Shown here: positions 1 to 64,000 of the stretch, piece after piece
Numbering within the stretch: position 1 is the first letter of the stretch
How the letters are laid out: each line of letters starts with the position of its first letter
Origin: Hyphomonas sp.
GTDB lineage: Bacteria; Pseudomonadota; Alphaproteobacteria; Caulobacterales; Hyphomonadaceae
NCBI RefSeq assembly: GCF_018402285.1
Contig: NZ_JAGYJH010000006.1
Location: 186,847-250,846 of the forward strand
Reading direction: 5' to 3'
DNA: 64,000 nt
The notes under the pieces: generated by a model
Databases searched by the model: none
Seen by the model: only the letters and a program-made list of their open reading frames with translations
Told to the model about the DNA's origin: nothing
Position numbers and translations under genes: made by a program

Positions 1-33
1 AGCCGGATCAGGAAGGATGCACCGGATCGCAAC

Positions 34-64
34 GGGCCCCGGAGCAGGGGGAACTCCGGGGCCC
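34..64. other. Strong GC-rich hairpin downstream of the TM2 gene
   Basis: An 11-bp perfect stem (GGGCCCCGGAG, 9-nt loop, CTCCGGGGCCC) lies about 35 bp beyond the stop of the minus-strand TM2 gene. Neither side has a clear T-run, so it is a transcript-end hairpin at best rather than a textbook intrinsic terminator. Confidence 0.4.
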
Positions 65-98
65 TTGGGGCGCAGCTGCGGGAGGAGAACAGCTGCGG

Positions 99-392
99 TC
101 AGTAAGCGGAGCGGCGGCGGCGCATGGCCTGGGCCGCATCGGCGCGGGCGTCTTCCATCTTCTGGTCGATGATCGCCGGGATCAGGATCAGATCGAGCAG
201 CCACCAGACAAAGCCGATGAGGAAGAAATAGCTGATGATCTGCAGGATCGCCGTGACCGGCTTGCCAAGATAGAAACGGTGGGCCGAGATCCAGCCGAGG
301 AAGAACCAGAGGAGATAGGCGGCGCCGGCGCTTTTCTTCTCATTGGCGGCGCGCTGCTCGATCAGGATCATGTCTTCGGTGGTGAAGGCCAT
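99..392 (-). CDS. TM2 domain membrane protein
   Basis: 97 aa. The central part carries the TM2-domain pattern: a first membrane segment (AYLLWFFLGWISAHRFYLG, about residues 25-44, with the family's FLG...HRFYLG turn) and a second long hydrophobic segment (about 47-75), then a charged tail ending RRRRSAY. Family members are small inner-membrane proteins of mostly unknown role. The start is supported by AGAGGAG about 9 nt upstream. The gene reads away from the mobile element, whose left end lies only about 90 bp upstream of this start codon, so the insertion may have displaced distal promoter elements. Confidence 0.85.
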   Translation of the reverse strand: MAFTTEDMILIEQRAANEKKSAGAAYLLWFFLGWISAHRFYLGKPVTAILQIISYFFLIGFVWWLLDLILIPAIIDQKMEDARADAAQAMRRRRSAY

Positions 393-473
393 CTGTTTGG
401 CTCCTCTGCTGTCTTATCGATAATCATATAATACTCGGGGAGCGGGTTTCCAGAAGTATTTATCGAAAAACGG

Positions 474-481
474 CAATTTTC
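474..481. repeat. Target-site duplication, left copy
   Basis: CAATTTTC directly abuts the left inverted repeat and is repeated perfectly at 5390-5397 beyond the right end. Eight bases is the duplication length usual for IS1595-family transposition. Confidence 0.9.
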
Positions 482-515
482 CGGTATCATGGAGCATACT
501 CACCATATTTGGTGA
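482..515 (+). repeat. Left terminal inverted repeat
   Basis: Outer part CGGTATCATGGAGCA, then ACTCACC..., ending in the palindrome TCACCATATTTGGTGA. It matches the reverse complement of 5356-5389 at 33 of 34 positions (T versus A at position 16). Confidence 0.92.
500..515. promoter_or_regulatory. Palindromic operator-like site, copy 1
   Basis: TCACCATATTTGGTGA forms the inner end of the left terminal repeat. It ends 6 nt before the ATG of the 78-aa gene at 522, where a bound protein would block the ribosome-binding region or transcription start. One of five copies of TCACC-N6-GGTGA in the element. Confidence 0.7.
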
Positions 516-521
516 TTACCG

Positions 522-758
522 ATGAATGAAGATTTTCGCCCTATAACTCGATCAATGATATTGGCCGGCGCTGATGTCCTCGCCGAGCAGTGGGGAGTGA
601 TTGGCTCAGGCCCGGCCGCTGAAGAGTTGGCAGAAGCGGTATTCAAGGCGATGCTAGAAAAATCTATCGAATCGTTGGCCTCATTCGCCAATGGCCACGA
701 AGCGCACCCCGGCAGAAATACAAAAGGCGCTCGAAATTCAGAGAGCGGCGATAACTGA
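522..758 (+). CDS. Small cargo protein of unknown function
   Basis: 78 aa, not recognised. The N-terminal 55 residues look helical and protein-like (MNEDFRPITRSMILAGADVL, then an alternating AEELAEAVFKAMLEKSIESLA segment). The tail is polar and low in complexity. It is the first gene inside the left end and starts 6 nt after the terminal-repeat palindrome, so its expression may depend on whatever binds there. It overlaps the next gene in another frame by 68 nt, which is long. Either this reading frame runs on by chance past its functional part, or the downstream start is later. No clear Shine-Dalgarno sequence is visible. Confidence 0.5.
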   Translation: MNEDFRPITRSMILAGADVLAEQWGVIGSGPAAEELAEAVFKAMLEKSIESLASFANGHEAHPGRNTKGARNSESGDN

Positions 759-1317
759 TTCTTGCGCAGCATTTGACAATGGAAAAAAATGGGAGGCCCT
801 TCGGCTAGCCACTAGCGTGTACATCCTCGTTCATGATGGCGGCAAACGGAACAAGTCATTGCTGACGCAGCTTGGTGTTCGTGACCAAATGAAATTTCTA
901 TGCAGCGGTCATCAGATCGATGACAGGAACCTTACAAGCTCTAATCCGCTCGCTATGATGCATATGAGGGCATCCGAAGATCCAATGTTCGTCCCTATTC
1001 TGGACGAACATTCTGAGCGGTATCGTTGGTCATCCTTTGGCGAATGGTGGACACGAGATGCGATATTCAGCAGCGGGTCCGGCAAGAATTTGGTTTATCG
1101 AAAGAACCTTGTTTTCAATTTGAGAAACAAGGACGGCGGAGCGCACTATGACGAAACGCTGGGTGATATAGAATACCAAGAGATGGTGCGAGGCGGTGGC
1201 TGGATGATCATTAAGGGTAACCTGCCAGAGAGAGCAATGGTTGACCTTGAGCTGGTTTCTATGCGCCAAATAGCGCACGAAGTTTTAGCGAGTATAAAGC
1301 GAGCGGGTCTCGCTTAA
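691..1317 (+). CDS. Cargo protein with NKDGGAH motif, function unknown
   Basis: 208 aa. Landmarks are an N-terminal helix, VYILVHDGGKRNKSLLTQLG (about 47-66), FGEWWTRDAIF (about 116-126) and LRNKDGGAHYDETLGDIEYQ (about 147-166). The pattern of a WW-containing segment followed by N-x-DGGAH resembles an uncharacterised protein family I recall from scattered bacterial genomes; I know of no assigned activity. No signal peptide or membrane segment is evident, so it is probably cytoplasmic. The start is uncertain because it lies inside the 522-758 frame without a strong ribosome-binding site. Codon use is less GC-biased than chromosomal neighbours, as expected for imported DNA. Confidence 0.7.
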   Translation: MATKRTPAEIQKALEIQRAAITDSCAAFDNGKKWEALRLATSVYILVHDGGKRNKSLLTQLGVRDQMKFLCSGHQIDDRNLTSSNPLAMMHMRASEDPMFVPILDEHSERYRWSSFGEWWTRDAIFSSGSGKNLVYRKNLVFNLRNKDGGAHYDETLGDIEYQEMVRGGGWMIIKGNLPERAMVDLELVSMRQIAHEVLASIKRAGLA

Positions 1318-1319
1318 GC

Positions 1320-1604
1320 CTAGATTTCATCGTCCAGCGCGTCGATGCACTGAAGAAGAAACGCCGCAGAAAAGCCCCCCCTGCTAATTTTGTTCTCCAG
1401 TCCCCGAGCGCTTATCTCTATGCCCATGGAGTTGAGCTTGTCCGCCAGCGACTGGTAATCGTTGTCCGTCTTTTTCAGCTTGGCCCGCAAGAGTTCCTTT
1501 GCGCGCTCCTCATAATGCGCATTTATCGGCAACGCTTTGCGTTCCTGCGGCATCGGCGGCAATGCCCGCTTGGGCTTGGGCTTGGGCTTGGTTTTGACGG
1601 CCAT
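1320..1604 (-). CDS. DUF6471 domain protein
   Basis: 94 aa from the ATG at 1602-1604. A longer in-frame extension to 1763 would run across both upstream palindromes and is unlikely. The N-terminus is a K/P-rich tail (MAVKTKPKPKPKR). The rest, RAKELLRAKLKKTDNDYQSL followed by LADKLNSMGIEISARGLENK, fits DUF6471, a short helical HTH-like domain. By its fold it may bind DNA, which makes it a candidate for the factor that reads the palindromes upstream of its own gene (inference). It is divergent from the transposase gene across a roughly 150-bp region holding two palindromes. It ends convergently 3 bp from the 691-1317 gene. Confidence 0.75.
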   Translation of the reverse strand: MAVKTKPKPKPKRALPPMPQERKALPINAHYEERAKELLRAKLKKTDNDYQSLADKLNSMGIEISARGLENKISRGGFSAAFLLQCIDALDDEI

Positions 1605-1621
1605 GGGCGCCTCCAACAAAA

Positions 1622-1637
1622 TCACCTGATTTGGTGA
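1622..1637. promoter_or_regulatory. Palindromic operator-like site, copy 2
   Basis: TCACCTGATTTGGTGA, 17 nt upstream of the DUF6471 start codon on the minus strand. Both half-sites TCACC and GGTGA are exact; the six central bases differ most from the other copies. Confidence 0.65.
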
Positions 1638-1678
1638 AATACCACTTGACGCCCTGCCGGTCCAGCCATATCTAGAAA

Positions 1679-1694
1679 TCACCAAATATGGTGA
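1679..1694. promoter_or_regulatory. Palindromic operator-like site, copy 3
   Basis: TCACCAAATATGGTGA, identical to the copy in the right terminal repeat. It sits in the shared promoter region between the divergent DUF6471 and transposase genes, 57 bp from copy 2. A protein bound here could repress both directions. Confidence 0.7.
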
Positions 1695-1755
1695 TAAATA
1701 TGGCGCAGCACTTCGTTCACTCCCCGCCGCGAAAACGCTCTCGCTCGCCAAGGTT

Positions 1756-2661
1756 TTGCGCATGTCGGACCAGGATGCAGAGAAAGCGTTCCGCGCGATC
1801 CGCTGGGCTGAAACAGATGGCGAGCCGGTCTGTCCTGAGTGCGGTTGCCTTGAACACTACAACCTGAAGAGCCGCCCTGTCTGGAAATGCAAGGGCTGCG
1901 CAAAGCAGTTCAGCCTGACGAGCGGCACCATCTTCCACAGCCGCAAGCTGAGCCTGCGCGATATTCTCGGCGCCATCGCCATCTTCACCAACGGCGCCAA
2001 GGGATACTCCGCCCTCCAACTGTCCCGCGATCTGTGTGTTGATTACAAAACCGCTTTCGTCATGCTGCACAAGTGCCGCGAGGCGATAGCGCTGGCTCGT
2101 CAGGAAGGCGCCCTAAGCGGCAACGTTGAAGTCGATGGCGCTTACTTCGGTGGCTATGTGAAGCCCGCCAACAATCGCGCTGACCGCACAGACCGCCGCC
2201 GCAAAATCAACCAGTCTGGCAAGCGCCAGGTCATCATCGCCGTGCGTGAGCGTGAAGGCCGTACACTGACGGCCGTTGCTGCGTCGGAAGCAGAAGGCGT
2301 TGCCGTTGTCCGCGAGAACGTCGCCGCTGGCTCTACCGTCCACGCTGACGAGGCTTCGCATTGGGACAAGCTGGCGGCTCACTTCCCCATAAAGCGGATA
2401 AATCACAAGCAGCACTATTCGCATGACGGCGCCTGCACCAACCAAGCCGAGAGCTTCTTCAGCCGCGTTCGCCGCTCTGAGATCGGTATACACCACCACA
2501 TCGCAGGCAAGTACCTCTCTGCCTATGCAACAGAGCTTGCATGGCGTGAGGACGCTCGCCGCGTCTCCAATGGCAACCAGTTCGCCATGCTGGTCAGCGC
2601 GGCCGCTGTTGCACCGAAGTCTGCCGCTTGGTGCGGATATTGGCAGCGCCACTCAGCCTGA
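1756..2661 (+). CDS. IS1595-family transposase
   Basis: 299 aa from the ATG at 1762; a TTG at 1756 adds two residues. The frame is open back to 1630 and the upstream translation (AALRSLPAAKTLSLAKVLR) looks protein-like, so a longer product from a rarer start is possible. Counting from ATG 1762: an N-terminal zinc ribbon with C24-P-E-C27 and C43-K-G-C46, then the ISXO2-like DDE core with D125 in VEVDGAYFGG, D196 in VHADEASHWD, and TNQAESFFS (N227/E230) followed by a long helix. All expected catalytic landmarks are present, so it is probably active. It is the only recombinase gene in the element and presumably acts on the 34-bp ends. Confidence 0.93.
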   Translation: MRMSDQDAEKAFRAIRWAETDGEPVCPECGCLEHYNLKSRPVWKCKGCAKQFSLTSGTIFHSRKLSLRDILGAIAIFTNGAKGYSALQLSRDLCVDYKTAFVMLHKCREAIALARQEGALSGNVEVDGAYFGGYVKPANNRADRTDRRRKINQSGKRQVIIAVREREGRTLTAVAASEAEGVAVVRENVAAGSTVHADEASHWDKLAAHFPIKRINHKQHYSHDGACTNQAESFFSRVRRSEIGIHHHIAGKYLSAYATELAWREDARRVSNGNQFAMLVSAAAVAPKSAAWCGYWQRHSA

Positions 2662-2970
2662 TGTAAAGGCAGAGGTGAATGGGATATCCCATCCATGGAA
2701 GAGAGAAAAATGGGATATTCGGTGACGGCCTGTATCGCAAAGTGCAACAAAAAGAGGACGAGAAGAACAATAACAAGAGAACAGTCAAAAGTGCGATATC
2801 ATAGGAAATCCTAGATCAAGAAACGCGGCAGTTGCCACAGGCGCGAATCTAAGGCAGAAATGAAAAGAGCCCGGACGTTTAACCGCCGTCAGGCGGCCCG
2901 TCCGGGCTCAAAAATCGGGTCAACGCTTTGTCGCCAAACTGCGCGAAGACCCGTCATAGGAGCTTGATTC
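2662..2970. other. Non-coding stretch with palindrome and nested hairpin
   Basis: 309 bp without a convincing gene. It contains a perfect palindrome ATGGGATATCCCAT (2679-2692) with a partial repeat ATGGGATATTC from 2710. It also contains a nested hairpin: GAGCCCGGACG at 2867-2877 pairs with 2899-2909, enclosing CCGCC/GGCGG at 2883-2896. On the minus strand the outer stem is followed by TTTTCATTT, so it could terminate minus-strand transcripts. On the plus strand it lies about 60 bp before the next gene, where it could act as a leader structure. Confidence 0.5.
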
Positions 2971-3516
2971 ATGTCAGATTTTGACGATTCTGTCAACAAG
3001 ATCATCGCCCTTTTGGAGCGTTCCAAAAAGGTGCACGAAGACCGCGGCGACCGCGAAAGAGCGGTTGAGCAGGCTCGCCTTGCGCAAGACCTCAGGGCCT
3101 ACCAGCGAGAGTTCCATCGTTTAGAGGAATTGCTGAAACCCATTCCTGTGTATGAGGGAGAGGACCTCTCGGACCTCCCGAAGGAGCTTCGCGCAGAACT
3201 GAGTGTCTCCAAAACGGATGAACTTGAGGATCAGCTCGCCACCGTAATTAATGCGGCGGGCCGTGAGGCCGACATCGACATGATCCTTATTTACCTGTTT
3301 CGAAAATTCAACGTAGTCCAAACGCGCCGTTTTCTGCAAAACAAGCTGTACCGGATGGTTCAAAAGGGCCTGCTGTATTCCGTGCCGGGCCGTAAAGGCG
3401 TTTATTCAACCTTGAAGCCAGATGAGCCGAACGAGACCTTTGTAGATACTCCGCAACTCGGCGGGAAACAGGTTTCGTCATCGTCCACAATGGACGATGA
3501 CGAAGTACCATTTTGA
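2971..3516 (+). CDS. Cargo protein with winged-helix-like C-terminal region
   Basis: 181 aa, family not recognised. The N-terminal 60 residues are highly charged and helical, probably coiled coil (KKVHEDRGDRERAVEQARLA). Residues about 95-140 (ADIDMILIYLFRKFNVVQTR, then QNKLYRMVQKGLLYSVPGRKGVY) look like a winged-helix unit with a C-terminal basic wing. The tail ends with serines and an acidic DDDE. It lies alone on the plus strand after a 309-bp gap. A DNA-binding or replication-accessory role is a guess from shape only. Confidence 0.65.
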   Translation: MSDFDDSVNKIIALLERSKKVHEDRGDRERAVEQARLAQDLRAYQREFHRLEELLKPIPVYEGEDLSDLPKELRAELSVSKTDELEDQLATVINAAGREADIDMILIYLFRKFNVVQTRRFLQNKLYRMVQKGLLYSVPGRKGVYSTLKPDEPNETFVDTPQLGGKQVSSSSTMDDDEVPF

Positions 3517-3745
3517 GGAGGTGGTCCATCATGCCGATATAACAACCCTGGTCTAAGTGGGTCTCGTACACCCGCTTAGGTCAGCAGTCGCCACCAAGGG
3601 CGGCAGGGGCTGGGGGCCTCGGCTCTCAGTCCCACCTGTCACTAACCGATGACCGCTCAGCGGACATCACAAGCACATTGTATGTGATTCATTCTTACGA
3701 ATCCGTCAACCCGCTGATCGGTCGCAGTCTTCAGAAAGGAAGACG
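3517..3745 (+). ncRNA. Candidate structured RNA or leader between two cargo genes
   Basis: 229 bp with unusually dense potential stems on the plus strand. CTAAGTGGGT pairs with ACCCGCTTAG through a 7-nt loop (about 3553-3579); GTCGCC pairs with GGCGGC (about 3588-3605); CCGCTCAGCGG is a near-palindrome at about 3652; CACA-N5-TGTG and GATTC...GAATC follow. The final CCGCTGATCGG (about 3712-3722) can compete with the earlier CCGCTCAGCGG region. It leads directly into the 63-aa gene at 3746, itself followed by a strong terminator, so it may be a leader RNA or a separate small RNA. No reverse transcriptase is nearby, so it is not an obvious retron. Confidence 0.4.
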
Positions 3746-3937
3746 ATGAAAGACCGTAAGGTAACGCCGGACATGGTGCCGGTGATCAAATTGGCACGGG
3801 TGAGGAAGTACAACTACGCGCGTATCGCTTCGTACTTCCAGATCAACCAAGGCCGGATCGCAGACGTGATGAAGGGGCGCCTGTTCCCTGAAATTCCGCC
3901 TGCGAGTGACCTGCCCTCGGACTTCCCGATGGCATAA
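3746..3937 (+). CDS. Small HTH-like protein
   Basis: 63 aa. Residues about 13-45 (VIKLARVRKYNYARIASYFQ, then INQGRIADVMKGRLFPEIPP) follow the pattern of short helix-turn-helix proteins in which a sensing helix is followed by an NQGRIA...G recognition helix. Similar tiny HTH proteins are scattered through alphaproteobacterial accessory regions. GAAAGGAAG gives a good ribosome-binding site 5-8 nt before the ATG. A strong intrinsic terminator follows within 10 bp, so the unit ends here. Another candidate for binding the TCACC-N6-GGTGA sites. Confidence 0.7.
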   Translation: MKDRKVTPDMVPVIKLARVRKYNYARIASYFQINQGRIADVMKGRLFPEIPPASDLPSDFPMA

Positions 3938-3945
3938 GCAACCGG

Positions 3946-3973
3946 AAGGGCGGCAATGCGCCGCCCTTTTTTT
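3946..3973 (+). terminator. Intrinsic terminator
   Basis: AAGGGCGGC, loop AATGC, GCCGCCCTT followed by an unbroken T-run. It ends the 63-aa HTH gene and lies between convergent genes. The minus strand has no T-run after the stem, so it works in one direction. Confidence 0.9.
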
Positions 3974-3991
3974 GCCCTTTGGCTTGTTCGA

Positions 3992-4489
3992 CTACGGCGC
4001 TAGTGCGGCTTCAATATCTTTGCGAGATATGAACATGTCAGTGCTTGACCTGCCTCTTGGTTTCGTTCGTTCGAAGCCTAAGCGCCGATAAAACTCGCAC
4101 GTAGCCTCATCAATTGCCGTTAGCCAAAGGCAGTGAACGCCAACGTGCTGTGAAATGGCAATCGTCCTGTGAAAGGCATCCACCATCATGGTGGTGCCCA
4201 GCTTGTTGCCGCGACATTTTTCAGTGACTCCCAAATTATCGAAGTAGATACCAGGAACGTTATCGAGGTGGTATTTAATGCCCTTTTTGCGGGGAAGCGC
4301 TTGAATAGATAAACTGTATATTCCTGCAACTATATCATCGCCAGCAGTAGCAACGAATACTTTGCATTGACCCTTATCATTATGGGACAATGAGTTTCGT
4401 CGGCACCATTTGTCTATTGGTTCGAAGCCACAAAAAAATTTATTTCTGTCGTGCTTTGCGCTCAATGCTGAAATTGAGAAGGCCGTCAC
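3992..4489 (-). CDS. GNAT acetyltransferase, TacT-like toxin candidate
   Basis: 165 aa from a GTG start. The opening FFCGFEPIDKWCRRNSLSHN matches the F-x-C-G...L-D-x-W-L entry seen in TacT/AtaT-type GNAT toxins. CRGNKLGTTMMVDAF (about 92-106) is the acetyl-CoA pyrophosphate loop (R-G-x-x-L-G), and CEFYRRLGFE (about 129-138) supplies the conserved tyrosine near the C-terminus. Family toxins of this size (about 160 aa) acetylate aminoacyl-tRNA. It lies 18 bp behind a 59-aa gene, the usual antitoxin-then-toxin order, although that partner is not the common DUF1778 type. No better upstream start exists in frame. Confidence 0.8.
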   Translation of the reverse strand: MTAFSISALSAKHDRNKFFCGFEPIDKWCRRNSLSHNDKGQCKVFVATAGDDIVAGIYSLSIQALPRKKGIKYHLDNVPGIYFDNLGVTEKCRGNKLGTTMMVDAFHRTIAISQHVGVHCLWLTAIDEATCEFYRRLGFERTKPRGRSSTDMFISRKDIEAALAP

Positions 4490-4507
4490 AGAGCACAGTT
4501 CACAGTT

Positions 4508-4687
4508 CTACGCGGGCACTCTAGTTAGACGCGCCATGCCATCAGCAACAAACTTCTTAAGTTCGTCATTGGCCTTGCCAGCCTCAGCGCAGCGAGCGGC
4601 AACGGCTTTCAGCTCCCTGGCTGTTAGCTTAGTTGCTTTGGGTTTCGCGCGCGAAAGAACGCGAATTTTAAGCTTAGGCTTTGCCAT
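4508..4687 (-). CDS. Small basic protein, possible antitoxin partner of the GNAT
   Basis: 59 aa from the ATG at 4685-4687, chosen because AAGGAGG lies at ideal distance upstream; an in-frame ATG at 4711 lacks this. Basic N-terminus (MAKPKLKIRVLSRAKPKATK) then a helix-rich section (LTARELKAVAARCAEAGKAN, DELKKFVADGMARL). No match to DUF1778 or classic ribbon-helix-helix antitoxins. An inverted repeat ATGT-N5-ACAT lies just upstream, suitable for autoregulation. Function inferred only from position ahead of the GNAT gene. Confidence 0.6.
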   Translation of the reverse strand: MAKPKLKIRVLSRAKPKATKLTARELKAVAARCAEAGKANDELKKFVADGMARLTRVPA

Positions 4688-4856
4688 ATTGCGCCTCCTT
4701 CCTTGGAACATGATGTGAAATACATGATATCAAGAAAGAACCTAGTCAACATCGGGTTGACAAAGGCAAAAATTTGGTGTACGAGCCACGTGCTCTTGCT
4801 CGGTTGAGCAGTGACCCGCTAAGTGAGCGCCCAAATTAGCATAAAAATTTTCGTGA

Positions 4857-5318
4857 TCACGAACTTTGAATCCGCCAAAGCTTATACGGCCCGTTCGCAT
4901 CGTGATCCGTGGTCTGCCCCACGTCTTCCAGCAGCCCCTGATTTACGCTCGCCTTGATGCACGAGCTAATGCGGCGGCGCATGGCGTTGATGGTCGTCTC
5001 GTTGGGCTCATAGCCACACTCATGCGTCCACAGCTCGGCAAGCTGGCGCGAAGTCATCGGCCCTGAGGACTCCCGCAGGGTGTTCAGAACGAACCGCTTT
5101 ATGCTGCCCTTCTTGGCCCGGTTATGGTTGTTCGGCTTGCTCCTGACGATACTGGCCTTGGGGTCCAGGATCAGGATTGCCTCTGAGATGTGGTAGAGGT
5201 GGAGCGTGAGCCTCTTCACAGCCTCGCGGTGCTCCTCCAGCGCAAGGCTTAGCTCGCGCTGCTTGGCGATGAGACCTGCAACGGTCAGCTCGCGGTCAAA
5301 TACGGTTTCTTGTTCCAT
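4857..5318 (-). CDS. Cargo protein with coiled coil and winged-helix-like region
   Basis: 153 aa. Residues about 14-45 form a probable coiled coil (LIAKQRELSLALEEHREAVK). Residues about 68-150 have a winged-helix order: KKGSIKRFVLNTLRESSGPM, SRQLAELWTHECG, TTINAMRRRISSCIKASVNQ, GLLEDVG, PYKLWRI. Such architecture suits a DNA-binding protein. Two palindromes lie upstream of its start (9 nt and 37 nt away), one of them inside the right terminal repeat. A regulator of the palindromes, or a transposition accessory factor, is plausible but unproven. Confidence 0.7.
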   Translation of the reverse strand: MEQETVFDRELTVAGLIAKQRELSLALEEHREAVKRLTLHLYHISEAILILDPKASIVRSKPNNHNRAKKGSIKRFVLNTLRESSGPMTSRQLAELWTHECGYEPNETTINAMRRRISSCIKASVNQGLLEDVGQTTDHDANGPYKLWRIQSS

Positions 5319-5327
5319 GACGGCAAT

Positions 5328-5343
5328 TCACCATAAAAGGTGA
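5328..5343. promoter_or_regulatory. Palindromic operator-like site, copy 4
   Basis: TCACCATAAAAGGTGA, 9 nt upstream of the start codon of the 153-aa gene and 28 bp (start to start) from the copy in the right terminal repeat. That is under three helical turns, suitable for cooperative binding. Confidence 0.65.
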
Positions 5344-5355
5344 GTTTACGTCAAG

Positions 5356-5389
5356 TCACCAAATATGGTGAGTTTGCTCCATGATACCG
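5356..5389 (-). repeat. Right terminal inverted repeat
   Basis: Reverse complement of 482-515 at 33 of 34 positions. Its inner 16 bases (5356-5371, TCACCAAATATGGTGA) are the fifth copy of the palindrome and a perfect match to the copy at 1679. Confidence 0.92.
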
Positions 5390-5397
5390 CAATTTTC
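5390..5397. repeat. Target-site duplication, right copy
   Basis: CAATTTTC, a perfect match to 474-481. Removing 482-5397 restores a plausible uninterrupted intergenic sequence. Confidence 0.9.
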
Positions 5398-5467
5398 TTC
5401 GGGCGGTCCACAAAAGGAAAAAGGCGGCGGCCGAAGCCACCGCCCTGATTCCAGTTACCGGCGGGGA

Positions 5468-5833
5468 CTATAGCCAGTAGGGCTGGACCTTGTAGTAGGT
5501 GTAGGCCGCGTCGCGGGCCGCGTGGCCGTCATTCTTGGTCAGCTCTTCGATCGAATCGGCCGGGGCCTTTTCCAGCTGTTCCTTGCTGAAGGGAACAACG
5601 TAACCTTCCTTGTCCTTGCTGTAGTCGAGGGTCGACCACGGGACGGGATGGAACTTCTCCCCCATGCCGAGGAAGCCGCCAAAGCCGACAACGGCGTAGA
5701 GGATCGAATTGTCGGTCTTGTCGAGCATCACGTCTTCGACCTTGCCGATCTTGTCGCCGGCAGTGTTGTAGACGGATGTGCCGATGGTGCGGCTGGCGGG
5801 AATAGCGGTTGTGTGTCCGGTCGTGGTGGGCAT
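5468..5833 (-). CDS. PRC-barrel domain protein
   Basis: 121 aa from the ATG at 5831-5833, which has AGAGGAGG at proper spacing; a longer in-frame start at 5884 lacks it. Residues about 15-85 make a PRC-barrel: SRTIGTSVYNTAGDKIGKVE, DVMLDKTDNSILYAVVGFGG, HPVPWSTLDY. Stand-alone PRC-barrel proteins of this size are common in alphaproteobacteria and are often stress-induced; the ligand is unknown. No signal peptide. The mobile element is inserted beyond the 3' side of this gene, so its own promoter should be intact. Confidence 0.88.
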   Translation of the reverse strand: MPTTTGHTTAIPASRTIGTSVYNTAGDKIGKVEDVMLDKTDNSILYAVVGFGGFLGMGEKFHPVPWSTLDYSKDKEGYVVPFSKEQLEKAPADSIEELTKNDGHAARDAAYTYYKVQPYWL

Positions 5834-5970
5834 GTGAGCCTCCTCTGAGGTTGCTTGTACAATTACAACGCCTGCGGCCCGCAAAGGTTGTGTTACATAT
5901 TGGTAGGGACGGCGTGACGGCGCAGGCGGGGCATGCGAGGGTCGCCGGAGAGATCGTCCGGGAGGGGACT

Positions 5971-6354
5971 ATGAGACGAAGTGTTCAGGCGGTAGTGGCC
6001 GGGCTCATGTGCGTGCTTGCGGCTTGCACCAGCGCGCCGTTGGCGGATGTTGCGCGAGTACCCAAGGGCTATGTGATTGCGGAAATAAATGTGACAGATC
6101 CTGAGCCCTACAAGGGATATGTAGCGGCGGTGACGCCGATGGTGGCCGCCTTTGGCGGGCGCTACCTTGCGCGCGGGGGCGCCGCCGAGGGGCGGGAGGG
6201 CGCCTCGCCGGAAGGGCGCATCGTCGTGCTGGAATTTCCGAGCCTTGAGGCGGCGCGCGCCTTCTTTGACTCGCCCGAATATGCCGCGATCGCCCGCCTG
6301 CGCCACGACAATGCGGTCTCGCGCCTGATGATCGTGGAAGGCACTGCGCCTTAA
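5971..6354 (+). CDS. DUF1330 family lipoprotein
   Basis: 127 aa from the ATG at 5971, preceded by GGGAGGGG. N-terminal lipoprotein signal with lipobox VLAAC (Cys about residue 19). The mature part (PKGYVIAEINVTDPEPYKGY, ..., IVVLEFPSLEAARAFFDSPE) is a DUF1330 ferredoxin-like fold, related to small monooxygenase-like dimers. Most DUF1330 proteins are cytoplasmic, so a lipid-anchored version is slightly unusual. Function unknown. It stands alone, 53 bp before prmA on the same strand. Confidence 0.85.
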   Translation: MRRSVQAVVAGLMCVLAACTSAPLADVARVPKGYVIAEINVTDPEPYKGYVAAVTPMVAAFGGRYLARGGAAEGREGASPEGRIVVLEFPSLEAARAFFDSPEYAAIARLRHDNAVSRLMIVEGTAP

Positions 6355-6407
6355 CCTGCCGCGGGACCGCTTCCCATTCGCGGAGCGGCCTGCTAAGCGC
6401 CGCGTCC

Positions 6408-7265
6408 ATGTACCAGATCACGGCAAAAGGCCCGCGGGGGCCAGTGGAAACGGCATGGGAGGCGCTCGCCTGGGTGGACCCTTCGCCCGCAGGCGCGGTC
6501 GATGCCAAGGAAGATGCGCGCGGGGCCTGGCGGCTCGATGCGTTTACCGAGACGATGGAAGAGGCCGAAGAGTGCGTCGCCCTCATCGAGGAGGCCGCGC
6601 CGGAGCTGACCGCGCGGATCGAGGAGATTGTCGAGCGCGACTGGGTGACGATGTCGCTGGAAGGCCTGCCGCCGGTCAATGCCGGGCCATTTGTTGTGGC
6701 GGGCAGCCACGCGCTGACCGCGTCCTCGCCGGGCAAGATTTCCGTTCTGATCGAGGCGGGCCCGGCCTTTGGCACGGGCCATCATGGCACGACGCTGGGT
6801 TGCCTTCTGGCGCTGGCCGAAGCGCGGCGCTACCGCAAGCCGGGGCGCGTGCTCGACCTTGGCACAGGCTCAGGCGTGCTGGCGATTGCTGCGCTGAAAG
6901 TGGGCGCGGAGATGGCGTCTGGCACCGATATTGACCGGGACTCTGTGTTCGTGGCGCGCGAGAACGCCAAGAAGAACCATGTCAGCCGGTTCTTCGTGCA
7001 TCACGTGCGCGGGGCGAACAATCCGGCGATCCGGCAGGCGGGGCCTTATGATACGGTGTTTGCCAATATCCTGATGAAGCCGCTGATCGGGCTTGCCGCG
7101 GAGATAGAGCAGCTCTCCGCGCCGGGGGCGACGATCATCCTGTCGGGGCTGCTCCACCATCAGGCCTCGCCGGTGCGCGCTGCCTATGAAGGGCACAAGC
7201 TCCTCTTCCAGAAGCGCATCAAGCGCGACGGCTGGTCGACGCTGATATTCCGGAAGAAGGGGTGA
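6408..7265 (+). CDS. prmA: Ribosomal protein L11 methyltransferase
   Basis: 285 aa, usual length. N-terminal substrate-recognition domain (about 1-95), then the SAM-dependent methyltransferase domain: AFGTGHHGTTLGCL (about 124-137), motif I VLDLGTGSGVLAIAALK (about 148-164), GTDIDRDSV with the SAM-ribose acidic residue, and the post-motif ANILMKPL. It trimethylates ribosomal protein L11 in the cytoplasm. The assignment rests on the combined GTGHH and LDLGTGSG motifs and the N-terminal layout. Confidence 0.93.
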   Translation: MYQITAKGPRGPVETAWEALAWVDPSPAGAVDAKEDARGAWRLDAFTETMEEAEECVALIEEAAPELTARIEEIVERDWVTMSLEGLPPVNAGPFVVAGSHALTASSPGKISVLIEAGPAFGTGHHGTTLGCLLALAEARRYRKPGRVLDLGTGSGVLAIAALKVGAEMASGTDIDRDSVFVARENAKKNHVSRFFVHHVRGANNPAIRQAGPYDTVFANILMKPLIGLAAEIEQLSAPGATIILSGLLHHQASPVRAAYEGHKLLFQKRIKRDGWSTLIFRKKG

Positions 7266-7284
7266 GGATTTCCTGAAAGTTTTA

Positions 7285-7323
7285 CCCTCCGGCCCATCCC
7301 GGGAAGGGGATGGGCATGGAGGG
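7285..7323. other. Extended hairpin after prmA
   Basis: CCCTCC...CCCATCC pairs with GGATGGG...GGAGGG around a short loop, a long near-perfect stem 20 bp past the prmA stop. No T-run follows on the plus strand, and only a weak one on the minus strand (TAAAACTTTC), so it may protect or end transcripts from either side. Confidence 0.45.
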
Positions 7324-7424
7324 GATCGCGCCGGTGCGTCGGGGGGAGGAGGGTACGCTGTCCCGGGCGATCATCAGCTGCCGTTCCGGATGGGGTACGG
7401 GCGGGCAGTAGGCGGGTGGCAGAA

Positions 7425-7607
7425 TCAGGCGCGGGCCGCGCGGCGATCCCACCGCTCCTGGCGGCGGGCGAGGATGTTGAGGCGGACGAGCGCTGCGCGC
7501 GCGCCTTCCCGGGCAGGCTGACGGGCCGCCGCAAGGTCCATTGTCGGGCGCTGGACACTCTCGATCACCATGTCGGCGGCGGGCGAGAGGTTGATTTCGG
7601 TTTTCAT
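7425..7607 (-). CDS. Small protein of unknown function
   Basis: 60 aa from the ATG at 7605-7607. MKTEINLSPAADMVIESVQR is followed by an R/A-rich helical tail that ends RRAARA. Not recognised. A perfect TTAA-N7-TTAA box lies 3-17 nt upstream of this start codon, with AAGG in its spacer, so a CtrA-like regulator bound there would cover the ribosome-binding region and promoter. Supported by the plausible start and N-terminus, but the R/A-rich tail could be a by-product of high GC. Confidence 0.45.
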   Translation of the reverse strand: MKTEINLSPAADMVIESVQRPTMDLAAARQPAREGARAALVRLNILARRQERWDRRAARA

Positions 7608-7609
7608 TG

Positions 7610-7624
7610 TTAATACCTTGTTAA
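7610..7624. promoter_or_regulatory. CtrA-type box (TTAA-N7-TTAA)
   Basis: TTAATACCTTGTTAA matches the full CtrA consensus exactly. It lies just upstream of the minus-strand 60-aa gene and 150 bp upstream of the plus-strand aminopeptidase, so it could repress the first or serve the second. AT-rich motifs are rare by chance in this GC-rich DNA. Confidence 0.55.
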
Positions 7625-7773
7625 TACTTGTTTTGCTGCGCTGCAGCAACGTCTGTGTCCGGCCTATATAGGGTGCGAGCTAAACAAAACAGTATGGAAT
7701 GCGCGAAATTAGCATGCTTATTTGCATAGCTCGATTGCTTCCCGGCGGCGGCAGATGACGCTATGTAGGCGGA

Positions 7774-9585
7774 ATGAGACAGACATTCGACATCAAGGGC
7801 GGGCCGCAGGACGGCCGGGCCCATCTTCCGCTCCTTCGCCGTGAACTTGAGCGCCAAGGCCTCGATGGCCTCTACGTGCCCCATGACGACGAATATCAGA
7901 ATGAATACCTGCCTGACGCAAATGAGCGCCTGGCCTGGGTGAGCGGGTTCACCGGCTCGTTCGGCTCAGCCTTCGTGTTCACGGATAAGGCCGTGCTCTT
8001 CGCCGACGGGCGCTACACCCTTCAGGCGGGCGACCAGACCGACCCGGCACTGTTTGAGGTGGTGGGCATTCCTGACCCCGGCGCGTTTGGCTGGCTGGCG
8101 CAGCAGAGCCTCAAGGGCAAGCGCGTTGGCTATGATCCCCGCCTGATGAGCCCGAATGATGTGGCCGCGCTGGCCGCCGCCGCTGCCAAGGCAGGCGCCG
8201 AGCTGGTGGCGGTTTCGGAAAACCCGATCGATGCGGCGTGGAAAGACCGCCCGCCCCAGCCGATGGCGAAGGTTGTTCCGCACGGCGTCAAACATGCCGG
8301 CGTTGCCCATACCGACAAGCTGGAAGCGGTTGGCGCGCAGCTGGCCCGGGACGGGGCGGACGCGGCTGTGCTGACCTCACCTGCTTCGCTCGCCTGGGCG
8401 TTCAATATCCGGGGCGGGGATGTCAGCTGCACGCCGCTGCCGCTCGGCCGGGCGATCCTCAAGGCGGACGGATCTGCCGAGCTGTTCATCGATGAGGAAA
8501 AGACCGACGGCACGCTGCGCCGCCATCTTGGCAACCGCGTGACGCTCCGTCCCCTGAGCAAGCTGGAAGAGGGACTGAAGGGTCTGGCCGGCAAGACAGT
8601 GAGCCTTGACCCGGATGTGGCCTCGTCCTGGTTCTTCGATACGCTGGCGGAAACCGGCGCAAAGATCCTGCGCCAGCGTGACCCGGTGGCATTGCCGCGC
8701 GCGTGCAAGAACGCCGCCGAGATCAAGGGCACGACCGCCGCCCATGCGCGCGACGGCATTGCGCTGACGAAATTCCTGCACTGGCTGGATACCGAAGCCC
8801 AGAGCGGCGAGGTGACCGAGATTGAAACGGTGATGAAGCTCGAAGCGTTCCGCGAGGAACTCGGCAATCTCAATGATCTCTCCTTCCCGTCGATCTCCGG
8901 CGCAGGCCCGAATGGCGCGTTGCCGCACTACCGGGTGTCGACCGCCTCTGACCGCAAGCTCGAGCGTGGCTCGCTCTTCCTGATCGATTCCGGCGGCCAG
9001 TATCTCGACGGGACGACGGACGTGACCCGCACGGTGCCGATCGGCAAGCCGACCGACGAGATGCGCGCCAACTATACCCGCGTCCTCAAAGGACATATTG
9101 CGCTTGCCGCCGTCCGTTTCCCACCGGGCACGACGGGCACGCATCTTGATGTTCTGGCGCGCCATGCATTGTGGCAGGCGGGACTTGATTACCAGCATGG
9201 CACCGGGCACGGGGTGGGCGTGTATCTCGGCGTGCATGAGGGGCCGCACCGGATTGCCAAGCCCTGGAACGGCGTTCCGCTGATGCCGGGGATGATCGTG
9301 TCGAACGAGCCGGGCTTCTACAAGGCCGGCGAATACGGCATCCGCATCGAGAACCTGCAATATGTGACGCCTGCGGAGCATATTCCGGGCGGCGAGATTG
9401 CGATGCACGGCTTTGAATGCCTGACCTTTGCCCCGCTGGCCCGTGATCTGATTGACGTTAAGCTGCTCTCGAAAGAGGAACGCAAATGGGTCAATGACTA
9501 CCACAAGCGCGTGCTGAAACTGCTCGGACGCAAGCTCGATGGCGAGGTCAAGGACTGGCTGAAGAAGGCCTGCGCGAAGATCTGA
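7774..9585 (+). CDS. Aminopeptidase P (Xaa-Pro aminopeptidase, M24B)
   Basis: 603 aa, the length of the long three-domain aminopeptidase P type. Two N-terminal creatinase-like domains (about 1-150 and 155-310) precede the pita-bread catalytic domain. Metal ligands are visible: D in LIDSGGQYLDGTTD and VTRTVPIG, H in GTGHGVGVYLGVHEG, E in MIVSNEPGFY and E in YGIRIENLQYV. It removes N-terminal residues before proline using two metal ions, in the cytoplasm (no signal peptide). Monocistronic: a hairpin follows, then a convergent gene. Confidence 0.92.
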   Translation: MRQTFDIKGGPQDGRAHLPLLRRELERQGLDGLYVPHDDEYQNEYLPDANERLAWVSGFTGSFGSAFVFTDKAVLFADGRYTLQAGDQTDPALFEVVGIPDPGAFGWLAQQSLKGKRVGYDPRLMSPNDVAALAAAAAKAGAELVAVSENPIDAAWKDRPPQPMAKVVPHGVKHAGVAHTDKLEAVGAQLARDGADAAVLTSPASLAWAFNIRGGDVSCTPLPLGRAILKADGSAELFIDEEKTDGTLRRHLGNRVTLRPLSKLEEGLKGLAGKTVSLDPDVASSWFFDTLAETGAKILRQRDPVALPRACKNAAEIKGTTAAHARDGIALTKFLHWLDTEAQSGEVTEIETVMKLEAFREELGNLNDLSFPSISGAGPNGALPHYRVSTASDRKLERGSLFLIDSGGQYLDGTTDVTRTVPIGKPTDEMRANYTRVLKGHIALAAVRFPPGTTGTHLDVLARHALWQAGLDYQHGTGHGVGVYLGVHEGPHRIAKPWNGVPLMPGMIVSNEPGFYKAGEYGIRIENLQYVTPAEHIPGGEIAMHGFECLTFAPLARDLIDVKLLSKEERKWVNDYHKRVLKLLGRKLDGEVKDWLKKACAKI

Positions 9586-9611
9586 GGCTCAGCCAAAAGC
9601 CCACAAGAAAG

Positions 9612-9640
9612 ACGCCTCCGGTGATGTACACCGCAGGCGT
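9612..9640. terminator. Hairpin between convergent genes
   Basis: ACGCCT...GGTG-N5-CACC...AGGCGT. On the minus strand the stem is followed by CTTTCTTG, so it most likely terminates the fucosidase transcript; plus-strand function is weaker. Confidence 0.55.
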
Positions 9641-9665
9641 TTGGCTATCCGGGAGGAAGCGCAGA

Positions 9666-10790
9666 TCAGGATTTCAGATGCCGGCCCAGCGCGCGCAGCG
9701 GCGTTTTCTGAAGGTCCGGGATCGAGCCATCTGCCAGCGGGCCGATATTGATCAGCAGGTTGCCGCGCTTTGAGGTGACGTCCTCATAGAGGGCGATAAC
9801 CTCGTCGCTCGACATATAGTCTTCCGGGATTTCAGCGGAGTTGTAGCCAAAGCCGAGGCCAAGGCCGCGGCAGGCTTCCCATTTGTGTTCCCTGGGCACG
9901 ACGCCGAGGCCGAATTCGACGCAGCGATAGTCAGCGAAGGGGGAAGGAGTTTCTGCTTGCTGTCCGCCTGCGGAGCGTTCCTTCATCGTGTCATTGAAGC
10001 CCTTCAGGGTCTCAGGATCGCGCAGGGAGTTGAAGAAGTCGTGCGCGCCGAGCCAGCGGTCATTGGTGACGCCGTCGGGCACGGCTTTGTAGTAATAGTC
10101 TAGCAGGACGGGGACATCGTCGCCATTGGGCCAGCAGATGTCGTTCCAGAAGATCGAGGGTTTGTAGCGGTCGATCAGCTCCCTGGCCTGGGCGAGGGCG
10201 TATTCGCGGTAGTCCTGCTCGGTAGGCACGGCCGCGAACATTTCGCCGAGATTGGCGATGGGAGTGTCGCGGAAGGTCCAGTCGAGTCCACCGGAATAGT
10301 AGAGGCCGAAGCGCAGGCCGCGGGCGCGCACGGCGTCTGCGAGTTCGCCGACAAAGTCGCGCTCGCTATGCCAACCGGGGCGGTGGGGGTTTTCGACTTG
10401 CGTCGGCCAGAGGCAATAGCCGTCATGATGCTTGGCGACGAAGACGCAGTGGGTGGCGCTGCATTCGACGAAGAAGTCGGCCCATTCATTGGCGTCGAAT
10501 TTCTGGGAAAGGACATCGAATTCGGGACGGAAGTCCGCATACGGCTTGTTGCCGTAGAGCTCTAGATGCCGCTTTCGGGTCTCGCTACCCTCTACGCGGA
10601 CGGCATTGTCATACCATTCTGAATAGGGGGTCATCACCGCGCTCATGTAATAGTCGTCGCCATGAAGCTCATGAATGGCGCGGCCGCGCGGTGCCCAGGC
10701 GGGGATGGTGAACATGCCCCAGTGGATGAAGATGCCAAGTTGGGGCCGCGCAAACCATTCCGGACAGGGGCGGCCATTTGGACCAATCAC
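9666..10790 (-). CDS. Alpha-L-fucosidase (GH29)
   Basis: 374 aa. N-terminal RPQLGIFIHWGMFTIPAW and AKHHDGYCLWPT are the hallmark GH29 barrel segments; the nucleophile aspartate is expected in PSIFWNDICWP (about residues 211-221). The C-terminal NLLINIGPLADGSI is also typical. It hydrolyses alpha-L-fucosides by a retaining mechanism. No signal peptide is visible, so it may act on imported oligosaccharides, and the C-terminal beta domain of larger GH29 enzymes is missing. No fucose transport or catabolism genes lie nearby, so its substrate is unclear. Confidence 0.88.
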   Translation of the reverse strand: MIGPNGRPCPEWFARPQLGIFIHWGMFTIPAWAPRGRAIHELHGDDYYMSAVMTPYSEWYDNAVRVEGSETRKRHLELYGNKPYADFRPEFDVLSQKFDANEWADFFVECSATHCVFVAKHHDGYCLWPTQVENPHRPGWHSERDFVGELADAVRARGLRFGLYYSGGLDWTFRDTPIANLGEMFAAVPTEQDYREYALAQARELIDRYKPSIFWNDICWPNGDDVPVLLDYYYKAVPDGVTNDRWLGAHDFFNSLRDPETLKGFNDTMKERSAGGQQAETPSPFADYRCVEFGLGVVPREHKWEACRGLGLGFGYNSAEIPEDYMSSDEVIALYEDVTSKRGNLLINIGPLADGSIPDLQKTPLRALGRHLKS

Positions 10791-10811
10791 TTTCTCGTCC
10801 CCTACATTATT

Positions 10812-11519
10812 CTATTCGACTAGTGTTATCTCTCCGGTACGCGTCGCCGGCGGTCCTTGCAAGGGTGACGTAACGTTCCATGCAAACGGCGCGAACAGGG
10901 AACGGGGCAGGCCCGCCTTGCCGAGCGCTGCCGCCGTCCACTGGTTGCAGGTATTGAACATGCTGTAGCGGCCGGTGGCGTGGACAAGGATTTCGCCGGG
11001 AACGGTGGTCGGGATGATGCTGAGTTCGCCCTCGGCGTCCCGCTCGAACGTCTCGCGGATATGGGCGATCAGTGCGGCGCGGCCTTCATCGTCCACAGAC
11101 ATGGGCGCGCAGTATTCGTACACCGAAGCGCCATCGACGGGCACGATGCGTACGGCGGTGTCATTCATGCCGGCAAGCGCGCTGAGCACGCGGCCGGCGG
11201 TCATGTCCTCGGGCTGAAGCACGCGGGTGAAGAAGACAGAGTCGCCCCAGCCGAAAAGGACATAAGTGTCCGGCGGCAGCCATGTGGGGAGTTCGTCCTT
11301 GAGCTCTTCCGACCAGTTGAAGAGGGGGTCGTAAAGGGGCAGGGCGATATCGGTATGGAAGGGCGCTTCGCAGAGATAGGTAAGCGCGGTGGCCTCGGTG
11401 ACCTGCTGCGCGCGGCCGCTGGACGGGAACTTGCCTGAAAGCCAGGCAGCGCCGAGATACCAGAAACACAAGATGAGCAGCGCCGCGAGCGTCAGGCCGG
11501 CTCCCTTGAGGAATGTCAT
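10812..11519 (-). CDS. DUF2459 membrane-anchored protein
   Basis: 235 aa from the ATG at 11517-11519 (MTFLKGAG...); a longer frame reaching 11597 adds a non-homologous-looking lead. One N-terminal membrane segment (LTLAALLILCFWYLGAAWL). The periplasmic part shows family landmarks: DTYVLFGWGDSVFF (about 86-99), then YSMFNTCNQWTAAALGKAGL near residue 190, with a Cys-Asn-Gln-Trp typical of DUF2459. Function unknown; some relatives sit in polyhydroxyalkanoate clusters, but no such genes are here. Ends 21 bp before the fucosidase start on the same strand, so the two may be cotranscribed. Confidence 0.8.
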   Translation of the reverse strand: MTFLKGAGLTLAALLILCFWYLGAAWLSGKFPSSGRAQQVTEATALTYLCEAPFHTDIALPLYDPLFNWSEELKDELPTWLPPDTYVLFGWGDSVFFTRVLQPEDMTAGRVLSALAGMNDTAVRIVPVDGASVYEYCAPMSVDDEGRAALIAHIRETFERDAEGELSIIPTTVPGEILVHATGRYSMFNTCNQWTAAALGKAGLPRSLFAPFAWNVTSPLQGPPATRTGEITLVE

Positions 11520-11675
11520 GATCTGCGCGCGCTGGATGGTCACCCCGCCTCCTGAATGCATTTCCCCACGAGGGCCCGGACGCAAGGATGAGGCCAAGCC
11601 GGGTTTCTGCGCAAGCCCGCGTGTTGCGATTGAATCCGGTTGTTCCTATTTTGTTCTCATGCTATAGCGCCCCTC

Positions 11676-15457
<3,782 letters not shown>

Positions 15458-15486
15458 AGCGGCAAGCCGGGCAGGGCGCCGGCGGC

Positions 15487-16320
15487 TTATCTGCCGCCGG
15501 GGATCATCCGCTGGAGGAAGGTCCGGCGCGTTGTCTCGTCAACCGCTTCGGGGTCGAGCCCCTCTTTGGTCAGGAGACGGTAGCTCGCGTCGTACCAGTC
15601 GCTGCCCGGATAGTTGTAGCCGAGCGTTGCACCCGCCACGAGGGCCTGGTCGCGCAGGCCGAGTGTCAGATAGGCTTCGACGAGGCGGTGGAGCGCTTCT
15701 TCCGAGTGGGACGTGGTCTGATAGTCGGTCACCACCTTGCGGAAGCGGTTGACGGCCGAGAGCGTCTGGTTGGAGCGCAGGTACCAGCGGCCGATGGTCA
15801 TTTCCTTGCCGGCGAGCTGGTCATTGACCATGTCGAGCTTGACGCGCGCGTCGCGGGCATACTCGCTTTCCGGGAAGCGGCGGATGACTTCGAGCAGGGC
15901 GTTGCGGGCACTCTCGGTGGTCGCCTGGTCGCGGCCGACATCGGTGATCTGGTCGAAATGGTTCAGCGCGATCAGATAATAGGCGTATTCGGCTTCAGAG
16001 CCGCCCGGATGCAGGGAGAGATAGCGCTGCGCCCCGGAGATCGAGCTCGTATAGTCGCGCGAGCGGTAGGAGACATACGCCGACATCACCATCGAGCGGC
16101 GGGCCCATTCCGAATAGGGGTGCTGGCGCTCGACTTCCTCGAACAGGAGTTTGGCGCGCGGATAGTCGCGCCGGTCAAGCCGCTCGGCCGCCTGATTGTA
16201 GAGCTGCTCCACAGGGCGCTCGACATAGGCAAGTTCCGGGTTCCGGCGGTTGGAAGCGCAGGCCGTGACCAGCAGGGCACTGGCGAGGATCACGAGGGGA
16301 AGGGGCGTCAGTTTCGGCAT
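15487..16320 (-). CDS. bamD: Outer membrane assembly lipoprotein BamD
   Basis: 277 aa. Lipoprotein signal with lipobox LVTAC (Cys about 21), then tetratricopeptide-like repeats: YNQAAERLDRRDYPRAKLLF, FEEVERQHPYSEWARRS, ALLEVIRRFPESEYARDARV and a long C-terminal superhelix. BamD is the essential lipoprotein partner of BamA in outer-membrane protein insertion. Matching start, lipobox and repeat spacing make the call firm. Confidence 0.94.
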   Translation of the reverse strand: MPKLTPLPLVILASALLVTACASNRRNPELAYVERPVEQLYNQAAERLDRRDYPRAKLLFEEVERQHPYSEWARRSMVMSAYVSYRSRDYTSSISGAQRYLSLHPGGSEAEYAYYLIALNHFDQITDVGRDQATTESARNALLEVIRRFPESEYARDARVKLDMVNDQLAGKEMTIGRWYLRSNQTLSAVNRFRKVVTDYQTTSHSEEALHRLVEAYLTLGLRDQALVAGATLGYNYPGSDWYDASYRLLTKEGLDPEAVDETTRRTFLQRMIPGGR

Positions 16321-16542
16321 TCAGTGCGGCCTCGCGCTGTCGGAATGGTTCTCCAGATTGATTAGACCGGAATGCGCGGGGTTTCCAAGGCCGTTTGTCA
16401 TCTCCAGCACGCAGGGGCGTTTGCGGCATTGCCCTTGTTCTCGCGGTGCTGCGCCCTAATTCCCCGAAGACATCGAGTGCGGTCCTTGCGCTGTGCCGCC
16501 GAGGCCCTTGTTGGAAACAGATTGGCGGAGACTGGACTTCCC

Positions 16543-16983
16543 ATGAGACCGATCAAACTGAGTGATGCAAATCTCGTGGACCGGCAGGTTGGCGAGCGGA
16601 TGCGCCGACGGCGCATTCTCCTGGGGCTGACCCAGGACCAGGTGGCCGACGCCCTGGGCATTTCCTATCAGCAGATCCAGAAATACGAGACCGGCGCCAA
16701 CCGCATCAGCGCGGGGCGCCTGGCGCAGATTGCCGAAGTCCTGGAAGTCCAGCCCGGCTGGTTCTTCGGAGCGGTCGAGGCGGCGGATGCCCCGGCGAGT
16801 TCCTCGCGGGCAGTGATTGAGCTCGTGCGCAATTTCGCGCGGATCGAGGATGAACGCGTGCGGGCGCATCTCACCGCGCTGATCCGGTCGCTTACCGGGC
16901 AAGCGGAGTTGGAGCAGTCCGCAGGGGATGGGACGCAAGATCTGCGGCCGCATACCAATGGCAGCATCAGCGGTCAGGCCTGA
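16543..16983 (+). CDS. XRE-family transcriptional regulator
   Basis: 146 aa from the ATG at 16543; the open frame extends upstream to 16372 but that part does not look like protein. HTH_3 domain at about 15-75 (VGERMRRRRILLGLTQDQVA, DALGISYQQIQKYETGANRI, then SAGRLAQIAEVLEV). The C-terminal half (IELVRNFARIEDERVRAHLT) is helical, as in the single-HTH regulators widespread in alphaproteobacteria. Target unknown; neighbours bamD and lpxC are envelope genes but transcribed the other way. Confidence 0.88.
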   Translation: MRPIKLSDANLVDRQVGERMRRRRILLGLTQDQVADALGISYQQIQKYETGANRISAGRLAQIAEVLEVQPGWFFGAVEAADAPASSSRAVIELVRNFARIEDERVRAHLTALIRSLTGQAELEQSAGDGTQDLRPHTNGSISGQA

Positions 16984-17015
16984 AGCTGTCAGGCCAGAAG
17001 CGGCATGGTCTTACG

Positions 17016-17037
17016 CTTTAAATTTCTGAATTTAAAG
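17016..17037. other. AT-only perfect hairpin
   Basis: CTTTAAATT, loop TCTG, AATTTAAAG: a 9-bp perfect stem, nearly all A/T, between the convergent XRE and lpxC genes, 6 bp past the lpxC stop. Two TTAA half-boxes are 10 bp apart, too far for a standard CtrA site. Possibly a bidirectional transcript end or a protein-binding palindrome. Confidence 0.4.
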
Positions 17038-17042
17038 GAAAA

Positions 17043-17954
17043 TCAGACGGCGACGCGAATGCTTTCGGCCGCTTCAACCGGCTGTCCGGCCTCTTCCCAG
17101 CACCAAGCCGACGGATTGGCGAGCAGGGCGCGCACGAGCTTATTGTTGATGCCATGGCCGGGCTGGACAGCGTCATACGCCCCGGCAATCGGCGCGCCGG
17201 CGAGCATCAGGTCACCCACCGCATCGAGCATCTTGTGGCGGATGAACTCGTCTTCGACGCGCAGGCCTTCGGGGTTCATGATACCGTCTTCGCCGATGAC
17301 AACAGCGTTTTCGAGCGAGCCGCCACGGGCAAGGCCCATCGAGCGGAGCATGTCGACATCGCGGGCAAAACCGAACGTGCGGGCAAAGGCGAGATCGCGG
17401 GCAAAACTGCCGGGCACGAGGCGCAGGGCCATCTGCTGAACGCCGATGGTCTGGTCGGTGTATTCGATGCGGGCGCGCATGGTGAGGCTGTCATCGGCCA
17501 CAGGTGAGAGGGAGGCGCGCTTGGGGCCTTCCACGACTTCGACGCGCTCCAGAACGCGGATGCGGCGGCGAAGGGCGCTCTGGGCCTTGAGGCCGGCCAG
17601 CATCATTATTTCGTAGAAGACCGAGGAGGAGCCATCCATGATGGGAACTTCGGCGGCGTCGATCTCGATTATGAGGTTGTCAATGCCGAGGCCGGCAATG
17701 GCGGCGAGCAGGTGTTCAACAACGGCAATGGAGACGCCGTGTTCATTGGTGATCGTGGTGCCGAGCTGGGTGTCGCTTACGGTTTCGGCATGGGCGAGGA
17801 CCCGGCCCTTGCGGTTCTCCACATCGGTACGCCGGAACACAATCCCTGTGTTTACAGGGGCCGGGCGCAGGGTCAGGCGGGCGCGGATGCCACTGTGCAC
17901 GCCGACGCCAGCGCAGCTGACGGCTTTTGCGAGGGTGTGTTGCATGTCGGCCAT
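17043..17954 (-). CDS. lpxC: UDP-3-O-acyl-N-acetylglucosamine deacetylase
   Basis: 303 aa from the ATG at 17952-17954 (MADMQHTLAKAVSCAGVGVH); an upstream in-frame start at 18005 adds Cys-rich residues with no family match. Zinc and catalytic landmarks: VEHLLAAIAGLGIDN (first His), IMDGSSSVFYEIM with the catalytic acid region, RHKMLDAVGDLMLAG (second His and Asp) and PGHGINNKLVRALL. It carries out the committed step of lipid A synthesis. It lies downstream of ftsZ, separated by a terminator-like hairpin, so partly independent expression is likely. Confidence 0.96.
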   Translation of the reverse strand: MADMQHTLAKAVSCAGVGVHSGIRARLTLRPAPVNTGIVFRRTDVENRKGRVLAHAETVSDTQLGTTITNEHGVSIAVVEHLLAAIAGLGIDNLIIEIDAAEVPIMDGSSSVFYEIMMLAGLKAQSALRRRIRVLERVEVVEGPKRASLSPVADDSLTMRARIEYTDQTIGVQQMALRLVPGSFARDLAFARTFGFARDVDMLRSMGLARGGSLENAVVIGEDGIMNPEGLRVEDEFIRHKMLDAVGDLMLAGAPIAGAYDAVQPGHGINNKLVRALLANPSAWCWEEAGQPVEAAESIRVAV

Positions 17955-18195
17955 GACGTATCGCACCTGACTGCGGCTGCACCTGTCGCAGCCTTCGGGT
18001 TCCATTTGGCAAGGGTGGGGGAAAGCATCAAAACACGGGATGTTGCGTGTTGTTACAGGATGGGGCTGTGGAGGGAGTTATAGCTCTGAAATATATGGAT
18101 ATTTCATTGTAACAGAGGCTGTCGCAAACGGGTCACACCCGCGCCAAAACTGACAAATCAGGGGACACATCCGGCCACTTCCGGCCAAAACGGGA

Positions 18196-18219
18196 CACGC
18201 CCGGACAGGGCCGGGCGTG
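18196..18219 (-). terminator. Hairpin downstream of ftsZ
   Basis: CACGCCCGG, 6-nt loop, CCGGGCGTG. On the minus strand it is about 25 bp past the ftsZ stop and followed by TCCCGTTTT, a modest T-run. Probably ends the division operon before lpxC. Confidence 0.6.
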
Positions 18220-18243
18220 GGAGGGTCAATTTACATGAGACGC

Positions 18244-19716
18244 TCAGTTGTTGGCTGACCGGCGCAGAAAGGCCGGGATTTCCAGATCGGCGTCGTCGAA
18301 CGGGGCCGGCTTGGGATGGTCGTCCGGGGAGGTGACAATCTGGCTCGGCACGGCTGGGACGTCGGCGGTGTCGTTCTGGCCCTGAGGGGGCGGGCGGCGC
18401 CAGCCGAAGAGGTTGGCAAAGCCCGCCGGGCGGTCTGCCGCCGGGGCTTCCTTGCGGTCGGAGAAGACGGCCGGCATCTCTGCGGGCTCTTCCTCTTCTT
18501 CTCCAGATTCGGCCTCGGGTTCAGCCGCGGCCAGGACGGGACGGGCAGGCTGAGGACGCGTGATCACGACCGGGCGGTCCTCGTCATTGTCTTCGGCGGC
18601 GGTGGCGGGTTCGGCCTCCTGCGCGTCGGCAGCGGCGTCGGCTTCGATCAGGCGCTCAAGCATTTCCTCGACACCGGCGACGGGGTGGGCGGCAGCGGGC
18701 ACCTCTTCGACCGGGGCGGCGACCGGCTGGCGGACGCTGACAGTGGCAGGCTGGGCGGCGGGCAGGCGGCGGGCGGCTTCGTCGAGACCGGCAGCGACCA
18801 CGGAAACACGGATGCGGCCTTCCAGTTCGGTGTCGAAGGCCGAGCCGATGATGATGTTGGCTTCGGGGTCTGCCTCGCGGCGGATCTCGTTGGCGGCTTC
18901 ATCGAGTTCGAACAGGGTCATGTCATACCCGCCGGTGATATTGATCAGCACGCCTTTGGCGCCGCGGATCGTGACATCGTCGAGCAGCGGATTGTCGATG
19001 GCGGCGCGGGCGGCGTCGAGCGCGCGGGTTTCGCCGGTGGCTTCGCCCATGCCCATCAGGGCGGTCCCCATGCCGCGCATGATGGCGCCAACGTCTGCGA
19101 AGTCGAGATTGATGAGGCCCGGCATGACGATGAGATCGGTGATGCCGCGCACGCCGTTGTAAAGCACGTCATCGGCCATGCGGAAGGCGTCGGCAAAGGT
19201 GGTGCGGTCATTGGCGACGCGGAAGAGGTTCTGGTTGGGCACCACGATCATCGTGTCGACATGGCTGCGGATTCGCGCGAGGCCGTCCTCGGCAAGCTTC
19301 ATCCGGTGGGTGCCTTCAAAGCCGAAGGGCTTGGTGACGACGGCGATGGTGAGGATGCCGAGTTCCTGGGCGGCGCGGGCGATGACCGGCGCTGCGCCGG
19401 TGCCGGTACCACCGCCCATGCCCGCGGCGATGAAAACCATATGGGCGCCGTCAAGGTGCAGGCGGATTTCCTCCAGCGACTCTTCAGCTGCGCGGGCGCC
19501 GATTTCAGGACGCGCACCGGCGCCGAGGCCGCCGGTTGTCTCAAGGCCGAGCTGCAACTTCATGTCGGCGCGGGACCGGGCGAGGGCCTGAGCATCGGTG
19601 TTGGCAACGACGAACTCGACACCCTGAAGGTTGGCTTCGATCATGTTGTTGACGGCGTTGCCGCCAGCCCCGCCTACGCCAAAGACAACGATTTTGGGTC
19701 TGAGTTCCTGGGTCAT
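18244..19716 (-). CDS. ftsZ: Cell division protein FtsZ
   Basis: 490 aa. Tubulin-like GTPase: [15 protein letters not shown] (11-25), the GTP-binding signature GGGTGTG (101-107), and the [15 protein letters not shown] loop with the T7 catalytic region. After about residue 320 comes a roughly 150-residue low-complexity linker rich in A/E/P, as in Caulobacter-type FtsZ. The conserved C-terminal peptide [12 protein letters not shown], which binds FtsA and other partners, is present. It forms the Z-ring. 136 bp separate it from ftsA. Confidence 0.98.
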
Positions 19717-19852
19717 CGTGCGCCTGTTCTCACAATTTCGCGTCCCGCCGGACCGTATGAGGCTCCACCATCGCGTGGCGGGCCTAAAAAACGCTTAAGT
19801 GAACGTGGAGAACGCCAGAAACTTTTCAGGGAAACTTTCCCGGGAATTTTCC

Positions 19853-21148
19853 CTAGAAGTTTTCCTTCAGCCAGCGCAGCGCTGTGTTCACCAAAGTGCC
19901 CGATCCGGCAGCATCCTCTGTTGATGCAACGCCAGCCCGCGCAGCATCTGCAAACCCCAACTCCGGATAGAGTATCAGGCCCGAGGCGGTGGAGAAAGCC
20001 GGTGTTGCCAGTGCCTCGCCCAGAAATTCGGCGATGACCGGTTTGCCGAGGCGCACCGGCGCGCGCAGGTAGCGGCTGGCGACCTCCCGGATGCCGGGCA
20101 GCTGGCTAGCCCCGCCTGTCAGCACGACGCGGTGGGGGAGGACCTTGCGCACATCACTTGTCTCCAGAAGCTGGGCGACAAGCTCGAACGTCTCTTCGAT
20201 GCGCGGGGCAATGATGCGGGCAATCTCGCCGCGCTCGGTGCGGGTGGCATGCAGGCGGCCATCATCACCGAGGCGGGCGGCCTCGACGCGCTCGGCAAGG
20301 CCGGGGCCTTCAAGATCTGCGGTGCCAAAAACGGTCTTGATGCGCTCGGCGGCTGCAAAGGTGGTGCCAAGGCCCTGGGCAAGGTCTGCAGTGACATGCT
20401 GGCCGCCGGCGGGCACAAGGCCGAGCCAGGCGGGCGCGCCATTGAGGAAGACCGAGACAGCGGTCACGCCGGCGCCCATGTCGATGCAGATCGTGCCATT
20501 CTCAAGCTCGTCCTCGATCAGCGTGCCAAGGCCTGAGGCGATGGGGGAGGGGACAAGCCGCGTGATGCCCAGATGGGCCCGGCCGACGCATTCGATCAGG
20601 TTGCGCACAATTGATCTGGGCGCAGTGATCACCGCCATGCGGACATGCAGCGTGTTGGCAATCATGCCGACGGGCTGGCGGACGCGGCCGGCGGCGCGGT
20701 CGATGGTGTAGACCACGGGCCAGGCGGCGAGCACTTCGGAATTCTTCTGCGGCACCCGGGCAATCGCCTGGGCATGCAGGCGGCGCACATCGCGCTGGGT
20801 GACCGGGCGTCCGCCCGGCTCGATCTGGGCTTCCACCAGGCAGGAGACAACATGCGGGCCGCTGACGCCGAGGATGACTTCGCTGATCGGCTCGCCTGCT
20901 TCGCGCTCGGCGTCTTCAACGGCCACGCGGATGGTGCGTTCCAGGCCTTCCATGTCGGAGATGCCTGCGCCGGAATAGCCGCGCGTCTGCTGGCGGCCGG
21001 TGCCGAGGATCTGCATGCGGCGCGGGCCCGACCCATCAGGGCGTCCGATGAGGCAGGTGGTTTTCGAGCAGCCGATATCAAGCGCGGCCAAGGTGCCGGC
21101 GCGCTGGCTCTGGAGGCGGGCGAGGCGTTTGGCCGAGAGGTTTGCCAT
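19853..21148 (-). CDS. ftsA: Cell division protein FtsA
   Basis: 431 aa. Actin-like ATPase with phosphate-1 loop LAALDIGCSKTTCLIG near the N-terminus, the 1C domain (about 95-180), ICIDMGAGVTAVSVF (phosphate 2) and VVLTGGASQLPGI (adenosine motif). The C-terminal TALRWLKENF is the amphipathic membrane-targeting helix that anchors FtsZ. The start overlaps the ftsQ stop by 1 nt (TGATG), so translation is coupled. Confidence 0.97.
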   Translation of the reverse strand: MANLSAKRLARLQSQRAGTLAALDIGCSKTTCLIGRPDGSGPRRMQILGTGRQQTRGYSGAGISDMEGLERTIRVAVEDAEREAGEPISEVILGVSGPHVVSCLVEAQIEPGGRPVTQRDVRRLHAQAIARVPQKNSEVLAAWPVVYTIDRAAGRVRQPVGMIANTLHVRMAVITAPRSIVRNLIECVGRAHLGITRLVPSPIASGLGTLIEDELENGTICIDMGAGVTAVSVFLNGAPAWLGLVPAGGQHVTADLAQGLGTTFAAAERIKTVFGTADLEGPGLAERVEAARLGDDGRLHATRTERGEIARIIAPRIEETFELVAQLLETSDVRKVLPHRVVLTGGASQLPGIREVASRYLRAPVRLGKPVIAEFLGEALATPAFSTASGLILYPELGFADAARAGVASTEDAAGSGTLVNTALRWLKENF

Positions 21149-22023
21149 CAGGTGCGCTCACCGGCCGGGGTGAGGGGGCTGGCGAGTTTTGCCTCTTCGG
21201 AGACGCGCAGATAGACGCGGCCGCGCGAGCGCAGGTCGATCATGTCGAGCGGGCGCTGGGTGAGGGCGGTGCGCACCTGCAGCTTGGCGAGGCGGTCCAT
21301 GGCGGGCTCGAGCGCTTCATCTTCGGGCAGTCGAACCGTCACGCCACTGACGAAACGCATGTCCCAGCGGCGCTCGCCCACACGGGTGGCAACAGCGACG
21401 CGGTCGCTTATGTCGGGCGCAGCGGCGAGGGCGCGGGTGAGCTGCGGGGCCGCTTCGGGCGCGCCGAGACCAGCCAGGCGCAGGAGGTGGCCATGATCAT
21501 CTGCCCTGGCATCGGGCAGGATGCGGCCGAGGCCGTCGACGACTTTCCAGTCGCGCCCGTCATGCCAGAGGGCGACCGGTTCAGCCGCTTCAGCGAGGAT
21601 CACGACCTGACCGGGCCAGAGACGGTGTACACGGACGTTGAGGACGTTCTTGGTAGCTTCGACGCGGCGGCGGATGACATAGGGGTCGGCGCGGAACATG
21701 TTCTCGCCCGGCTCGATCATCGCGGCGGCGCGCACTTCATCGGCCAGCGCAGGGTTCAGCTCCAGGCCAATCACGGAGACCGAGCGCACGTCCACGCCGG
21801 CAAGACGGGCGGTATCATCCATGAAACCGCCAAAGCGCGAACCGATCTGCGACATCGATCCCCCCATCCAGGCGGCGGTGGCGACAAGGATGGCAACCAG
21901 CAGCACGATGCCGAAAATCACCGATGAAACGCGCACTTCCTCCCCGGTGGTTTCGTCGATGATCGTGGCGGGCGGTGCGCGGCGGCGGCCGGGAACGGTC
22001 TGGTTGCGCTCTATCTTTGGCAT
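21148..22023 (-). CDS. ftsQ: Cell division protein FtsQ
   Basis: 291 aa. Short cytoplasmic tail, one membrane segment ([20 protein letters not shown]), then the periplasmic POTRA domain ([20 protein letters not shown]) and the FtsQ/DivIB core ([31 protein letters not shown]). It links early and late division proteins. Overlaps ddl by 13 nt and ftsA by 1 nt. Confidence 0.95.
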
Positions 22024-22919
22024 GAGGCGTCCTCGATCATCCAGGCGACGAGGTCCTCGAATGCCATGCCCATATGCGCGGCCTGCTCGGGAACGAGCGA
22101 GGTCGGCGTCATGCCGGGCTGGGTATTTGTCTCGAGGATCACGAGCCGGTCCTTCTCTTCATCATAGCGGAAGTCAGACCGTGTCGCTCCGCGGCAGCCA
22201 AGGGCCTGATGCGCAACGAGCGCGGCGTCCATTGCCGCTTTCGTTACCTGCGCGGGCAGCTCTGCCGGGATCACATGCCTTGATCCACCAGCTGCGTATT
22301 TTGCATCAAAGTCGTAATAGTCCCTTAAGGTCGTGATCTCGGTGACGGCGAGGGCCCGGTCGCCAAGGACCGCGACGGTCAGCTCGCGGCCGGGGATGTA
22401 TTCTTCGGCCATCAGATAGTCGCCATAACGCCAGTTCGGGCCGGTCAGTTCCCGGGGTGGGCGGTTGGTGCCCTCGCGCACGATCAGCACGCCGAAGCTG
22501 GAGCCTTCATTCACCGGCTTGATGACATAGGGTGGGGGCAGGGCATGGGACGCGGCGGCCTCGGCGCGGGTGACGCGCTTGTCGGCGGCCACATCGAGAC
22601 CGGCGCCGCGATAGACGGCTTTCGATTTGAGCTTGTCCATGGCCAGGGCAGACGCGAGCACGCCGGAATGGGAGTAGGGGATGCCCATCACCTCCAGCAC
22701 GCCCTGGACGCAGCCATCCTCGCCCCAGGGGCCATGCAGGCCGTTGAGCACCACATCGGGCTTTGCGGCGGCGAGCTGGGCGGCGAGGTCGCGGGTCACG
22801 TCGATCTCGGCAACGTCATAGCCGGCCTTGCGGGCGGCAGCGGCCATCTGCTGGCCGGAAGACAAGGAGACAGGCCGTTCCGAAGACCAGCCGCCATAGA
22901 TCACTGCTACCCGTTTCAT
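22011..22919 (-). CDS. ddl: D-alanine--D-alanine ligase
   Basis: 302 aa. ATP-grasp enzyme: [19 protein letters not shown] at the N-terminus, [19 protein letters not shown], the ATP-binding loop [14 protein letters not shown], and the metal/substrate segment [15 protein letters not shown] then [17 protein letters not shown]. It makes D-Ala-D-Ala for peptidoglycan precursors. Overlaps ftsQ downstream; 382 bp from murB upstream. Confidence 0.95.
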
Positions 22920-23300
22920 GGGAAATTCCTTCTGCCGCCTGCTGCCGCGCTTTGCCTCTGTTGATGAAGTGATGCGGTGAACAGCGACTTAAGACGCGGC
23001 CCGGGGCGCGTGTCAGGCGGGGGCGGGGCGGTTTTGCGGCGGATTACCGAAATATCATGAGGCGGTGGCACCTGAAGCGGGCGGCACGGAACGTTCCGTT
23101 TGTTCGCCGGCATGACCGGCGCGGTGGCGCTCGCGCCTTCAGGCCGATCTTCACGGTGGAGATGAAGGGGAAGTTTTGAGGGCGTGGGGGGTGAGCGGAG
23201 CGATACCCACCGGTTTGCGTGGAGGATGGTGGGTTACGCCTTCGGCTAACTCACCCTGCGCGGTCTGTCTTGCCAGGGTGTGCCTGGCTGAGAGGTGCTC
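22920..23300. other. Intergenic region between ddl and murB
   Basis: 381 bp with no supported gene. It holds an interspersed-repeat-like hairpin at 23199-23254 and GGAACGTTCC at about 23091, an 8-10-bp palindrome. The gap separates murB from the rest of the division block, so ddl-ftsQ-ftsA-ftsZ probably has its own promoter here. Confidence 0.5.
23199..23262. repeat. GGTGGGTTA/TAACTCACC palindromic repeat
   Basis: GGTGGGTTACGCC-TTC-GGCTAACTCACC (23228-23254) is an imperfect hairpin. An upstream TACCCACC can pair alternatively with GGTGGGTTA. Sequences of this wording are scattered in many proteobacterial intergenic regions, so this is probably a dispersed repeat. Confidence 0.5.
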
Positions 23301-24248
23301 CTAAACCCTCTGCACACGGCCCATGCGGCGAACTTCCCAGCGGAGGTCTACGCCCGACGTTTCCAGAACGCGTGCCCGGACGAGTTCGCCGAGGGCTTCA
23401 AGGTCGGCCGCCGTGGCCTCGCCCGTATTGATCAGGAAGTTGCAGTGGAGGGGGGAGACCTGCGCGCCGCCGACTTTCAGGCCGCGGCAGCCGGCCGCGT
23501 CGATCAGTTTCCAGGCGGAGCGTTGGTCCGGCGTGCCCGGAGGGTCGGGGTTGGCGAAGGTGGAACCGGAGGTTTTTTCCTTGATGGGCTGGGTTTCGGC
23601 GCGGCGGGCCTGAAGGGCGGCGATGTCTGCGTTGATCTTTTCCGGATCGCCCGCGCCCGTGCCTTCCAGGATCAGGCGGGTGACGATGAGGTCGTCCGGC
23701 AAATCGGTATGCCGATAGGAAAAGTGGGCCTCGGGCAGGGCGCCGGGCTTGCCGGGGCCGCGATAGGCGGCGCGGCTGCCATCGCGGCGGAAGCCATGCA
23801 GGGCGACGAGCCGGTCGCGCAGCTCGGCGCCATAGCAGCCGGCATTGGTGCGGGTCGCCCCGCCGAGCGAGCCGGGGATGCCGGAGAGGAATTCCAGGCC
23901 CGTGATGCCATTGGCGGCGGCGGTCTTTGCGACGGCAAGGTCGAGCGCGCCGGCGCGGGCCGACAGCGTTATGCCATCGGTGGCTTCGATCTCGCCCCAG
24001 TATTTGCCCATGAGGCGGATGACAACACCTTCGATGCCGCCATCGCGCACGATGAGGTTTGAACCGACACCCAGCACGGTGACCGGGACAGCTGGGTCGA
24101 GCGCGGCGAGGAAGGTGGCAAGGTCTTCTTCATCGGCGGGCAGGAAGAGCGCGTCTGCCGGGCCGCCGACGCGGAACCAGGTATAGGGGGCAAGCTCGGC
24201 GCCGGGGATCAGCTTGCCGCGCACGGATGGGAAAGAAAGCAGGGTCAT
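23301..24248 (-). CDS. murB: UDP-N-acetylenolpyruvoylglucosamine reductase
   Basis: 315 aa. FAD-binding half: [40 protein letters not shown] and [17 protein letters not shown]. Catalytic half: [14 protein letters not shown] with the proton-donor Ser, and [19 protein letters not shown]. It completes UDP-MurNAc synthesis with NADPH in the cytoplasm. It stands first in the minus-strand envelope cluster. Confidence 0.96.
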
Positions 24249-24319
24249 GGGCGAAACTGGGTTTCCTGAACCGCGCGGAGTGTCAAGCCGCCCGGAAAGG
24301 CCCGCGGGAAGGAGAAGCG

Positions 24320-24892
24320 TTAGCGGGACGGCCCGCCGGGGGGCAGCTCGCCGCGCGGGAGGCCGCCTTGCGCAAACCGGCGGTCTTCCTTCTCGGGCCG
24401 CTCGGGCGCGATGAGGCTCACCAGCGTGATCTCGCCCGCGCCGTCCTGGTAGGAGGCGGCCAGTTGCAGGATCACGGTGAAGAATTCTTCATAGGTGACG
24501 ATCCGGTCGAGATTGGGATCGAAGCGGACCGGATTGGCGAGGGTATCATCGCGCACCGGCATGTTGGCGGCCCAGGCCTGCTGTTCCAGCGCGGTGAGCT
24601 CGCCATCGCCATTGGCGTCGGCCAGCGTAAAGGCTGCGGCAATGCCCTCCCTGAGCTCGTCCTGGGAGAGCACGCCGTTGCCGTCCGCATCAAAGCTCGC
24701 GATCAGCACGCCGCCGGGAACGAGGCGTTCCGCCTTACCGCCGCGCAGGGCGATCTTGTCGGGCTGGCCGGCCTGCTGGCCCGGGAGGCGCACGATTTCG
24801 TCGGTTTCGGTGCCGTCTGCCTCGTTGCCGGAGGCGCCCGCCGTCAGCGGCAGGGCAAGGGAAAGAACAAGGCTGGCAATGAGGGCGCGCAT
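24320..24892 (-). CDS. Exported EF-hand protein
   Basis: 190 aa with an N-terminal signal peptide ([20 protein letters not shown]). Three EF-hand loops: [12 protein letters not shown] (about 69-80), [12 protein letters not shown] (about 92-103) and a degenerate [12 protein letters not shown] (about 124-135). The C-terminal 30 residues are polar and G/P/R-rich. Probably a periplasmic calcium-binding protein; partner unknown. It lies between murB and divL, transcribed away from divL. Confidence 0.8.
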
Positions 24893-25018
24893 GCCGGGAA
24901 GGCTCCTGTGAGGCCGGTTTCGTTAACGTAAGTGGGTGTGGCAGGTTTGCAACACCAATCTGCAGGGCCGGCGGCTCCGGGCCCCGGGGGATCTGCTGGC
25001 AGCGTGACGGAGCCTGTA

Positions 25019-25033
25019 TTAACCCCGCCTTAA
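25019..25033. promoter_or_regulatory. CtrA-type box upstream of divL
   Basis: TTAACCCCGCCTTAA is an exact TTAA-N7-TTAA match, 117 bp before the divL ATG, with a further TTAACC half-box about 20 bp on. In Caulobacter DivL controls CtrA activity, so a CtrA site here would close a feedback loop. Confidence 0.65.
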
Positions 25034-25149
25034 CGCTCGCGGCACCATTCATTAACCAGTATAAACCTTCGCGAGTCGCGGCGCCCGTTCGCGTGCGCGG
25101 CCGGCAATGACCGGCAATGTTTTGCCAACGATAGAGGCCCGCTAGCTCG

Positions 25150-27597
25150 ATGACCGCTGAACAGATGCCCATCCTGATGGCAATTGGCACTGCGCTGCTG
25201 GCGCTGGGGGCGCTGCTCTGGGCGCTCCGGGTGTCGGACGGGGCGCGGGGGGCGGCCAAACGCTACCGCGAAGTGGCGGGCGACCGCGAAACCGAGAATG
25301 CCGGGCTCAAATCTGTGTTAGGTGCCCATCCGGGGGTCATTCTCGTCTGGCAGGGCGACCAGCTGGAGCTGGACGGGGACGAAATCACCCCGCCGGAGCT
25401 TTACGGATCGCCCGTGGCGCTCGCTGGATTGCTGAGCTTTACCGATGACGCGATCTCGCCGGACCCGGCAGTTCGCATCGTCGAGGGGCTCGCGGATCTT
25501 GAGGCGCGCGATTCGGCCGGTCAGGACACCACGCTGCGCATCCGCCTGCGGGAGCTGCGCGAGAGCGGCCAACCTTTCTCGCTGACCATCATCGGCACCT
25601 CGGGCCGCTTCCTGGAGGCGGACGGGCGCACGGCCGGGGTGCGCGCGGTGGTTTGGATCAACGACACGACGATCAAGGGGCTGGAGGAAAGCTCGGCCCG
25701 GGGCAAGCTCGAAGAGGCGCGGCAGGTGATTGCGCGCGACCCGACGGCCTTCCTCGACATGCTGGGCAAGGCGCCGTTCCCGGCCTGGCGCGTGTCCGGC
25801 ATGGGGCGCCTGCAATGGGCCAACCCCGCCTATATCGAGGCGGTCGATGGCGGCCATCTCGACCGGGTGCTGGAGCGGCAGATCATGCTGGACCAGGCGG
25901 TCAACGAGCAGGCGCGCAAGACGATCACCGACGGCGCCGAGCATGACGAGACCCGCCATATCGTCATCAATAACCAGCGCCGGGCCATGCGTGTGCTGAC
26001 CTTCCCGCTGTCGGGCGGGGCAGGGTGCATGGCGTTCGATGTGACCGAGCAGGAGAACTCCCGCGAGGAGCTTAACCGCCATGTGCGCGCCCATGACGAG
26101 ACGCTGAACCATGTGGCCGATGCTGTCGCCATCTTCGGGCCGGACCGGAAGCTGAACTTCTACAACAAGGCCTTCCGCGACATGTGGGACCTGGAGGAGA
26201 CCTTCCTGCTGGACCGGCCCAGCCATGGCCAGCTGCTCGACCGGCTGCGCGAGAAGCGCAAGCTTCCGGCACGGATGAACTATGCCGAATGGCGCGCCGA
26301 GGAGATTTCCTACTATCTCGACATTGACGGGGTGAAGGAAGACAAGTGGTCGCTGCCGGATAACCGCACGCTCTCAGTTACGCGCCAGCGCCACCCGATG
26401 GGCGGGCTGCTGGTATTGTTCAAGGACATTACCGACCATCTCTCCCTGCAGACGCGCTTCAACGCGCTGATCAAGACGCAGTCGTCCACGCTGGACAATC
26501 TGCACGAGGCGGTTGCCGTGTTCGGATCGGACGGGCGGCTGAAGCTGCACAACCGCGCCTTCGAGCGGGTGTGGGACATTCCGTCTGACCGGCTGAAGGA
26601 CAAGCCCGACTATGACGATGTGATCCGGGGCTGCGTGCCGCTGTTCCACGACATGGACATCTGGGAAGCGATAAAGGTTCACATCACTGACCCTACCGCG
26701 CGCCAGTCGACCACCGGCGAAATGCGCCGCTCTGATGGCTCGCTGCTGACCTATCTCACCCATCCGCTCCCGGATGGAAACACGATGATCGCCTTCGCCG
26801 ATGTGACCGCCACGCGGCGGGTGGAATCAGCGCTGCGCGACCGGGCTGAGGCCTTCGAGGCGGCCGACCGGCTGAAGACCGAGTTCGTGCGCAATGTGAG
26901 CTACCAGCTGCGCTCGCCGCTGACCACGATCTTCGGCTATGCCGAACTTCTGGAGACTCAGCGCAATGGCCCGCTGACCGAGCGCCAGACAGATCATGTG
27001 CGCGCCATTCTTTCCGCGTCAGACCATCTCAACAAGCTGATCGAGAACATTCTCGACCTCGCCCTGATCGAGGCCGGGCGGCTTGACCTTGAACTCAGCG
27101 ATCTCGACCTTGAGGAAGTGATCCACCAGAGCGTCGAACTGGTTGTCTCGAAAGCCGAAGACACCGAAGTATCCGTACGTGCAGAGATTACCGGGCGGCT
27201 TGGCCAGATGCGGGGCGATGAGCGCCGGATCAAGCAGGTCCTGTTCAACCTCATCTCCAACTCGCTGCGCTTCACCGAGCCTGGCGGAGAAATCGTGGTG
27301 GCGGCTCAGCGCATGGGCGACATGATCACTCTCAGCGTCCGCGATAATGGCGCAGGCCTTGAGGCGGAAAAGCGCGCGACCAGCTTTGACAGCTTCGTCT
27401 CTGGCGACCAGCGCGGCGCGGGTCTCGGCCTGGCACTGGTGAAACATTTCATCCATCTGCATGGCGGCACGGTCGGCATGAAGTCGGTCGATGGCGGGGG
27501 CCTTGAGGTCACCTGCTGGCTGCCCTCGCAAGCCCCGGTCACGGCTTCCCTGCCGCCCAGCCAGAGCAGCTTCGAGCCCCAGCCCACCGCGCATTGA
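25150..27597 (+). CDS. divL: DivL-type tyrosine-containing sensor kinase
   Basis: 815 aa. N-terminal membrane segment (ILMAIGTALLALGALLWALR), then several PAS-like units (about 190-280, 310-420, 440-550), a HisKA-type dimerisation helix and an HATPase domain (N box VLFNLISNSLRFTEPGG, G1 DNGAGLE, G2 GAGLGLALVKHF). The phosphoacceptor position reads NVSYQLRSPLTTIFGY: Tyr585 where kinases have His. This substitution, length and PAS layout define DivL, the atypical kinase that binds DivK and steers CckA-ChpT-CtrA in Caulobacter. An internal double-Gln C-terminus (SSFEPQPTAH) is unstructured. Ends at a strong terminator. Confidence 0.92.
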   Translation: MTAEQMPILMAIGTALLALGALLWALRVSDGARGAAKRYREVAGDRETENAGLKSVLGAHPGVILVWQGDQLELDGDEITPPELYGSPVALAGLLSFTDDAISPDPAVRIVEGLADLEARDSAGQDTTLRIRLRELRESGQPFSLTIIGTSGRFLEADGRTAGVRAVVWINDTTIKGLEESSARGKLEEARQVIARDPTAFLDMLGKAPFPAWRVSGMGRLQWANPAYIEAVDGGHLDRVLERQIMLDQAVNEQARKTITDGAEHDETRHIVINNQRRAMRVLTFPLSGGAGCMAFDVTEQENSREELNRHVRAHDETLNHVADAVAIFGPDRKLNFYNKAFRDMWDLEETFLLDRPSHGQLLDRLREKRKLPARMNYAEWRAEEISYYLDIDGVKEDKWSLPDNRTLSVTRQRHPMGGLLVLFKDITDHLSLQTRFNALIKTQSSTLDNLHEAVAVFGSDGRLKLHNRAFERVWDIPSDRLKDKPDYDDVIRGCVPLFHDMDIWEAIKVHITDPTARQSTTGEMRRSDGSLLTYLTHPLPDGNTMIAFADVTATRRVESALRDRAEAFEAADRLKTEFVRNVSYQLRSPLTTIFGYAELLETQRNGPLTERQTDHVRAILSASDHLNKLIENILDLALIEAGRLDLELSDLDLEEVIHQSVELVVSKAEDTEVSVRAEITGRLGQMRGDERRIKQVLFNLISNSLRFTEPGGEIVVAAQRMGDMITLSVRDNGAGLEAEKRATSFDSFVSGDQRGAGLGLALVKHFIHLHGGTVGMKSVDGGGLEVTCWLPSQAPVTASLPPSQSSFEPQPTAH

Positions 27598-27619
27598 GCG
27601 GGCCCATCGCCTAACAAAC

Positions 27620-27657
27620 AAAAGCCCGGCCTCTCATAGCGAGGCCGGGCTTTTTTT
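27620..27657 (+). terminator. Intrinsic terminator after divL
   Basis: AAAGCCCGGCCTC, loop TCATAGC, GAGGCCGGGCTTT followed by a T-run; a 13-bp perfect stem 20 bp past the divL stop. Confidence 0.95.
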
Positions 27658-27719
27658 CAGGTCTGTGAGCCCCTCATTCCCCTCCTCCCCTCTCCCCGGG
27701 TGGAGAAGGAGCTTGAAGA

Positions 27720-29033
27720 TCACACCGGATCTTTCGCCCGGAACACGTTCTCGTCGAGGTCGCCTTCCCATTTGGCGACGGCGGTGCCTACGGCGAGGTC
27801 GCCGGTGATGTTGGTCACGGTGCGCATCATGTCGAGGATACGGTCGAACGGGAACAACACGGCGATGATCAACACGATCTGCTCCGGGCTTGCCCCGACG
27901 ATGCTGAGCGTGGTGGTGGCCAGCAGCAGGCTGACCGAGGGAACACCCGCCGTGCCGATCGATACCAGCGTCGCCATGATGATGATGGTGAGATACATCC
28001 CCGGCTCCATCGGGATGCCGAGCGCCTGAACCGCAAAGAGCGCGATCAGGCCCTGATAGAGCGCCGTGCCGTCCATGTTGATCGTTGCGCCGAGCGGCAG
28101 GACCGAGGAGGCAACCGGCTTGCCGATGCCGAGATTCTTTGTGGCGCAGGAAATCGTCATCGGCAGAGTGGCGTTGGATGAAGAGGTCGAGAAGGCGACC
28201 ATCTGTGCGTCAAACACGCCCCGGAAAAAGGGGATCAGCGGCAGGCGCAGCACGCCCTTCACAATGAAGCCATAGGTGAACAGGATGTGCAGGAGGCAGG
28301 CTGTGTAATGGGCCAGTGTCATCTTGCCGAGCACCGTCAGCACGCTGAGCCCCCGGTCGCCCATCACCCAGGCCATGAGGGCAAGCACGCCGAAGGGGGC
28401 AGTCTCCATCACGATCAGCGTCAGCTTCATGATCGCCTCGGAGGCAGAGTTGAACAGCTTTTCGACCGGCTTGCCCGCCTCGCCGGCCATCATGATGCCG
28501 ATGCCCAGGAGGATGGCGAAGAAGATGATCTGCAGCACATCGCCCCGGGCGAGGGCATCGATGGGGTTTTTGGGAATGATCGAGAGCAGTGTGTTCATCA
28601 GCTGCTCACCCACAGTGCCAGGAGGCGCGTTGGCGGCAAGGCGTGACCGGGTCGATTCAATGTCGCTGGCCGAGGCAATGGACGTGTCAAAGCCCGCGCC
28701 GGGCTGGACGAGCGTGCCCATCAGGAGGCCGAAACAAATGGCCAGAACCGTGGTCCCCATATACATCGCCAGCGCCTTGCCGCCGAGGCTGCCGAGGCGT
28801 TTGGGGTCGCCCATCGCCAGCACGCCGGAGACCAGCGTAGTGAAGATCAGGGGCACGACGAGCATCTGGATAAGGCTGATGAAGGCGTCGCCAATCGGCT
28901 TGAACCAGGTCGTTACGATCTCGCTGGCCCGCTCCGGGCCGAAGCCATAGCGAAAGGCTAGACCTATCAGCGTGCCCAACACGAGGCCGACCAGCACCCG
29001 CTTCCACAGATCGATTGCAAACCAGGCCTTCAT
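27720..29033 (-). CDS. Dicarboxylate/amino acid:cation symporter (DAACS)
   Basis: 437 aa from the ATG at 29031-29033 with GGGAG upstream; an earlier start at 29081 would add a non-membrane lead. Eight membrane helices and two re-entrant hairpins are expected: STSSSNATLPMTISCATKN is the HP1 serine-rich loop, PLGATINMDGTALYQGL the NMDGT motif of TM7, and FAVQALGIPM, GTAGVPSVSLLL the HP2 region. Related to DctA and GltP; the substrate (C4-dicarboxylate or acidic amino acid) cannot be set from sequence alone. Divergent from hrpB. Confidence 0.93.
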   Translation of the reverse strand: MKAWFAIDLWKRVLVGLVLGTLIGLAFRYGFGPERASEIVTTWFKPIGDAFISLIQMLVVPLIFTTLVSGVLAMGDPKRLGSLGGKALAMYMGTTVLAICFGLLMGTLVQPGAGFDTSIASASDIESTRSRLAANAPPGTVGEQLMNTLLSIIPKNPIDALARGDVLQIIFFAILLGIGIMMAGEAGKPVEKLFNSASEAIMKLTLIVMETAPFGVLALMAWVMGDRGLSVLTVLGKMTLAHYTACLLHILFTYGFIVKGVLRLPLIPFFRGVFDAQMVAFSTSSSNATLPMTISCATKNLGIGKPVASSVLPLGATINMDGTALYQGLIALFAVQALGIPMEPGMYLTIIIMATLVSIGTAGVPSVSLLLATTTLSIVGASPEQIVLIIAVLFPFDRILDMMRTVTNITGDLAVGTAVAKWEGDLDENVFRAKDPV

Positions 29034-29158
29034 ACGCCACTCCCAGCAGTTACCCGGGGGCGACGGTAGGCGGCAGGGCATCAGAAGGCAACCGCCAGGT
29101 CTGATGTGCCGCCGTCAGCGCTTGCCATAAGGGCAGGGGCGGCCCTATCAGCGGGCAG

Positions 29159-31597
29159 ATGACGCGCGCCGAGGCCCTTCCCATTGATGAGGTGATGCCG
29201 GAAATTCTCCGGGCATTGGCGGCAGGCCCGCGCCTTGTGCTGGCCGCCCCGCCGGGCGCAGGCAAGACAACGCGCGTTCCGCTCGCGCTGGCAGGGCTGC
29301 TGGGGGCACCCGGAGTGATTGAAGGCCGCATCCTCCTGCTGGAGCCGCGCCGGGTGGCAGCGCGCATGGCGGCCGAGCGGATGGCAGCCTCACTCGGCGA
29401 GCGTGTCGGACAGACGATAGGCCTCACCACGCGGGTCGACCGGAAAGTCTCGGAGAACACGCGCATCGAAGTCATCACCGATGGCCTTTTCACGCGTCGC
29501 ATTCTGGCCGATCAGGAACTGACCGGCATTGGCGCTGTGCTGTTCGACGAATTCCATGAGCGGCGCCTCAATTCCGATCTGGGCCTTGCCCTTGCGCTGG
29601 AGGTCCAGTCAGTTCTGCGCGAAGACCTCCGCCTCCTGATCATGTCCGCCACGCTGGATACAGCCGCAGTTTCCTGCGCCATCAGCGCACCGGTGATAGA
29701 GAGTGAAGGCCGGATGTATCCGGTAGAGACGCGCTATCTCGGCAAGTCTGACGACCGGATCGAAGACCGGATGCCGAAAGTCATCCGCCAGGCATTGCGG
29801 GAGGAAGAGGGCTCCGTGCTCGCCTTCCTGCCCGGCGCGCGGGAGATCAACCGCGCGGCCGAAGCGCTAGCCGGTCTAGGGCCGGACATTATCCTCGCGC
29901 CGCTCTATGGCGCGCTCTCGCCGGGCGAGCAGGATGCGGCCGTTTCGCCCGCCCCGCCCGGCAAACGCAAGATCGTGCTCGCCACCGACATTGCCGAAAG
30001 CGCGCTGACGATCGAGGGCGTCCGCATCGTGATCGATTCAGGACTGTCGCGCGTGGCGGAGGAAGACCTTGGCGGGCTCGGCAGCCGGCTCACAACCGTG
30101 CGCGCCTCGCGGGCTTCGGCTGACCAGCGCCGGGGCCGGGCCGGGCGCACCGCGCCGGGTGTCTGCTACCGCCTCTGGGATGAAGCGGCGACGCGCGGCC
30201 TGATGGCTGCGCCGACGCCGGAAATTCTGGTTACGGACCTTTCCGGGCTTGCCCTGACGCTGGCCGAATGGGGCGCGCCGGACACAGGCGCGCTCACTTG
30301 GATGGACGCCCCGCCCGTCGGTAAGCTGAAAGGCGCGCGCGCCCTGCTCATCGCGCTGGGCGCGCTGGAGGAGGACGGCGCGCTGACGACAAGAGGCAAG
30401 GAAATGGCGCGCCTGCCACTGCCTCCGCGTCTTGCCGCGCTGGTCGCCTCAGCGCCCGGCCTGGCGGAAAAAGCGCTCACCGCCGAGGTTGCCGCCATGA
30501 TGAGCGAGCGTGGCATGGGCGGGGACAGCAGCGATCTGACCCAACGCTTGCAGCGCTTCCGTGCCGATGGCAGCCAGCGCGCCCGCGCCCTGAAACAGCA
30601 GGCGAAAAGCTGGGGCGGGGGCGAGACGCCGGGCGGCGATCTGGCAAAACTGCTGGCCCGCGCCTGGCCTGACCAGGTCGCACGGCGCAGGCCGGGCAGC
30701 GCGGGCAGCTATCTGATGGCATCGGGCCGCGCCGCCGGTGTTCAGCCCTCGGATGGCCTCGCCAAATCAGACTGGCTGGTCGTAGCCGATCTCGGCGGCG
30801 CCGCGAAGGAGCCGCGCATTCTGCTGGGGCTACCCCTAAGCGAGGCTGAAGCGCTCAGCAGCCAGAAGGCATTGACCGAGGAGCGCGCGGCCTTTGATCC
30901 CAAGACAGGCAAGTTCACCGCCCGCCGCGTCAAGGCGCTCGGCGCGATTGTCCTCTCCGAAGCGCCCCTGCCGAAGCCCTCGGCGGAGGCGGCGGCCATC
31001 GCCATGCTGGCGGCTATCGAAACCGAGGGTTTTGCTGCCATCGGGTCAGGCGAGGTGATCGAGGAAACGCTGAGCCGCCTGGGCATCCTCGCCGAAGCCG
31101 GGCTGATCGAAGCGCCGGGCCTGACGGTTGAGGCCCTTTTGGCAACCGCGCCCGACTGGCTGAAACCCGCGCTGAAGCGGCGCGGCGCGCAGCTACCCGA
31201 GGCTCATGATGTGCGCGACGCGCTCGTTCAGTCGCTGGGCTGGACCCTGCAGGAAGCCCTGCGCAATCATGCCCCGCTCAGCCTTGAGCTGCCGTCCGGC
31301 CAGAGCGTGCGAGTGGACTGGCTCGATCCGCGCGCGCCGCTGGTCTCGGCCCGGGCGCAGGCGTTCTATGGCCTGACCGAACATCCAAAGATTGCCGCCG
31401 GGCGCGTGGCTGTCACCGTAGAACTCCTTTCGCCCGGCATGAAACCGGCCGCCACCACACAAGACCTCGCGCGCTTCTGGGGCGCAGGCTACAAGGACAT
31501 GGCCAAGGACATGCGCGGGCGCTATCCAAAGCATGACTGGCCGGAGGATCCGGCAAATGCCCGCGCCCATGAGGGGCGTACCAAGAAGCGCCTCTAG
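29159..31597 (+). CDS. hrpB: ATP-dependent helicase HrpB
   Basis: 812 aa. DEAH-box RNA-type helicase: Walker A APPGAGKTTR (about 30-39), DEFHERRL in place of DEAH, SAT in LLIMSATLD, TDIAESALTIEGV, QRRGRAGRTAPGVCYRLW (motif VI), then HA2 and the HrpB-specific C-terminal domain ending near HDWPEDPANARAHEG. Cellular role poorly known. 22 bp before the carboxypeptidase gene, so likely cotranscribed. Confidence 0.93.
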   Translation: MTRAEALPIDEVMPEILRALAAGPRLVLAAPPGAGKTTRVPLALAGLLGAPGVIEGRILLLEPRRVAARMAAERMAASLGERVGQTIGLTTRVDRKVSENTRIEVITDGLFTRRILADQELTGIGAVLFDEFHERRLNSDLGLALALEVQSVLREDLRLLIMSATLDTAAVSCAISAPVIESEGRMYPVETRYLGKSDDRIEDRMPKVIRQALREEEGSVLAFLPGAREINRAAEALAGLGPDIILAPLYGALSPGEQDAAVSPAPPGKRKIVLATDIAESALTIEGVRIVIDSGLSRVAEEDLGGLGSRLTTVRASRASADQRRGRAGRTAPGVCYRLWDEAATRGLMAAPTPEILVTDLSGLALTLAEWGAPDTGALTWMDAPPVGKLKGARALLIALGALEEDGALTTRGKEMARLPLPPRLAALVASAPGLAEKALTAEVAAMMSERGMGGDSSDLTQRLQRFRADGSQRARALKQQAKSWGGGETPGGDLAKLLARAWPDQVARRRPGSAGSYLMASGRAAGVQPSDGLAKSDWLVVADLGGAAKEPRILLGLPLSEAEALSSQKALTEERAAFDPKTGKFTARRVKALGAIVLSEAPLPKPSAEAAAIAMLAAIETEGFAAIGSGEVIEETLSRLGILAEAGLIEAPGLTVEALLATAPDWLKPALKRRGAQLPEAHDVRDALVQSLGWTLQEALRNHAPLSLELPSGQSVRVDWLDPRAPLVSARAQAFYGLTEHPKIAAGRVAVTVELLSPGMKPAATTQDLARFWGAGYKDMAKDMRGRYPKHDWPEDPANARAHEGRTKKRL

Positions 31598-31619
31598 GCA
31601 GTAAAAAGGACGGTTACGG

Positions 31620-33062
31620 ATGATCAGGTTCCGCTTCCTCTCCGGCGCGCTCGCCGCCGCCTTCCTGGGGCTTGGCGCCTGTACCACCACGCCGCCCGAG
31701 CCTCCCCCGCCGGCGCCGTTCGCGTCAATGGACGTGGAAGGCGTACGCTGGGGCGTCTCCGTGATGACACTGGATGGCCGGGAAGTGTTTTCCCGCAGCG
31801 CGGACGAAAGGTTCATCCCGGCGTCCAGTACCAAGGTCTTCACCTCAGCTGCTGCCTTTCATTACCTTGACGCTCTCGACACGCCGGACCCTTCCGCGGG
31901 CACCTCGCTTTGGCTGGAGGCGCGCGGGGAGGGCGAGGCGCCCGATCTCGTGCTGATGGGCGCAGGCGATCCGGGCCTCAGGGATGGTCCCGATTGCCTC
32001 GACAATTGCCTGCATCAGCTGGCTGATGCTGCCGTTGCAGCAGGTGTCACCCGTGTGCGCGACGTGATCGGGGACGATACGCTTTTGCCCGCTGCGCTCT
32101 GGGGGCAGGGTTGGAGCTGGAACAACTTCGTCTGGTACTACACCGCTCCGGTCTCTGCCCTGACCGTCAACGAGAACACGCTCGGCGTCATCGTCTCGCC
32201 GGGTGCAGCGCCGGGGGACCCGGCCATGTACCGCTGGGCGCCCGGGGACGATCTGCTCCTCGTTGACAACGACCTGATCACCGGGCTGGCAGGCAGCGAG
32301 CCAACCCTGCGCCTTCAGCGTGTGCCGGGGCTCGAGATACTCAGGCTCACCGGCTACGTCCCGGCAGACGCGGCCCCGCGCACCTATGCCGTGGCTGTCC
32401 GCGATCCGGCGGAATCGGCGGCGCTGCGCCTGATCGTCCTTCTGAGTGAGCGCGGCGTGGCGGTGGAGGGGATGATGCGCGCGCGCCATGAACCCGCCGC
32501 AGATGCGCCGCCGCCCTCCCTGATTGCCCGCCTCACGCCTGCGCCGGTCTCTGACAGTGTCCGTCGCATTCTCGTCAACAGCCAGAACCTCCATGCCGAG
32601 CTGCTCCTGCGCCGCATCGCGCTGGCGCGCGGCGAACTTTCCCCCGAAGGTGGCCCCGAGATCCTCACCGCGCTGGTGGCAGAAGCCGGCCTCACGCCGG
32701 TTGAAGCAGAACTCTTCGATGGCTCGGGGCTTTCCACCTATAACCGCGTCACCCCGCGCGGCATGGCGACATTCCTGCGCTGGGCCGCCGCCCAGCCCTG
32801 GGGAAATGACTGGCGCGCGATGATGCCCGTGGGCGGGGCGGACGGCACGCTGGCGCGCCGATTCAGGGGCACGTCGCTGGAGGGCAAAATCTTTGCCAAG
32901 ACCGGCTCGCTCCACGGCGTCAACGCACTCTCTGGGTTCATGATCGCGCGCAGCGGCCAGACGCTGGTGTTTGCGGTGTATGCGAACGATCGCCCGGCCG
33001 AGGCGCCCTCGATCATTGGAGAGATGGACGCAAATCTCCTGCGGATTGCCGAAGAGAATTAG
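31620..33062 (+). CDS. dacB: D-alanyl-D-alanine carboxypeptidase/endopeptidase (PBP4 type)
   Basis: 480 aa. N-terminal lipoprotein signal with lipobox LGLGAC (Cys21) and a proline-rich spacer. Penicillin-binding triad: S69-S-T-K72, SQN in LVNSQNLHAELLLR, and KTGSLHG near 425. A large insert between the SxxK and SxN motifs fits the S13 family. It trims or cleaves peptidoglycan cross-links in the periplasm. Lipid anchoring is less usual for PBP4. Confidence 0.92.
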   Translation: MIRFRFLSGALAAAFLGLGACTTTPPEPPPPAPFASMDVEGVRWGVSVMTLDGREVFSRSADERFIPASSTKVFTSAAAFHYLDALDTPDPSAGTSLWLEARGEGEAPDLVLMGAGDPGLRDGPDCLDNCLHQLADAAVAAGVTRVRDVIGDDTLLPAALWGQGWSWNNFVWYYTAPVSALTVNENTLGVIVSPGAAPGDPAMYRWAPGDDLLLVDNDLITGLAGSEPTLRLQRVPGLEILRLTGYVPADAAPRTYAVAVRDPAESAALRLIVLLSERGVAVEGMMRARHEPAADAPPPSLIARLTPAPVSDSVRRILVNSQNLHAELLLRRIALARGELSPEGGPEILTALVAEAGLTPVEAELFDGSGLSTYNRVTPRGMATFLRWAAAQPWGNDWRAMMPVGGADGTLARRFRGTSLEGKIFAKTGSLHGVNALSGFMIARSGQTLVFAVYANDRPAEAPSIIGEMDANLLRIAEEN

Positions 33063-33074
33063 GCCGCAGACAGA

Positions 33075-33503
33075 TCAGTTCGGGCGGCGGGTCGTCTCCT
33101 CGCCCCAGTCCATGCCCATGGACCGCTTCATCCAGTCGGAGAAGGTGGCAGGTTTCTTCAGCGCGTTAGCCTCCAGCGAGCCATAGGAGACAAGCGCGCC
33201 ATCCTTGCCCTCCAGTCGCACGCCGCGAATGCGCTCGCCTATATGGCTCCAGTCATAGGATTGGGCTGGATCGAGGATCAGCATCACCTGCTCGCCGCCC
33301 TTGCCTTCAAGGTCGCGCCCGAAGACGAGACCGTAGACCTTCTCGCGGCCCCAGAGGCCGTGGCTGGCCGCCTGACGCTTGCCATCGAGCAGGACTTCGT
33401 CCCAGAGGAGATTGCGCCGCCATTGCAGCACATGCATCCGCTCACCCGAAACGATCTTGATATCGACTTCGTGCAGCGCAACGCGAACGAGTTCAGCATG
33501 CAT
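33075..33503 (-). CDS. Conserved-looking protein of unknown function
   Basis: 142 aa, not recognised. It is beta-rich: VDIKIVSGERMHVLQWRRNL, EKVYGLVFGRDLEGKGGEQV and MLILDPAQSYDWSHIGERIR, with a helical tail. No signal peptide or membrane helix. AAGGAG about 8 nt before the ATG supports the start. Convergent with dacB. Confidence 0.7.
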   Translation of the reverse strand: MHAELVRVALHEVDIKIVSGERMHVLQWRRNLLWDEVLLDGKRQAASHGLWGREKVYGLVFGRDLEGKGGEQVMLILDPAQSYDWSHIGERIRGVRLEGKDGALVSYGSLEANALKKPATFSDWMKRSMGMDWGEETTRRPN

Positions 33504-33767
33504 GGAACGGCTCCTTGTGAATTTTATCGTTTTTCAATATATGAACGAGCCACCTCCGTCAACATACGTATTACGCTCCAGACCGCCATGAGCGACCTGA
33601 TATATTCGCATCTGGCCCATTCGGGTGCTTCAGGAATGCGCCTTCAACGAGCGCTTCATTGAAAGGCGCTGAAGGAATGCGTGAGATGGGCAGTCGAAGA
33701 TATTTGAACCCGCTGAGCCTGAATGGCCACGTTATGGGGGAAGTCTCGTTCCAGAGGATGGTAAGCG

Positions 33768-34340
33768 ATGAAGGGTGGGGAAATGCAGATGGTTCGTGAG
33801 GCGGTTGCCGTTTTCCAGACCGAGAAGGACATGCAGGCAGCAATTGATGATTTGCTGAACCATGGCTTCAATCGAGCGGAGATGAGTCTCCTTGCTTCTA
33901 CAGAGGCCGTTGAAACGAAACTCGGTCACAGGTTCCGTTCTGTGCGGGAATTGGAGGACGACCCGGAGGCCGCCACCATTGCCTATTCCACGGTCGAGGT
34001 GTCTGGTGCAGCTGAAGGCGCTGTCATCGCCACACTCACCTATCTCGGGGCTTTGGCGGCTTTCGTTCCCGTGGTCGCTGGCGGGGGCGCCCTTGCCGCT
34101 GCGCTCATTGCTATGGGAGTCGGCGGTGGGAGCGGGGCCACAATCGGCGCGCTTCTGGCCCGGCTGATTGAGAAAGACCATGCCGACTATATTGCAGACC
34201 AGCTTTCACACGGCGGTCTGGTCCTGTGGGTTCGAACCTGGAATTCGGACGATGAAGCCGCGGCGATGAGGATCCTGAAGTCGCATTCCGGCGAAGACGT
34301 GCATGTCCACGGCGTACAGACCCCTTCTTCGGATTCCTAG
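33768..34340 (+). CDS. Stress-type membrane protein with glycine-rich hairpin
   Basis: 190 aa. N-terminal ferredoxin-like part (REAVAVFQTEKDMQAAIDDL) typical of the GSP17M/YflT-like domain, a central glycine-zipper membrane hairpin (about 80-130: VIATLTYLGALAAFVPVVAG, GVGGGSGATIGALLARLI) and a C-terminal soluble part. The start could also be 33783, which has the stronger GGGTGGGGAA before it. Relatives respond to general stress; role unknown. Confidence 0.75.
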   Translation: MKGGEMQMVREAVAVFQTEKDMQAAIDDLLNHGFNRAEMSLLASTEAVETKLGHRFRSVRELEDDPEAATIAYSTVEVSGAAEGAVIATLTYLGALAAFVPVVAGGGALAAALIAMGVGGGSGATIGALLARLIEKDHADYIADQLSHGGLVLWVRTWNSDDEAAAMRILKSHSGEDVHVHGVQTPSSDS

Positions 34341-34346
34341 AAGGCT

Positions 34347-34609
34347 TTAACGCAGCCCAGCTTCCTCGAAACACACCATGGCATCCCGCCAGGCGTATTC
34401 CAATGTGCTGCGAAGAGCAGCAACGGAACTTGGCTGTTGCGGGTCCATCGCATCAGTTACCAGCTCTATAAACTCGAACACGGCTTCTGAGCTGATAACG
34501 CAGGTCCATACAGGCGCAGGGCCCTTCGGAAGCAGAGGACAAGCAAAACCAGCTCTTCGGGGGTCAGAGAAAACTCTCCGAATGGCTCATTCGCGGTCAT
34601 AGCAACCAT
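34347..34609 (-). pseudogene. Frameshifted small gene
   Basis: On the minus strand one frame reads MVAMTANEPFGEFSLTPEEL, VLLVLCFRRALRLYGPAL and hits a stop at 34466. A second frame takes over from about 34490 with protein-like sequence SSEAVFEFIELVTDAMDPQQ, then STLEYAWRDAMVCFEEAGLR, stopping at 34347. The two halves together would form an ordinary helical protein of about 87 aa, so one indel (real or a sequencing error) near 34490 seems to have split it. Family not known to me. Confidence 0.5.
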
Positions 34610-34723
34610 ATCTCTATTACAAGCTCGGTCTGGGCGGCTTATCAGCAAAGATAGGCGGCCAAGCCTGCGTGTGCTGGAAGGCAAGTTCAATACGCCAGCT
34701 CCGATCGGTTTGTGTGAGCCAGA

Positions 34724-35371
34724 TCAGAAAGGGCAGGGCGCCTCAAATTCCATCCGTTCATTCGTGGCCGGATGGGCTAAGGCGAGCTGCGCCGCATGCA
34801 GCGCCAGGCGGGGCCGCGCCGCCAGAGCTTCGCCGCTCGCATAGAATTCATCCCCCAGGATCGGATGGCCGATGGCGGCCAGATGCACGCGCAGCTGGTG
34901 CGAGCGCCCGGTCAGCGGCGTGAGTTTAAGCCGCGCAGTTCCAGCCGTAACAGAAAGCGTTTCATAAAGCGTTCGGCTCGGCTTGCCTATCTCGGGGTCG
35001 ACCTTCTGCAGGGGCCGCCTTGGCCAGTCGGTGATCAAAGGCAGGTCAATCTCGCCGCTGGCCGGCTGAGGCGTCCCCCACACATCGGCAAGGTAGCACT
35101 TCTCCACCTCGCCGCGCTCGAAGAGGCCCGAGAGCGCGCGCTGCATCTCCTTGCTGCGCGCCATCATGAGGAGGCCACTGGTCGCCATATCCAGCCGGTG
35201 CACGGTCAGCGCATCGGGAAACTCTGCCTGCACGCGGGTAATGGCGCAGTCGGCCTTGTCTGCGCCCCGTCCGGGCACGGAGAGAAGACCCGAGGGTTTG
35301 TCGATCAGGATCAGATGCGCGTCGCAGTGGATATAGCATACCGGCCCGGGCGCCGGGGCATAAAGGCTCAT
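34724..35371 (-). CDS. RluA-family pseudouridine synthase
   Basis: 215 aa. Catalytic-Asp motif TVHRLDMATSGLLMMARS (about 56-73), LILIDKPSGLLSVPGRG near the N-terminus and LTGRSHQLRVHLAAIGHPIL, GDEFYASG near the C-terminus are diagnostic. No S4 domain, so it resembles RluA rather than RluC or RluD. It converts uridine to pseudouridine in rRNA or tRNA. Start overlaps the sensor-kinase stop by 4 nt. Confidence 0.9.
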   Translation of the reverse strand: MSLYAPAPGPVCYIHCDAHLILIDKPSGLLSVPGRGADKADCAITRVQAEFPDALTVHRLDMATSGLLMMARSKEMQRALSGLFERGEVEKCYLADVWGTPQPASGEIDLPLITDWPRRPLQKVDPEIGKPSRTLYETLSVTAGTARLKLTPLTGRSHQLRVHLAAIGHPILGDEFYASGEALAARPRLALHAAQLALAHPATNERMEFEAPCPF

Positions 35372-36792
35372 GCTTCAAGGCCCGGTAGCGCCAGCCGGAA
35401 CACGGTGCCTTCTGGTCCGGTGCTGGCGAGCGTGAGGCCGCCGCCCAGCGCCTGCGCCAGTTCATTCGCAATCACGAGGCCAAGCCCCGTTCCGCCCATC
35501 CGGCCGGAGCCGGAAAAGGGGCGGAAGAGGTTTTCCTGCGTCTTCTCGGGCAGGCCCGGGCCATTATCGGAAAAGATGAGCGCGCCGTCTTCGATCCGTA
35601 TCCGGATTTCCGGATCGGGTGTGTCGGTCTGGCGCATCGCCTCAGCCGCATTGCGGATGAGGTTCGCCGCGATCCGGTGGAGATGGTCGGCGTCCGAGCG
35701 GATCACCAAGGTCTCGTCCACGCCGATCTCGATCCCCATGCCGTTCTCGACCAGCGCTTCTTCGGCCGCGCCCTGCAATACGCCCAGGAGGCGCACGGTC
35801 TGCATCACCGGCGCGCGGGGAGCGGCCTTGCCATAGTCGAGCGTGGCGGTGGCCAGTTCGATGGCGCGTTCCAGCGCGCGTTTGAGGCGCGGCGCGGCGC
35901 GCTGCACGCGCGGGTCTTCAGACCGGGCAAGCCCGTCGGAAACCAGCTGCGCCGAAGCAAGCGAGTTGCGCAGATCATGATTGATCTTGGCGACCGCGCT
36001 GCCGAGTTCAGCCAGATGCGCGCGCTGGCGGAAGGAGTCAGCGACGGCCTCTTCCATGCCTGCCAGGGCGTTCTGCGCGCGGCCGATCTCGTCGCGCCGC
36101 TTGGTGGGCGAGAGACGGCGGGTCCAGCTGCCGGGGTCGCGGCTGAACTGCTCAACGCTCACCGTCACTCGCCGCATCGGGCGCACGACAATGGCGTCCA
36201 GCACCAGATAGATGACGAGCGCCGCCACCAGTGCAATGATCAGGGAAAGACCGGTCACGCGCCAGGCAAGGTTCACCATTGTCTTTTTCAGCGGCGCCTG
36301 AGGCACCAGCACTTCGATCACGCGGCCTGGCTCGGAGCCTTCGGCAACGACCACCAGCATCTGGCCTTCGGGAGCAAAATATTCGCTCATCGCCGCCACG
36401 CTCTGGCCCAGCATGGTGGGCGCGCGTAGGTCCACAATCCGGGTGGGCGCTTCTTCCACGGGCTTGGCCGGGGCCAGCAGCTGGATGCGCATCTCGTCTT
36501 CCAGCTCGGTCACAGCGAGCACTTCGGCCCGCTCCAGAAGGCTCTCGGAAAGCTCCTCGGACACTTCCCGCATCGGCGCAGCCTCCAGCGCCAGCGCTGC
36601 AATGCGGGCCGCCTGTACCCGCTCGCCCAGCCATTGCGTGCGTACATTGCTGGCCGACGGCACGAAGATCAGCGCTTCGGTCAGCAGGATCGCCCCCAGC
36701 GTCAGCGCGAACAGGCGCGCAGCCAGGCTCTCCGTCAGGCGCCGGGCGCGGCGCTGCGGAGGCAGGTTCGGGGAAGGGCCAGGCTCACTCAC
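35368..36792 (-). CDS. Membrane sensor histidine kinase
   Basis: 474 aa from a GTG at 36790-36792; a longer frame to 36903 would overlap the neighbouring gene by 50 nt. Two membrane segments (SLAARLFALTLGAILLTEAL and VTGLSLIIALVAALVIYLVL) bracket a periplasmic sensor of about 180 residues. Then HAMP, a HisKA helix with acceptor His in AKINHDLRNSLASAQLVSDG, and HATPase boxes LIRNAAEAM, DNGPGLP, GGTGLGLVIANELA. The N-D-L-R-N acceptor wording is typical of alphaproteobacterial orphans. No response regulator adjoins it. Confidence 0.88.
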   Translation of the reverse strand: MSEPGPSPNLPPQRRARRLTESLAARLFALTLGAILLTEALIFVPSASNVRTQWLGERVQAARIAALALEAAPMREVSEELSESLLERAEVLAVTELEDEMRIQLLAPAKPVEEAPTRIVDLRAPTMLGQSVAAMSEYFAPEGQMLVVVAEGSEPGRVIEVLVPQAPLKKTMVNLAWRVTGLSLIIALVAALVIYLVLDAIVVRPMRRVTVSVEQFSRDPGSWTRRLSPTKRRDEIGRAQNALAGMEEAVADSFRQRAHLAELGSAVAKINHDLRNSLASAQLVSDGLARSEDPRVQRAAPRLKRALERAIELATATLDYGKAAPRAPVMQTVRLLGVLQGAAEEALVENGMGIEIGVDETLVIRSDADHLHRIAANLIRNAAEAMRQTDTPDPEIRIRIEDGALIFSDNGPGLPEKTQENLFRPFSGSGRMGGTGLGLVIANELAQALGGGLTLASTGPEGTVFRLALPGLEA

Positions 36793-36853
36793 GGGCGCAG
36801 GCTTATGCCAAAACCGCCGCAAGGGAAACTGCGCCAGAAAATGTGAGCAATCC

Positions 36854-38287
36854 TCAGGGGATCTTCTGCAGGATCCCCACCAGCGTGCGCGCCGGCGCTC
36901 CAAAGACGCTCGGCGTGAAATAGGCAGAGGCGGCCCGTTTCACCACTTCTGTGCGCGTGGGATAGGGCGAGATGAAATTGGTCAGCGCCGTCAGTTTGAG
37001 GCCGTTGGACATGGCGAGCCCCACCATCTGGATGATGTCGCCCGCGCCTTCGCCGACAATTGAGGCGCCCACCAGCTTGCCCTTGTGGAGGACAAGCTTG
37101 GCCTCGCCCAGCGTCTTGCGCTCGGCAATGGCGCGGTCATTGTCATGAAAGGGGAAGGCGGAGGTTTTCACTGCCTCGCCGAACTTCTCCCGCGCTTCGG
37201 CTTCGGTGAGGCCGACCTGCGCCACTTCCGGGGAGGTGTAGGTGACCGCCGGCAAGGGCAGGCTCGAGGCTTTCGAGCCCTGCTTGAAGAATGCCCGGCG
37301 CACGAATACCGAGGAGTGCCATCCGGCAAGGTGGGTGAACTGGCCTTGCCCGGCAATGTCGCCCAGCGCCCAGACGCGCGGATTGCTCTTTGAGCGGAGA
37401 TTATCACCCACCGTGATACCGGCGGGCGTGTAGTCCACCCTGCCTTTTTCGAGGTCCAGCCCCTCGGTCACGGCGCGGCGCCCGGCAGCGACGAGGATAT
37501 GACTGCCGGTGAGGGTCACTTCGCCGTCCGGGCCGCTTGCGGTAAGGGTGATCCGTCCGCCCTCGGCGGAAACACGCGACGCCTTGTGGCCTTCCAGCAG
37601 GGTCACACCTTCGGCGCGGATGGCGTCGACGGCGATCCTGGCATGGGCCGCATCAGCCCGCGGCAGGGCGTGGCCCATCTCCACCACGGTGACCTTTGAG
37701 CCAAGACGGCAGAAGGCCTGCGCCAGCTCCATCCCGATCGGCCCGCCACCAAGGATGATCAGTTCACGGGGAAACTCCGGCGCTGAAAAGATCGTCTCAT
37801 TGGTCAGATAAGGCGCCTCGCTCAGGCCGGGCACGGGCGGGATCACCGCCCGGCTGCCGGTGGAGACGATGATGCGCCGCGCCTTCACGCGCACGCTGTC
37901 AGAGATCAGCGTGTTCCTGTCCTCAAACCGGGCCGCCTCACGGATCACCGTGCAGCCGAGGCCCTCGAACCGCTCCTGGCTGTCGACCGGCGCGATCGTC
38001 TCGATCGCGCCGCGCACATGGGCTTTCACTTCGTCCCAGTTCACGACCGCCGCAGGCAGGGAAATGCCATAGCGGGCGGCCTCTTCGGGCGCATGCGCAA
38101 CCTTGGCCGCCGAGATCAGCGCCTTGGACGGCACGCAGCCAAAGTTGAGGCAATCGCCCCCCATCTCGTGCTTCTCGAACAGGACCACCTTGAGGCCCAG
38201 CATCGCCGCGCCCGCCGCTGCAGAAAGACCGGCAGAGCCAGCGCCGATGACCGCAAGGTCAGCCTTCAGGGTAGTGAGTTCAGACAT
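36854..38287 (-). CDS. FAD-dependent pyridine nucleotide-disulfide oxidoreductase
   Basis: 477 aa. FAD dinucleotide fold (AVIGAGSAGLSAAAGAAMLG), the redox-active disulfide GGDCLNFGCVPSKALI (about 43-58), NAD(P) fold (LIILGGGPIGMELAQAFCRL), second FAD motif VWALGDIAG, and a C-terminal dimerisation domain. Close to lipoamide dehydrogenase and mercuric reductase; no N-terminal metal-binding domain, and the true substrate is unknown. Its start overlaps the VTT gene by 8 nt; this pairing recurs in proteobacteria and suggests shared function. Confidence 0.9.
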   Translation of the reverse strand: MSELTTLKADLAVIGAGSAGLSAAAGAAMLGLKVVLFEKHEMGGDCLNFGCVPSKALISAAKVAHAPEEAARYGISLPAAVVNWDEVKAHVRGAIETIAPVDSQERFEGLGCTVIREAARFEDRNTLISDSVRVKARRIIVSTGSRAVIPPVPGLSEAPYLTNETIFSAPEFPRELIILGGGPIGMELAQAFCRLGSKVTVVEMGHALPRADAAHARIAVDAIRAEGVTLLEGHKASRVSAEGGRITLTASGPDGEVTLTGSHILVAAGRRAVTEGLDLEKGRVDYTPAGITVGDNLRSKSNPRVWALGDIAGQGQFTHLAGWHSSVFVRRAFFKQGSKASSLPLPAVTYTSPEVAQVGLTEAEAREKFGEAVKTSAFPFHDNDRAIAERKTLGEAKLVLHKGKLVGASIVGEGAGDIIQMVGLAMSNGLKLTALTNFISPYPTRTEVVKRAASAYFTPSVFGAPARTLVGILQKIP

Positions 38288-39029
38288 TGGCGGGGGCTTT
38301 CCTGGGGAAGAGTTTCTTATAGGCCGCCGGAATCAGCGCGACGATGCCGAGCGCCACGAAGGCGGGCAGGAAATTACTGGCGAGCGACCCGATGTCCGGC
38401 GTGCCGCCCTCCAGGAGGGTCCCTTTCACCGCCGCCCCGATCCAGGTGTAGGCAAGGGTGCCGGGAATGATGCCGAAGAAGGTCGTGATCGCATAGTCGC
38501 GGTATCTCGCGCCCAGGAGGGCGGGCGCAATGTTGACCGCCGCAAACGGAAAAAGCGGGATGAGGCGCAGGGCGAACATGTAGGAGAAGGGGCTCTCGGC
38601 AAAGCCCGACTGCATCTTGCCGAGGAACGGCCCGGCCACCTCGCGCAGCACGGCTCCGATGGAGGTCTTGGACGCAAAGAACAGGATCGAGGCGCCCAGG
38701 GTTGCCCCGATCACGGTCGCCGGCGTGCCCAGAACGAGACCAAAGAGGAAGCCGCCCCCGATGGTCAGCGCGCTGCCCGGGATCATGAAAGCCGTCGCCG
38801 CCGCATAGACGAGCACATAGGCGGCAAGCGCCAGCAGAAGGTTCTCCCGCACCATCGCGTCGAGCGCGACGGCATTGTCGGAAAGCGACTGGAGACTGAG
38901 ATATTCGTCCCAGCCTTGCGAGAGGGCAAGGCCGAGCCCGGCGAGGATGATGTAGATCGGCCAGAGGCGGACCCAGAGCGGTGCCGGCTTCTTGGCGCCG
39001 GTCTCGTCTGCGGGGGGAGTGTCTGTCAC
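38280..39029 (-). CDS. TVP38/TMEM64 (VTT/SNARE-associated) family membrane protein
   Basis: 249 aa, about six membrane segments. The DedA-type core reads FMIPGSALTIGGGFLFGLVL, GTPATVIGATLGASILFFAS, LRLIPLFPFAAVNIAPALLG and GIIPGTLAYTWIGAAV. Family members are inner-membrane proteins linked to lipid scrambling or envelope homeostasis. Translationally coupled to the oxidoreductase by an 8-nt overlap. Confidence 0.9.
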   Translation of the reverse strand: MTDTPPADETGAKKPAPLWVRLWPIYIILAGLGLALSQGWDEYLSLQSLSDNAVALDAMVRENLLLALAAYVLVYAAATAFMIPGSALTIGGGFLFGLVLGTPATVIGATLGASILFFASKTSIGAVLREVAGPFLGKMQSGFAESPFSYMFALRLIPLFPFAAVNIAPALLGARYRDYAITTFFGIIPGTLAYTWIGAAVKGTLLEGGTPDIGSLASNFLPAFVALGIVALIPAAYKKLFPRKAPANV

Positions 39030-39096
39030 GTCAGGGCTCTTTCGTTGGCGTTTCGGCGGGCGTCATCGGAGTTCTTTGCTCGCTTATGCACGCTTT

Positions 39097-39924
39097 TTAA
39101 CGGATTGAAGCATCATTGAGTGACCAGTCATAACTGTCCCTTACGATCTTCGGATTGGCCCGAATGTCATCTGCGAGACTTGGAGCGGCATATTTCTCAA
39201 GATGGGCAATCACGGCCTCTTTGGAGCCTCCGAAATCAGCCTCGAACCAGTCATAAATCGATGAAACAACAAGGCCCCTGGGGGTCACCGTCACGCCGCG
39301 CGGATGATTTACATAGTCCCGCGCCGCCTGGTCGAGATCGGCCGCCAGCGTGGCCGTTTCCCAGGCTTTCCGGGGCAGGTTCGGGCAGCTGTAGGAGGCG
39401 CAATTGATGGCATAATGGACTTCCGGCGTGCCCCAGACCTTGCGCAGGATCTTGTGCTCGATCCCGTCGAGACTGACCTCCTGACGCCCCGCGCGCAGCT
39501 TGATGCCCTTCCACGGCCCGCCGATCAGATGGCCGTCCTTTATGGACTTTACCGGATACTTTTCAAGGATATAGCGTACGGTTACGGCGTTGTAGATATT
39601 CGCCCAGGCGGCAAAGTTGGCGTCCGTACGAGCCGAGAGGTCGGCTTCGGCGAAACCTGCGATATAGGCGTCGAGCGCCGCCCGGTCGGCCTTGCTGGCG
39701 GCGAACGCGGCATAGTCCACCCGGGTGATCCCGTCGGGCGAGGCCTTCACGTATTTGGCCAGCAGCTTTGTCCATGCGGTGTGCTCGGCCTTGGCCATCG
39801 GGGCGTCCTTTGTTGCAGGCGGGCGTGTGTCCGCTGTCTGGGCCTGCGCCGCAAGAGGGGCCGCCGCCAGGCAAAGCGCCAGCAGGCTGAGACGGGCGAG
39901 GGCAATTGGCCGAGAGAAGGTCAT
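39097..39924 (-). CDS. Exported DUF547 protein
   Basis: 275 aa with a signal peptide (ARLSLLALCLAAAPLAAQAQ). DUF547 core: NFAAWANIYNAVTVRYILEK, VSLDGIEHKILRKVWGTPEV, HYAINCASYSCPNLPRKAW with the conserved Cys/Ser-rich segment. Periplasmic; function unknown. It stands alone on the minus strand. Confidence 0.87.
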   Translation of the reverse strand: MTFSRPIALARLSLLALCLAAAPLAAQAQTADTRPPATKDAPMAKAEHTAWTKLLAKYVKASPDGITRVDYAAFAASKADRAALDAYIAGFAEADLSARTDANFAAWANIYNAVTVRYILEKYPVKSIKDGHLIGGPWKGIKLRAGRQEVSLDGIEHKILRKVWGTPEVHYAINCASYSCPNLPRKAWETATLAADLDQAARDYVNHPRGVTVTPRGLVVSSIYDWFEADFGGSKEAVIAHLEKYAAPSLADDIRANPKIVRDSYDWSLNDASIR

Positions 39925-40048
39925 GGACGCAGCACCTTTGAAAACGGGATTGCCCGCCTCATAGCGCCCAGGCGCCGCAAAAGCGCCTCACGACCTTGAG
40001 ATGTCAGGTCAAACCCGCGTGATCTGACGCGAACGCAGCAGGCAAAGC

Positions 40049-41233
40049 TTACTTCGCGGCCCCGGCTGCGCCCGCGTCGAGCCCCATCCAGTCGCGGGGC
40101 GGCAGGCCATAGATCATGTCCATGACTTCCAGCTCGATGCCCACCGGGCGCCGGGAGTTGGAGTTCCAGAGCGCCACCACACCTGAATCAAGTTCGGGGT
40201 CGAACAGCATCAGCGACCGGTAGCCCTCAACGGCCCCGCGATGGCCGACCACCTTGTTGCCAGTCACATCATACTTGTAGGCGCGCCAGCCAAGGCCGTA
40301 GCGGGCGTCCTGCATCCGGCTCTCAAACTGGTTGCGCAGCCGCGACTGCTCGCGCGGAGTGTAGACGCGCGGGGTGTGCAGTTCGCTCAGCGTTTCCGGC
40401 GCCAGCACATTCGGCGCCAGCCCCATCTGGGCGCGCGCAAAGAGCGCCAGGTCATGGATCGAGCCATTCACCCCGCCCGCCGCAGGCACCTTGTAGTAGG
40501 GGTCCTTCACCGTCCGCAGGGACGGCAGGAGATCTCCGCGCCGGCGTTCGTATGGTTTTGCCCAGGAGGCCGAGCTTTCCAGTGCGGCCCGGCCGGTGCT
40601 CGCGGTGGTCATCTTCAGCGGCCGGAAAATTATGATTTCAGCTGCCGCGGCATAGGTCAGCCCGGTCGTTGCCTCGACGACCTCGGCCAGGGCATCGAAG
40701 GCCACATTCTGATAGGAATGGCATTCCCGGATCGGGCAGACGACCTTGAGGCTGCCGAGGCGCCGCCGGATATCGGCCGGGTCGCCGCCATCTTCCAGGA
40801 GGGTGTCATAGGCGTTCGACACGACGCCCACCTTGTGGGCCATGAGGTCTTCCAGCGTCGCAACCCGTTCGCCCCCGCCCGGCAGGCGCAGGCTGGTCTT
40901 GAAGGAAGCAATCGTGTCGGTCAGCGAGAACCGCCCCTCCATCGCGAGCTTGGTGACAAGGCTCGTCGCCACGCCCTTGGAGAGGGAGGCCCAGCGGAAA
41001 ACCGTATCCTTCGTAACCGGGCCTTCGCCCTCGGCCGTGATGCCATAGCCCCGCACGAAGGTGATCTCGCCATTCTCGATGACACCGACGGCGAGGCCGA
41101 CAATCTCATCTTCCCGGGAAAGTTGGCTCAGGCGCTGGTCGAGCCGGTCATAATCGACCGCCTGCGCGCTTGCGCCGCCTGTCACAAAGACCAGAAAGCC
41201 GAGCAGAAGCGCGTAAAAACGGACCATTCCCAT
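40049..41233 (-). CDS. Serine hydrolase of the beta-lactamase/class C fold
   Basis: 394 aa from the ATG at 41231-41233, giving a clean signal peptide ([20 protein letters not shown]); the frame upstream to 41656 covers rpmH and is spurious. SxxK motif in [11 protein letters not shown] (Ser-Leu-Ser-Lys), YxN in [12 protein letters not shown], and KTG-box-equivalent [16 protein letters not shown]. Periplasmic esterase, D-amino peptidase or peptidoglycan-directed activity cannot be distinguished; true beta-lactamase action is not implied. Confidence 0.88.
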
Positions 41234-41355
41234 CCCTCGGGCTGACAAGCATTCGGAGAGAATTAGGCGATGGGGGACACCAAAGTGTAAAGACCGAAGG
41301 CGCATGCCAACTGCATTTGGCGCGCAGAAGCGGCGCGGAATCACGTTCGCCCCGC

Positions 41356-41384
41356 TTGACCTGCCTCCGCCCGCCCTGTATTGG
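41356..41384 (+). promoter_or_regulatory. Predicted promoter for rpmH-rnpA-yidC
   Basis: TTGACC and TATTGG spaced by 17 bp, about 38 bp before the rpmH ATG. The -35 is near-consensus; the -10 is weaker, as usual in alphaproteobacteria. Confidence 0.5.
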
Positions 41385-41421
41385 CCGCGGTTTCCAGAAT
41401 TCAAGCCGTCAGGGCCGTCCG

Positions 41422-41556
41422 ATGAAACGCACATTCCAGCCGAGCAACCTCCGCCGCGCCCGCACCCATGGCTTTCGCGAGCGCATGTCGACGAAGAACG
41501 GCCGCAAGGTCCTGGCGCGCCGCCGCGCGAAGGGCCGCAAGACCCTGACGGCCTGA
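41422..41556 (+). CDS. rpmH: 50S ribosomal protein L34
   Basis: 44 aa, complete and typical: [20 protein letters not shown] through GRKTLTA. Binds 23S rRNA. First gene of the conserved rpmH-rnpA-yidC-engB order. Confidence 0.97.
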
Positions 41557-41594
41557 CGGATTTTCCCTGCGCCGGCAGGTCCGGCGCCTTGGTA

Positions 41595-41960
41595 ATGCCG
41601 CCCGATCTCATCCCCATGCCAGAAGTGCGCCGGCTCCGCCGCCGCCCCGAATTCACCTATGTTCGTGACGGGATCACCGAGCGACGCAAGACGCTTGTGG
41701 TTCAGGCCCGCGCCCGCCGGGGAGACGAACCGGGCGGGCATGTCGGGGAGGGGTTCACCGCCACCAAGAAGGTTGGCGGCGCGGTCGACAGAAACCGCGC
41801 CAAGCGCCGCCTGCGCGAGGCAGCACGGCGGCTTCTCGCCCAGCATGGCCAGCCAGGATGGGACTATGTGTTCATCGCCCGGGAAGCGACACTTGATACC
41901 GGCTGGGCACGTTTGCTTGACGATATGGAAAGCGCGCTGATAAGCCTCGCGCGCACTTGA
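41595..41960 (+). CDS. rnpA: Ribonuclease P protein component
   Basis: 121 aa from the ATG at 41595; an alternative ATG at 41616 (MPEVRRLRRRPEF) gives 114 aa and may be the real one, as neither has a clear ribosome-binding site. The RNA-binding signature ATKKVGGAVDRNRAKRRLRE is present after residue 60. It assists the RNA subunit in tRNA 5' maturation. Confidence 0.9.
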   Translation: MPPDLIPMPEVRRLRRRPEFTYVRDGITERRKTLVVQARARRGDEPGGHVGEGFTATKKVGGAVDRNRAKRRLREAARRLLAQHGQPGWDYVFIAREATLDTGWARLLDDMESALISLART

Positions 41961-42015
41961 CCCTAAAGCCCCGCGCCTGCCGACCGGCACGCTCTCAGCC
42001 CCGCGGACACCTGAC

Positions 42016-43836
42016 ATGGAACCACAAGAACAGCGCAACTTCCTGATCGCCATGGCGGCGATGATCGCGTTCGTTTTCCTGTACCAGTTTTTTGTGATGG
42101 AGCCCGCCCAGAAGCGCTACGAAGCGCAAGAGGCTGCCCGGGCCGCAGCCGAGCAGGTTGCCGGCACCGATACGGGCGCTGCCGCCGTGCTGGGTCCCAA
42201 ACCGCTTGAGGAGGCCCTCGCCGAAGACGGCCGGGTGAAGATTGACGCCAATTCGGTGGACGGCACGATCCGTCTGGCCGGCGCGCGCATCGATGATCTT
42301 AGCTTCAAGCAGCACTACACGACCGTCGAGCGTGTCACGGAAATCCGCCTCCTGCGCCCCGAGGCGACCGAAGGGGGCTATTTCGGGACCTATTACTGGG
42401 CCGATGGCAGCACGCTGCTGGCCGGGCGCAATTCTGCCTGGACACAGGTCGCCGGTGACACTCTGACGACCGCCACCCCGGTCACCCTGCGACTTGAAGC
42501 AGAGGGCATGACCATCGACCGGGAGATCTCGGTCGACGAAAATTACATGTTCACCTTCCGCGACACGCTGACCAACACATCGGCGGCCGCGCGCAATGTC
42601 CGCGCCATCGGTTCGATCGAGCGCCACGGCGACTGGAAGCGATTCCTCGAGATCACCGATCCGGCCTCTGCCACCAGCGGCGGCCCGGCGCATCTCGGGC
42701 TGATGGGGGTGGTCGACAGCGAACTGCGCCTCCAGAAGTACAAGCCACTCCTGCAGTCCAAGAAGATCAGCGGCGAAGCCCAGGACGGGACCTTCTTCTC
42801 CGATGAAGGCGGCTGGTGGGGCCTCACCGATATGTACTGGATGGGCGCCCTCGTGCCCGAGCAGACCCGCGCCTTCACCGCCAGCGTCAACCGCGCGAGC
42901 CTTGCGCGCAACGGCCCGCTCGAAGTGCGCACTGAAGGCGCCGCCGTCGAGATCGCGCCCGGCGCGAGCATCACGGCGGAGAACCGCTTCTTTGCGGGCG
43001 CCAAGGAGTTTGAAGTGCTTCAGGGCTATGAGAAGTCCGGCCTGCCGCGCTTTGTCGATGCCATCGACTGGGGCTGGGCCTACTTCCTCACCAAGCCGTT
43101 CTTCTACGTGCTGCATTGGCTGAACGGCTATCTCGGCTCGTTCGGCTGGTCGATCCTGGCGTTCACCGTCCTTGTGAAACTCCCGCTCGTGCCGCTCTAT
43201 AATGCGAGCTTCAAATCCATGGCGAAGCTGAAAAAGCTCCAAGAGCCGATGAAGCAGCTCAATGAGCGTTTTGCAGCCGATCCCCAGCGCAAGCAGCAGG
43301 AGCTGATGAAGCTCTACAAGGAGGAGGGGGCCAACCCGATCGGCGGGTGTCTGCCCATCCTGGCGACAATCCCGATCTTCTACGCGCTCTACAAGGTGCT
43401 CTATATTTCGCTGGAAATGCGCCATGCGCCCTTTGCCTACGTGAAGGACCTTTCAGCGCCGGACCCGACCGCCATCGGCAACCTTTTCGGCCTCATCCCG
43501 TTCTGGTCGGGCGCCGACGTGAAGAGCATACCGATCATCGGCATCATCATCGGCATCGGTATCCTGCCGATCCTCTACGGCGCGACAATGGCGGCCCTTC
43601 AGTCGCTTTCCCCGCCGCCGCCCGACAAGATGCAGGCCCGCATCATCATGGCGATGCCCATCGTCTTCATGTTCGTCTTCGGCGGCTTTGCCGCAGGCCT
43701 CGTTATGTACTGGGTCTGGTCGAACGTGCTCACCTTCATCCAGCAATACATCATCATGCGGATGAACGGGGTTGAGACCGAGCTTGGTAAATTCGTTGCC
43801 ACGCGCCTCGGGCTCAAGAAGGCGCAGGCGGAATAG
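42016..43836 (+). CDS. yidC: Membrane protein insertase YidC
   Basis: 606 aa. N-terminal membrane anchor (FLIAMAAMIAFVFLYQFFVM), a long periplasmic beta domain (about 60-350), then the five-helix core beginning WGWAYFLTKPFFYVLHWLNG and including FKSMAKLKKLQEPMKQLNER (coiled-coil C1 loop) and GCLPILATIPIFYALYKVLY. It inserts proteins into the inner membrane with or without Sec. A predicted basic end (RLGLKKAQAE) follows. Confidence 0.97.
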   Translation: MEPQEQRNFLIAMAAMIAFVFLYQFFVMEPAQKRYEAQEAARAAAEQVAGTDTGAAAVLGPKPLEEALAEDGRVKIDANSVDGTIRLAGARIDDLSFKQHYTTVERVTEIRLLRPEATEGGYFGTYYWADGSTLLAGRNSAWTQVAGDTLTTATPVTLRLEAEGMTIDREISVDENYMFTFRDTLTNTSAAARNVRAIGSIERHGDWKRFLEITDPASATSGGPAHLGLMGVVDSELRLQKYKPLLQSKKISGEAQDGTFFSDEGGWWGLTDMYWMGALVPEQTRAFTASVNRASLARNGPLEVRTEGAAVEIAPGASITAENRFFAGAKEFEVLQGYEKSGLPRFVDAIDWGWAYFLTKPFFYVLHWLNGYLGSFGWSILAFTVLVKLPLVPLYNASFKSMAKLKKLQEPMKQLNERFAADPQRKQQELMKLYKEEGANPIGGCLPILATIPIFYALYKVLYISLEMRHAPFAYVKDLSAPDPTAIGNLFGLIPFWSGADVKSIPIIGIIIGIGILPILYGATMAALQSLSPPPPDKMQARIIMAMPIVFMFVFGGFAAGLVMYWVWSNVLTFIQQYIIMRMNGVETELGKFVATRLGLKKAQAE

Positions 43837-43839
43837 ACC

Positions 43840-44502
43840 TTGGACGCGGCCGCAGCCCCGGAATTCACCGAAGAAGCCATGGAGGCCGGCCGCCTGCTGT
43901 TTGCCGGCAAGGCGGAATTTGTGATGGGCGTTGTAAGCCTTTCGGGCCTGCCGCCGGCTGACCGCTCTGAAGTCTGCTTTGCCGGCCGCTCGAATGTCGG
44001 CAAGTCCAGCCTGATAAACGCCCTCACAGGCCGCTCCAAGCTCGCCCGTTCGTCAGCCGAGCCGGGGCGGACGCGTGAGCTCAACTATTTCGAGATCGGC
44101 GACGAAGGAAGACTGTTCCTCGTCGACCTTCCTGGCTTTGGCTATGCCAAGGTTTCCAAGACCCAGACCGCCGCCTGGACCAAGCTGATCAAGTCCTACC
44201 TGCGTGGACGGCCCAGCCTGCGCCGGGTGTTCTTGCTGGTGGATGCGCGGCGCGGCGGCCTGATGGACACCGACGAAGAGGTCATGAACTTGATGGACGG
44301 GGCCGCCGTTACCTATCAGGTCATCCTCACCAAGGTCGACAAGCTGCCCAAGGGCGAGGTCGAGAAGACCGTCACCAAGATTGCCGAAAAGCTGAAAAAA
44401 CGCGGCGCGGCCCATCCGGTGGTGCGCATGACTTCGGCAGAGAAGGGGTTTGGCATCCCCGAACTCCGGGCTGAGATTGCAGCCCTCGCCGCGCTCGGCT
44501 AG
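43840..44502 (+). CDS. engB: Ribosome biogenesis GTP-binding protein YsxC/EngB
   Basis: 220 aa from a TTG at 43840; an ATG at 43885 is a possible alternative. GTPase motifs: G1 GRSNVGKSSLINAL, G3 LVDLPGFGYAKV, G4 LTKVDKL and G5 MTSAEKGFG. It acts in late large-subunit assembly. Starts 3 bp after yidC, in the same operon. Confidence 0.94.
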   Translation: MDAAAAPEFTEEAMEAGRLLFAGKAEFVMGVVSLSGLPPADRSEVCFAGRSNVGKSSLINALTGRSKLARSSAEPGRTRELNYFEIGDEGRLFLVDLPGFGYAKVSKTQTAAWTKLIKSYLRGRPSLRRVFLLVDARRGGLMDTDEEVMNLMDGAAVTYQVILTKVDKLPKGEVEKTVTKIAEKLKKRGAAHPVVRMTSAEKGFGIPELRAEIAALAALG

Positions 44503-44538
44503 CGATTCGAGCCAGGCTTTTCTGGCAAGGCGTCTCGC

Positions 44539-45000
44539 ATGACCATCGACATCCGCCCAGACGATCTTTCCGGCCCGGAGATGGCCGAGCTGATCGCCAT
44601 TCACGCACAGACCATGCTGGCGGCCTCGCCGCCGGAAAGCTGCCACTTCCTGCCTATCGAGGGCCTGCGCCAGCCTTCTGTCAGTGTCTGGTCGATGTGG
44701 GAGTACGGCGCCCTCATCGGCTGCGGCGCGCTGAAGGAACTCGGGGATAGCGCCGGCGAGATCAAGTCAATGCACACCCGCGCGCACCTGCGGGGCAGGG
44801 GGCTCGGCCGATTGATGCTGGAACACATCCTCGCGGTTGCCCGGGCGCGCGGCTATACGGATCTGTGGCTGGAAACCGGCTCTATGGATGCCTTCATCCC
44901 GGCCCGCAAACTCTATGCGACCTACCGATTCCGGGAGTGCGGCCCGTTCGGCGATTATGCTGAAGATCCCAGCAGCGTCTTCATGCATTTGCAAATATGA
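44539..45000 (+). CDS. GNAT family N-acetyltransferase
   Basis: 153 aa. Acetyl-CoA loop HLRGRGLGRLMLEHILAVAR (about 77-96) and the tail LYATYRFRECGPFGDYAEDP, with LWLETGSMDAFIPARKLYAT, resemble YafP/PanZ-type small GNATs. Substrate unknown. 37 bp after engB, same strand, but its cotranscription is uncertain. Confidence 0.88.
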   Translation: MTIDIRPDDLSGPEMAELIAIHAQTMLAASPPESCHFLPIEGLRQPSVSVWSMWEYGALIGCGALKELGDSAGEIKSMHTRAHLRGRGLGRLMLEHILAVARARGYTDLWLETGSMDAFIPARKLYATYRFRECGPFGDYAEDPSSVFMHLQI

Positions 45001-47250
<2,250 letters not shown>

Positions 47251-47254
<4 letters not shown>

Positions 47255-47994
47255 AGCGGCCGGACGGGGGCAAGGGCGAGGGCTTCGGCCATGTCGAAGA
47301 CTGGGTGTTTGATCTCGACAACACTCTTTACCCCGCTGAATGCGATCTGTTCGCCGAGATCGACACGCGGATGACCGACTTTGTTTCCCGTTTCCTGCAG
47401 ATGGAGCGGACCGATGCCCGCGTGCTGCAGAAATCCTATTACGCAAAGTACGGCACCACGCTCTCAGGCCTGATGCAGGTCCACAAGCTCGATCCGGCAG
47501 AGTTCCTCCACTATGTCCACGAGATCGACCTTTCTCCGCTGCCCGACCTGCCGGACCTGCGAACCGCCATTGCATCGCTGCCGGGCCGCAAATTCATCTA
47601 TACCAATGGCTCACGTCGCCATGCCGAGCGGGTAACCGAAAAGATGGGCCTCGCCCACCTCTTCCATGACAGTTTCGGCATCGTAGAGGCCGCCTTCCGG
47701 CCCAAGCCCCATCTTGATGCCTACCAGGCCTTCTGCCAGCTCCACCGGGTCAAACCGGAGGGCGCGATCTTTTTCGAGGATCTTGCCCGCAACCTGAAGC
47801 CCGCTAAGTCCCTCGGCTTCACCACAGTGCTTGTCCACTCGGAGAAAGACTGGAGCCACGAACCCATCGAAGCCCGTCCTGCCGGGGCAGGGGACGCTTT
47901 CGGGGATGACGGCTCAGGGCACATCGATTATGTCACCGGCGACCTCGCCGGTTTCCTGAACACGGCGGTATCGAGCCTGCCCGTGAAGAAATAA
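47251..47994 (+). CDS. Pyrimidine 5'-nucleotidase, HAD superfamily
   Basis: 247 aa. HAD motif [18 protein letters not shown] (nucleophile Asp in D-L-D), motif [17 protein letters not shown], motif III region [12 protein letters not shown] and motif [20 protein letters not shown]. Matches the fungal SDT1/phosphate-metabolism type found in alphaproteobacteria. Starts in the last 4 nt of the DUF1036 gene (ATGA). Confidence 0.88.
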
Positions 47995-48010
47995 GCTGAA
48001 GAGAGATGCC

Positions 48011-48838
48011 ATGACCGATGCCCTTGCCCGTGTAATCGATGCTGCCTGGGAGGGCCGTGACCTCCTTTCCACCTCGACCACTGGCGAAGTGCGCGACGCG
48101 GTCGATGCCGCCATCAGCCTGCTCGACAGCGGCGAAGCCCGCGTCGCCACCAAAGAGGCAGACGGCAGCTGGACCGTGCATCAATGGTTGAAGAAGGCCG
48201 TGCTGCTGTCCTTCCGCCTCAACGCCAACGGCGTCATCAATGGCGTGCCCGGCGGCGGGACGTGGTGGGACAAGGTGCCCTCCAAGTTTGAAGGCTGGGG
48301 CGCAAAGGAATTCCAGGAAGCCGGCTTCCGCGCCGTGCCGCCCTCTGCCGTGCGCCGGGGCGCCTATGTGGCGAAAAACGCCGTGCTGATGCCGTCCTAT
48401 GTGAACATCGGCGCCTATGTCGGCGAAGGCACGATGATCGATACCTGGGCTTCGGTCGGCTCCTGCGCCCAGGTTGGCGCCAACTGCCACATTTCTGCCG
48501 GCACCGGCATTGGCGGCGTGCTTGAGCCCCTCCAGGCCAACCCCACCATCATCGAGGACAACTGCTTCATCGGCGCGCGCTCTGAAGTCGTCGAAGGCGT
48601 TGTTGTCGGCGAAGGCTCGGTCCTCGCTATGGGCGTGTTCATCACCCAGTCGACCAAGATCGTCCATCGCAGCACCGGCGAGATCATCTATGGCAAGGTC
48701 CCGCCATTCTCCGTCGTCGTGCCCGGCACGTTGCCCGATCCCAAAGGCGGCCCCTCGCTCGCCTGCGCTGTGATCGTGAAGACGGTGGACGCGCAGACCC
48801 GCTCGAAAACCGCTGTCAACGAGCTGCTGCGGGATTGA
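48011..48838 (+). CDS. dapD: Tetrahydrodipicolinate N-succinyltransferase
   Basis: 275 aa, typical. N-terminal helical domain, then left-handed beta-helix hexapeptides from about 105 ([60 protein letters not shown]). It makes N-succinyl-2-amino-6-oxopimelate in the lysine/diaminopimelate pathway. dapB lies 14 kb away in the same window. Confidence 0.96.
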
Positions 48839-48867
48839 CCCTGCCGCTCTCTGACCCTGCCGCTCTC
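48836..48867 (+). repeat. 16-bp tandem duplication at the dapD end
   Basis: TGACCCTGCCGCTCTC occurs twice in tandem beginning with the dapD stop codon, followed by a third truncated TAACCCTGG. It sits exactly at the border with the HWE-kinase remnant, suggesting a rearrangement scar. Confidence 0.75.
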
Positions 48868-49205
48868 TAACCCTGGTCGTCATCGGGCTCATCCTGCACG
48901 AGCTCGGGACGGACGCTGCCAAGTACGGAGCGCTGAGCGTCCCGGCTGGAAGGGTTTCCCTCAGCTGGCCGAAGGGCAAGGAGCCGGAGAGTGGCGGCGA
49001 AGTTCTTGTTATCGACTGGCAGGAAACCGGAGCCCCGGCGCCGAAGCCATCCCCCGCCACCTCCCGCGGATTTGGCTCGACACTGGTGACCCGCGTCATC
49101 GCCAGCGCCGGCGGACACACGGATATAGAATATCCGGAGACCGGCGCTTTCATTCGCATGACACTTCCGACCGAAATGCTGAACCCGGTAATCGACGTCA
49201 GCTGA
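48855..49205 (+). pseudogene. C-terminal remnant of an HWE/HisKA_2 histidine kinase
   Basis: A frame open from 48855 to TGA 49203-49205 without any plausible start encodes LTLVVIGLILHELGTDAAKY, GALS..., then DWQETGAP and SRGFGSTLVTRVIASAGG. These match the N box (HELxTNAxKYGALS) and the G box (GFGxxLI) of HWE-type ATPase domains. The acceptor His region and everything upstream are gone, replaced by the dapD end and a 16-bp tandem repeat. It is not a copy of the intact HWE kinase at 55687, whose equivalents differ. About 115 residues remain. Confidence 0.75.
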
Positions 49206-49223
49206 AAGGGACGAGGCGGCGCG

Positions 49224-49988
49224 TCAAACGCCCGCCGCAACCAATGCGGCAACATCCCCGCACGCCGCCAGCAGACGCGCCACATCCTGATCGCGCGAAA
49301 GACGGTGATCGCCGTCCTTGATCAGGGTAAGGACGACATCGGGAGAGGTCAGCCGCTCATTGATCTCCAGAGCATGTGGCCAGGGCACATCCGGGTCCTG
49401 CATCCCCTGAAGGATGCGGACCGGGCCATCAAACGTGATCGGCGCGTCGAGGATCTGCCAGCTCCGGCCATCCACGATCAGCGCCCTGGTAATCGGATCC
49501 GGCGTGCCATAGTCTGACGGGCGCATCGTGACGCCCTGCGACATGATCTCTTCCTGCTGTGCCTTGGTAAGGCCAGCCCACATCAACTTCTCGGTGAAGT
49601 CCGGCGCCGGCGCAATCAGCACGAGGCCCTTCACGCGCTCCGGCCGGGCCAGCGCGGCGAGCAGCGCCATCCACCCGCCCATGCTTGATCCCACAAGAAT
49701 GAGCGGGCCTTCGGAATGTGCGTCAATTGCCGCCAGCGTATCCTCCCGCCAGGCGGAAATTGTTCCGTCCTCGAAACGGCCATCTGATTCGCCATGGCCC
49801 GAATAGTCAAACAAAACAGCTCCAAGCCCGGAGTTCCCGGCCCAGGATTTGACCGCCTGCGCCTTGCCGCCAGACATGTCAGACCTGTAGCCGGACAGCC
49901 AGATCAGGGTCGGCCCGCCATTTGCCGGTTCGATTTTTCGGAAAGCGAGCCGGCGGCCCTCGGGTGATGTGAAATATTCCGTTGTCAT
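49224..49988 (-). CDS. Alpha/beta hydrolase
   Basis: 254 aa. Nucleophile elbow ILVGSSMGGWMALLAALARP (Ser about 101), oxyanion region LIWLSGYRSDMSGGKA, AVLFDYSGHGESDGRF, acid about LQGMQDPDVPW and His in IKDGDHRLSRDQD. Cytoplasmic; similar to palmitoyl-protein-thioesterase-like (ABHD10) bacterial proteins, but the substrate is unknown. Divergent from the glycosyltransferases. Confidence 0.88.
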   Translation of the reverse strand: MTTEYFTSPEGRRLAFRKIEPANGGPTLIWLSGYRSDMSGGKAQAVKSWAGNSGLGAVLFDYSGHGESDGRFEDGTISAWREDTLAAIDAHSEGPLILVGSSMGGWMALLAALARPERVKGLVLIAPAPDFTEKLMWAGLTKAQQEEIMSQGVTMRPSDYGTPDPITRALIVDGRSWQILDAPITFDGPVRILQGMQDPDVPWPHALEINERLTSPDVVLTLIKDGDHRLSRDQDVARLLAACGDVAALVAAGV

Positions 49989-50062
49989 AAGGGTTGCCTT
50001 CCGTCATCTCTCTCGCCTGTCAAGCGAGTAGTCAGGGCCGCGTTTTGGGCGAACTTCCGGAT

Positions 50063-51214
50063 ATGAAAAGCAGGGTGATCCTGCAAGTCGCGCCCGAGCT
50101 TTCGGCGGGCGGGGTTGAGCGCACCGTGCTGGAAGTCACCGAGGCCATCGTGGAGGCCGGCGGGCGCGCCCTGCTTGCGAGCCGAGGTGGAAGGCTGGAG
50201 CCGGAGTTCGAGCGCCTTGGCGGCGAACTCTTCCGTATGGATGCAAAAAGCCGCAACCCGCTCACTATCCGGATAAACGAGGGAAAACTACGCAAGATCA
50301 TCCGTGAAGAGAAGGTCGATCTCGTTCACGCCCGCTCCCGCGCGCCTGCCTGGAGCGCGTATGGTGCTGCAAACGCAGAAGGCGTGCCCTTCGTTACAAC
50401 CTATCACGGCGCCTATTCCGGCACCTCCGGCCTCAAGCGCGCCTATAATTCGGTGATGGCAAAGGGCGACCTCGTCATCGCCAATTCCAACTGGATCGCG
50501 GCCCATATCCGCGAGGTCCACGAAACCCCGGCCGAAAAAATCATCACCATCCCACGCGGGGTGGACCTTGCCGTGTTTGATCCCAAGGCCGTTCCCAAGG
50601 CCCGTGTCGATGCCATCCGCGACAGCTGGAGCCTCCTGAGCGATCCGCGCCTCACCCTGCTGCTGCCCGGCCGCCTCACCGAGTGGAAAGGGCAGGGCCT
50701 CGCCATCGATGCCTTCGCCTCCCTTGCGCCGGACGAGCGCGCCGGCATGGTACTGGTGCTTGCCGGTGATCCGCAGGGGCGCGACCACTATGTCGACCAG
50801 CTCCAGCACAAGATCACCGCGATGGACCTGGAAGACGCCATCCGTATCGTCCCTCACATCTCCGACATGGCCGCGGCCTATCTCGCCTCCGACATCGTGC
50901 TTGCCCCCTCTATCCGCCCGGAGGCCTTTGGCCGGGTGGCAGCCGAAGCAGCCGCCATGGAGCGCCCGGTGATCGTCTCTGACCATGGCGGCGGGCGCGA
51001 AACCGTCATCGAATACGAGACCGGCGCGCGGGTTGCGCCCGGCGACGCCAATGCCCTTTCCGGGGCGCTGCGGGCCATGATCGGGCTTGGTCCCACGGTG
51101 CGCGCGGCCATGGGCTCTGCCGGCCGGGCCCATGTCATGCGCCATTTCTCCAAGAGGGGGCTTCAGACGGCGACACTGACCGTCTATAAGCGCCTGTTGG
51201 AGAAGGGGAATTGA
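50063..51214 (+). CDS. Glycosyltransferase family 4
   Basis: 383 aa from the ATG at 50063 (MKSRVILQVAPELSAGGVER); an upstream TTG at 49994 adds 23 unlikely residues. GT-B fold: N-terminal donor-independent domain with FVTTYHGAYSGTSGLKRAYN, C-terminal LLPGRLTEWKGQGLAIDAFA and the nucleotide-sugar motif RPEAFGRVAAEAAAMERPVI. Probably acts on LPS core or another surface glycan. 4 bp before the next gene. Confidence 0.88.
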   Translation: MKSRVILQVAPELSAGGVERTVLEVTEAIVEAGGRALLASRGGRLEPEFERLGGELFRMDAKSRNPLTIRINEGKLRKIIREEKVDLVHARSRAPAWSAYGAANAEGVPFVTTYHGAYSGTSGLKRAYNSVMAKGDLVIANSNWIAAHIREVHETPAEKIITIPRGVDLAVFDPKAVPKARVDAIRDSWSLLSDPRLTLLLPGRLTEWKGQGLAIDAFASLAPDERAGMVLVLAGDPQGRDHYVDQLQHKITAMDLEDAIRIVPHISDMAAAYLASDIVLAPSIRPEAFGRVAAEAAAMERPVIVSDHGGGRETVIEYETGARVAPGDANALSGALRAMIGLGPTVRAAMGSAGRAHVMRHFSKRGLQTATLTVYKRLLEKGN

Positions 51215-51218
51215 TCAC

Positions 51219-52256
51219 TTGTCGAGCGCGCGCGGAGACGCCGCCAGCCCGGTAAATCCCGGTGTCAGGGCGAAGGAAGTGCTGGTCATCAAGCTCAGCG
51301 CGCTGGGAGACTTTGTCCTGGCGCTCGGGGCCATGCGCGCCGTACGCGAATTCCACCCCTCGGCCCGGATCACGCTTCTGACGACCCCGCCCTTTGAAGA
51401 GTTCGCCAGAACGTGCCCGTATTTCGACGTGATCGAAACCGACGGACGGCCAGAAGGCCTCAAAGCCACCAACGCGCTGCTTTCCCGCCTGCGCAGGGCA
51501 AAATTCGATATAATTTATGATTTCCAGACCAGCGGGCGCACGAAGAACTACTTCTCCGTCCTCTCGCGCGGGGGCAAGACGCCGCTCTGGTCAGGCCATC
51601 ATGAGAAGGCCGCCTTCTACCACGATAACCCCGCCCGCGGCGGCATGCACTCGATCGACCGGCTGGCCGAACAGCTCGAAGTTGCCGGGGTCGCGCCCCA
51701 GGGCCGCTGGCTCGGCAAAACCAAGCCCGTCCCGGATCTTGGCTGGGTGCGGCCCAAGCTCGGCGACCCGCCGCGCCTCAGCCCGGCCTATTTCGGCATC
51801 CAGAAACCCTACATGCTGCTCATCCCCGGCGCTTCGGAACACCGCGAAGCCAAGCGCTGGCCGATCGAGAACTATGCCGAACTCGCCCGGCGCATCGCCG
51901 ACGCCGGCATCACGCCGGTGGTCCTGGGCGGCAAGGCCGAAGGCAACATTGCCCAGGAACTGGTAAAGCGCGAACCCCGCGTCAAAAGCCTCGTTACCCG
52001 CACCGACCTTTTCCAGATCGTCACCCTGGCCGAAACCGCCCTCTTCGTTGTCGGCAACGACACCGGCCCGATGCACATGGCAACGCTCGCCGGCGCACCC
52101 GGTATCGCCCTCTTTGCCCTCACCGAAAGCAACCCCGACCATTCGGCTCCCCGCGGCCCCAATACCGTCATCGTCAACTCCGCCCCGACGCTGAAGGAGC
52201 TCTCGGTCGACGACGTCTGGCAATCGGTTCGCGCCCTCGGCGTCCTGCCGGGCTGA
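51219..52256 (+). CDS. Glycosyltransferase family 9 (heptosyltransferase type)
   Basis: 345 aa from a TTG at 51219; no ATG precedes the conserved LVIKLSALGDFVLALGAMRA. Family landmarks: IPGASEHREAKRWPIENYAE and VGNDTGPMHMATLAGAPGIA (donor site). Similar to ADP-heptose:LPS heptosyltransferases, though substrate is not provable. Follows the GT4 gene by 4 bp. Confidence 0.88.
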   Translation: MSSARGDAASPVNPGVRAKEVLVIKLSALGDFVLALGAMRAVREFHPSARITLLTTPPFEEFARTCPYFDVIETDGRPEGLKATNALLSRLRRAKFDIIYDFQTSGRTKNYFSVLSRGGKTPLWSGHHEKAAFYHDNPARGGMHSIDRLAEQLEVAGVAPQGRWLGKTKPVPDLGWVRPKLGDPPRLSPAYFGIQKPYMLLIPGASEHREAKRWPIENYAELARRIADAGITPVVLGGKAEGNIAQELVKREPRVKSLVTRTDLFQIVTLAETALFVVGNDTGPMHMATLAGAPGIALFALTESNPDHSAPRGPNTVIVNSAPTLKELSVDDVWQSVRALGVLPG

Positions 52257-52283
52257 CACAGCTTATCCACGGGATAAGTCCGC

Positions 52284-54800
52284 CTAGTCCGCGTCGCAGA
52301 ACCAGCAGTCTTCGGTCTGGCCCATGGCGCCGGTCATCGATCCGATGGGGGCTCCGGCGGGGGCAGGGGGCGCCGGGCGCAGGATCGAGGCGGGCAGGTC
52401 GTCGCCCGCCAGATGCTTGCCGATCATGTCCGCAAGTGACCGCGAAGTGTCCGGATCTGGCCGGAATTGTCCTCTTTTTGGCGCGGAAAGGCGCGTCTGG
52501 AGACCGGAAAGGTAACCATCTGTCACGGCTTTGACGCCCGTTGACGCGCTTTCATGGCGCGACAGCGCGATCAGATCGGCCACAAAGCGCGTCTGCACGA
52601 TCTGCCCGAGCGCGGCGAGGCGCGGGTTTTTCTCTTCAGCAAAGACAGAAGCCTCCAGCGCGCCGATCACTTCCTTCAGCGTCAGGGCGTCCGGCCCCCG
52701 CTGTTCATACGCCATCAGCCGGTTGGCGCGGGCCGGATCGAGCACCGCAGATAGCGTCAAACCTGCAGCAATCTCTGCAGAAGCGGCCAGATCGAACACG
52801 GGCCCGGTCCGGTTAGGGAAAAGCTCCTCGATGCTGGCGCCGCCCGCATAGCCGGTATCGCCGGGGGTCAGGTAGTTCAGCGTCTCGTCCGACAGGTCCA
52901 GCGCTGCCGGCTTCAGTGTCTTCACAAGGGCTTGCAGCGCCCGGCGCTGCTCGGCAGGGGCCACCGGAACGGCCGGCGCCTCGTCTTGTCCCTTTATCCT
53001 GTACCGGAACTCCAGCCCGCCAATGCTCTTGGCTGCGGCCTCCACCTGATAGCGGTGGTAAAGATAGATCGGCACGATGACAGCGTTGAGCTCCGACATC
53101 GCCCGCCCGTCAGCGAGCGCTCCGGGGCCAAAACCCTCCAGCGCAATCCGGCGGACTTCCATCACCTCATCCAGCATCGCGATGGGGTCTGCGCCATTGT
53201 CCCAGACCGCGCCGAAGGGGTGGCCTGTGTCCTTGCTGCGGGCATGGTCGTCGGAGACAAAGCGCAGGCCCGCGCCATAGGCCTCCTCCACCATCCGGTT
53301 GAGCGCGGGCAGGTTATCCCCGCCTTCCGGGAACTGGCCGTAGAGCCATTTCACCGTGAACACGTCCCAGGCGCCAAGGCCGGACGCATAAGCATCGCTA
53401 AAGTCGAGCCCGCCGCCATCCGAAGGCCGCACATACGGCGCCGGGTAATCCATCACCGAAGCCCGGTCATTCGTGCTGGCGGCGAAATTGTGCGCAAAAC
53501 CAAGGGTATGGCCCACTTCATGCGCCGAGAGCTGGCGGATGCGCGCGAGCGACACCTCCACCGGATCATCCGCCGCCCCGGTGCCCGTTCTCGCTGCGCC
53601 TGCCAGGCCTTCAAAGATCATCCGGTCCTGGCGCACCCGCTGCGATCCGAGGATGACGTTCGCCTTGAGGATCTCCCCCGTGCGCGGGTCCATCACGCTG
53701 CCACCATAGGACCAGCCGCGCGTCTGGCGGTGCACCCAGTTGATGACATTGTAGCGAACGTCCAGCGGATGGACGCCCTCGGGCAGGACCTCCACCCGGT
53801 AGGCGTCTTCAAAGCCCGCCGCTTCAAAGCCCTCGCCCCACCAGGCTGCTCCTTCAATCAGCGCGTCACGGATTTCCTCCGGTGCGCCATTGTCGACATA
53901 GAAGACGATCGGTTCCTTCACCGGGCCGGAGGCAGCGGCCGGGTCCACCCGTTCCAGCCGCATGCGGGGCGAAAAGCGCGAGACGAGCGGGGCGCCCAGC
54001 GGCGCGGAGAAATCGTGATAGCCCATGCCGATGCTGGCGGTGCGCTGGTCAAACAGGCGCGGCGTGTAGGCGTCATCCGGCAGGCGCACGAAGGAATGGT
54101 GGAGCACCAGGGTTATCGCGCGGGCGTCGGCGGCCGTCGCATAGGTCTGCGCGTTGGGCTTGGCGGTCTCGAAGGTCAGGAACGCGTCGATCTCGGCATT
54201 GTCCGGGAAGGAGAGGACGCCGGCGGGGTCGGGCATCGAACGGTCTGCGGCGAGGCGATAGTCGCCGGCATCCTTGCCATGTTTCAGCGCGCTGGCGATG
54301 TCGCCCGCGTCGCGCGTGAGGAAGCCGGAAAGGTCGATCAGCAGCTTGCCGTCTGTACTCGTCGCTTCGATGCCGGTGGACCAGAGGAAAGAGCTCGCAA
54401 AGCTCTGGCGTACGGAGCGTTCCTCATCACTGCGGCCCGATGTGGCACGGTATTTCCAGTTTTCGGTCTCGGCGACCACCTTGCCGCCGATCTTGCGGAA
54501 GCGGACAATATCCCCGGAAGAGGCGTTGCCCCGGTCGAGCCCGATGGGGTTGGAGCCAAGCCCGGCGGTCAGTCCCGTGGAGTAGATGAAGCGGACCGAG
54601 ACGCCGTCCGGGTCCGGCGCGGGAAGGGCGGCGAATACCTTGCCGGCTGCCTCGTCCACATAAAGCTCAAGAAAGCCGGGCTTTGCCTCAAGGCTCTCGA
54701 CCTTCCCGGCGAAGGAGACAGGCGCCTCCGGCTTGGCCTGCGCGAGGGCCGGGCCAGACAGGATCAGACAGGCGGCAGCAAGGATTGCGTCAAGTTTCAT
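52284..54800 (-). CDS. Exported zinc metalloprotease (DUF5117/DUF4953 type)
   Basis: 838 aa. Signal peptide (LDAILAAACLILSGPALAQA). N-terminal DUF5117-like beta part (about 30-200), then a peptidase with HEVGHTLGFAHN (about residue 432), the extended HExxHxxGxxHN zincin motif, and SVMDYPAPYV (Met-turn region). The C-terminal 300 residues are helical. The protein ends CWFCDAD with two cysteines. Large periplasmic or secreted metallopeptidases of this kind are common in Bacteroidetes and marine alphaproteobacteria. Confidence 0.9.
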   Translation of the reverse strand: MKLDAILAAACLILSGPALAQAKPEAPVSFAGKVESLEAKPGFLELYVDEAAGKVFAALPAPDPDGVSVRFIYSTGLTAGLGSNPIGLDRGNASSGDIVRFRKIGGKVVAETENWKYRATSGRSDEERSVRQSFASSFLWSTGIEATSTDGKLLIDLSGFLTRDAGDIASALKHGKDAGDYRLAADRSMPDPAGVLSFPDNAEIDAFLTFETAKPNAQTYATAADARAITLVLHHSFVRLPDDAYTPRLFDQRTASIGMGYHDFSAPLGAPLVSRFSPRMRLERVDPAAASGPVKEPIVFYVDNGAPEEIRDALIEGAAWWGEGFEAAGFEDAYRVEVLPEGVHPLDVRYNVINWVHRQTRGWSYGGSVMDPRTGEILKANVILGSQRVRQDRMIFEGLAGAARTGTGAADDPVEVSLARIRQLSAHEVGHTLGFAHNFAASTNDRASVMDYPAPYVRPSDGGGLDFSDAYASGLGAWDVFTVKWLYGQFPEGGDNLPALNRMVEEAYGAGLRFVSDDHARSKDTGHPFGAVWDNGADPIAMLDEVMEVRRIALEGFGPGALADGRAMSELNAVIVPIYLYHRYQVEAAAKSIGGLEFRYRIKGQDEAPAVPVAPAEQRRALQALVKTLKPAALDLSDETLNYLTPGDTGYAGGASIEELFPNRTGPVFDLAASAEIAAGLTLSAVLDPARANRLMAYEQRGPDALTLKEVIGALEASVFAEEKNPRLAALGQIVQTRFVADLIALSRHESASTGVKAVTDGYLSGLQTRLSAPKRGQFRPDPDTSRSLADMIGKHLAGDDLPASILRPAPPAPAGAPIGSMTGAMGQTEDCWFCDAD

Positions 54801-54922
54801 GGCAGGGCCCCCGGGGCAGTTTCGATTGCCCAGCGATTAAAGCCATCTTGACCGCAAGAGCAATGAAGGGGCCCAACATTGGCAGTTGCATTGCCTGGCG
54901 GCGGCTGCCAAAGCCTCGCGCC

Positions 54923-54951
54923 TTGAAGATTGCCCCGAACACAGGCATATT
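54923..54951 (+). promoter_or_regulatory. Predicted infC promoter
   Basis: TTGAAG and CATATT spaced by 17 bp, ending 36 bp before the infC start. Moderate match only. Confidence 0.4.
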
Positions 54952-54986
54952 CCGGCAACTTTCTGAGCAACCATAGGAGATCTCCC

Positions 54987-55529
54987 ATAGCTCGCAGACC
55001 TGAAGCCGATGCGCCGCCCAAGAAACAGGCTGGCCCCCGCATCAACGAAGAAATCCGCGCCGCAAAGGTGCTGCTGATTGACGAGAATGGCGAGAAACAG
55101 GGCGTGATGCCGCTGGCCGCTGCGCTTGACGCGGCCCGGGAAGCGGCGATGGACCTCGTCGAGGTCTCCGCCGGCCAGGAAATTCCGGTCGTGAAAATCC
55201 TCGATTACGGCAAGCTGCGCTTTGAAGAGCGCAAGAAGAAAGCCGCAGCCCGGAAGAAGCAGAGGTCTTCCGAACTGAAAGAGATCAAGGTCCGCCCGAA
55301 CATCGACACGCATGATTATGATGTAAAGGCCCGCGCCATCCACCGCTTCTTCGAAGAAGGCGACAAGGTGAAGATCACCCTGCGCTTCCGCGGCCGCGAG
55401 ATGGCCCACCAGCATCTCGGCATGGAACTGCTCGAGAAGATGAAGAAGGATTTCGAGGAGATCGCCAAGGTCGAACTCGAGCCCAAGCTCGAAGGCAAGC
55501 AGATGACTATGGTGCTGGCGCCGCGCTAG
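54987..55529 (+). CDS. infC: Translation initiation factor IF-3, AUA start
   Basis: 180 aa starting at ATA (54987-54989), the codon at correct distance (6 nt) after AGGAG in TAGGAGATCTCCC. No ATG, GTG or TTG is available at this spacing. The protein then reads [20 protein letters not shown], with [20 protein letters not shown] and [20 protein letters not shown]. Start discrimination by IF3 against non-AUG codons is the known autoregulation of infC (E. coli uses AUU), so AUA here should behave likewise. A strong terminator follows. Confidence 0.92.
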
Positions 55530-55552
55530 CGCCGAGCCCTTCGTGCTGTTTG

Positions 55553-55587
55553 AAAAGCCCCCGCCTGGCGGGGGCTTTTTGCTTTTT
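55553..55587 (+). terminator. Intrinsic terminator after infC
   Basis: AAAAGCCCCCGCC, 2-nt turn, GGCGGGGGCTTTTTGCTTTTTT. It separates infC from the HWE kinase and rpmI-rplT, which are usually part of one operon in other bacteria. Confidence 0.92.
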
Positions 55588-55686
55588 TGGCTGTGGGAGG
55601 CGGTCTTTGCCCAGGATCTTCCGTATGGATTCAAAGCTGACTCGACGAGCCAAACCATGCAAAGGTCTGCCGGAGGAGGCTCATCT

Positions 55687-56688
55687 ATGAAGCCTGGCCA
55701 GTCAGATCAGTCGGTCTGGAACGAAAAACGTCTGCGATTTGCCATTGAAGGCGCCGGGGTCGCACTCTGGGCCTGGAACGTCGATACGGATGAACTCATT
55801 CTTGATGAGTGCGGCTGCGACATGTGGGGTGTGCTGCGCGATAAGCAGGTAACCTTCGAAGATCTCTCCGCCCATATCCATCCCGCTGATCGCGACCGGG
55901 TAGGGGCCGCGTTTGCCGCCAGCCGCGCAGCAATCGGGCAATACGAGATCGATTTCCGTATTCTTGTCGGGGATGAAGTCCGATGGATTTCCGCGCGCGG
56001 GCAGGGCGAAGATGACGGCATGGTCGACCGCACGATGTTCGGTATCTTTCTGAACGTCACCGGCCGCAAGCAGGCCGAGGAAAGCAATGAACTCCTCGCC
56101 GGAGAGATGAGCCACCGGGTGAAGAACCTTCTGGCCATTGCCTCGGGCCTGACATCGATCACGTCCCGGTCAGCGTCTTCCACCGAAGACATGGCAAAGC
56201 AGCTTACCAACCGCCTCACGGCGCTGGGGCGCGCGCATGATCTGGTCCGCCCGCTTCCCGGTCACGCCAAGACCGATGCGCTGCTCGGCGACCTCCTGTC
56301 CGTTTTGCTTGCGCCTTACGATGATCTTGGTGCGTTCAGCGGGCGTATCCGGGTTTCCGTTCCGCGCATGGGGGTGGGCGCCGCGTCCGCGACTACGCTT
56401 TCGCTGGTTATCCACGAACTGGCGACCAATTCGCTCAAATACGGCGCGCTTTCCTGCGAGACCGGCACGCTGGACGTGTCTTCAACCAGCCATGAAGGGG
56501 AAGTCGTCGTCGTGTGGACCGAGAGGGGCGGCCCGCCGGTTGAAACGCCGACAGGGCAGGGCGGCTTTGGCAGCAAGCTCATAAACCGGGCCATGTCGAT
56601 GCAGCTGGGCGGCACACTCAGCTTCGACTGGGCCGCAGAAGGTGTTGTGGTCACCCTGAAGATGGACCGGGAGAGCCTGGAGCGCTGA
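55687..56688 (+). CDS. PAS-HWE histidine kinase
   Basis: 333 aa from the ATG at 55687 with GGAGGAGG upstream; a longer frame to 55543 reads through the terminator. PAS domain about 15-130 (RLRFAIEGAGVALWAWNVDT), then the HWE core: acceptor His in EMSHRVKNLLAIASGLTSIT, VIHELATNSLKYGALS (N box) and QGGFGSKLINRAM (G box). It has no membrane segment, so it is a cytoplasmic sensor of the alphaproteobacterial stress/light type. No PhyR or EcfG partner adjoins it; it is inserted between infC and rpmI. Confidence 0.9.
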   Translation: MKPGQSDQSVWNEKRLRFAIEGAGVALWAWNVDTDELILDECGCDMWGVLRDKQVTFEDLSAHIHPADRDRVGAAFAASRAAIGQYEIDFRILVGDEVRWISARGQGEDDGMVDRTMFGIFLNVTGRKQAEESNELLAGEMSHRVKNLLAIASGLTSITSRSASSTEDMAKQLTNRLTALGRAHDLVRPLPGHAKTDALLGDLLSVLLAPYDDLGAFSGRIRVSVPRMGVGAASATTLSLVIHELATNSLKYGALSCETGTLDVSSTSHEGEVVVVWTERGGPPVETPTGQGGFGSKLINRAMSMQLGGTLSFDWAAEGVVVTLKMDRESLER

Positions 56689-56841
56689 AATGATGGGGCG
56701 CCTTCACACGCCCCCTTGATTCCTTGCTCCGCCTCCGCCATAAGCCGCCACTTCCGGACTTTGGGGCGACGGCATTGCCCCCTGTCCGTATGTCCTGGGC
56801 CGCCAGATCTGGTGTGAGCTCTACAGATCAAGGAGACAAAG

Positions 56842-57042
56842 ATGCCGAAGATGAAGACCAAGAAGGCCGCTGCAAAGCGCTTCAAAATCACAGCAACGGG
56901 CAAGCTCAAGCACGGCGTCGCTGGCAAGCGTCACCGCCTGATGAGCCATAACGCGAAATACATCCGCCAGAACCGCGGCACGTCCGTCGGCGCCAAGGCA
57001 GATGAAGCCCGCGTGAAAAAGTACTTGCCCTACGGCCTCTGA
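56842..57042 (+). CDS. rpmI: 50S ribosomal protein L35
   Basis: 66 aa, typical (MPKMKTKKAAAKRFKITATG to EARVKKYLPYGL). AAGGAG 8 nt before the ATG. Transcribed with rplT, 58 bp downstream. Confidence 0.97.
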   Translation: MPKMKTKKAAAKRFKITATGKLKHGVAGKRHRLMSHNAKYIRQNRGTSVGAKADEARVKKYLPYGL

Positions 57043-57100
57043 GGCTGGGCATATCCCATATAACCCGTTGATTTTGAACACTTTCTGACAGGAGGCCACC

Positions 57101-57463
57101 ATGCCCCGTTCCCGCGCCAAAGTACCCGCCCACGCCCGCCACAAGAAAATCATCAAGCAGGCCAAGGGCTTCCGTGGCCGCCGCAAGAATACTTTCTCCA
57201 ACGCCGCTGCTGCTGTCTGGAAAGCCGGCGAGTATGCGTATGTTGGCCGCAAGGTTAAGAAGCGCTCGTTCCGCTCGCTCTGGATCCAGCGCATCAACGC
57301 GGCTGTCCGCATCCATGACGAGAACCTGAACTATTCGACCTTCATCAACGGCCTGACCAAAGCCGGCATCGAAGTTGACCGCAAAGTGATGGCCGATCTC
57401 GCCGTGCGCGAGCCGGAAGCCTTTGGTGCCCTCGTTGCCCAGGCCAAAGCAGCGCTCGCTTAA
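57101..57463 (+). CDS. rplT: 50S ribosomal protein L20
   Basis: 120 aa: [40 protein letters not shown] and [20 protein letters not shown] mark L20. AGGAGG upstream. The unrecognised 53-aa basic gene follows after 21 bp. Confidence 0.97.
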
Positions 57464-57484
57464 TCCGAACCGGAGAGACCTCAG

Positions 57485-57646
57485 ATGTCTAAATCACCCA
57501 GCGCCGTTCTTGATGCCGGCAAAAAGCCCCGCGTAAAGCGCCGTAACGCAAAATGGACCGGTAACCTCGCGAAACGCGCGAAGATCAAGATTTTTGGCAA
57601 CACCAAGCGCGCACGCCTTGCTCGCAAGAAGGCTGCGCGCGCCTGA
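57485..57646 (+). CDS. 53-aa basic protein in the ribosomal operon, unrecognised
   Basis: Begins 21 bp after rplT with GGAGAG upstream of the ATG. About 20 of 53 residues are Lys or Arg, with only one acidic residue: MSKSPSAVLDAGKKPRVKRR, NAKWTGNLAKRAKIKIFGNT, KRARLARKKAARA. It looks like a ribosomal or rRNA-associated protein, but does not match L34, L35, S21 or other small ones I know. It ends before a transcription terminator ahead of pheS, so it belongs to the rpmI-rplT unit. Function unknown. Confidence 0.7.
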   Translation: MSKSPSAVLDAGKKPRVKRRNAKWTGNLAKRAKIKIFGNTKRARLARKKAARA

Positions 57647-57678
57647 TACGGCGCCCCGGCCTCGCCTCGTTTCCTGAG

Positions 57679-57709
57679 ACGCCCGTGGGTTCCTGCCCGC
57701 GGGCGTTTT
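57679..57709 (+). terminator. Intrinsic terminator/attenuator before pheS
   Basis: ACGCCCGTGGG, loop TTCCTG, CCCGCGGGCGT followed by TTT. It lies 33 bp after the 53-aa gene and about 70 bp before pheS. It could be a pheST attenuator or just the end of the ribosomal unit; no obvious phenylalanine leader peptide was seen. Confidence 0.75.
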
Positions 57710-57778
57710 GCTGATTGCCTCGCCCTTGCCTGAGCGACTAGAAAGCCGCGACGGTCCGACCTGAAAGGGAAATTCCAA

Positions 57779-58855
57779 GTGTCCGACATAACCGCGATCG
57801 AACAGGAAGCGCTGGCCGCTGTGGCCGCTGCTGCCGATCTTGCTGCGCTAGACGCCGTGCGCGTGGCCGAGCTTGGCAAGAAGGGGCGGGTCTCCGCCCT
57901 GATGGGCGCGCTGGGCAAGATGAGCCCGGAAGAGCGCAAGGCGCAGGGGCCTCTGCTCAACGCCCTGAAGGACCGCGTCGATGGCGCTATCCGCGTGCGC
58001 AAGGAAGCGCTCGAGAGCGCCGCGCTGGAAGCGCGCCTGGTGACCGAGCGGGTGGACCTCACCCTCTCCCCGGCTCCCGGCCCCAGCGAGGGCGCGCTCC
58101 ACCCGGTCATGCAGGTGTTCGAGGAAATCGCCGCCATCTTCGGCGACATGGGTTTTACCGTGGCCGAAGGCCCCGACATAGAAGACGACTGGCACAATTT
58201 CACGGCGCTGAACTTCCCCATCGGCCACCCGGCCCGGGAAACGCACGACACCTTCTTCATGAAGGCGCTCGAAGGCGACACCCCCAAGGTGCTCCGCACC
58301 CATACCAGCCCCGTGCAGGTGCGCACGATGATGGAAGAAAAGCCGCCGATCCGCATTCTCGTGCCCGGCCGCGTCTATCGCAATGACTGGGACGCAACCC
58401 ACACGCCGATGTTCCATCAGGTCGAAGGGCTCGTCATCGAGAAGGGTATCCATATGGGTCACCTCAAAGGCTGTCTCATCGATTTCGTGAAGGCCTTCTT
58501 TGAAGTGGATAATGTGGAATCCCGCTTCCGGCCCCACTTCTTTCCGTTTACGGAGCCTTCGGCCGAGATGGACGTGAAATACTCCCGCAAGGGCGACGCC
58601 ATCGAGATTGGCGCGGGCGATCGCTGGATGGAAATCCTCGGCTGCGGCATGGTCCATCCCAATGTGCTGCGAAATTGCGGCATCGACCCGGCTATCCATC
58701 AGGGCTTCGCTTTCGGCATGGGGGTGGACCGGCTCGCCATGCTGAAATACGGCATGCCGGACCTGCGGCCCTATTTCGAAGCCGATCCGAAATGGTCTCG
58801 CCATTACGGCTTCTCGCCCTGGCTTACGCCGTCCGTCAGCGGAGGGTTGTCGTGA
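57779..58855 (+). CDS. pheS: Phenylalanyl-tRNA synthetase alpha subunit
   Basis: 358 aa from a GTG at 57779 with AAAGGGAAA upstream. N-terminal coiled coil (about 1-90), then class II motifs: [20 protein letters not shown], motif 2 [20 protein letters not shown] and motif 3 [17 protein letters not shown]. It pairs with PheT. Its stop overlaps the ASCH gene start (GTGA). Confidence 0.97.
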
Positions 58856-59331
58856 TCCTCTCTCCGGACCGGGCAGATCTGAAGCAGTTTCGCTTCGGTG
58901 ACAGTCCCGAACTGGCCGATCGTCTGGCCGCCCTTGTTGTGGCCGGGGTCAAGACGGCCACCTGTTCGGCCGTGGCAAATGGATTCGAGGCAGCTCTCGG
59001 CGAGCAGCAGATTGTGCTCAGCGGTGAAGGCTACCCTGTCGCCATCATCGAAACGCTTTCCCTGGATGTGCTGCCTTTTGAACAAGTGACGCCGGCTCAG
59101 GCCGCGCAGGAGGGCGAAGGCGACCTCAGCTACGCTTACTGGCGGGATGCCCATGAGGCCTACTTCCAGCGCGAGGGAACCTACGCCCCGGATATGCAAG
59201 TCATCTTCGAAACATTTCGCCTTGTCGCTCTTCTCGATGAAGGGTTTGCCAAACAGGCAGAAGACGAAGTCAAAGCCGAGCGCGCAGAGGCGCATCTGGC
59301 AGGATACACAGCTCTTGGAGCGGACACATGA
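58852..59331 (+). CDS. ASCH domain protein between pheS and pheT
   Basis: 159 aa from the GTG at 58852, which overlaps the pheS stop. ASCH fold: [81 protein letters not shown] proteins are RNA-binding, some acting on N4-acetylcytidine. It overlaps pheT by 4 nt, so all three are translated together. Placement inside pheST is unusual. Confidence 0.88.
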
Positions 59332-61721
59332 AATTCTCCCTTTCCTGGCTGAACGATCACCTTGTCACCAAGGCGTCGCTTCAGGACATTCTCGACCTGA
59401 TGCTCAAGGCCGGCCTTGAGGTCGAAGAGGTCATTGATCCGCGCGAGAAGCTTGCGCCCTTCACCGTCTGCAAGGTGATCGAGGCCAGGCCCCATCCAGA
59501 TGCTGACAAGCTGCGCGTTTGCAAGGTGGAAACCGTCGACGGGGTCAGGCAGATCGTCTGCGGCGCCCCCAATGCGCGCGCCGGGATGACAGCGATCTAT
59601 GCCCCGCTCGGCACGTTCATTCCAGGCCTCGACTTTGCGCTGGACAAGAAGCCCCGCGCCATTCGCGGCATCGAGAGCCATGGCATGATGTGTTCCTCGC
59701 GTGAGCTTGAGGTGGGCGAGGACCATGACGGCATCCTTGATCTGGACGACAGCCTCAAAGTCGGCACGCCGGCCGCCGAAGCCCTCAGCCAGACCGATCC
59801 GGTCATCGATTTTGAAGTCACCCCCAACCGCCCCGACTGGCTCGGCGTGCAGGGCATTGCGCGGGATCTGGCGGCGGCCGGGGCAGGGCGGTTTCTGCGC
59901 AACGACCCCAAGAAGATCAGCGGCAGCTATGACTGCCCGGTCGAGATCAAGCTCGAAGCGCCAGAGGCCTGCCCGATGTTTGCCGGCGCGCTCATTCGCG
60001 GCGTGACCAATGGTCCGTCTCCGGACTGGATGCAGGCGCGCCTCAAGGCGGCTGGTCTGCAGCCCAAATCGCTGCTGGTTGACGTGACGAATTATATCTC
60101 GCTCGACCGGGCCCGCCCGCTGCATGTCTATGACGCGGCAAAGCTCTCCGGCGCTGTCGTCGCCCGCCTCGGCAGGAAAGGCGAAAAGCTCGAAGCGCTG
60201 GATGGCAAGACCTATCCGGTCACGGAAGACATGTGCGTCATCGCTGATAATTCCGGCGCCATCGGCCTGGGCGGTGTGATGGGCGGCGTCTCGACGGCAG
60301 TGTCCGCCGAGACGACCGACGTGTTCATTGAAGCAGCCTGGTTTGATCCGCTGCGGACCGCGCGCACAGGCCGCGCCACCGGCATCCATTCGGACGCCCG
60401 CTACCGCTTCGAGCGCGGCGTTGATCCGCAAAGCTGTCTCGACGGCCTCAATCTCGCGATTGCGCTGATCCTGGAATATGGCGGCGGCCAGGTTTCCAAG
60501 GCGAAGATTGCCGGCTCCATTCCGGTCCGGACGCAGAAGGTCACTTTCTATCCGAAAGATGTCGAGCGCCTTACCGGCCTCGTCGTCAAGACGGCGGAAA
60601 TGAAGCGCATCCTCAAGGATCTCGAATTCGATATCGAAGACGCCGGCGACGCCTGGTATCTTCTTCCGCCGTCGCACCGGTTCGACATGGAACAGTCTGC
60701 GGACATCGTTGAGGAGGTTGCGCGACTGATCGGCTTTGACCAGCTACCGACGACATCCCTGCCGCTGCCCGAAGGCGGGCGCCGGGTGATCACCACCCCG
60801 CGCCAGGCGCGCGTCGCGATCTCGCGCCGTGTGATGGCCGCGCGCGGTTTCCTTGAGGCGGTCACCTGGAGCTTCATGGCGAAGGAGCACGCCGCCCTCT
60901 TTGGCAAGACCGAAGAAGCGCTCTGCGTGGCCAATCCTGTCGCCAGCGAACTCAACTACATGCGGCCCTCGGCGCTGGGGAATCTTGCCCAGGCCGCCCA
61001 GCGCGCCCGCAATCGCGGCGAGCGCACGGTGCGCCTGTTCGAAGCGGGTCCGGTCTATCTCGGCGATGGCCCGAAAGATCAGCGTACGGTGATTGCCGGT
61101 CTCGTGCTGCCAGCGGCCGAGCGCCACTGGCAGGGCCTCGCCGCGCCTTATGACGCGTATGCGGCAAAGGCAGACCTCTTTGCGCTGCTCTCCGCGCTCG
61201 GCCAGCCTGGTGACCGCTTCCAGGTTGGCCCGCCAACCCAGCCCCAATGGCACCCTGGCCAGGCCGCCAGCCTCAAGCTCGGCCCGAAGATGACCGTCGC
61301 CAATTTCGGCGCGCTGCATCCCGGCGTGCTCAAAGCGCTGGATATCGAAGGCCCGGTCTATGCATTCGAGCTGAACCTCAACGCCTTGCCGGTTATGAAG
61401 GTCAAGGCGACCAAGACCAAGCCGGTCCTGGAACGCGCAGAACTCACCCCCATCCGCCGCGACCTCGCTTTCGTCGTCGATGCGGGCGTTGCTGCCGGCG
61501 AGATCGTCCGTCACGCCCAGTCTGCTGAAAAGCAGCTGATCGCGGCGATCGACGTGTTCGATGTGTACCAGGGCCCCGGCGTTGCCGATGGCAGCAAGTC
61601 TGTCGCCATCGAAGTCACGCTCCAGCCGAAGGAAGCCCTGAAGGACGACCAGATCCAGCAGGTGATCGAGCGTATTGTCGCCTCGGTCGCCAAGGGAACG
61701 GGCGGCGTGCTAAGAGGCTAG
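59328..61721 (+). CDS. pheT: Phenylalanyl-tRNA synthetase beta subunit
   Basis: 797 aa, standard length. EMAP/tRNA-binding domain (about 40-150: VIEARPHPDADKLRVCKVET, CGAPNARAGM), B3/B4 editing domain about 210-385, B5, a class II-like core, and a C-terminal FDX-ACB domain (PIRRDLAFVVDAGVAAGEIV). Forms the alpha2-beta2 enzyme with PheS. Confidence 0.97.
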   Translation: MKFSLSWLNDHLVTKASLQDILDLMLKAGLEVEEVIDPREKLAPFTVCKVIEARPHPDADKLRVCKVETVDGVRQIVCGAPNARAGMTAIYAPLGTFIPGLDFALDKKPRAIRGIESHGMMCSSRELEVGEDHDGILDLDDSLKVGTPAAEALSQTDPVIDFEVTPNRPDWLGVQGIARDLAAAGAGRFLRNDPKKISGSYDCPVEIKLEAPEACPMFAGALIRGVTNGPSPDWMQARLKAAGLQPKSLLVDVTNYISLDRARPLHVYDAAKLSGAVVARLGRKGEKLEALDGKTYPVTEDMCVIADNSGAIGLGGVMGGVSTAVSAETTDVFIEAAWFDPLRTARTGRATGIHSDARYRFERGVDPQSCLDGLNLAIALILEYGGGQVSKAKIAGSIPVRTQKVTFYPKDVERLTGLVVKTAEMKRILKDLEFDIEDAGDAWYLLPPSHRFDMEQSADIVEEVARLIGFDQLPTTSLPLPEGGRRVITTPRQARVAISRRVMAARGFLEAVTWSFMAKEHAALFGKTEEALCVANPVASELNYMRPSALGNLAQAAQRARNRGERTVRLFEAGPVYLGDGPKDQRTVIAGLVLPAAERHWQGLAAPYDAYAAKADLFALLSALGQPGDRFQVGPPTQPQWHPGQAASLKLGPKMTVANFGALHPGVLKALDIEGPVYAFELNLNALPVMKVKATKTKPVLERAELTPIRRDLAFVVDAGVAAGEIVRHAQSAEKQLIAAIDVFDVYQGPGVADGSKSVAIEVTLQPKEALKDDQIQQVIERIVASVAKGTGGVLRG

Positions 61722-61746
61722 GTACGGTAGCAAGGGGACAGCCGGG

Positions 61747-62568
61747 ATGGAACTGAAACGGCAGCTTTACGAAGCCTTGGCCCCAGAGGCGCGCCGGTCA
61801 GGTCTCTCGATGACGAATGCCTGTATTGTCGGGCTGGTCATCCTGAGCTTTCTCTTCCTGGCGTTGGAGACCGAGCCGGTCCTCCAGGCCGTACCGGGCT
61901 GGAAACAGGCCTTCGACATCTTCAACATCACGGTCGTCGTGATCTTCGCGCTGGAATATGTCGCGCGTGTCTGGTGCGCCGGGATTGATCCGCAGTACCG
62001 CGGGCTCGGCGGGCGCCTGCGTTACATGGCGAAATTCTATTCGATTGCGGACCTGCTCGCCTTCCTGCCCGAACTTGTCCTGATGGCGATGGGCCATGGG
62101 TCCAGCCTGCTTGTTCTGCGCGTCCTGCGTCTTGCCCGCCTGATGAAGATCGCCCGCTTTATCCCTGCCTTCGGGGCGCTCGGCGCCGCCGTAAGGCGGG
62201 CAAGCTCCCTGCTTCTCACATCGCTCGCCCTTGCGGTAACGCTCGTCTATGTCGCCGCAGTCCTTCTGTATTTCGTCGAGGGCGTCGGAGGCGAGCAGCA
62301 GGAGGCCTTTGCGTCCATTCCGCGCGCCATCTGGTGGTCGGTGGCCACACTGACGACTGTGGGCTATGGCGATGTCTACCCGATAACCCCGCTCGGCCGC
62401 TTCTGCGCAGGCATCATTGCGATTGCAGGAATTGGCGTCGTCGCCCTGCCGGCAGGCGTATTCGCCAGCGCCTTTTCCGACGAGCTGCGCGAGCGCGAGC
62501 TTGCCCGCCTGCGGGAAGAACTGGAACAGACACGGGCAGACACTGCAGCGGAGAAAATGGATGACTAA
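61747..62568 (+). CDS. Voltage-gated-type potassium channel
   Basis: 273 aa, six membrane segments. S4-like helix LRVLRLARLMKIARFI (about 121-136) with basic residues every third position, pore helix and selectivity filter ATLTTVGYGDVYPITPLGRF (about 200-219). A short C-terminal coiled tail (RERELARLREELEQTRADTA); no RCK domain. Inner membrane. Its end overlaps the dapB start by 8 nt. Confidence 0.93.
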   Translation: MELKRQLYEALAPEARRSGLSMTNACIVGLVILSFLFLALETEPVLQAVPGWKQAFDIFNITVVVIFALEYVARVWCAGIDPQYRGLGGRLRYMAKFYSIADLLAFLPELVLMAMGHGSSLLVLRVLRLARLMKIARFIPAFGALGAAVRRASSLLLTSLALAVTLVYVAAVLLYFVEGVGGEQQEAFASIPRAIWWSVATLTTVGYGDVYPITPLGRFCAGIIAIAGIGVVALPAGVFASAFSDELRERELARLREELEQTRADTAAEKMDD

Positions 62569-63391
62569 CCCTGAAGGTCCCTTGAGCGTTGCCATTGCCG
62601 GTATTGCCGGGCGCATGGGGCGCCAGCTCGCCGCCGTCTCGATTGACCGGGGCATCAGGATCACCGGCGGAACCGAAGTCGCCGCGGCCAACGCCTATGG
62701 CGAGGATATCGGCATCCTGGCCGGGCGCCGCGCGGTCGGCCTTCATCCGGTCGCTGACGCCGCCAGCGCGGCCGCCGATGCTGCCGTCTGGATCGATTTC
62801 ACCCGGCCGGAAGCCACGATCGCAGCATTGAAGTCCCTGGCTGCCACTTCCGTGCGCGCCGTTGTCATCGGCACCACCGGCTTTAGCGCCGCCGAGGAAG
62901 ATGCCATCGCGTCGGCATCTTCGCGCTTTGCCATTGTGAAGGCCGGGAACTTCTCCATCGGCGTAAATCTCCTGGAGGCGCTCACCCGGCTAGCCGCCAG
63001 CCGTCTCGGCACGGACTGGGACATCGAAGTGCTCGAGACCCATCACCGGATGAAGGCCGATGCGCCCTCGGGCACGGCCCTGATGCTGGGCGCAGCCGCG
63101 GCAGAGGGCAGGGGCGCCCCTCTGGGCGAGCTTCGCTCTGCCCCCTATGACGGGCCGGACGCAAGGCGGGAAACCGGCAGGATCGGCTTCTCCGTGCGCC
63201 GCGCGGGCGGGGTCATCGGCGAGCATGAGGTCACGTTCGGCTCCGAGAAGGAGTTGATCCGCCTTTCCCATACGGCCCTCGACCGTTCGGTCTTTGCCGA
63301 AGGCGCGCTGCATGCGGCCATCTGGGCGGCGGGGCAGGCGCCCGGCCACTACGACATGAATGATGTGTTGGGTCTCGGCCACACCGGCTGA
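62561..63391 (+). CDS. dapB: 4-hydroxy-tetrahydrodipicolinate reductase
   Basis: 276 aa from the ATG at 62561. NAD(P) motif VAIAGIAGRMGRQLAAV (about 9-25), VIGTTGFSAAEEDAI, catalytic His/Lys segment LETHHRMKADAPSGTALMLG (about 157-176), and VTFGSEKELIRLSHTALDRS. Lysine/diaminopimelate synthesis. Overlap with the K+ channel suggests coupled translation. Confidence 0.96.
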   Translation: MTNPEGPLSVAIAGIAGRMGRQLAAVSIDRGIRITGGTEVAAANAYGEDIGILAGRRAVGLHPVADAASAAADAAVWIDFTRPEATIAALKSLAATSVRAVVIGTTGFSAAEEDAIASASSRFAIVKAGNFSIGVNLLEALTRLAASRLGTDWDIEVLETHHRMKADAPSGTALMLGAAAAEGRGAPLGELRSAPYDGPDARRETGRIGFSVRRAGGVIGEHEVTFGSEKELIRLSHTALDRSVFAEGALHAAIWAAGQAPGHYDMNDVLGLGHTG

Positions 63392-63491
63392 GGAAAGCGC
63401 CGCGCCATCAGCCGAATGCGCCTTGACGCGCCGCAGCATCGTGACAACGTGACGGGAGTTTAACGTTCAGGGTTGCGTCCCAAGTAGCGGA

Positions 63492-63896
63492 ATGATCGGC
63501 ATTGTTGTTGTCAGCCATGGAAGATTGGCCCACGAGCTCGTCGCGGCAGCGGAGCATGTTGTGGGCCGCCTTCGGCGTGCGCGGGCTGTTTCCATCGATT
63601 CAGATGACGACCTCGACCTCAAGCGGGAACAGATCCTCGCTGCTGTCAAAGCCTGCGATGACGGGCGCGGTGTCGTTGTCCTGACCGACATGTTCGGCGG
63701 GACGCCGTCCAATCTCGTTCTCTCCATCCGGGGCAGCGTACCGATGGAAATCGTCTCAGGCGCCAACCTGCCGATGCTGATCAAGCTGGCAGAAGTGCGC
63801 GAAGTGCTCAGCCTTCAGGAGGCGGCTATCGCCGCAGCCGAGGGCGGGCGCAAATATGTGACCATCGCGTCCGAGCTCCTCGCCAGGCTGCCCTGA
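63492..63896 (+). CDS. PTS EIIA component, mannose family
   Basis: 134 aa. Active His9 in GIVVVSHGRLAHELVAAAEH and LTDMFGGTPSNLVLS define EIIA-Man-type proteins. In alphaproteobacteria it usually acts with HPr and HprK in a regulatory PTS rather than sugar import. Coupled to HPr by a 1-nt overlap (TGATG). Confidence 0.92.
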   Translation: MIGIVVVSHGRLAHELVAAAEHVVGRLRRARAVSIDSDDDLDLKREQILAAVKACDDGRGVVVLTDMFGGTPSNLVLSIRGSVPMEIVSGANLPMLIKLAEVREVLSLQEAAIAAAEGGRKYVTIASELLARLP

Positions 63897-64000
63897 TGTC
63901 GACCTCTGTGCCGGCCGCTTCTGCGCGTGTGACCATCGTCAATCGCAAGGGCCTGCATGCGCGCGCTTCCGCAAAGGTCGCCAAACTCGCCGCCGAATAT
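63896..64000 (+). CDS. HPr, phosphocarrier protein (cut by window end)
   Basis: The first 35 residues: MSTSVPAASARVTIVNRKGL, then HARASAKVAKLAAEY. The RKGLHARASAK motif carries the phosphorylated His21. Partial only because the window stops. Confidence 0.92.
   Translation, partial: MSTSVPAASARVTIVNRKGLHARASAKVAKLAAEY

Follow-up and report, generated by a model that had tools for sequence, protein, structure and literature searches.

The window, that is the whole 64,000-nt stretch of Hyphomonas DNA analysed here, carries at positions 482-5389 an IS1595-family unit transposon of 4,908 bp, whose genes and sites are listed in Table 1. Its inverted ends, of 34 bp each, differ by a single mismatch, and the element is flanked by the perfect 8-bp target duplication CAATTTTC; the element edge is ambiguous by one base because GCAATTTTC is common to both sides. 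The chance of a perfect 8-bp match, estimated from 200,000 draws of randomly paired positions, is 6e-5. These limits had been proposed in a preliminary description of the sequence, and all of them were re-found. The empty sites that it suggested looking for are present as well: the element exists in one copy in its own genome, an uninterrupted empty site lies just upstream of it in the same assembly, across a 10-N gap, and element-free flanks are found in five relatives of the same genus. Outside the element, near positions 28-103 of the window, the Rfam families 6C and ar14 gave matches below the cut-offs (E 0.32 and 0.56).

Table 1 Features of the Hyphomonas element and its insertion site (positions in the window).
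Feature	Position	Strand	Basis
Left duplication copy CAATTTTC	474..481	.	sequence
Left terminal inverted repeat, holds operator palindrome 1 (500-515)	482..515	+	sequence
78-aa ORF just inside left end; gene or not	522..758	+	ORF list; no Pfam/NCBIfam family
Left-bay cargo, 208 aa, 'NKDGGAH' protein	691..1317	+	ORF list
DUF6471 protein, probable operator-binding repressor; start codon uncertain	1320..1607	-	PF20075, model, operator comparisons
Operator palindrome 2, 15 nt before DUF6471 start	1622..1637	.	sequence
Operator palindrome 3, just before conserved transposase start ATG 1700	1679..1694	.	sequence
IS1595-family transposase, open frame; segment from ATG 1700 out of frame here	1756..2661	+	profile matches, comparison with relatives
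Right-bay cargo, 181 aa, winged-helix label unconfirmed	2971..3516	+	ORF list
Structured leader RNA, 5' part (P1-P4) about 3546-3648	3546..3748	+	covariation; no Rfam match
63-aa small protein, putatively HTH-like	3746..3937	+	ORF, relatives
GNAT acetyltransferase	3992..4489	-	PF13508, structure-similarity matches
67-aa ORF adjoining GNAT gene; possible antitoxin, by position alone	4508..4711	-	ORF list
WHR core gene, reads inward	4857..5318	-	model, family conservation
Operator palindrome 4, just before WHR start	5328..5343	.	sequence
Right terminal inverted repeat, holds operator palindrome 5 (5356-5371)	5356..5389	-	sequence
Right duplication copy	5390..5397	.	sequence

The IS1595 family is defined, in the part of the source available, by a DDE_Tnp_IS1595 domain and an N-terminal zinc ribbon (PMC8101967). 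Both are found in the transposase, which matches PF12762 (8.7e-42), PF12760 (1.4e-12) and NF033547 (2.8e-45) and has the invariant D, D and E residues in an alignment of five sequences; together with the 8-bp duplication, these matches bear out the family membership first proposed. Plasmid relatives of the transposase are all less than 60% identical (256 records). Compared with its relatives, the Hyphomonas gene changes frame after the conserved start ATG 1700 and before the zinc ribbon, and its open frame starts at TTG 1756 or ATG 1762. The transposon had been called intact, which suits its ends and duplication but not the start of its transposase gene. This shift could indicate that the Hyphomonas copy is a dead relic, having lost the start of its transposase and carrying drifting cargo. 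We consider this unlikely, since the ends and duplication are intact, the transposase keeps an internal start, the frameshift is possibly a sequencing error, and the empty allele with identical flanks in the same assembly points to recent movement.

The search for relatives yielded 47, all of them bounded by inverted ends and by a duplication that is perfect over 8 bp. This brings the total to 48 elements, a 48/48 figure that is not independent, a near-perfect duplication being part of the acceptance criterion. With 40 different duplications among the 48, the expectation that related ends surround such gene sets elsewhere proved right. Ends and perfect duplication were present in 49 of the 71 loci examined, 48 of them distinct after removal of L327, a repeat of L172; the internally deleted forms L252, L259 and L290 were retained. 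The 22 loci without ends are contig edges, DUF6471-only or weak matches, and perhaps elements with other end types. L251 has end matches and lacks a perfect duplication.

DUF6471 adjoins the transposase gene divergently in 46 of the 48 elements, that is in all 46 having both genes, while the right-end winged-helix gene (WHR) is present in 42. All three core genes were recognised by HMM in 40 elements, 39 of which share one order and strand pattern. Loci found via WHR alone contained DUF6471 and transposase in 15 of 15 cases, and the transposase adjoined DUF6471 in 26 of the 36 loci fetched via DUF6471 alone in family f17 (L290-L325), the ten others being L291, L312 and the eight weakest, L318-L325. 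No relatives of WHR were found in viral_contigs, plasmids or phages. The 14-mer end pattern matched at least 120 stretches in viral contigs, probably mostly by chance, the pattern being so short. DUF6471, the transposase and WHR make up the conserved core enclosed by the inverted ends, and the variable genes occupy two bays. The gene set had been presented as cargo, and this stands for the remaining genes but not for DUF6471 and WHR; nor is the cargo one transferring system as had been supposed, the non-core genes being interchangeable and not co-inherited as one system.

Among these variable genes, many are toxin- or defence-like across the family, and single-transposase elements with whole defence units (restriction-modification, AbiD) occur in Alphaproteobacteria. 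Relatives of the 208-aa protein were found in 23 of 72,556 plasmid records, all less than 60% identical. The 181-aa protein, which has a 42% identical counterpart in the L165 element, belongs to no Pfam family, its Rrf2 match being sub-threshold (E 0.021). Both this protein and WHR had been labelled winged-helix-like, a label that is unconfirmed for the former and upheld for WHR by its model, a winged helix with PadR as best Foldseek match (E 7e-4, TMq 0.40). For the 63-aa protein, with relatives in 13 of the 48 elements and in L169, the HTH label of the preliminary description finds a Sigma70_r4 match, sub-threshold at E 0.047, and is kept as putative. The GNAT protein matches PF13508 (2.4e-7) and solved GNAT proteins including KacT (5zgn, 4.2e-7); it is a probable toxin, and its 67-aa neighbour, with no Pfam or NCBIfam family over cut-off, a possible antitoxin. 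PADLOC gave no match for nine proteins of the window.

The hairpin-rich region noted earlier turned out to be real and conserved. Double changes were counted in 20 of 47 pairs in an unfitted alignment and in 31 of 47 in a fitted one, values reached by none of 500 shuffles for either alignment, and slid structures scored far lower. Here the folded leader precedes the 63-aa gene, and elsewhere NYN, DUF3800 and PemK genes. The R1 search matched 7 of 299 genomes of the order, 1 of 385 of the class, and 3 of 249 f17 genomes, all three weakly; the R2 search matched 8 of 264 genomes of the order. The f17 match at L341, with no transposase match in its context, was left unused. Folding by chance in G+C-rich DNA, or a simple terminator with no functional RNA, would fit an intergenic region, the presence of the 63-aa gene without R1 or R2 match in L164 and L174, and the fact that the single R1-matching genome of the class is the window's own; the double changes, shuffles and slid structures nevertheless make this explanation highly improbable. 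The leader is thus a covariation-supported RNA outside Rfam, tied to interchangeable toxin- or nuclease-like cargo.

The palindrome TCACC-N6-GGTGA is found in both ends of the Hyphomonas element and at its DUF6471, transposase and WHR promoters, 5 of the 21 sites of the 3.04-Mb genome falling in these 4.9 kb. A -35/-10 scan of the promoter gaps gave no consistent result. The palindrome sequence varies between elements and follows DUF6471, and this presence in ends and promoters, tracking DUF6471, is a new observation. In a swap test on 17 elements with TATGGMGCA-type ends, the inner end agreed better with its own promoter region than with those of others (11.56 vs 10.44 of 14, p=5e-5), and the outer end showed no own-element preference (8.47 vs 8.46, p=0.50). 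The control segment, 14 nt long and adjoining the operator on its inward side, preferred its own promoter region as well (9.59 vs 9.06, p=7e-4), which means that some of the signal may stem from relatedness. An earlier version of the test, on a too lenient set of 44 elements, was significant (p=5e-5), as was the segment further in (p=4e-4).

In Mantel tests, operator distance correlated with that of DUF6471 (r=0.383, p=0.0012), also given the transposase (0.329, p=0.006), and with that of the transposase (r=0.304, p=0.038). Operator types, assigned by eye with L155 and L248 included, changed three times on the DUF6471 tree, which is the minimum, and five times on the transposase tree. Moreover, in the pairs L161/L163 and L174/L170 the transposases are 90 and 89% and the WHR proteins 82 and 88% identical, and the DUF6471 proteins 44 and 43%; the long nucleotide match starts at the transposase start. 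From sequence, the DUF6471/operator cassette looks to have been exchanged at the transposase start in both pairs; a point against this reading is that each pair keeps a 66-68-bp match of about 76% inside DUF6471.

The DUF6471 protein itself matches PF20075 (3.2e-23), and its model is a four-helix HTH (pLDDT 82.6) whose best VIA rows are XRE and POU-specific domains (rmsd 2.2 over 69 residues), with a Z of 9.4 that is moderate given the small size and helical make-up of the domain. Foldseek gave no PDB match for the model at E<=0.001, and the protein has no XRE Pfam family match. Taken with the operator comparisons, DUF6471 is probably an operator-binding repressor.

Two other readers of the palindromes have to be weighed. 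WHR could fill this role, DUF6471 merely travelling with the promoter, given its place in the conserved core, its PadR-like winged-helix model and the palindrome at its own start. The comparisons disfavour WHR, and we regard this role as improbable: operator sequence does not track WHR distance (r=-0.033, p=0.54), operator type changes six times on the WHR tree, and operators differ between L161 and L162 despite 85% identical WHR proteins, with L174/L170 a similar case. Alternatively, the transposase or a host factor might read the palindromes, the agreement within elements being due to common descent of neighbouring DNA. Two of the five palindromes do lie inside ends that the transposase must bind, and both the control segment and the transposase correlation are in line with such descent; however, the outer part of the end shows no such agreement, operator type changes in two pairs with 89-90% identical transposases, and the DUF6471 correlation survives correction for the transposase. 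This explanation, too, has little probability in our view.

We therefore favour, with a probability of roughly 0.75, a transporter IS (tIS) of the IS1595 family in which DUF6471, as a small lambda-repressor-like DNA-binding protein, would bind the five palindromes: those of the two ends, the pair in the divergent DUF6471/transposase promoter region, and the single site at the WHR start. Bound there, it would shut down the transposase, WHR and itself, and could make the ends inaccessible to the transposase. DUF6471 and the operator sequence would move together between elements, the cargo (probable GNAT toxin, possible antitoxin, widely spread 208-aa protein) may serve retention or host benefit, and the leader RNA would probably control whichever gene sits behind it, here the 63-aa gene. 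Binding and repression by DUF6471, like a function of the RNA, are predictions. Elements of the TATGTAGCA-end group have palindromes in the promoter gap and none in their ends, so end masking cannot be general. DUF6471, an uncharacterised family, is thereby given a specific, testable function, and the results point to a transposon family that changes repressor specificity and ends together, as a phage immunity region does. More tentatively, and at less than even odds, a resident DUF6471 might silence and mask incoming elements of the same type, selection swapping the DUF6471/operator/end cassette to escape, with the new folded RNA as a docking point for swapped, controlled toxin or nuclease cargo.

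In phage immunity regions (heteroimmunity), elements that are otherwise alike exchange repressor and operators together, as a single cassette. DUF6471 and its operators appear exchanged in the same manner, with the difference that the operator here also belongs to the element ends and that immunity is a proposal. The tIS is an already known kind, with passenger genes within an IS-type unit (PMC9330008, PMC11891212), and in the IS1595-family tIS ISNha5 the accessible text describes transcription regulators as passengers (PMC11891212). The Hyphomonas unit likewise encloses an IS1595 transposase and passenger genes within a single pair of inverted ends, whereas DUF6471, operators in the ends and the RNA have no description in the portions of literature found. 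ISNha5-group elements reportedly start with CGGnnTT, carry a DDER/K motif and measure 3.4-7.9 kb, a description that the element would fit; the ends here read CGGTATC, and CGGYATT in most relatives, for a length of 4.9 kb. Plain IS1595-type insertion sequences, as partly consulted, are about 1 kb with one ORF (PMC11092175); the element shares their transposase family and 8-bp duplication and, as first described, far exceeds them in size, with extra core genes and cargo. Finally, the action proposed for DUF6471 resembles that of InsA of IS1, which, in the section seen, represses transcription from the transposase promoter and competes with the enzyme for both ends (PMC12428005). The Hyphomonas element is not an IS1 member, and the DNA-binding part of InsA is common to the transposase, whereas DUF6471 has a gene to itself and operators of its own that vary from element to element.

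A preliminary description had placed a 4,908-bp IS1595-type unit at 482-5389, and this is borne out by 34-bp inverted ends (482-515 and 5356-5389, one mismatch), by the target duplication CAATTTTC at either side, whose edge position is ambiguous by one base, and by Pfam and NCBIfam matches that place the transposase in the IS1595 family. The element had also been called intact, which holds for its ends and duplication but not for its transposase start. Indeed, comparison with relatives reveals that the frame is out of register near the conserved start (1700-1762), so that the full transposase is unreadable from ATG 1700; an open frame is still present from an internal start (TTG 1756 or ATG 1762). 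The window's genome carries one copy, and the same element occurs on contigs of Hyphomonas sp. CY54-11-8 and H. atlantica.

The suggested comparison with empty sites was performed. On the same contig, the 481-bp left flank is repeated at 100% identity directly upstream of the window, where it is followed by a single CAATTTTC, 86 bp that match the right flank (5398-5483) exactly, a 10-N gap and the window start. This upstream copy is an empty site next to the filled site. The pair is most simply explained by a mixed population that the assembler did not merge, although it may reflect a tandem duplication, and the empty copy may have arisen by excision. Five relatives of the same genus have the flanks joined without the element: in three loci (L194, L197 and L198) one alignment crosses the junction, and in two (L195 and L196) a gap of about 40 nt separates the two flank matches.

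A scan of genome contigs for WHR, the right-end winged-helix gene, retrieved 15 loci, 14 of them with inverted ends and a perfect 8-bp duplication, the last (L169) being interrupted by a contig edge. DUF6471, the transposase gene (tnp) and WHR have identical order and strands in all 15 and in the window. Matches to DUF6471 were found in 37 of 249 genomes of family f17 and in 0 of 14 control genomes; the 16 source genomes hold 18, of which 16 belong to these elements, one to a further intact element (L326) and one to a copy that is broken. Of 71 loci, 49 are bounded by ends and a perfect duplication, representing 48 distinct elements of 1.8-6.3 kb with 40 different duplications, in agreement with the multiple insertions anticipated earlier; this sample is biased because loci were sought via WHR or DUF6471. 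By HMM, all three core genes are present in 40 of the 48, with one order in 39 (L316 is the exception), WHR is absent from six and DUF6471 from two; DUF6471 and the transposase are divergent in all 46 elements having both. In L175 (Rhizobium), WHR is broken into two frames. The duplications of 16 elements with TATGGMGCA-type ends favour G at position 1 (13/16), A/T at positions 4 and 5 (16/16) and C at position 8 (14/16). Three short, internally deleted elements keep their ends and perfect duplications, and perhaps moved in trans.

The bays, which hold the variable cargo, contain 124 ORFs of at least 90 aa, of which 35 were picked by eye for Pfam, 18 scoring above the family cut-off and 17 below. 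The GNAT protein of the window is similar to solved GNAT proteins, KacT included, and several of the other cargo families are presumably toxins. A P63C protein is present in L169, and L170 has a relative 69% identical to it.

Features of the element family and its cargo (L, loci fetched for comparison)
Feature	Location	Basis or remark
Empty-site copy of locus	G000:C6:185828-186836 (L001:1-1009)	upstream, across the 10-N gap from window position 1
Short deleted element	L290:154-1947	
Short deleted element	L259:5275-7148	
Short deleted element	L252:6403-8816	
Type II restriction-modification set (C5 DNA methylase, LlaJI endonuclease, AAA_5)	L311:5027-11355	Pfam; 6.3-kb element
SocA/Panacea	L156, L163, L171, L173, L248, L253, L301 (seven elements)	Pfam
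Abi_2	L175	Pfam; PADLOC AbiD 1.7e-64
PemK	L256	Pfam
NYN	L304	Pfam; PADLOC HEC-09
DUF3800	L164	Pfam
DUF4760	L170	Pfam
ParA-like AAA_31	L294	Pfam
DUF5343	L252	Pfam
GNAT	window element	Pfam

Upstream of a 63-aa gene lies a conserved RNA fold without a match in Rfam. In an unfitted alignment of eight sequences, pairing holds in 89.6% of cells and double changes are seen at 20 of the 47 pairs; none of 500 shuffles scored as high, and slid structures reached 35-51%. Fourteen model-aligned sequences gave 91.4% pairing, with 31/47 pairs doubly changed and 36-52% for slid structures, in an alignment biased towards the structure. L164 and L174 carry the 63-aa gene and match neither model of this leader (R1, or R2 for its 5' part). 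R2, built from 12 sequences including L249-L251 (fitted count, double changes in 20/28 pairs), also occurs in another lineage of IS1595 elements (L249, L250, L251, L339 and L340) in which DUF6471 has no match, L339 and L340 being independent finds. The genes behind it there encode NYN (L249, L250), DUF3800 (L339) and PemK (L340). Ends of this lineage read GGCRATTATCCCGTTGACATACC, with a variant in L251 and a single end seen in L340; the duplications match in L249, L250 and L339, and not in L251. A DUF5343 gene (over cut-off) precedes the RNA in L249, L250 and L252, and the preceding gene is on the opposite strand in L168, L172 and L340, so the RNA does not depend on the DUF5343 gene. From its position, the RNA probably regulates the gene behind it.

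The 3.04-Mb genome has 21 copies of the palindrome TCACC-N6-GGTGA, which occurs five times inside the element: once per end, twice in the DUF6471/tnp gap and once at the WHR start. This layout is shared by L169 and by the 16 of the 48 elements whose ends are of the TATGGMGCA type, 17 in all, with differing half-sites, namely TCACC (type A), TAACC (type B), CATC (type C) and a type D found in one element. The outer half of the end operator is TCACC in 15/17 (exceptions L161 and L155), and the inner half tracks the promoter sites. In a swap test among the 17, the inner end matched its own promoter region at 11.56 of 14 positions versus 10.44 for others' (p=5e-5), the outer end at 8.47 versus 8.46 (p=0.50), and the next 14 nt inward at 9.59 versus 9.06 (p=7e-4); positions 60-74 gave p=0.33. 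In the group with TATGTAGCA ends, the promoter gap contains palindromes and the ends lack them. The two Parvularcula elements (L172 and L326) have palindromes unlike each other.

Operator distance correlates with that of DUF6471 (Mantel r 0.383, p=0.0012) and of the transposase (0.304, p=0.038), and WHR gave -0.033 (p=0.54). The partial correlation is 0.329 (p=0.006) for DUF6471 given the transposase and 0.228 (p=0.09) for the reverse. With types assigned by eye and many branches weakly supported, the trees require at least three operator-type changes for DUF6471, five for the transposase and six for WHR. Two pairs with unlike operator types, L161/L163 and L174/L170, are 90% and 89% identical in transposase, 82% and 88% in WHR, and 44% and 43% in DUF6471; in both, a long nucleotide match starts at the tnp start and a short one persists within DUF6471. 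The DUF6471 residues preceding a conserved NK(I/V) are ARGLE in 5/6 type A rows, SGGVA or VGGVA in type B, and ERNLA-like in type C. Its predicted model is a four-helix HTH (pLDDT 82.6), for which Foldseek returned no match at E<=0.001 and VIA ranked POU-specific and XRE domains highest (Z 9.4, rmsd 2.2, 69 residues).

Most likely, DUF6471 would act as a repressor of tnp, WHR and its own gene, and would also mask the ends from the transposase in elements of the TATGGMGCA group. Beside the observed layout, co-variation and predicted fold, we place operator binding by DUF6471, repression, end masking and immunity as predictions. A literature search for the word DUF6471 found no paper, and a limited search, mostly of open-access papers, found no published description of the operators or the leader RNA. 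Transporter IS with passenger regulators are already known, ISNha5 being an example (PMC11891212, PMC9330008). The repression and end masking proposed here for DUF6471 resemble those of IS1, in which the repressor InsA acts in this way (PMC12428005).
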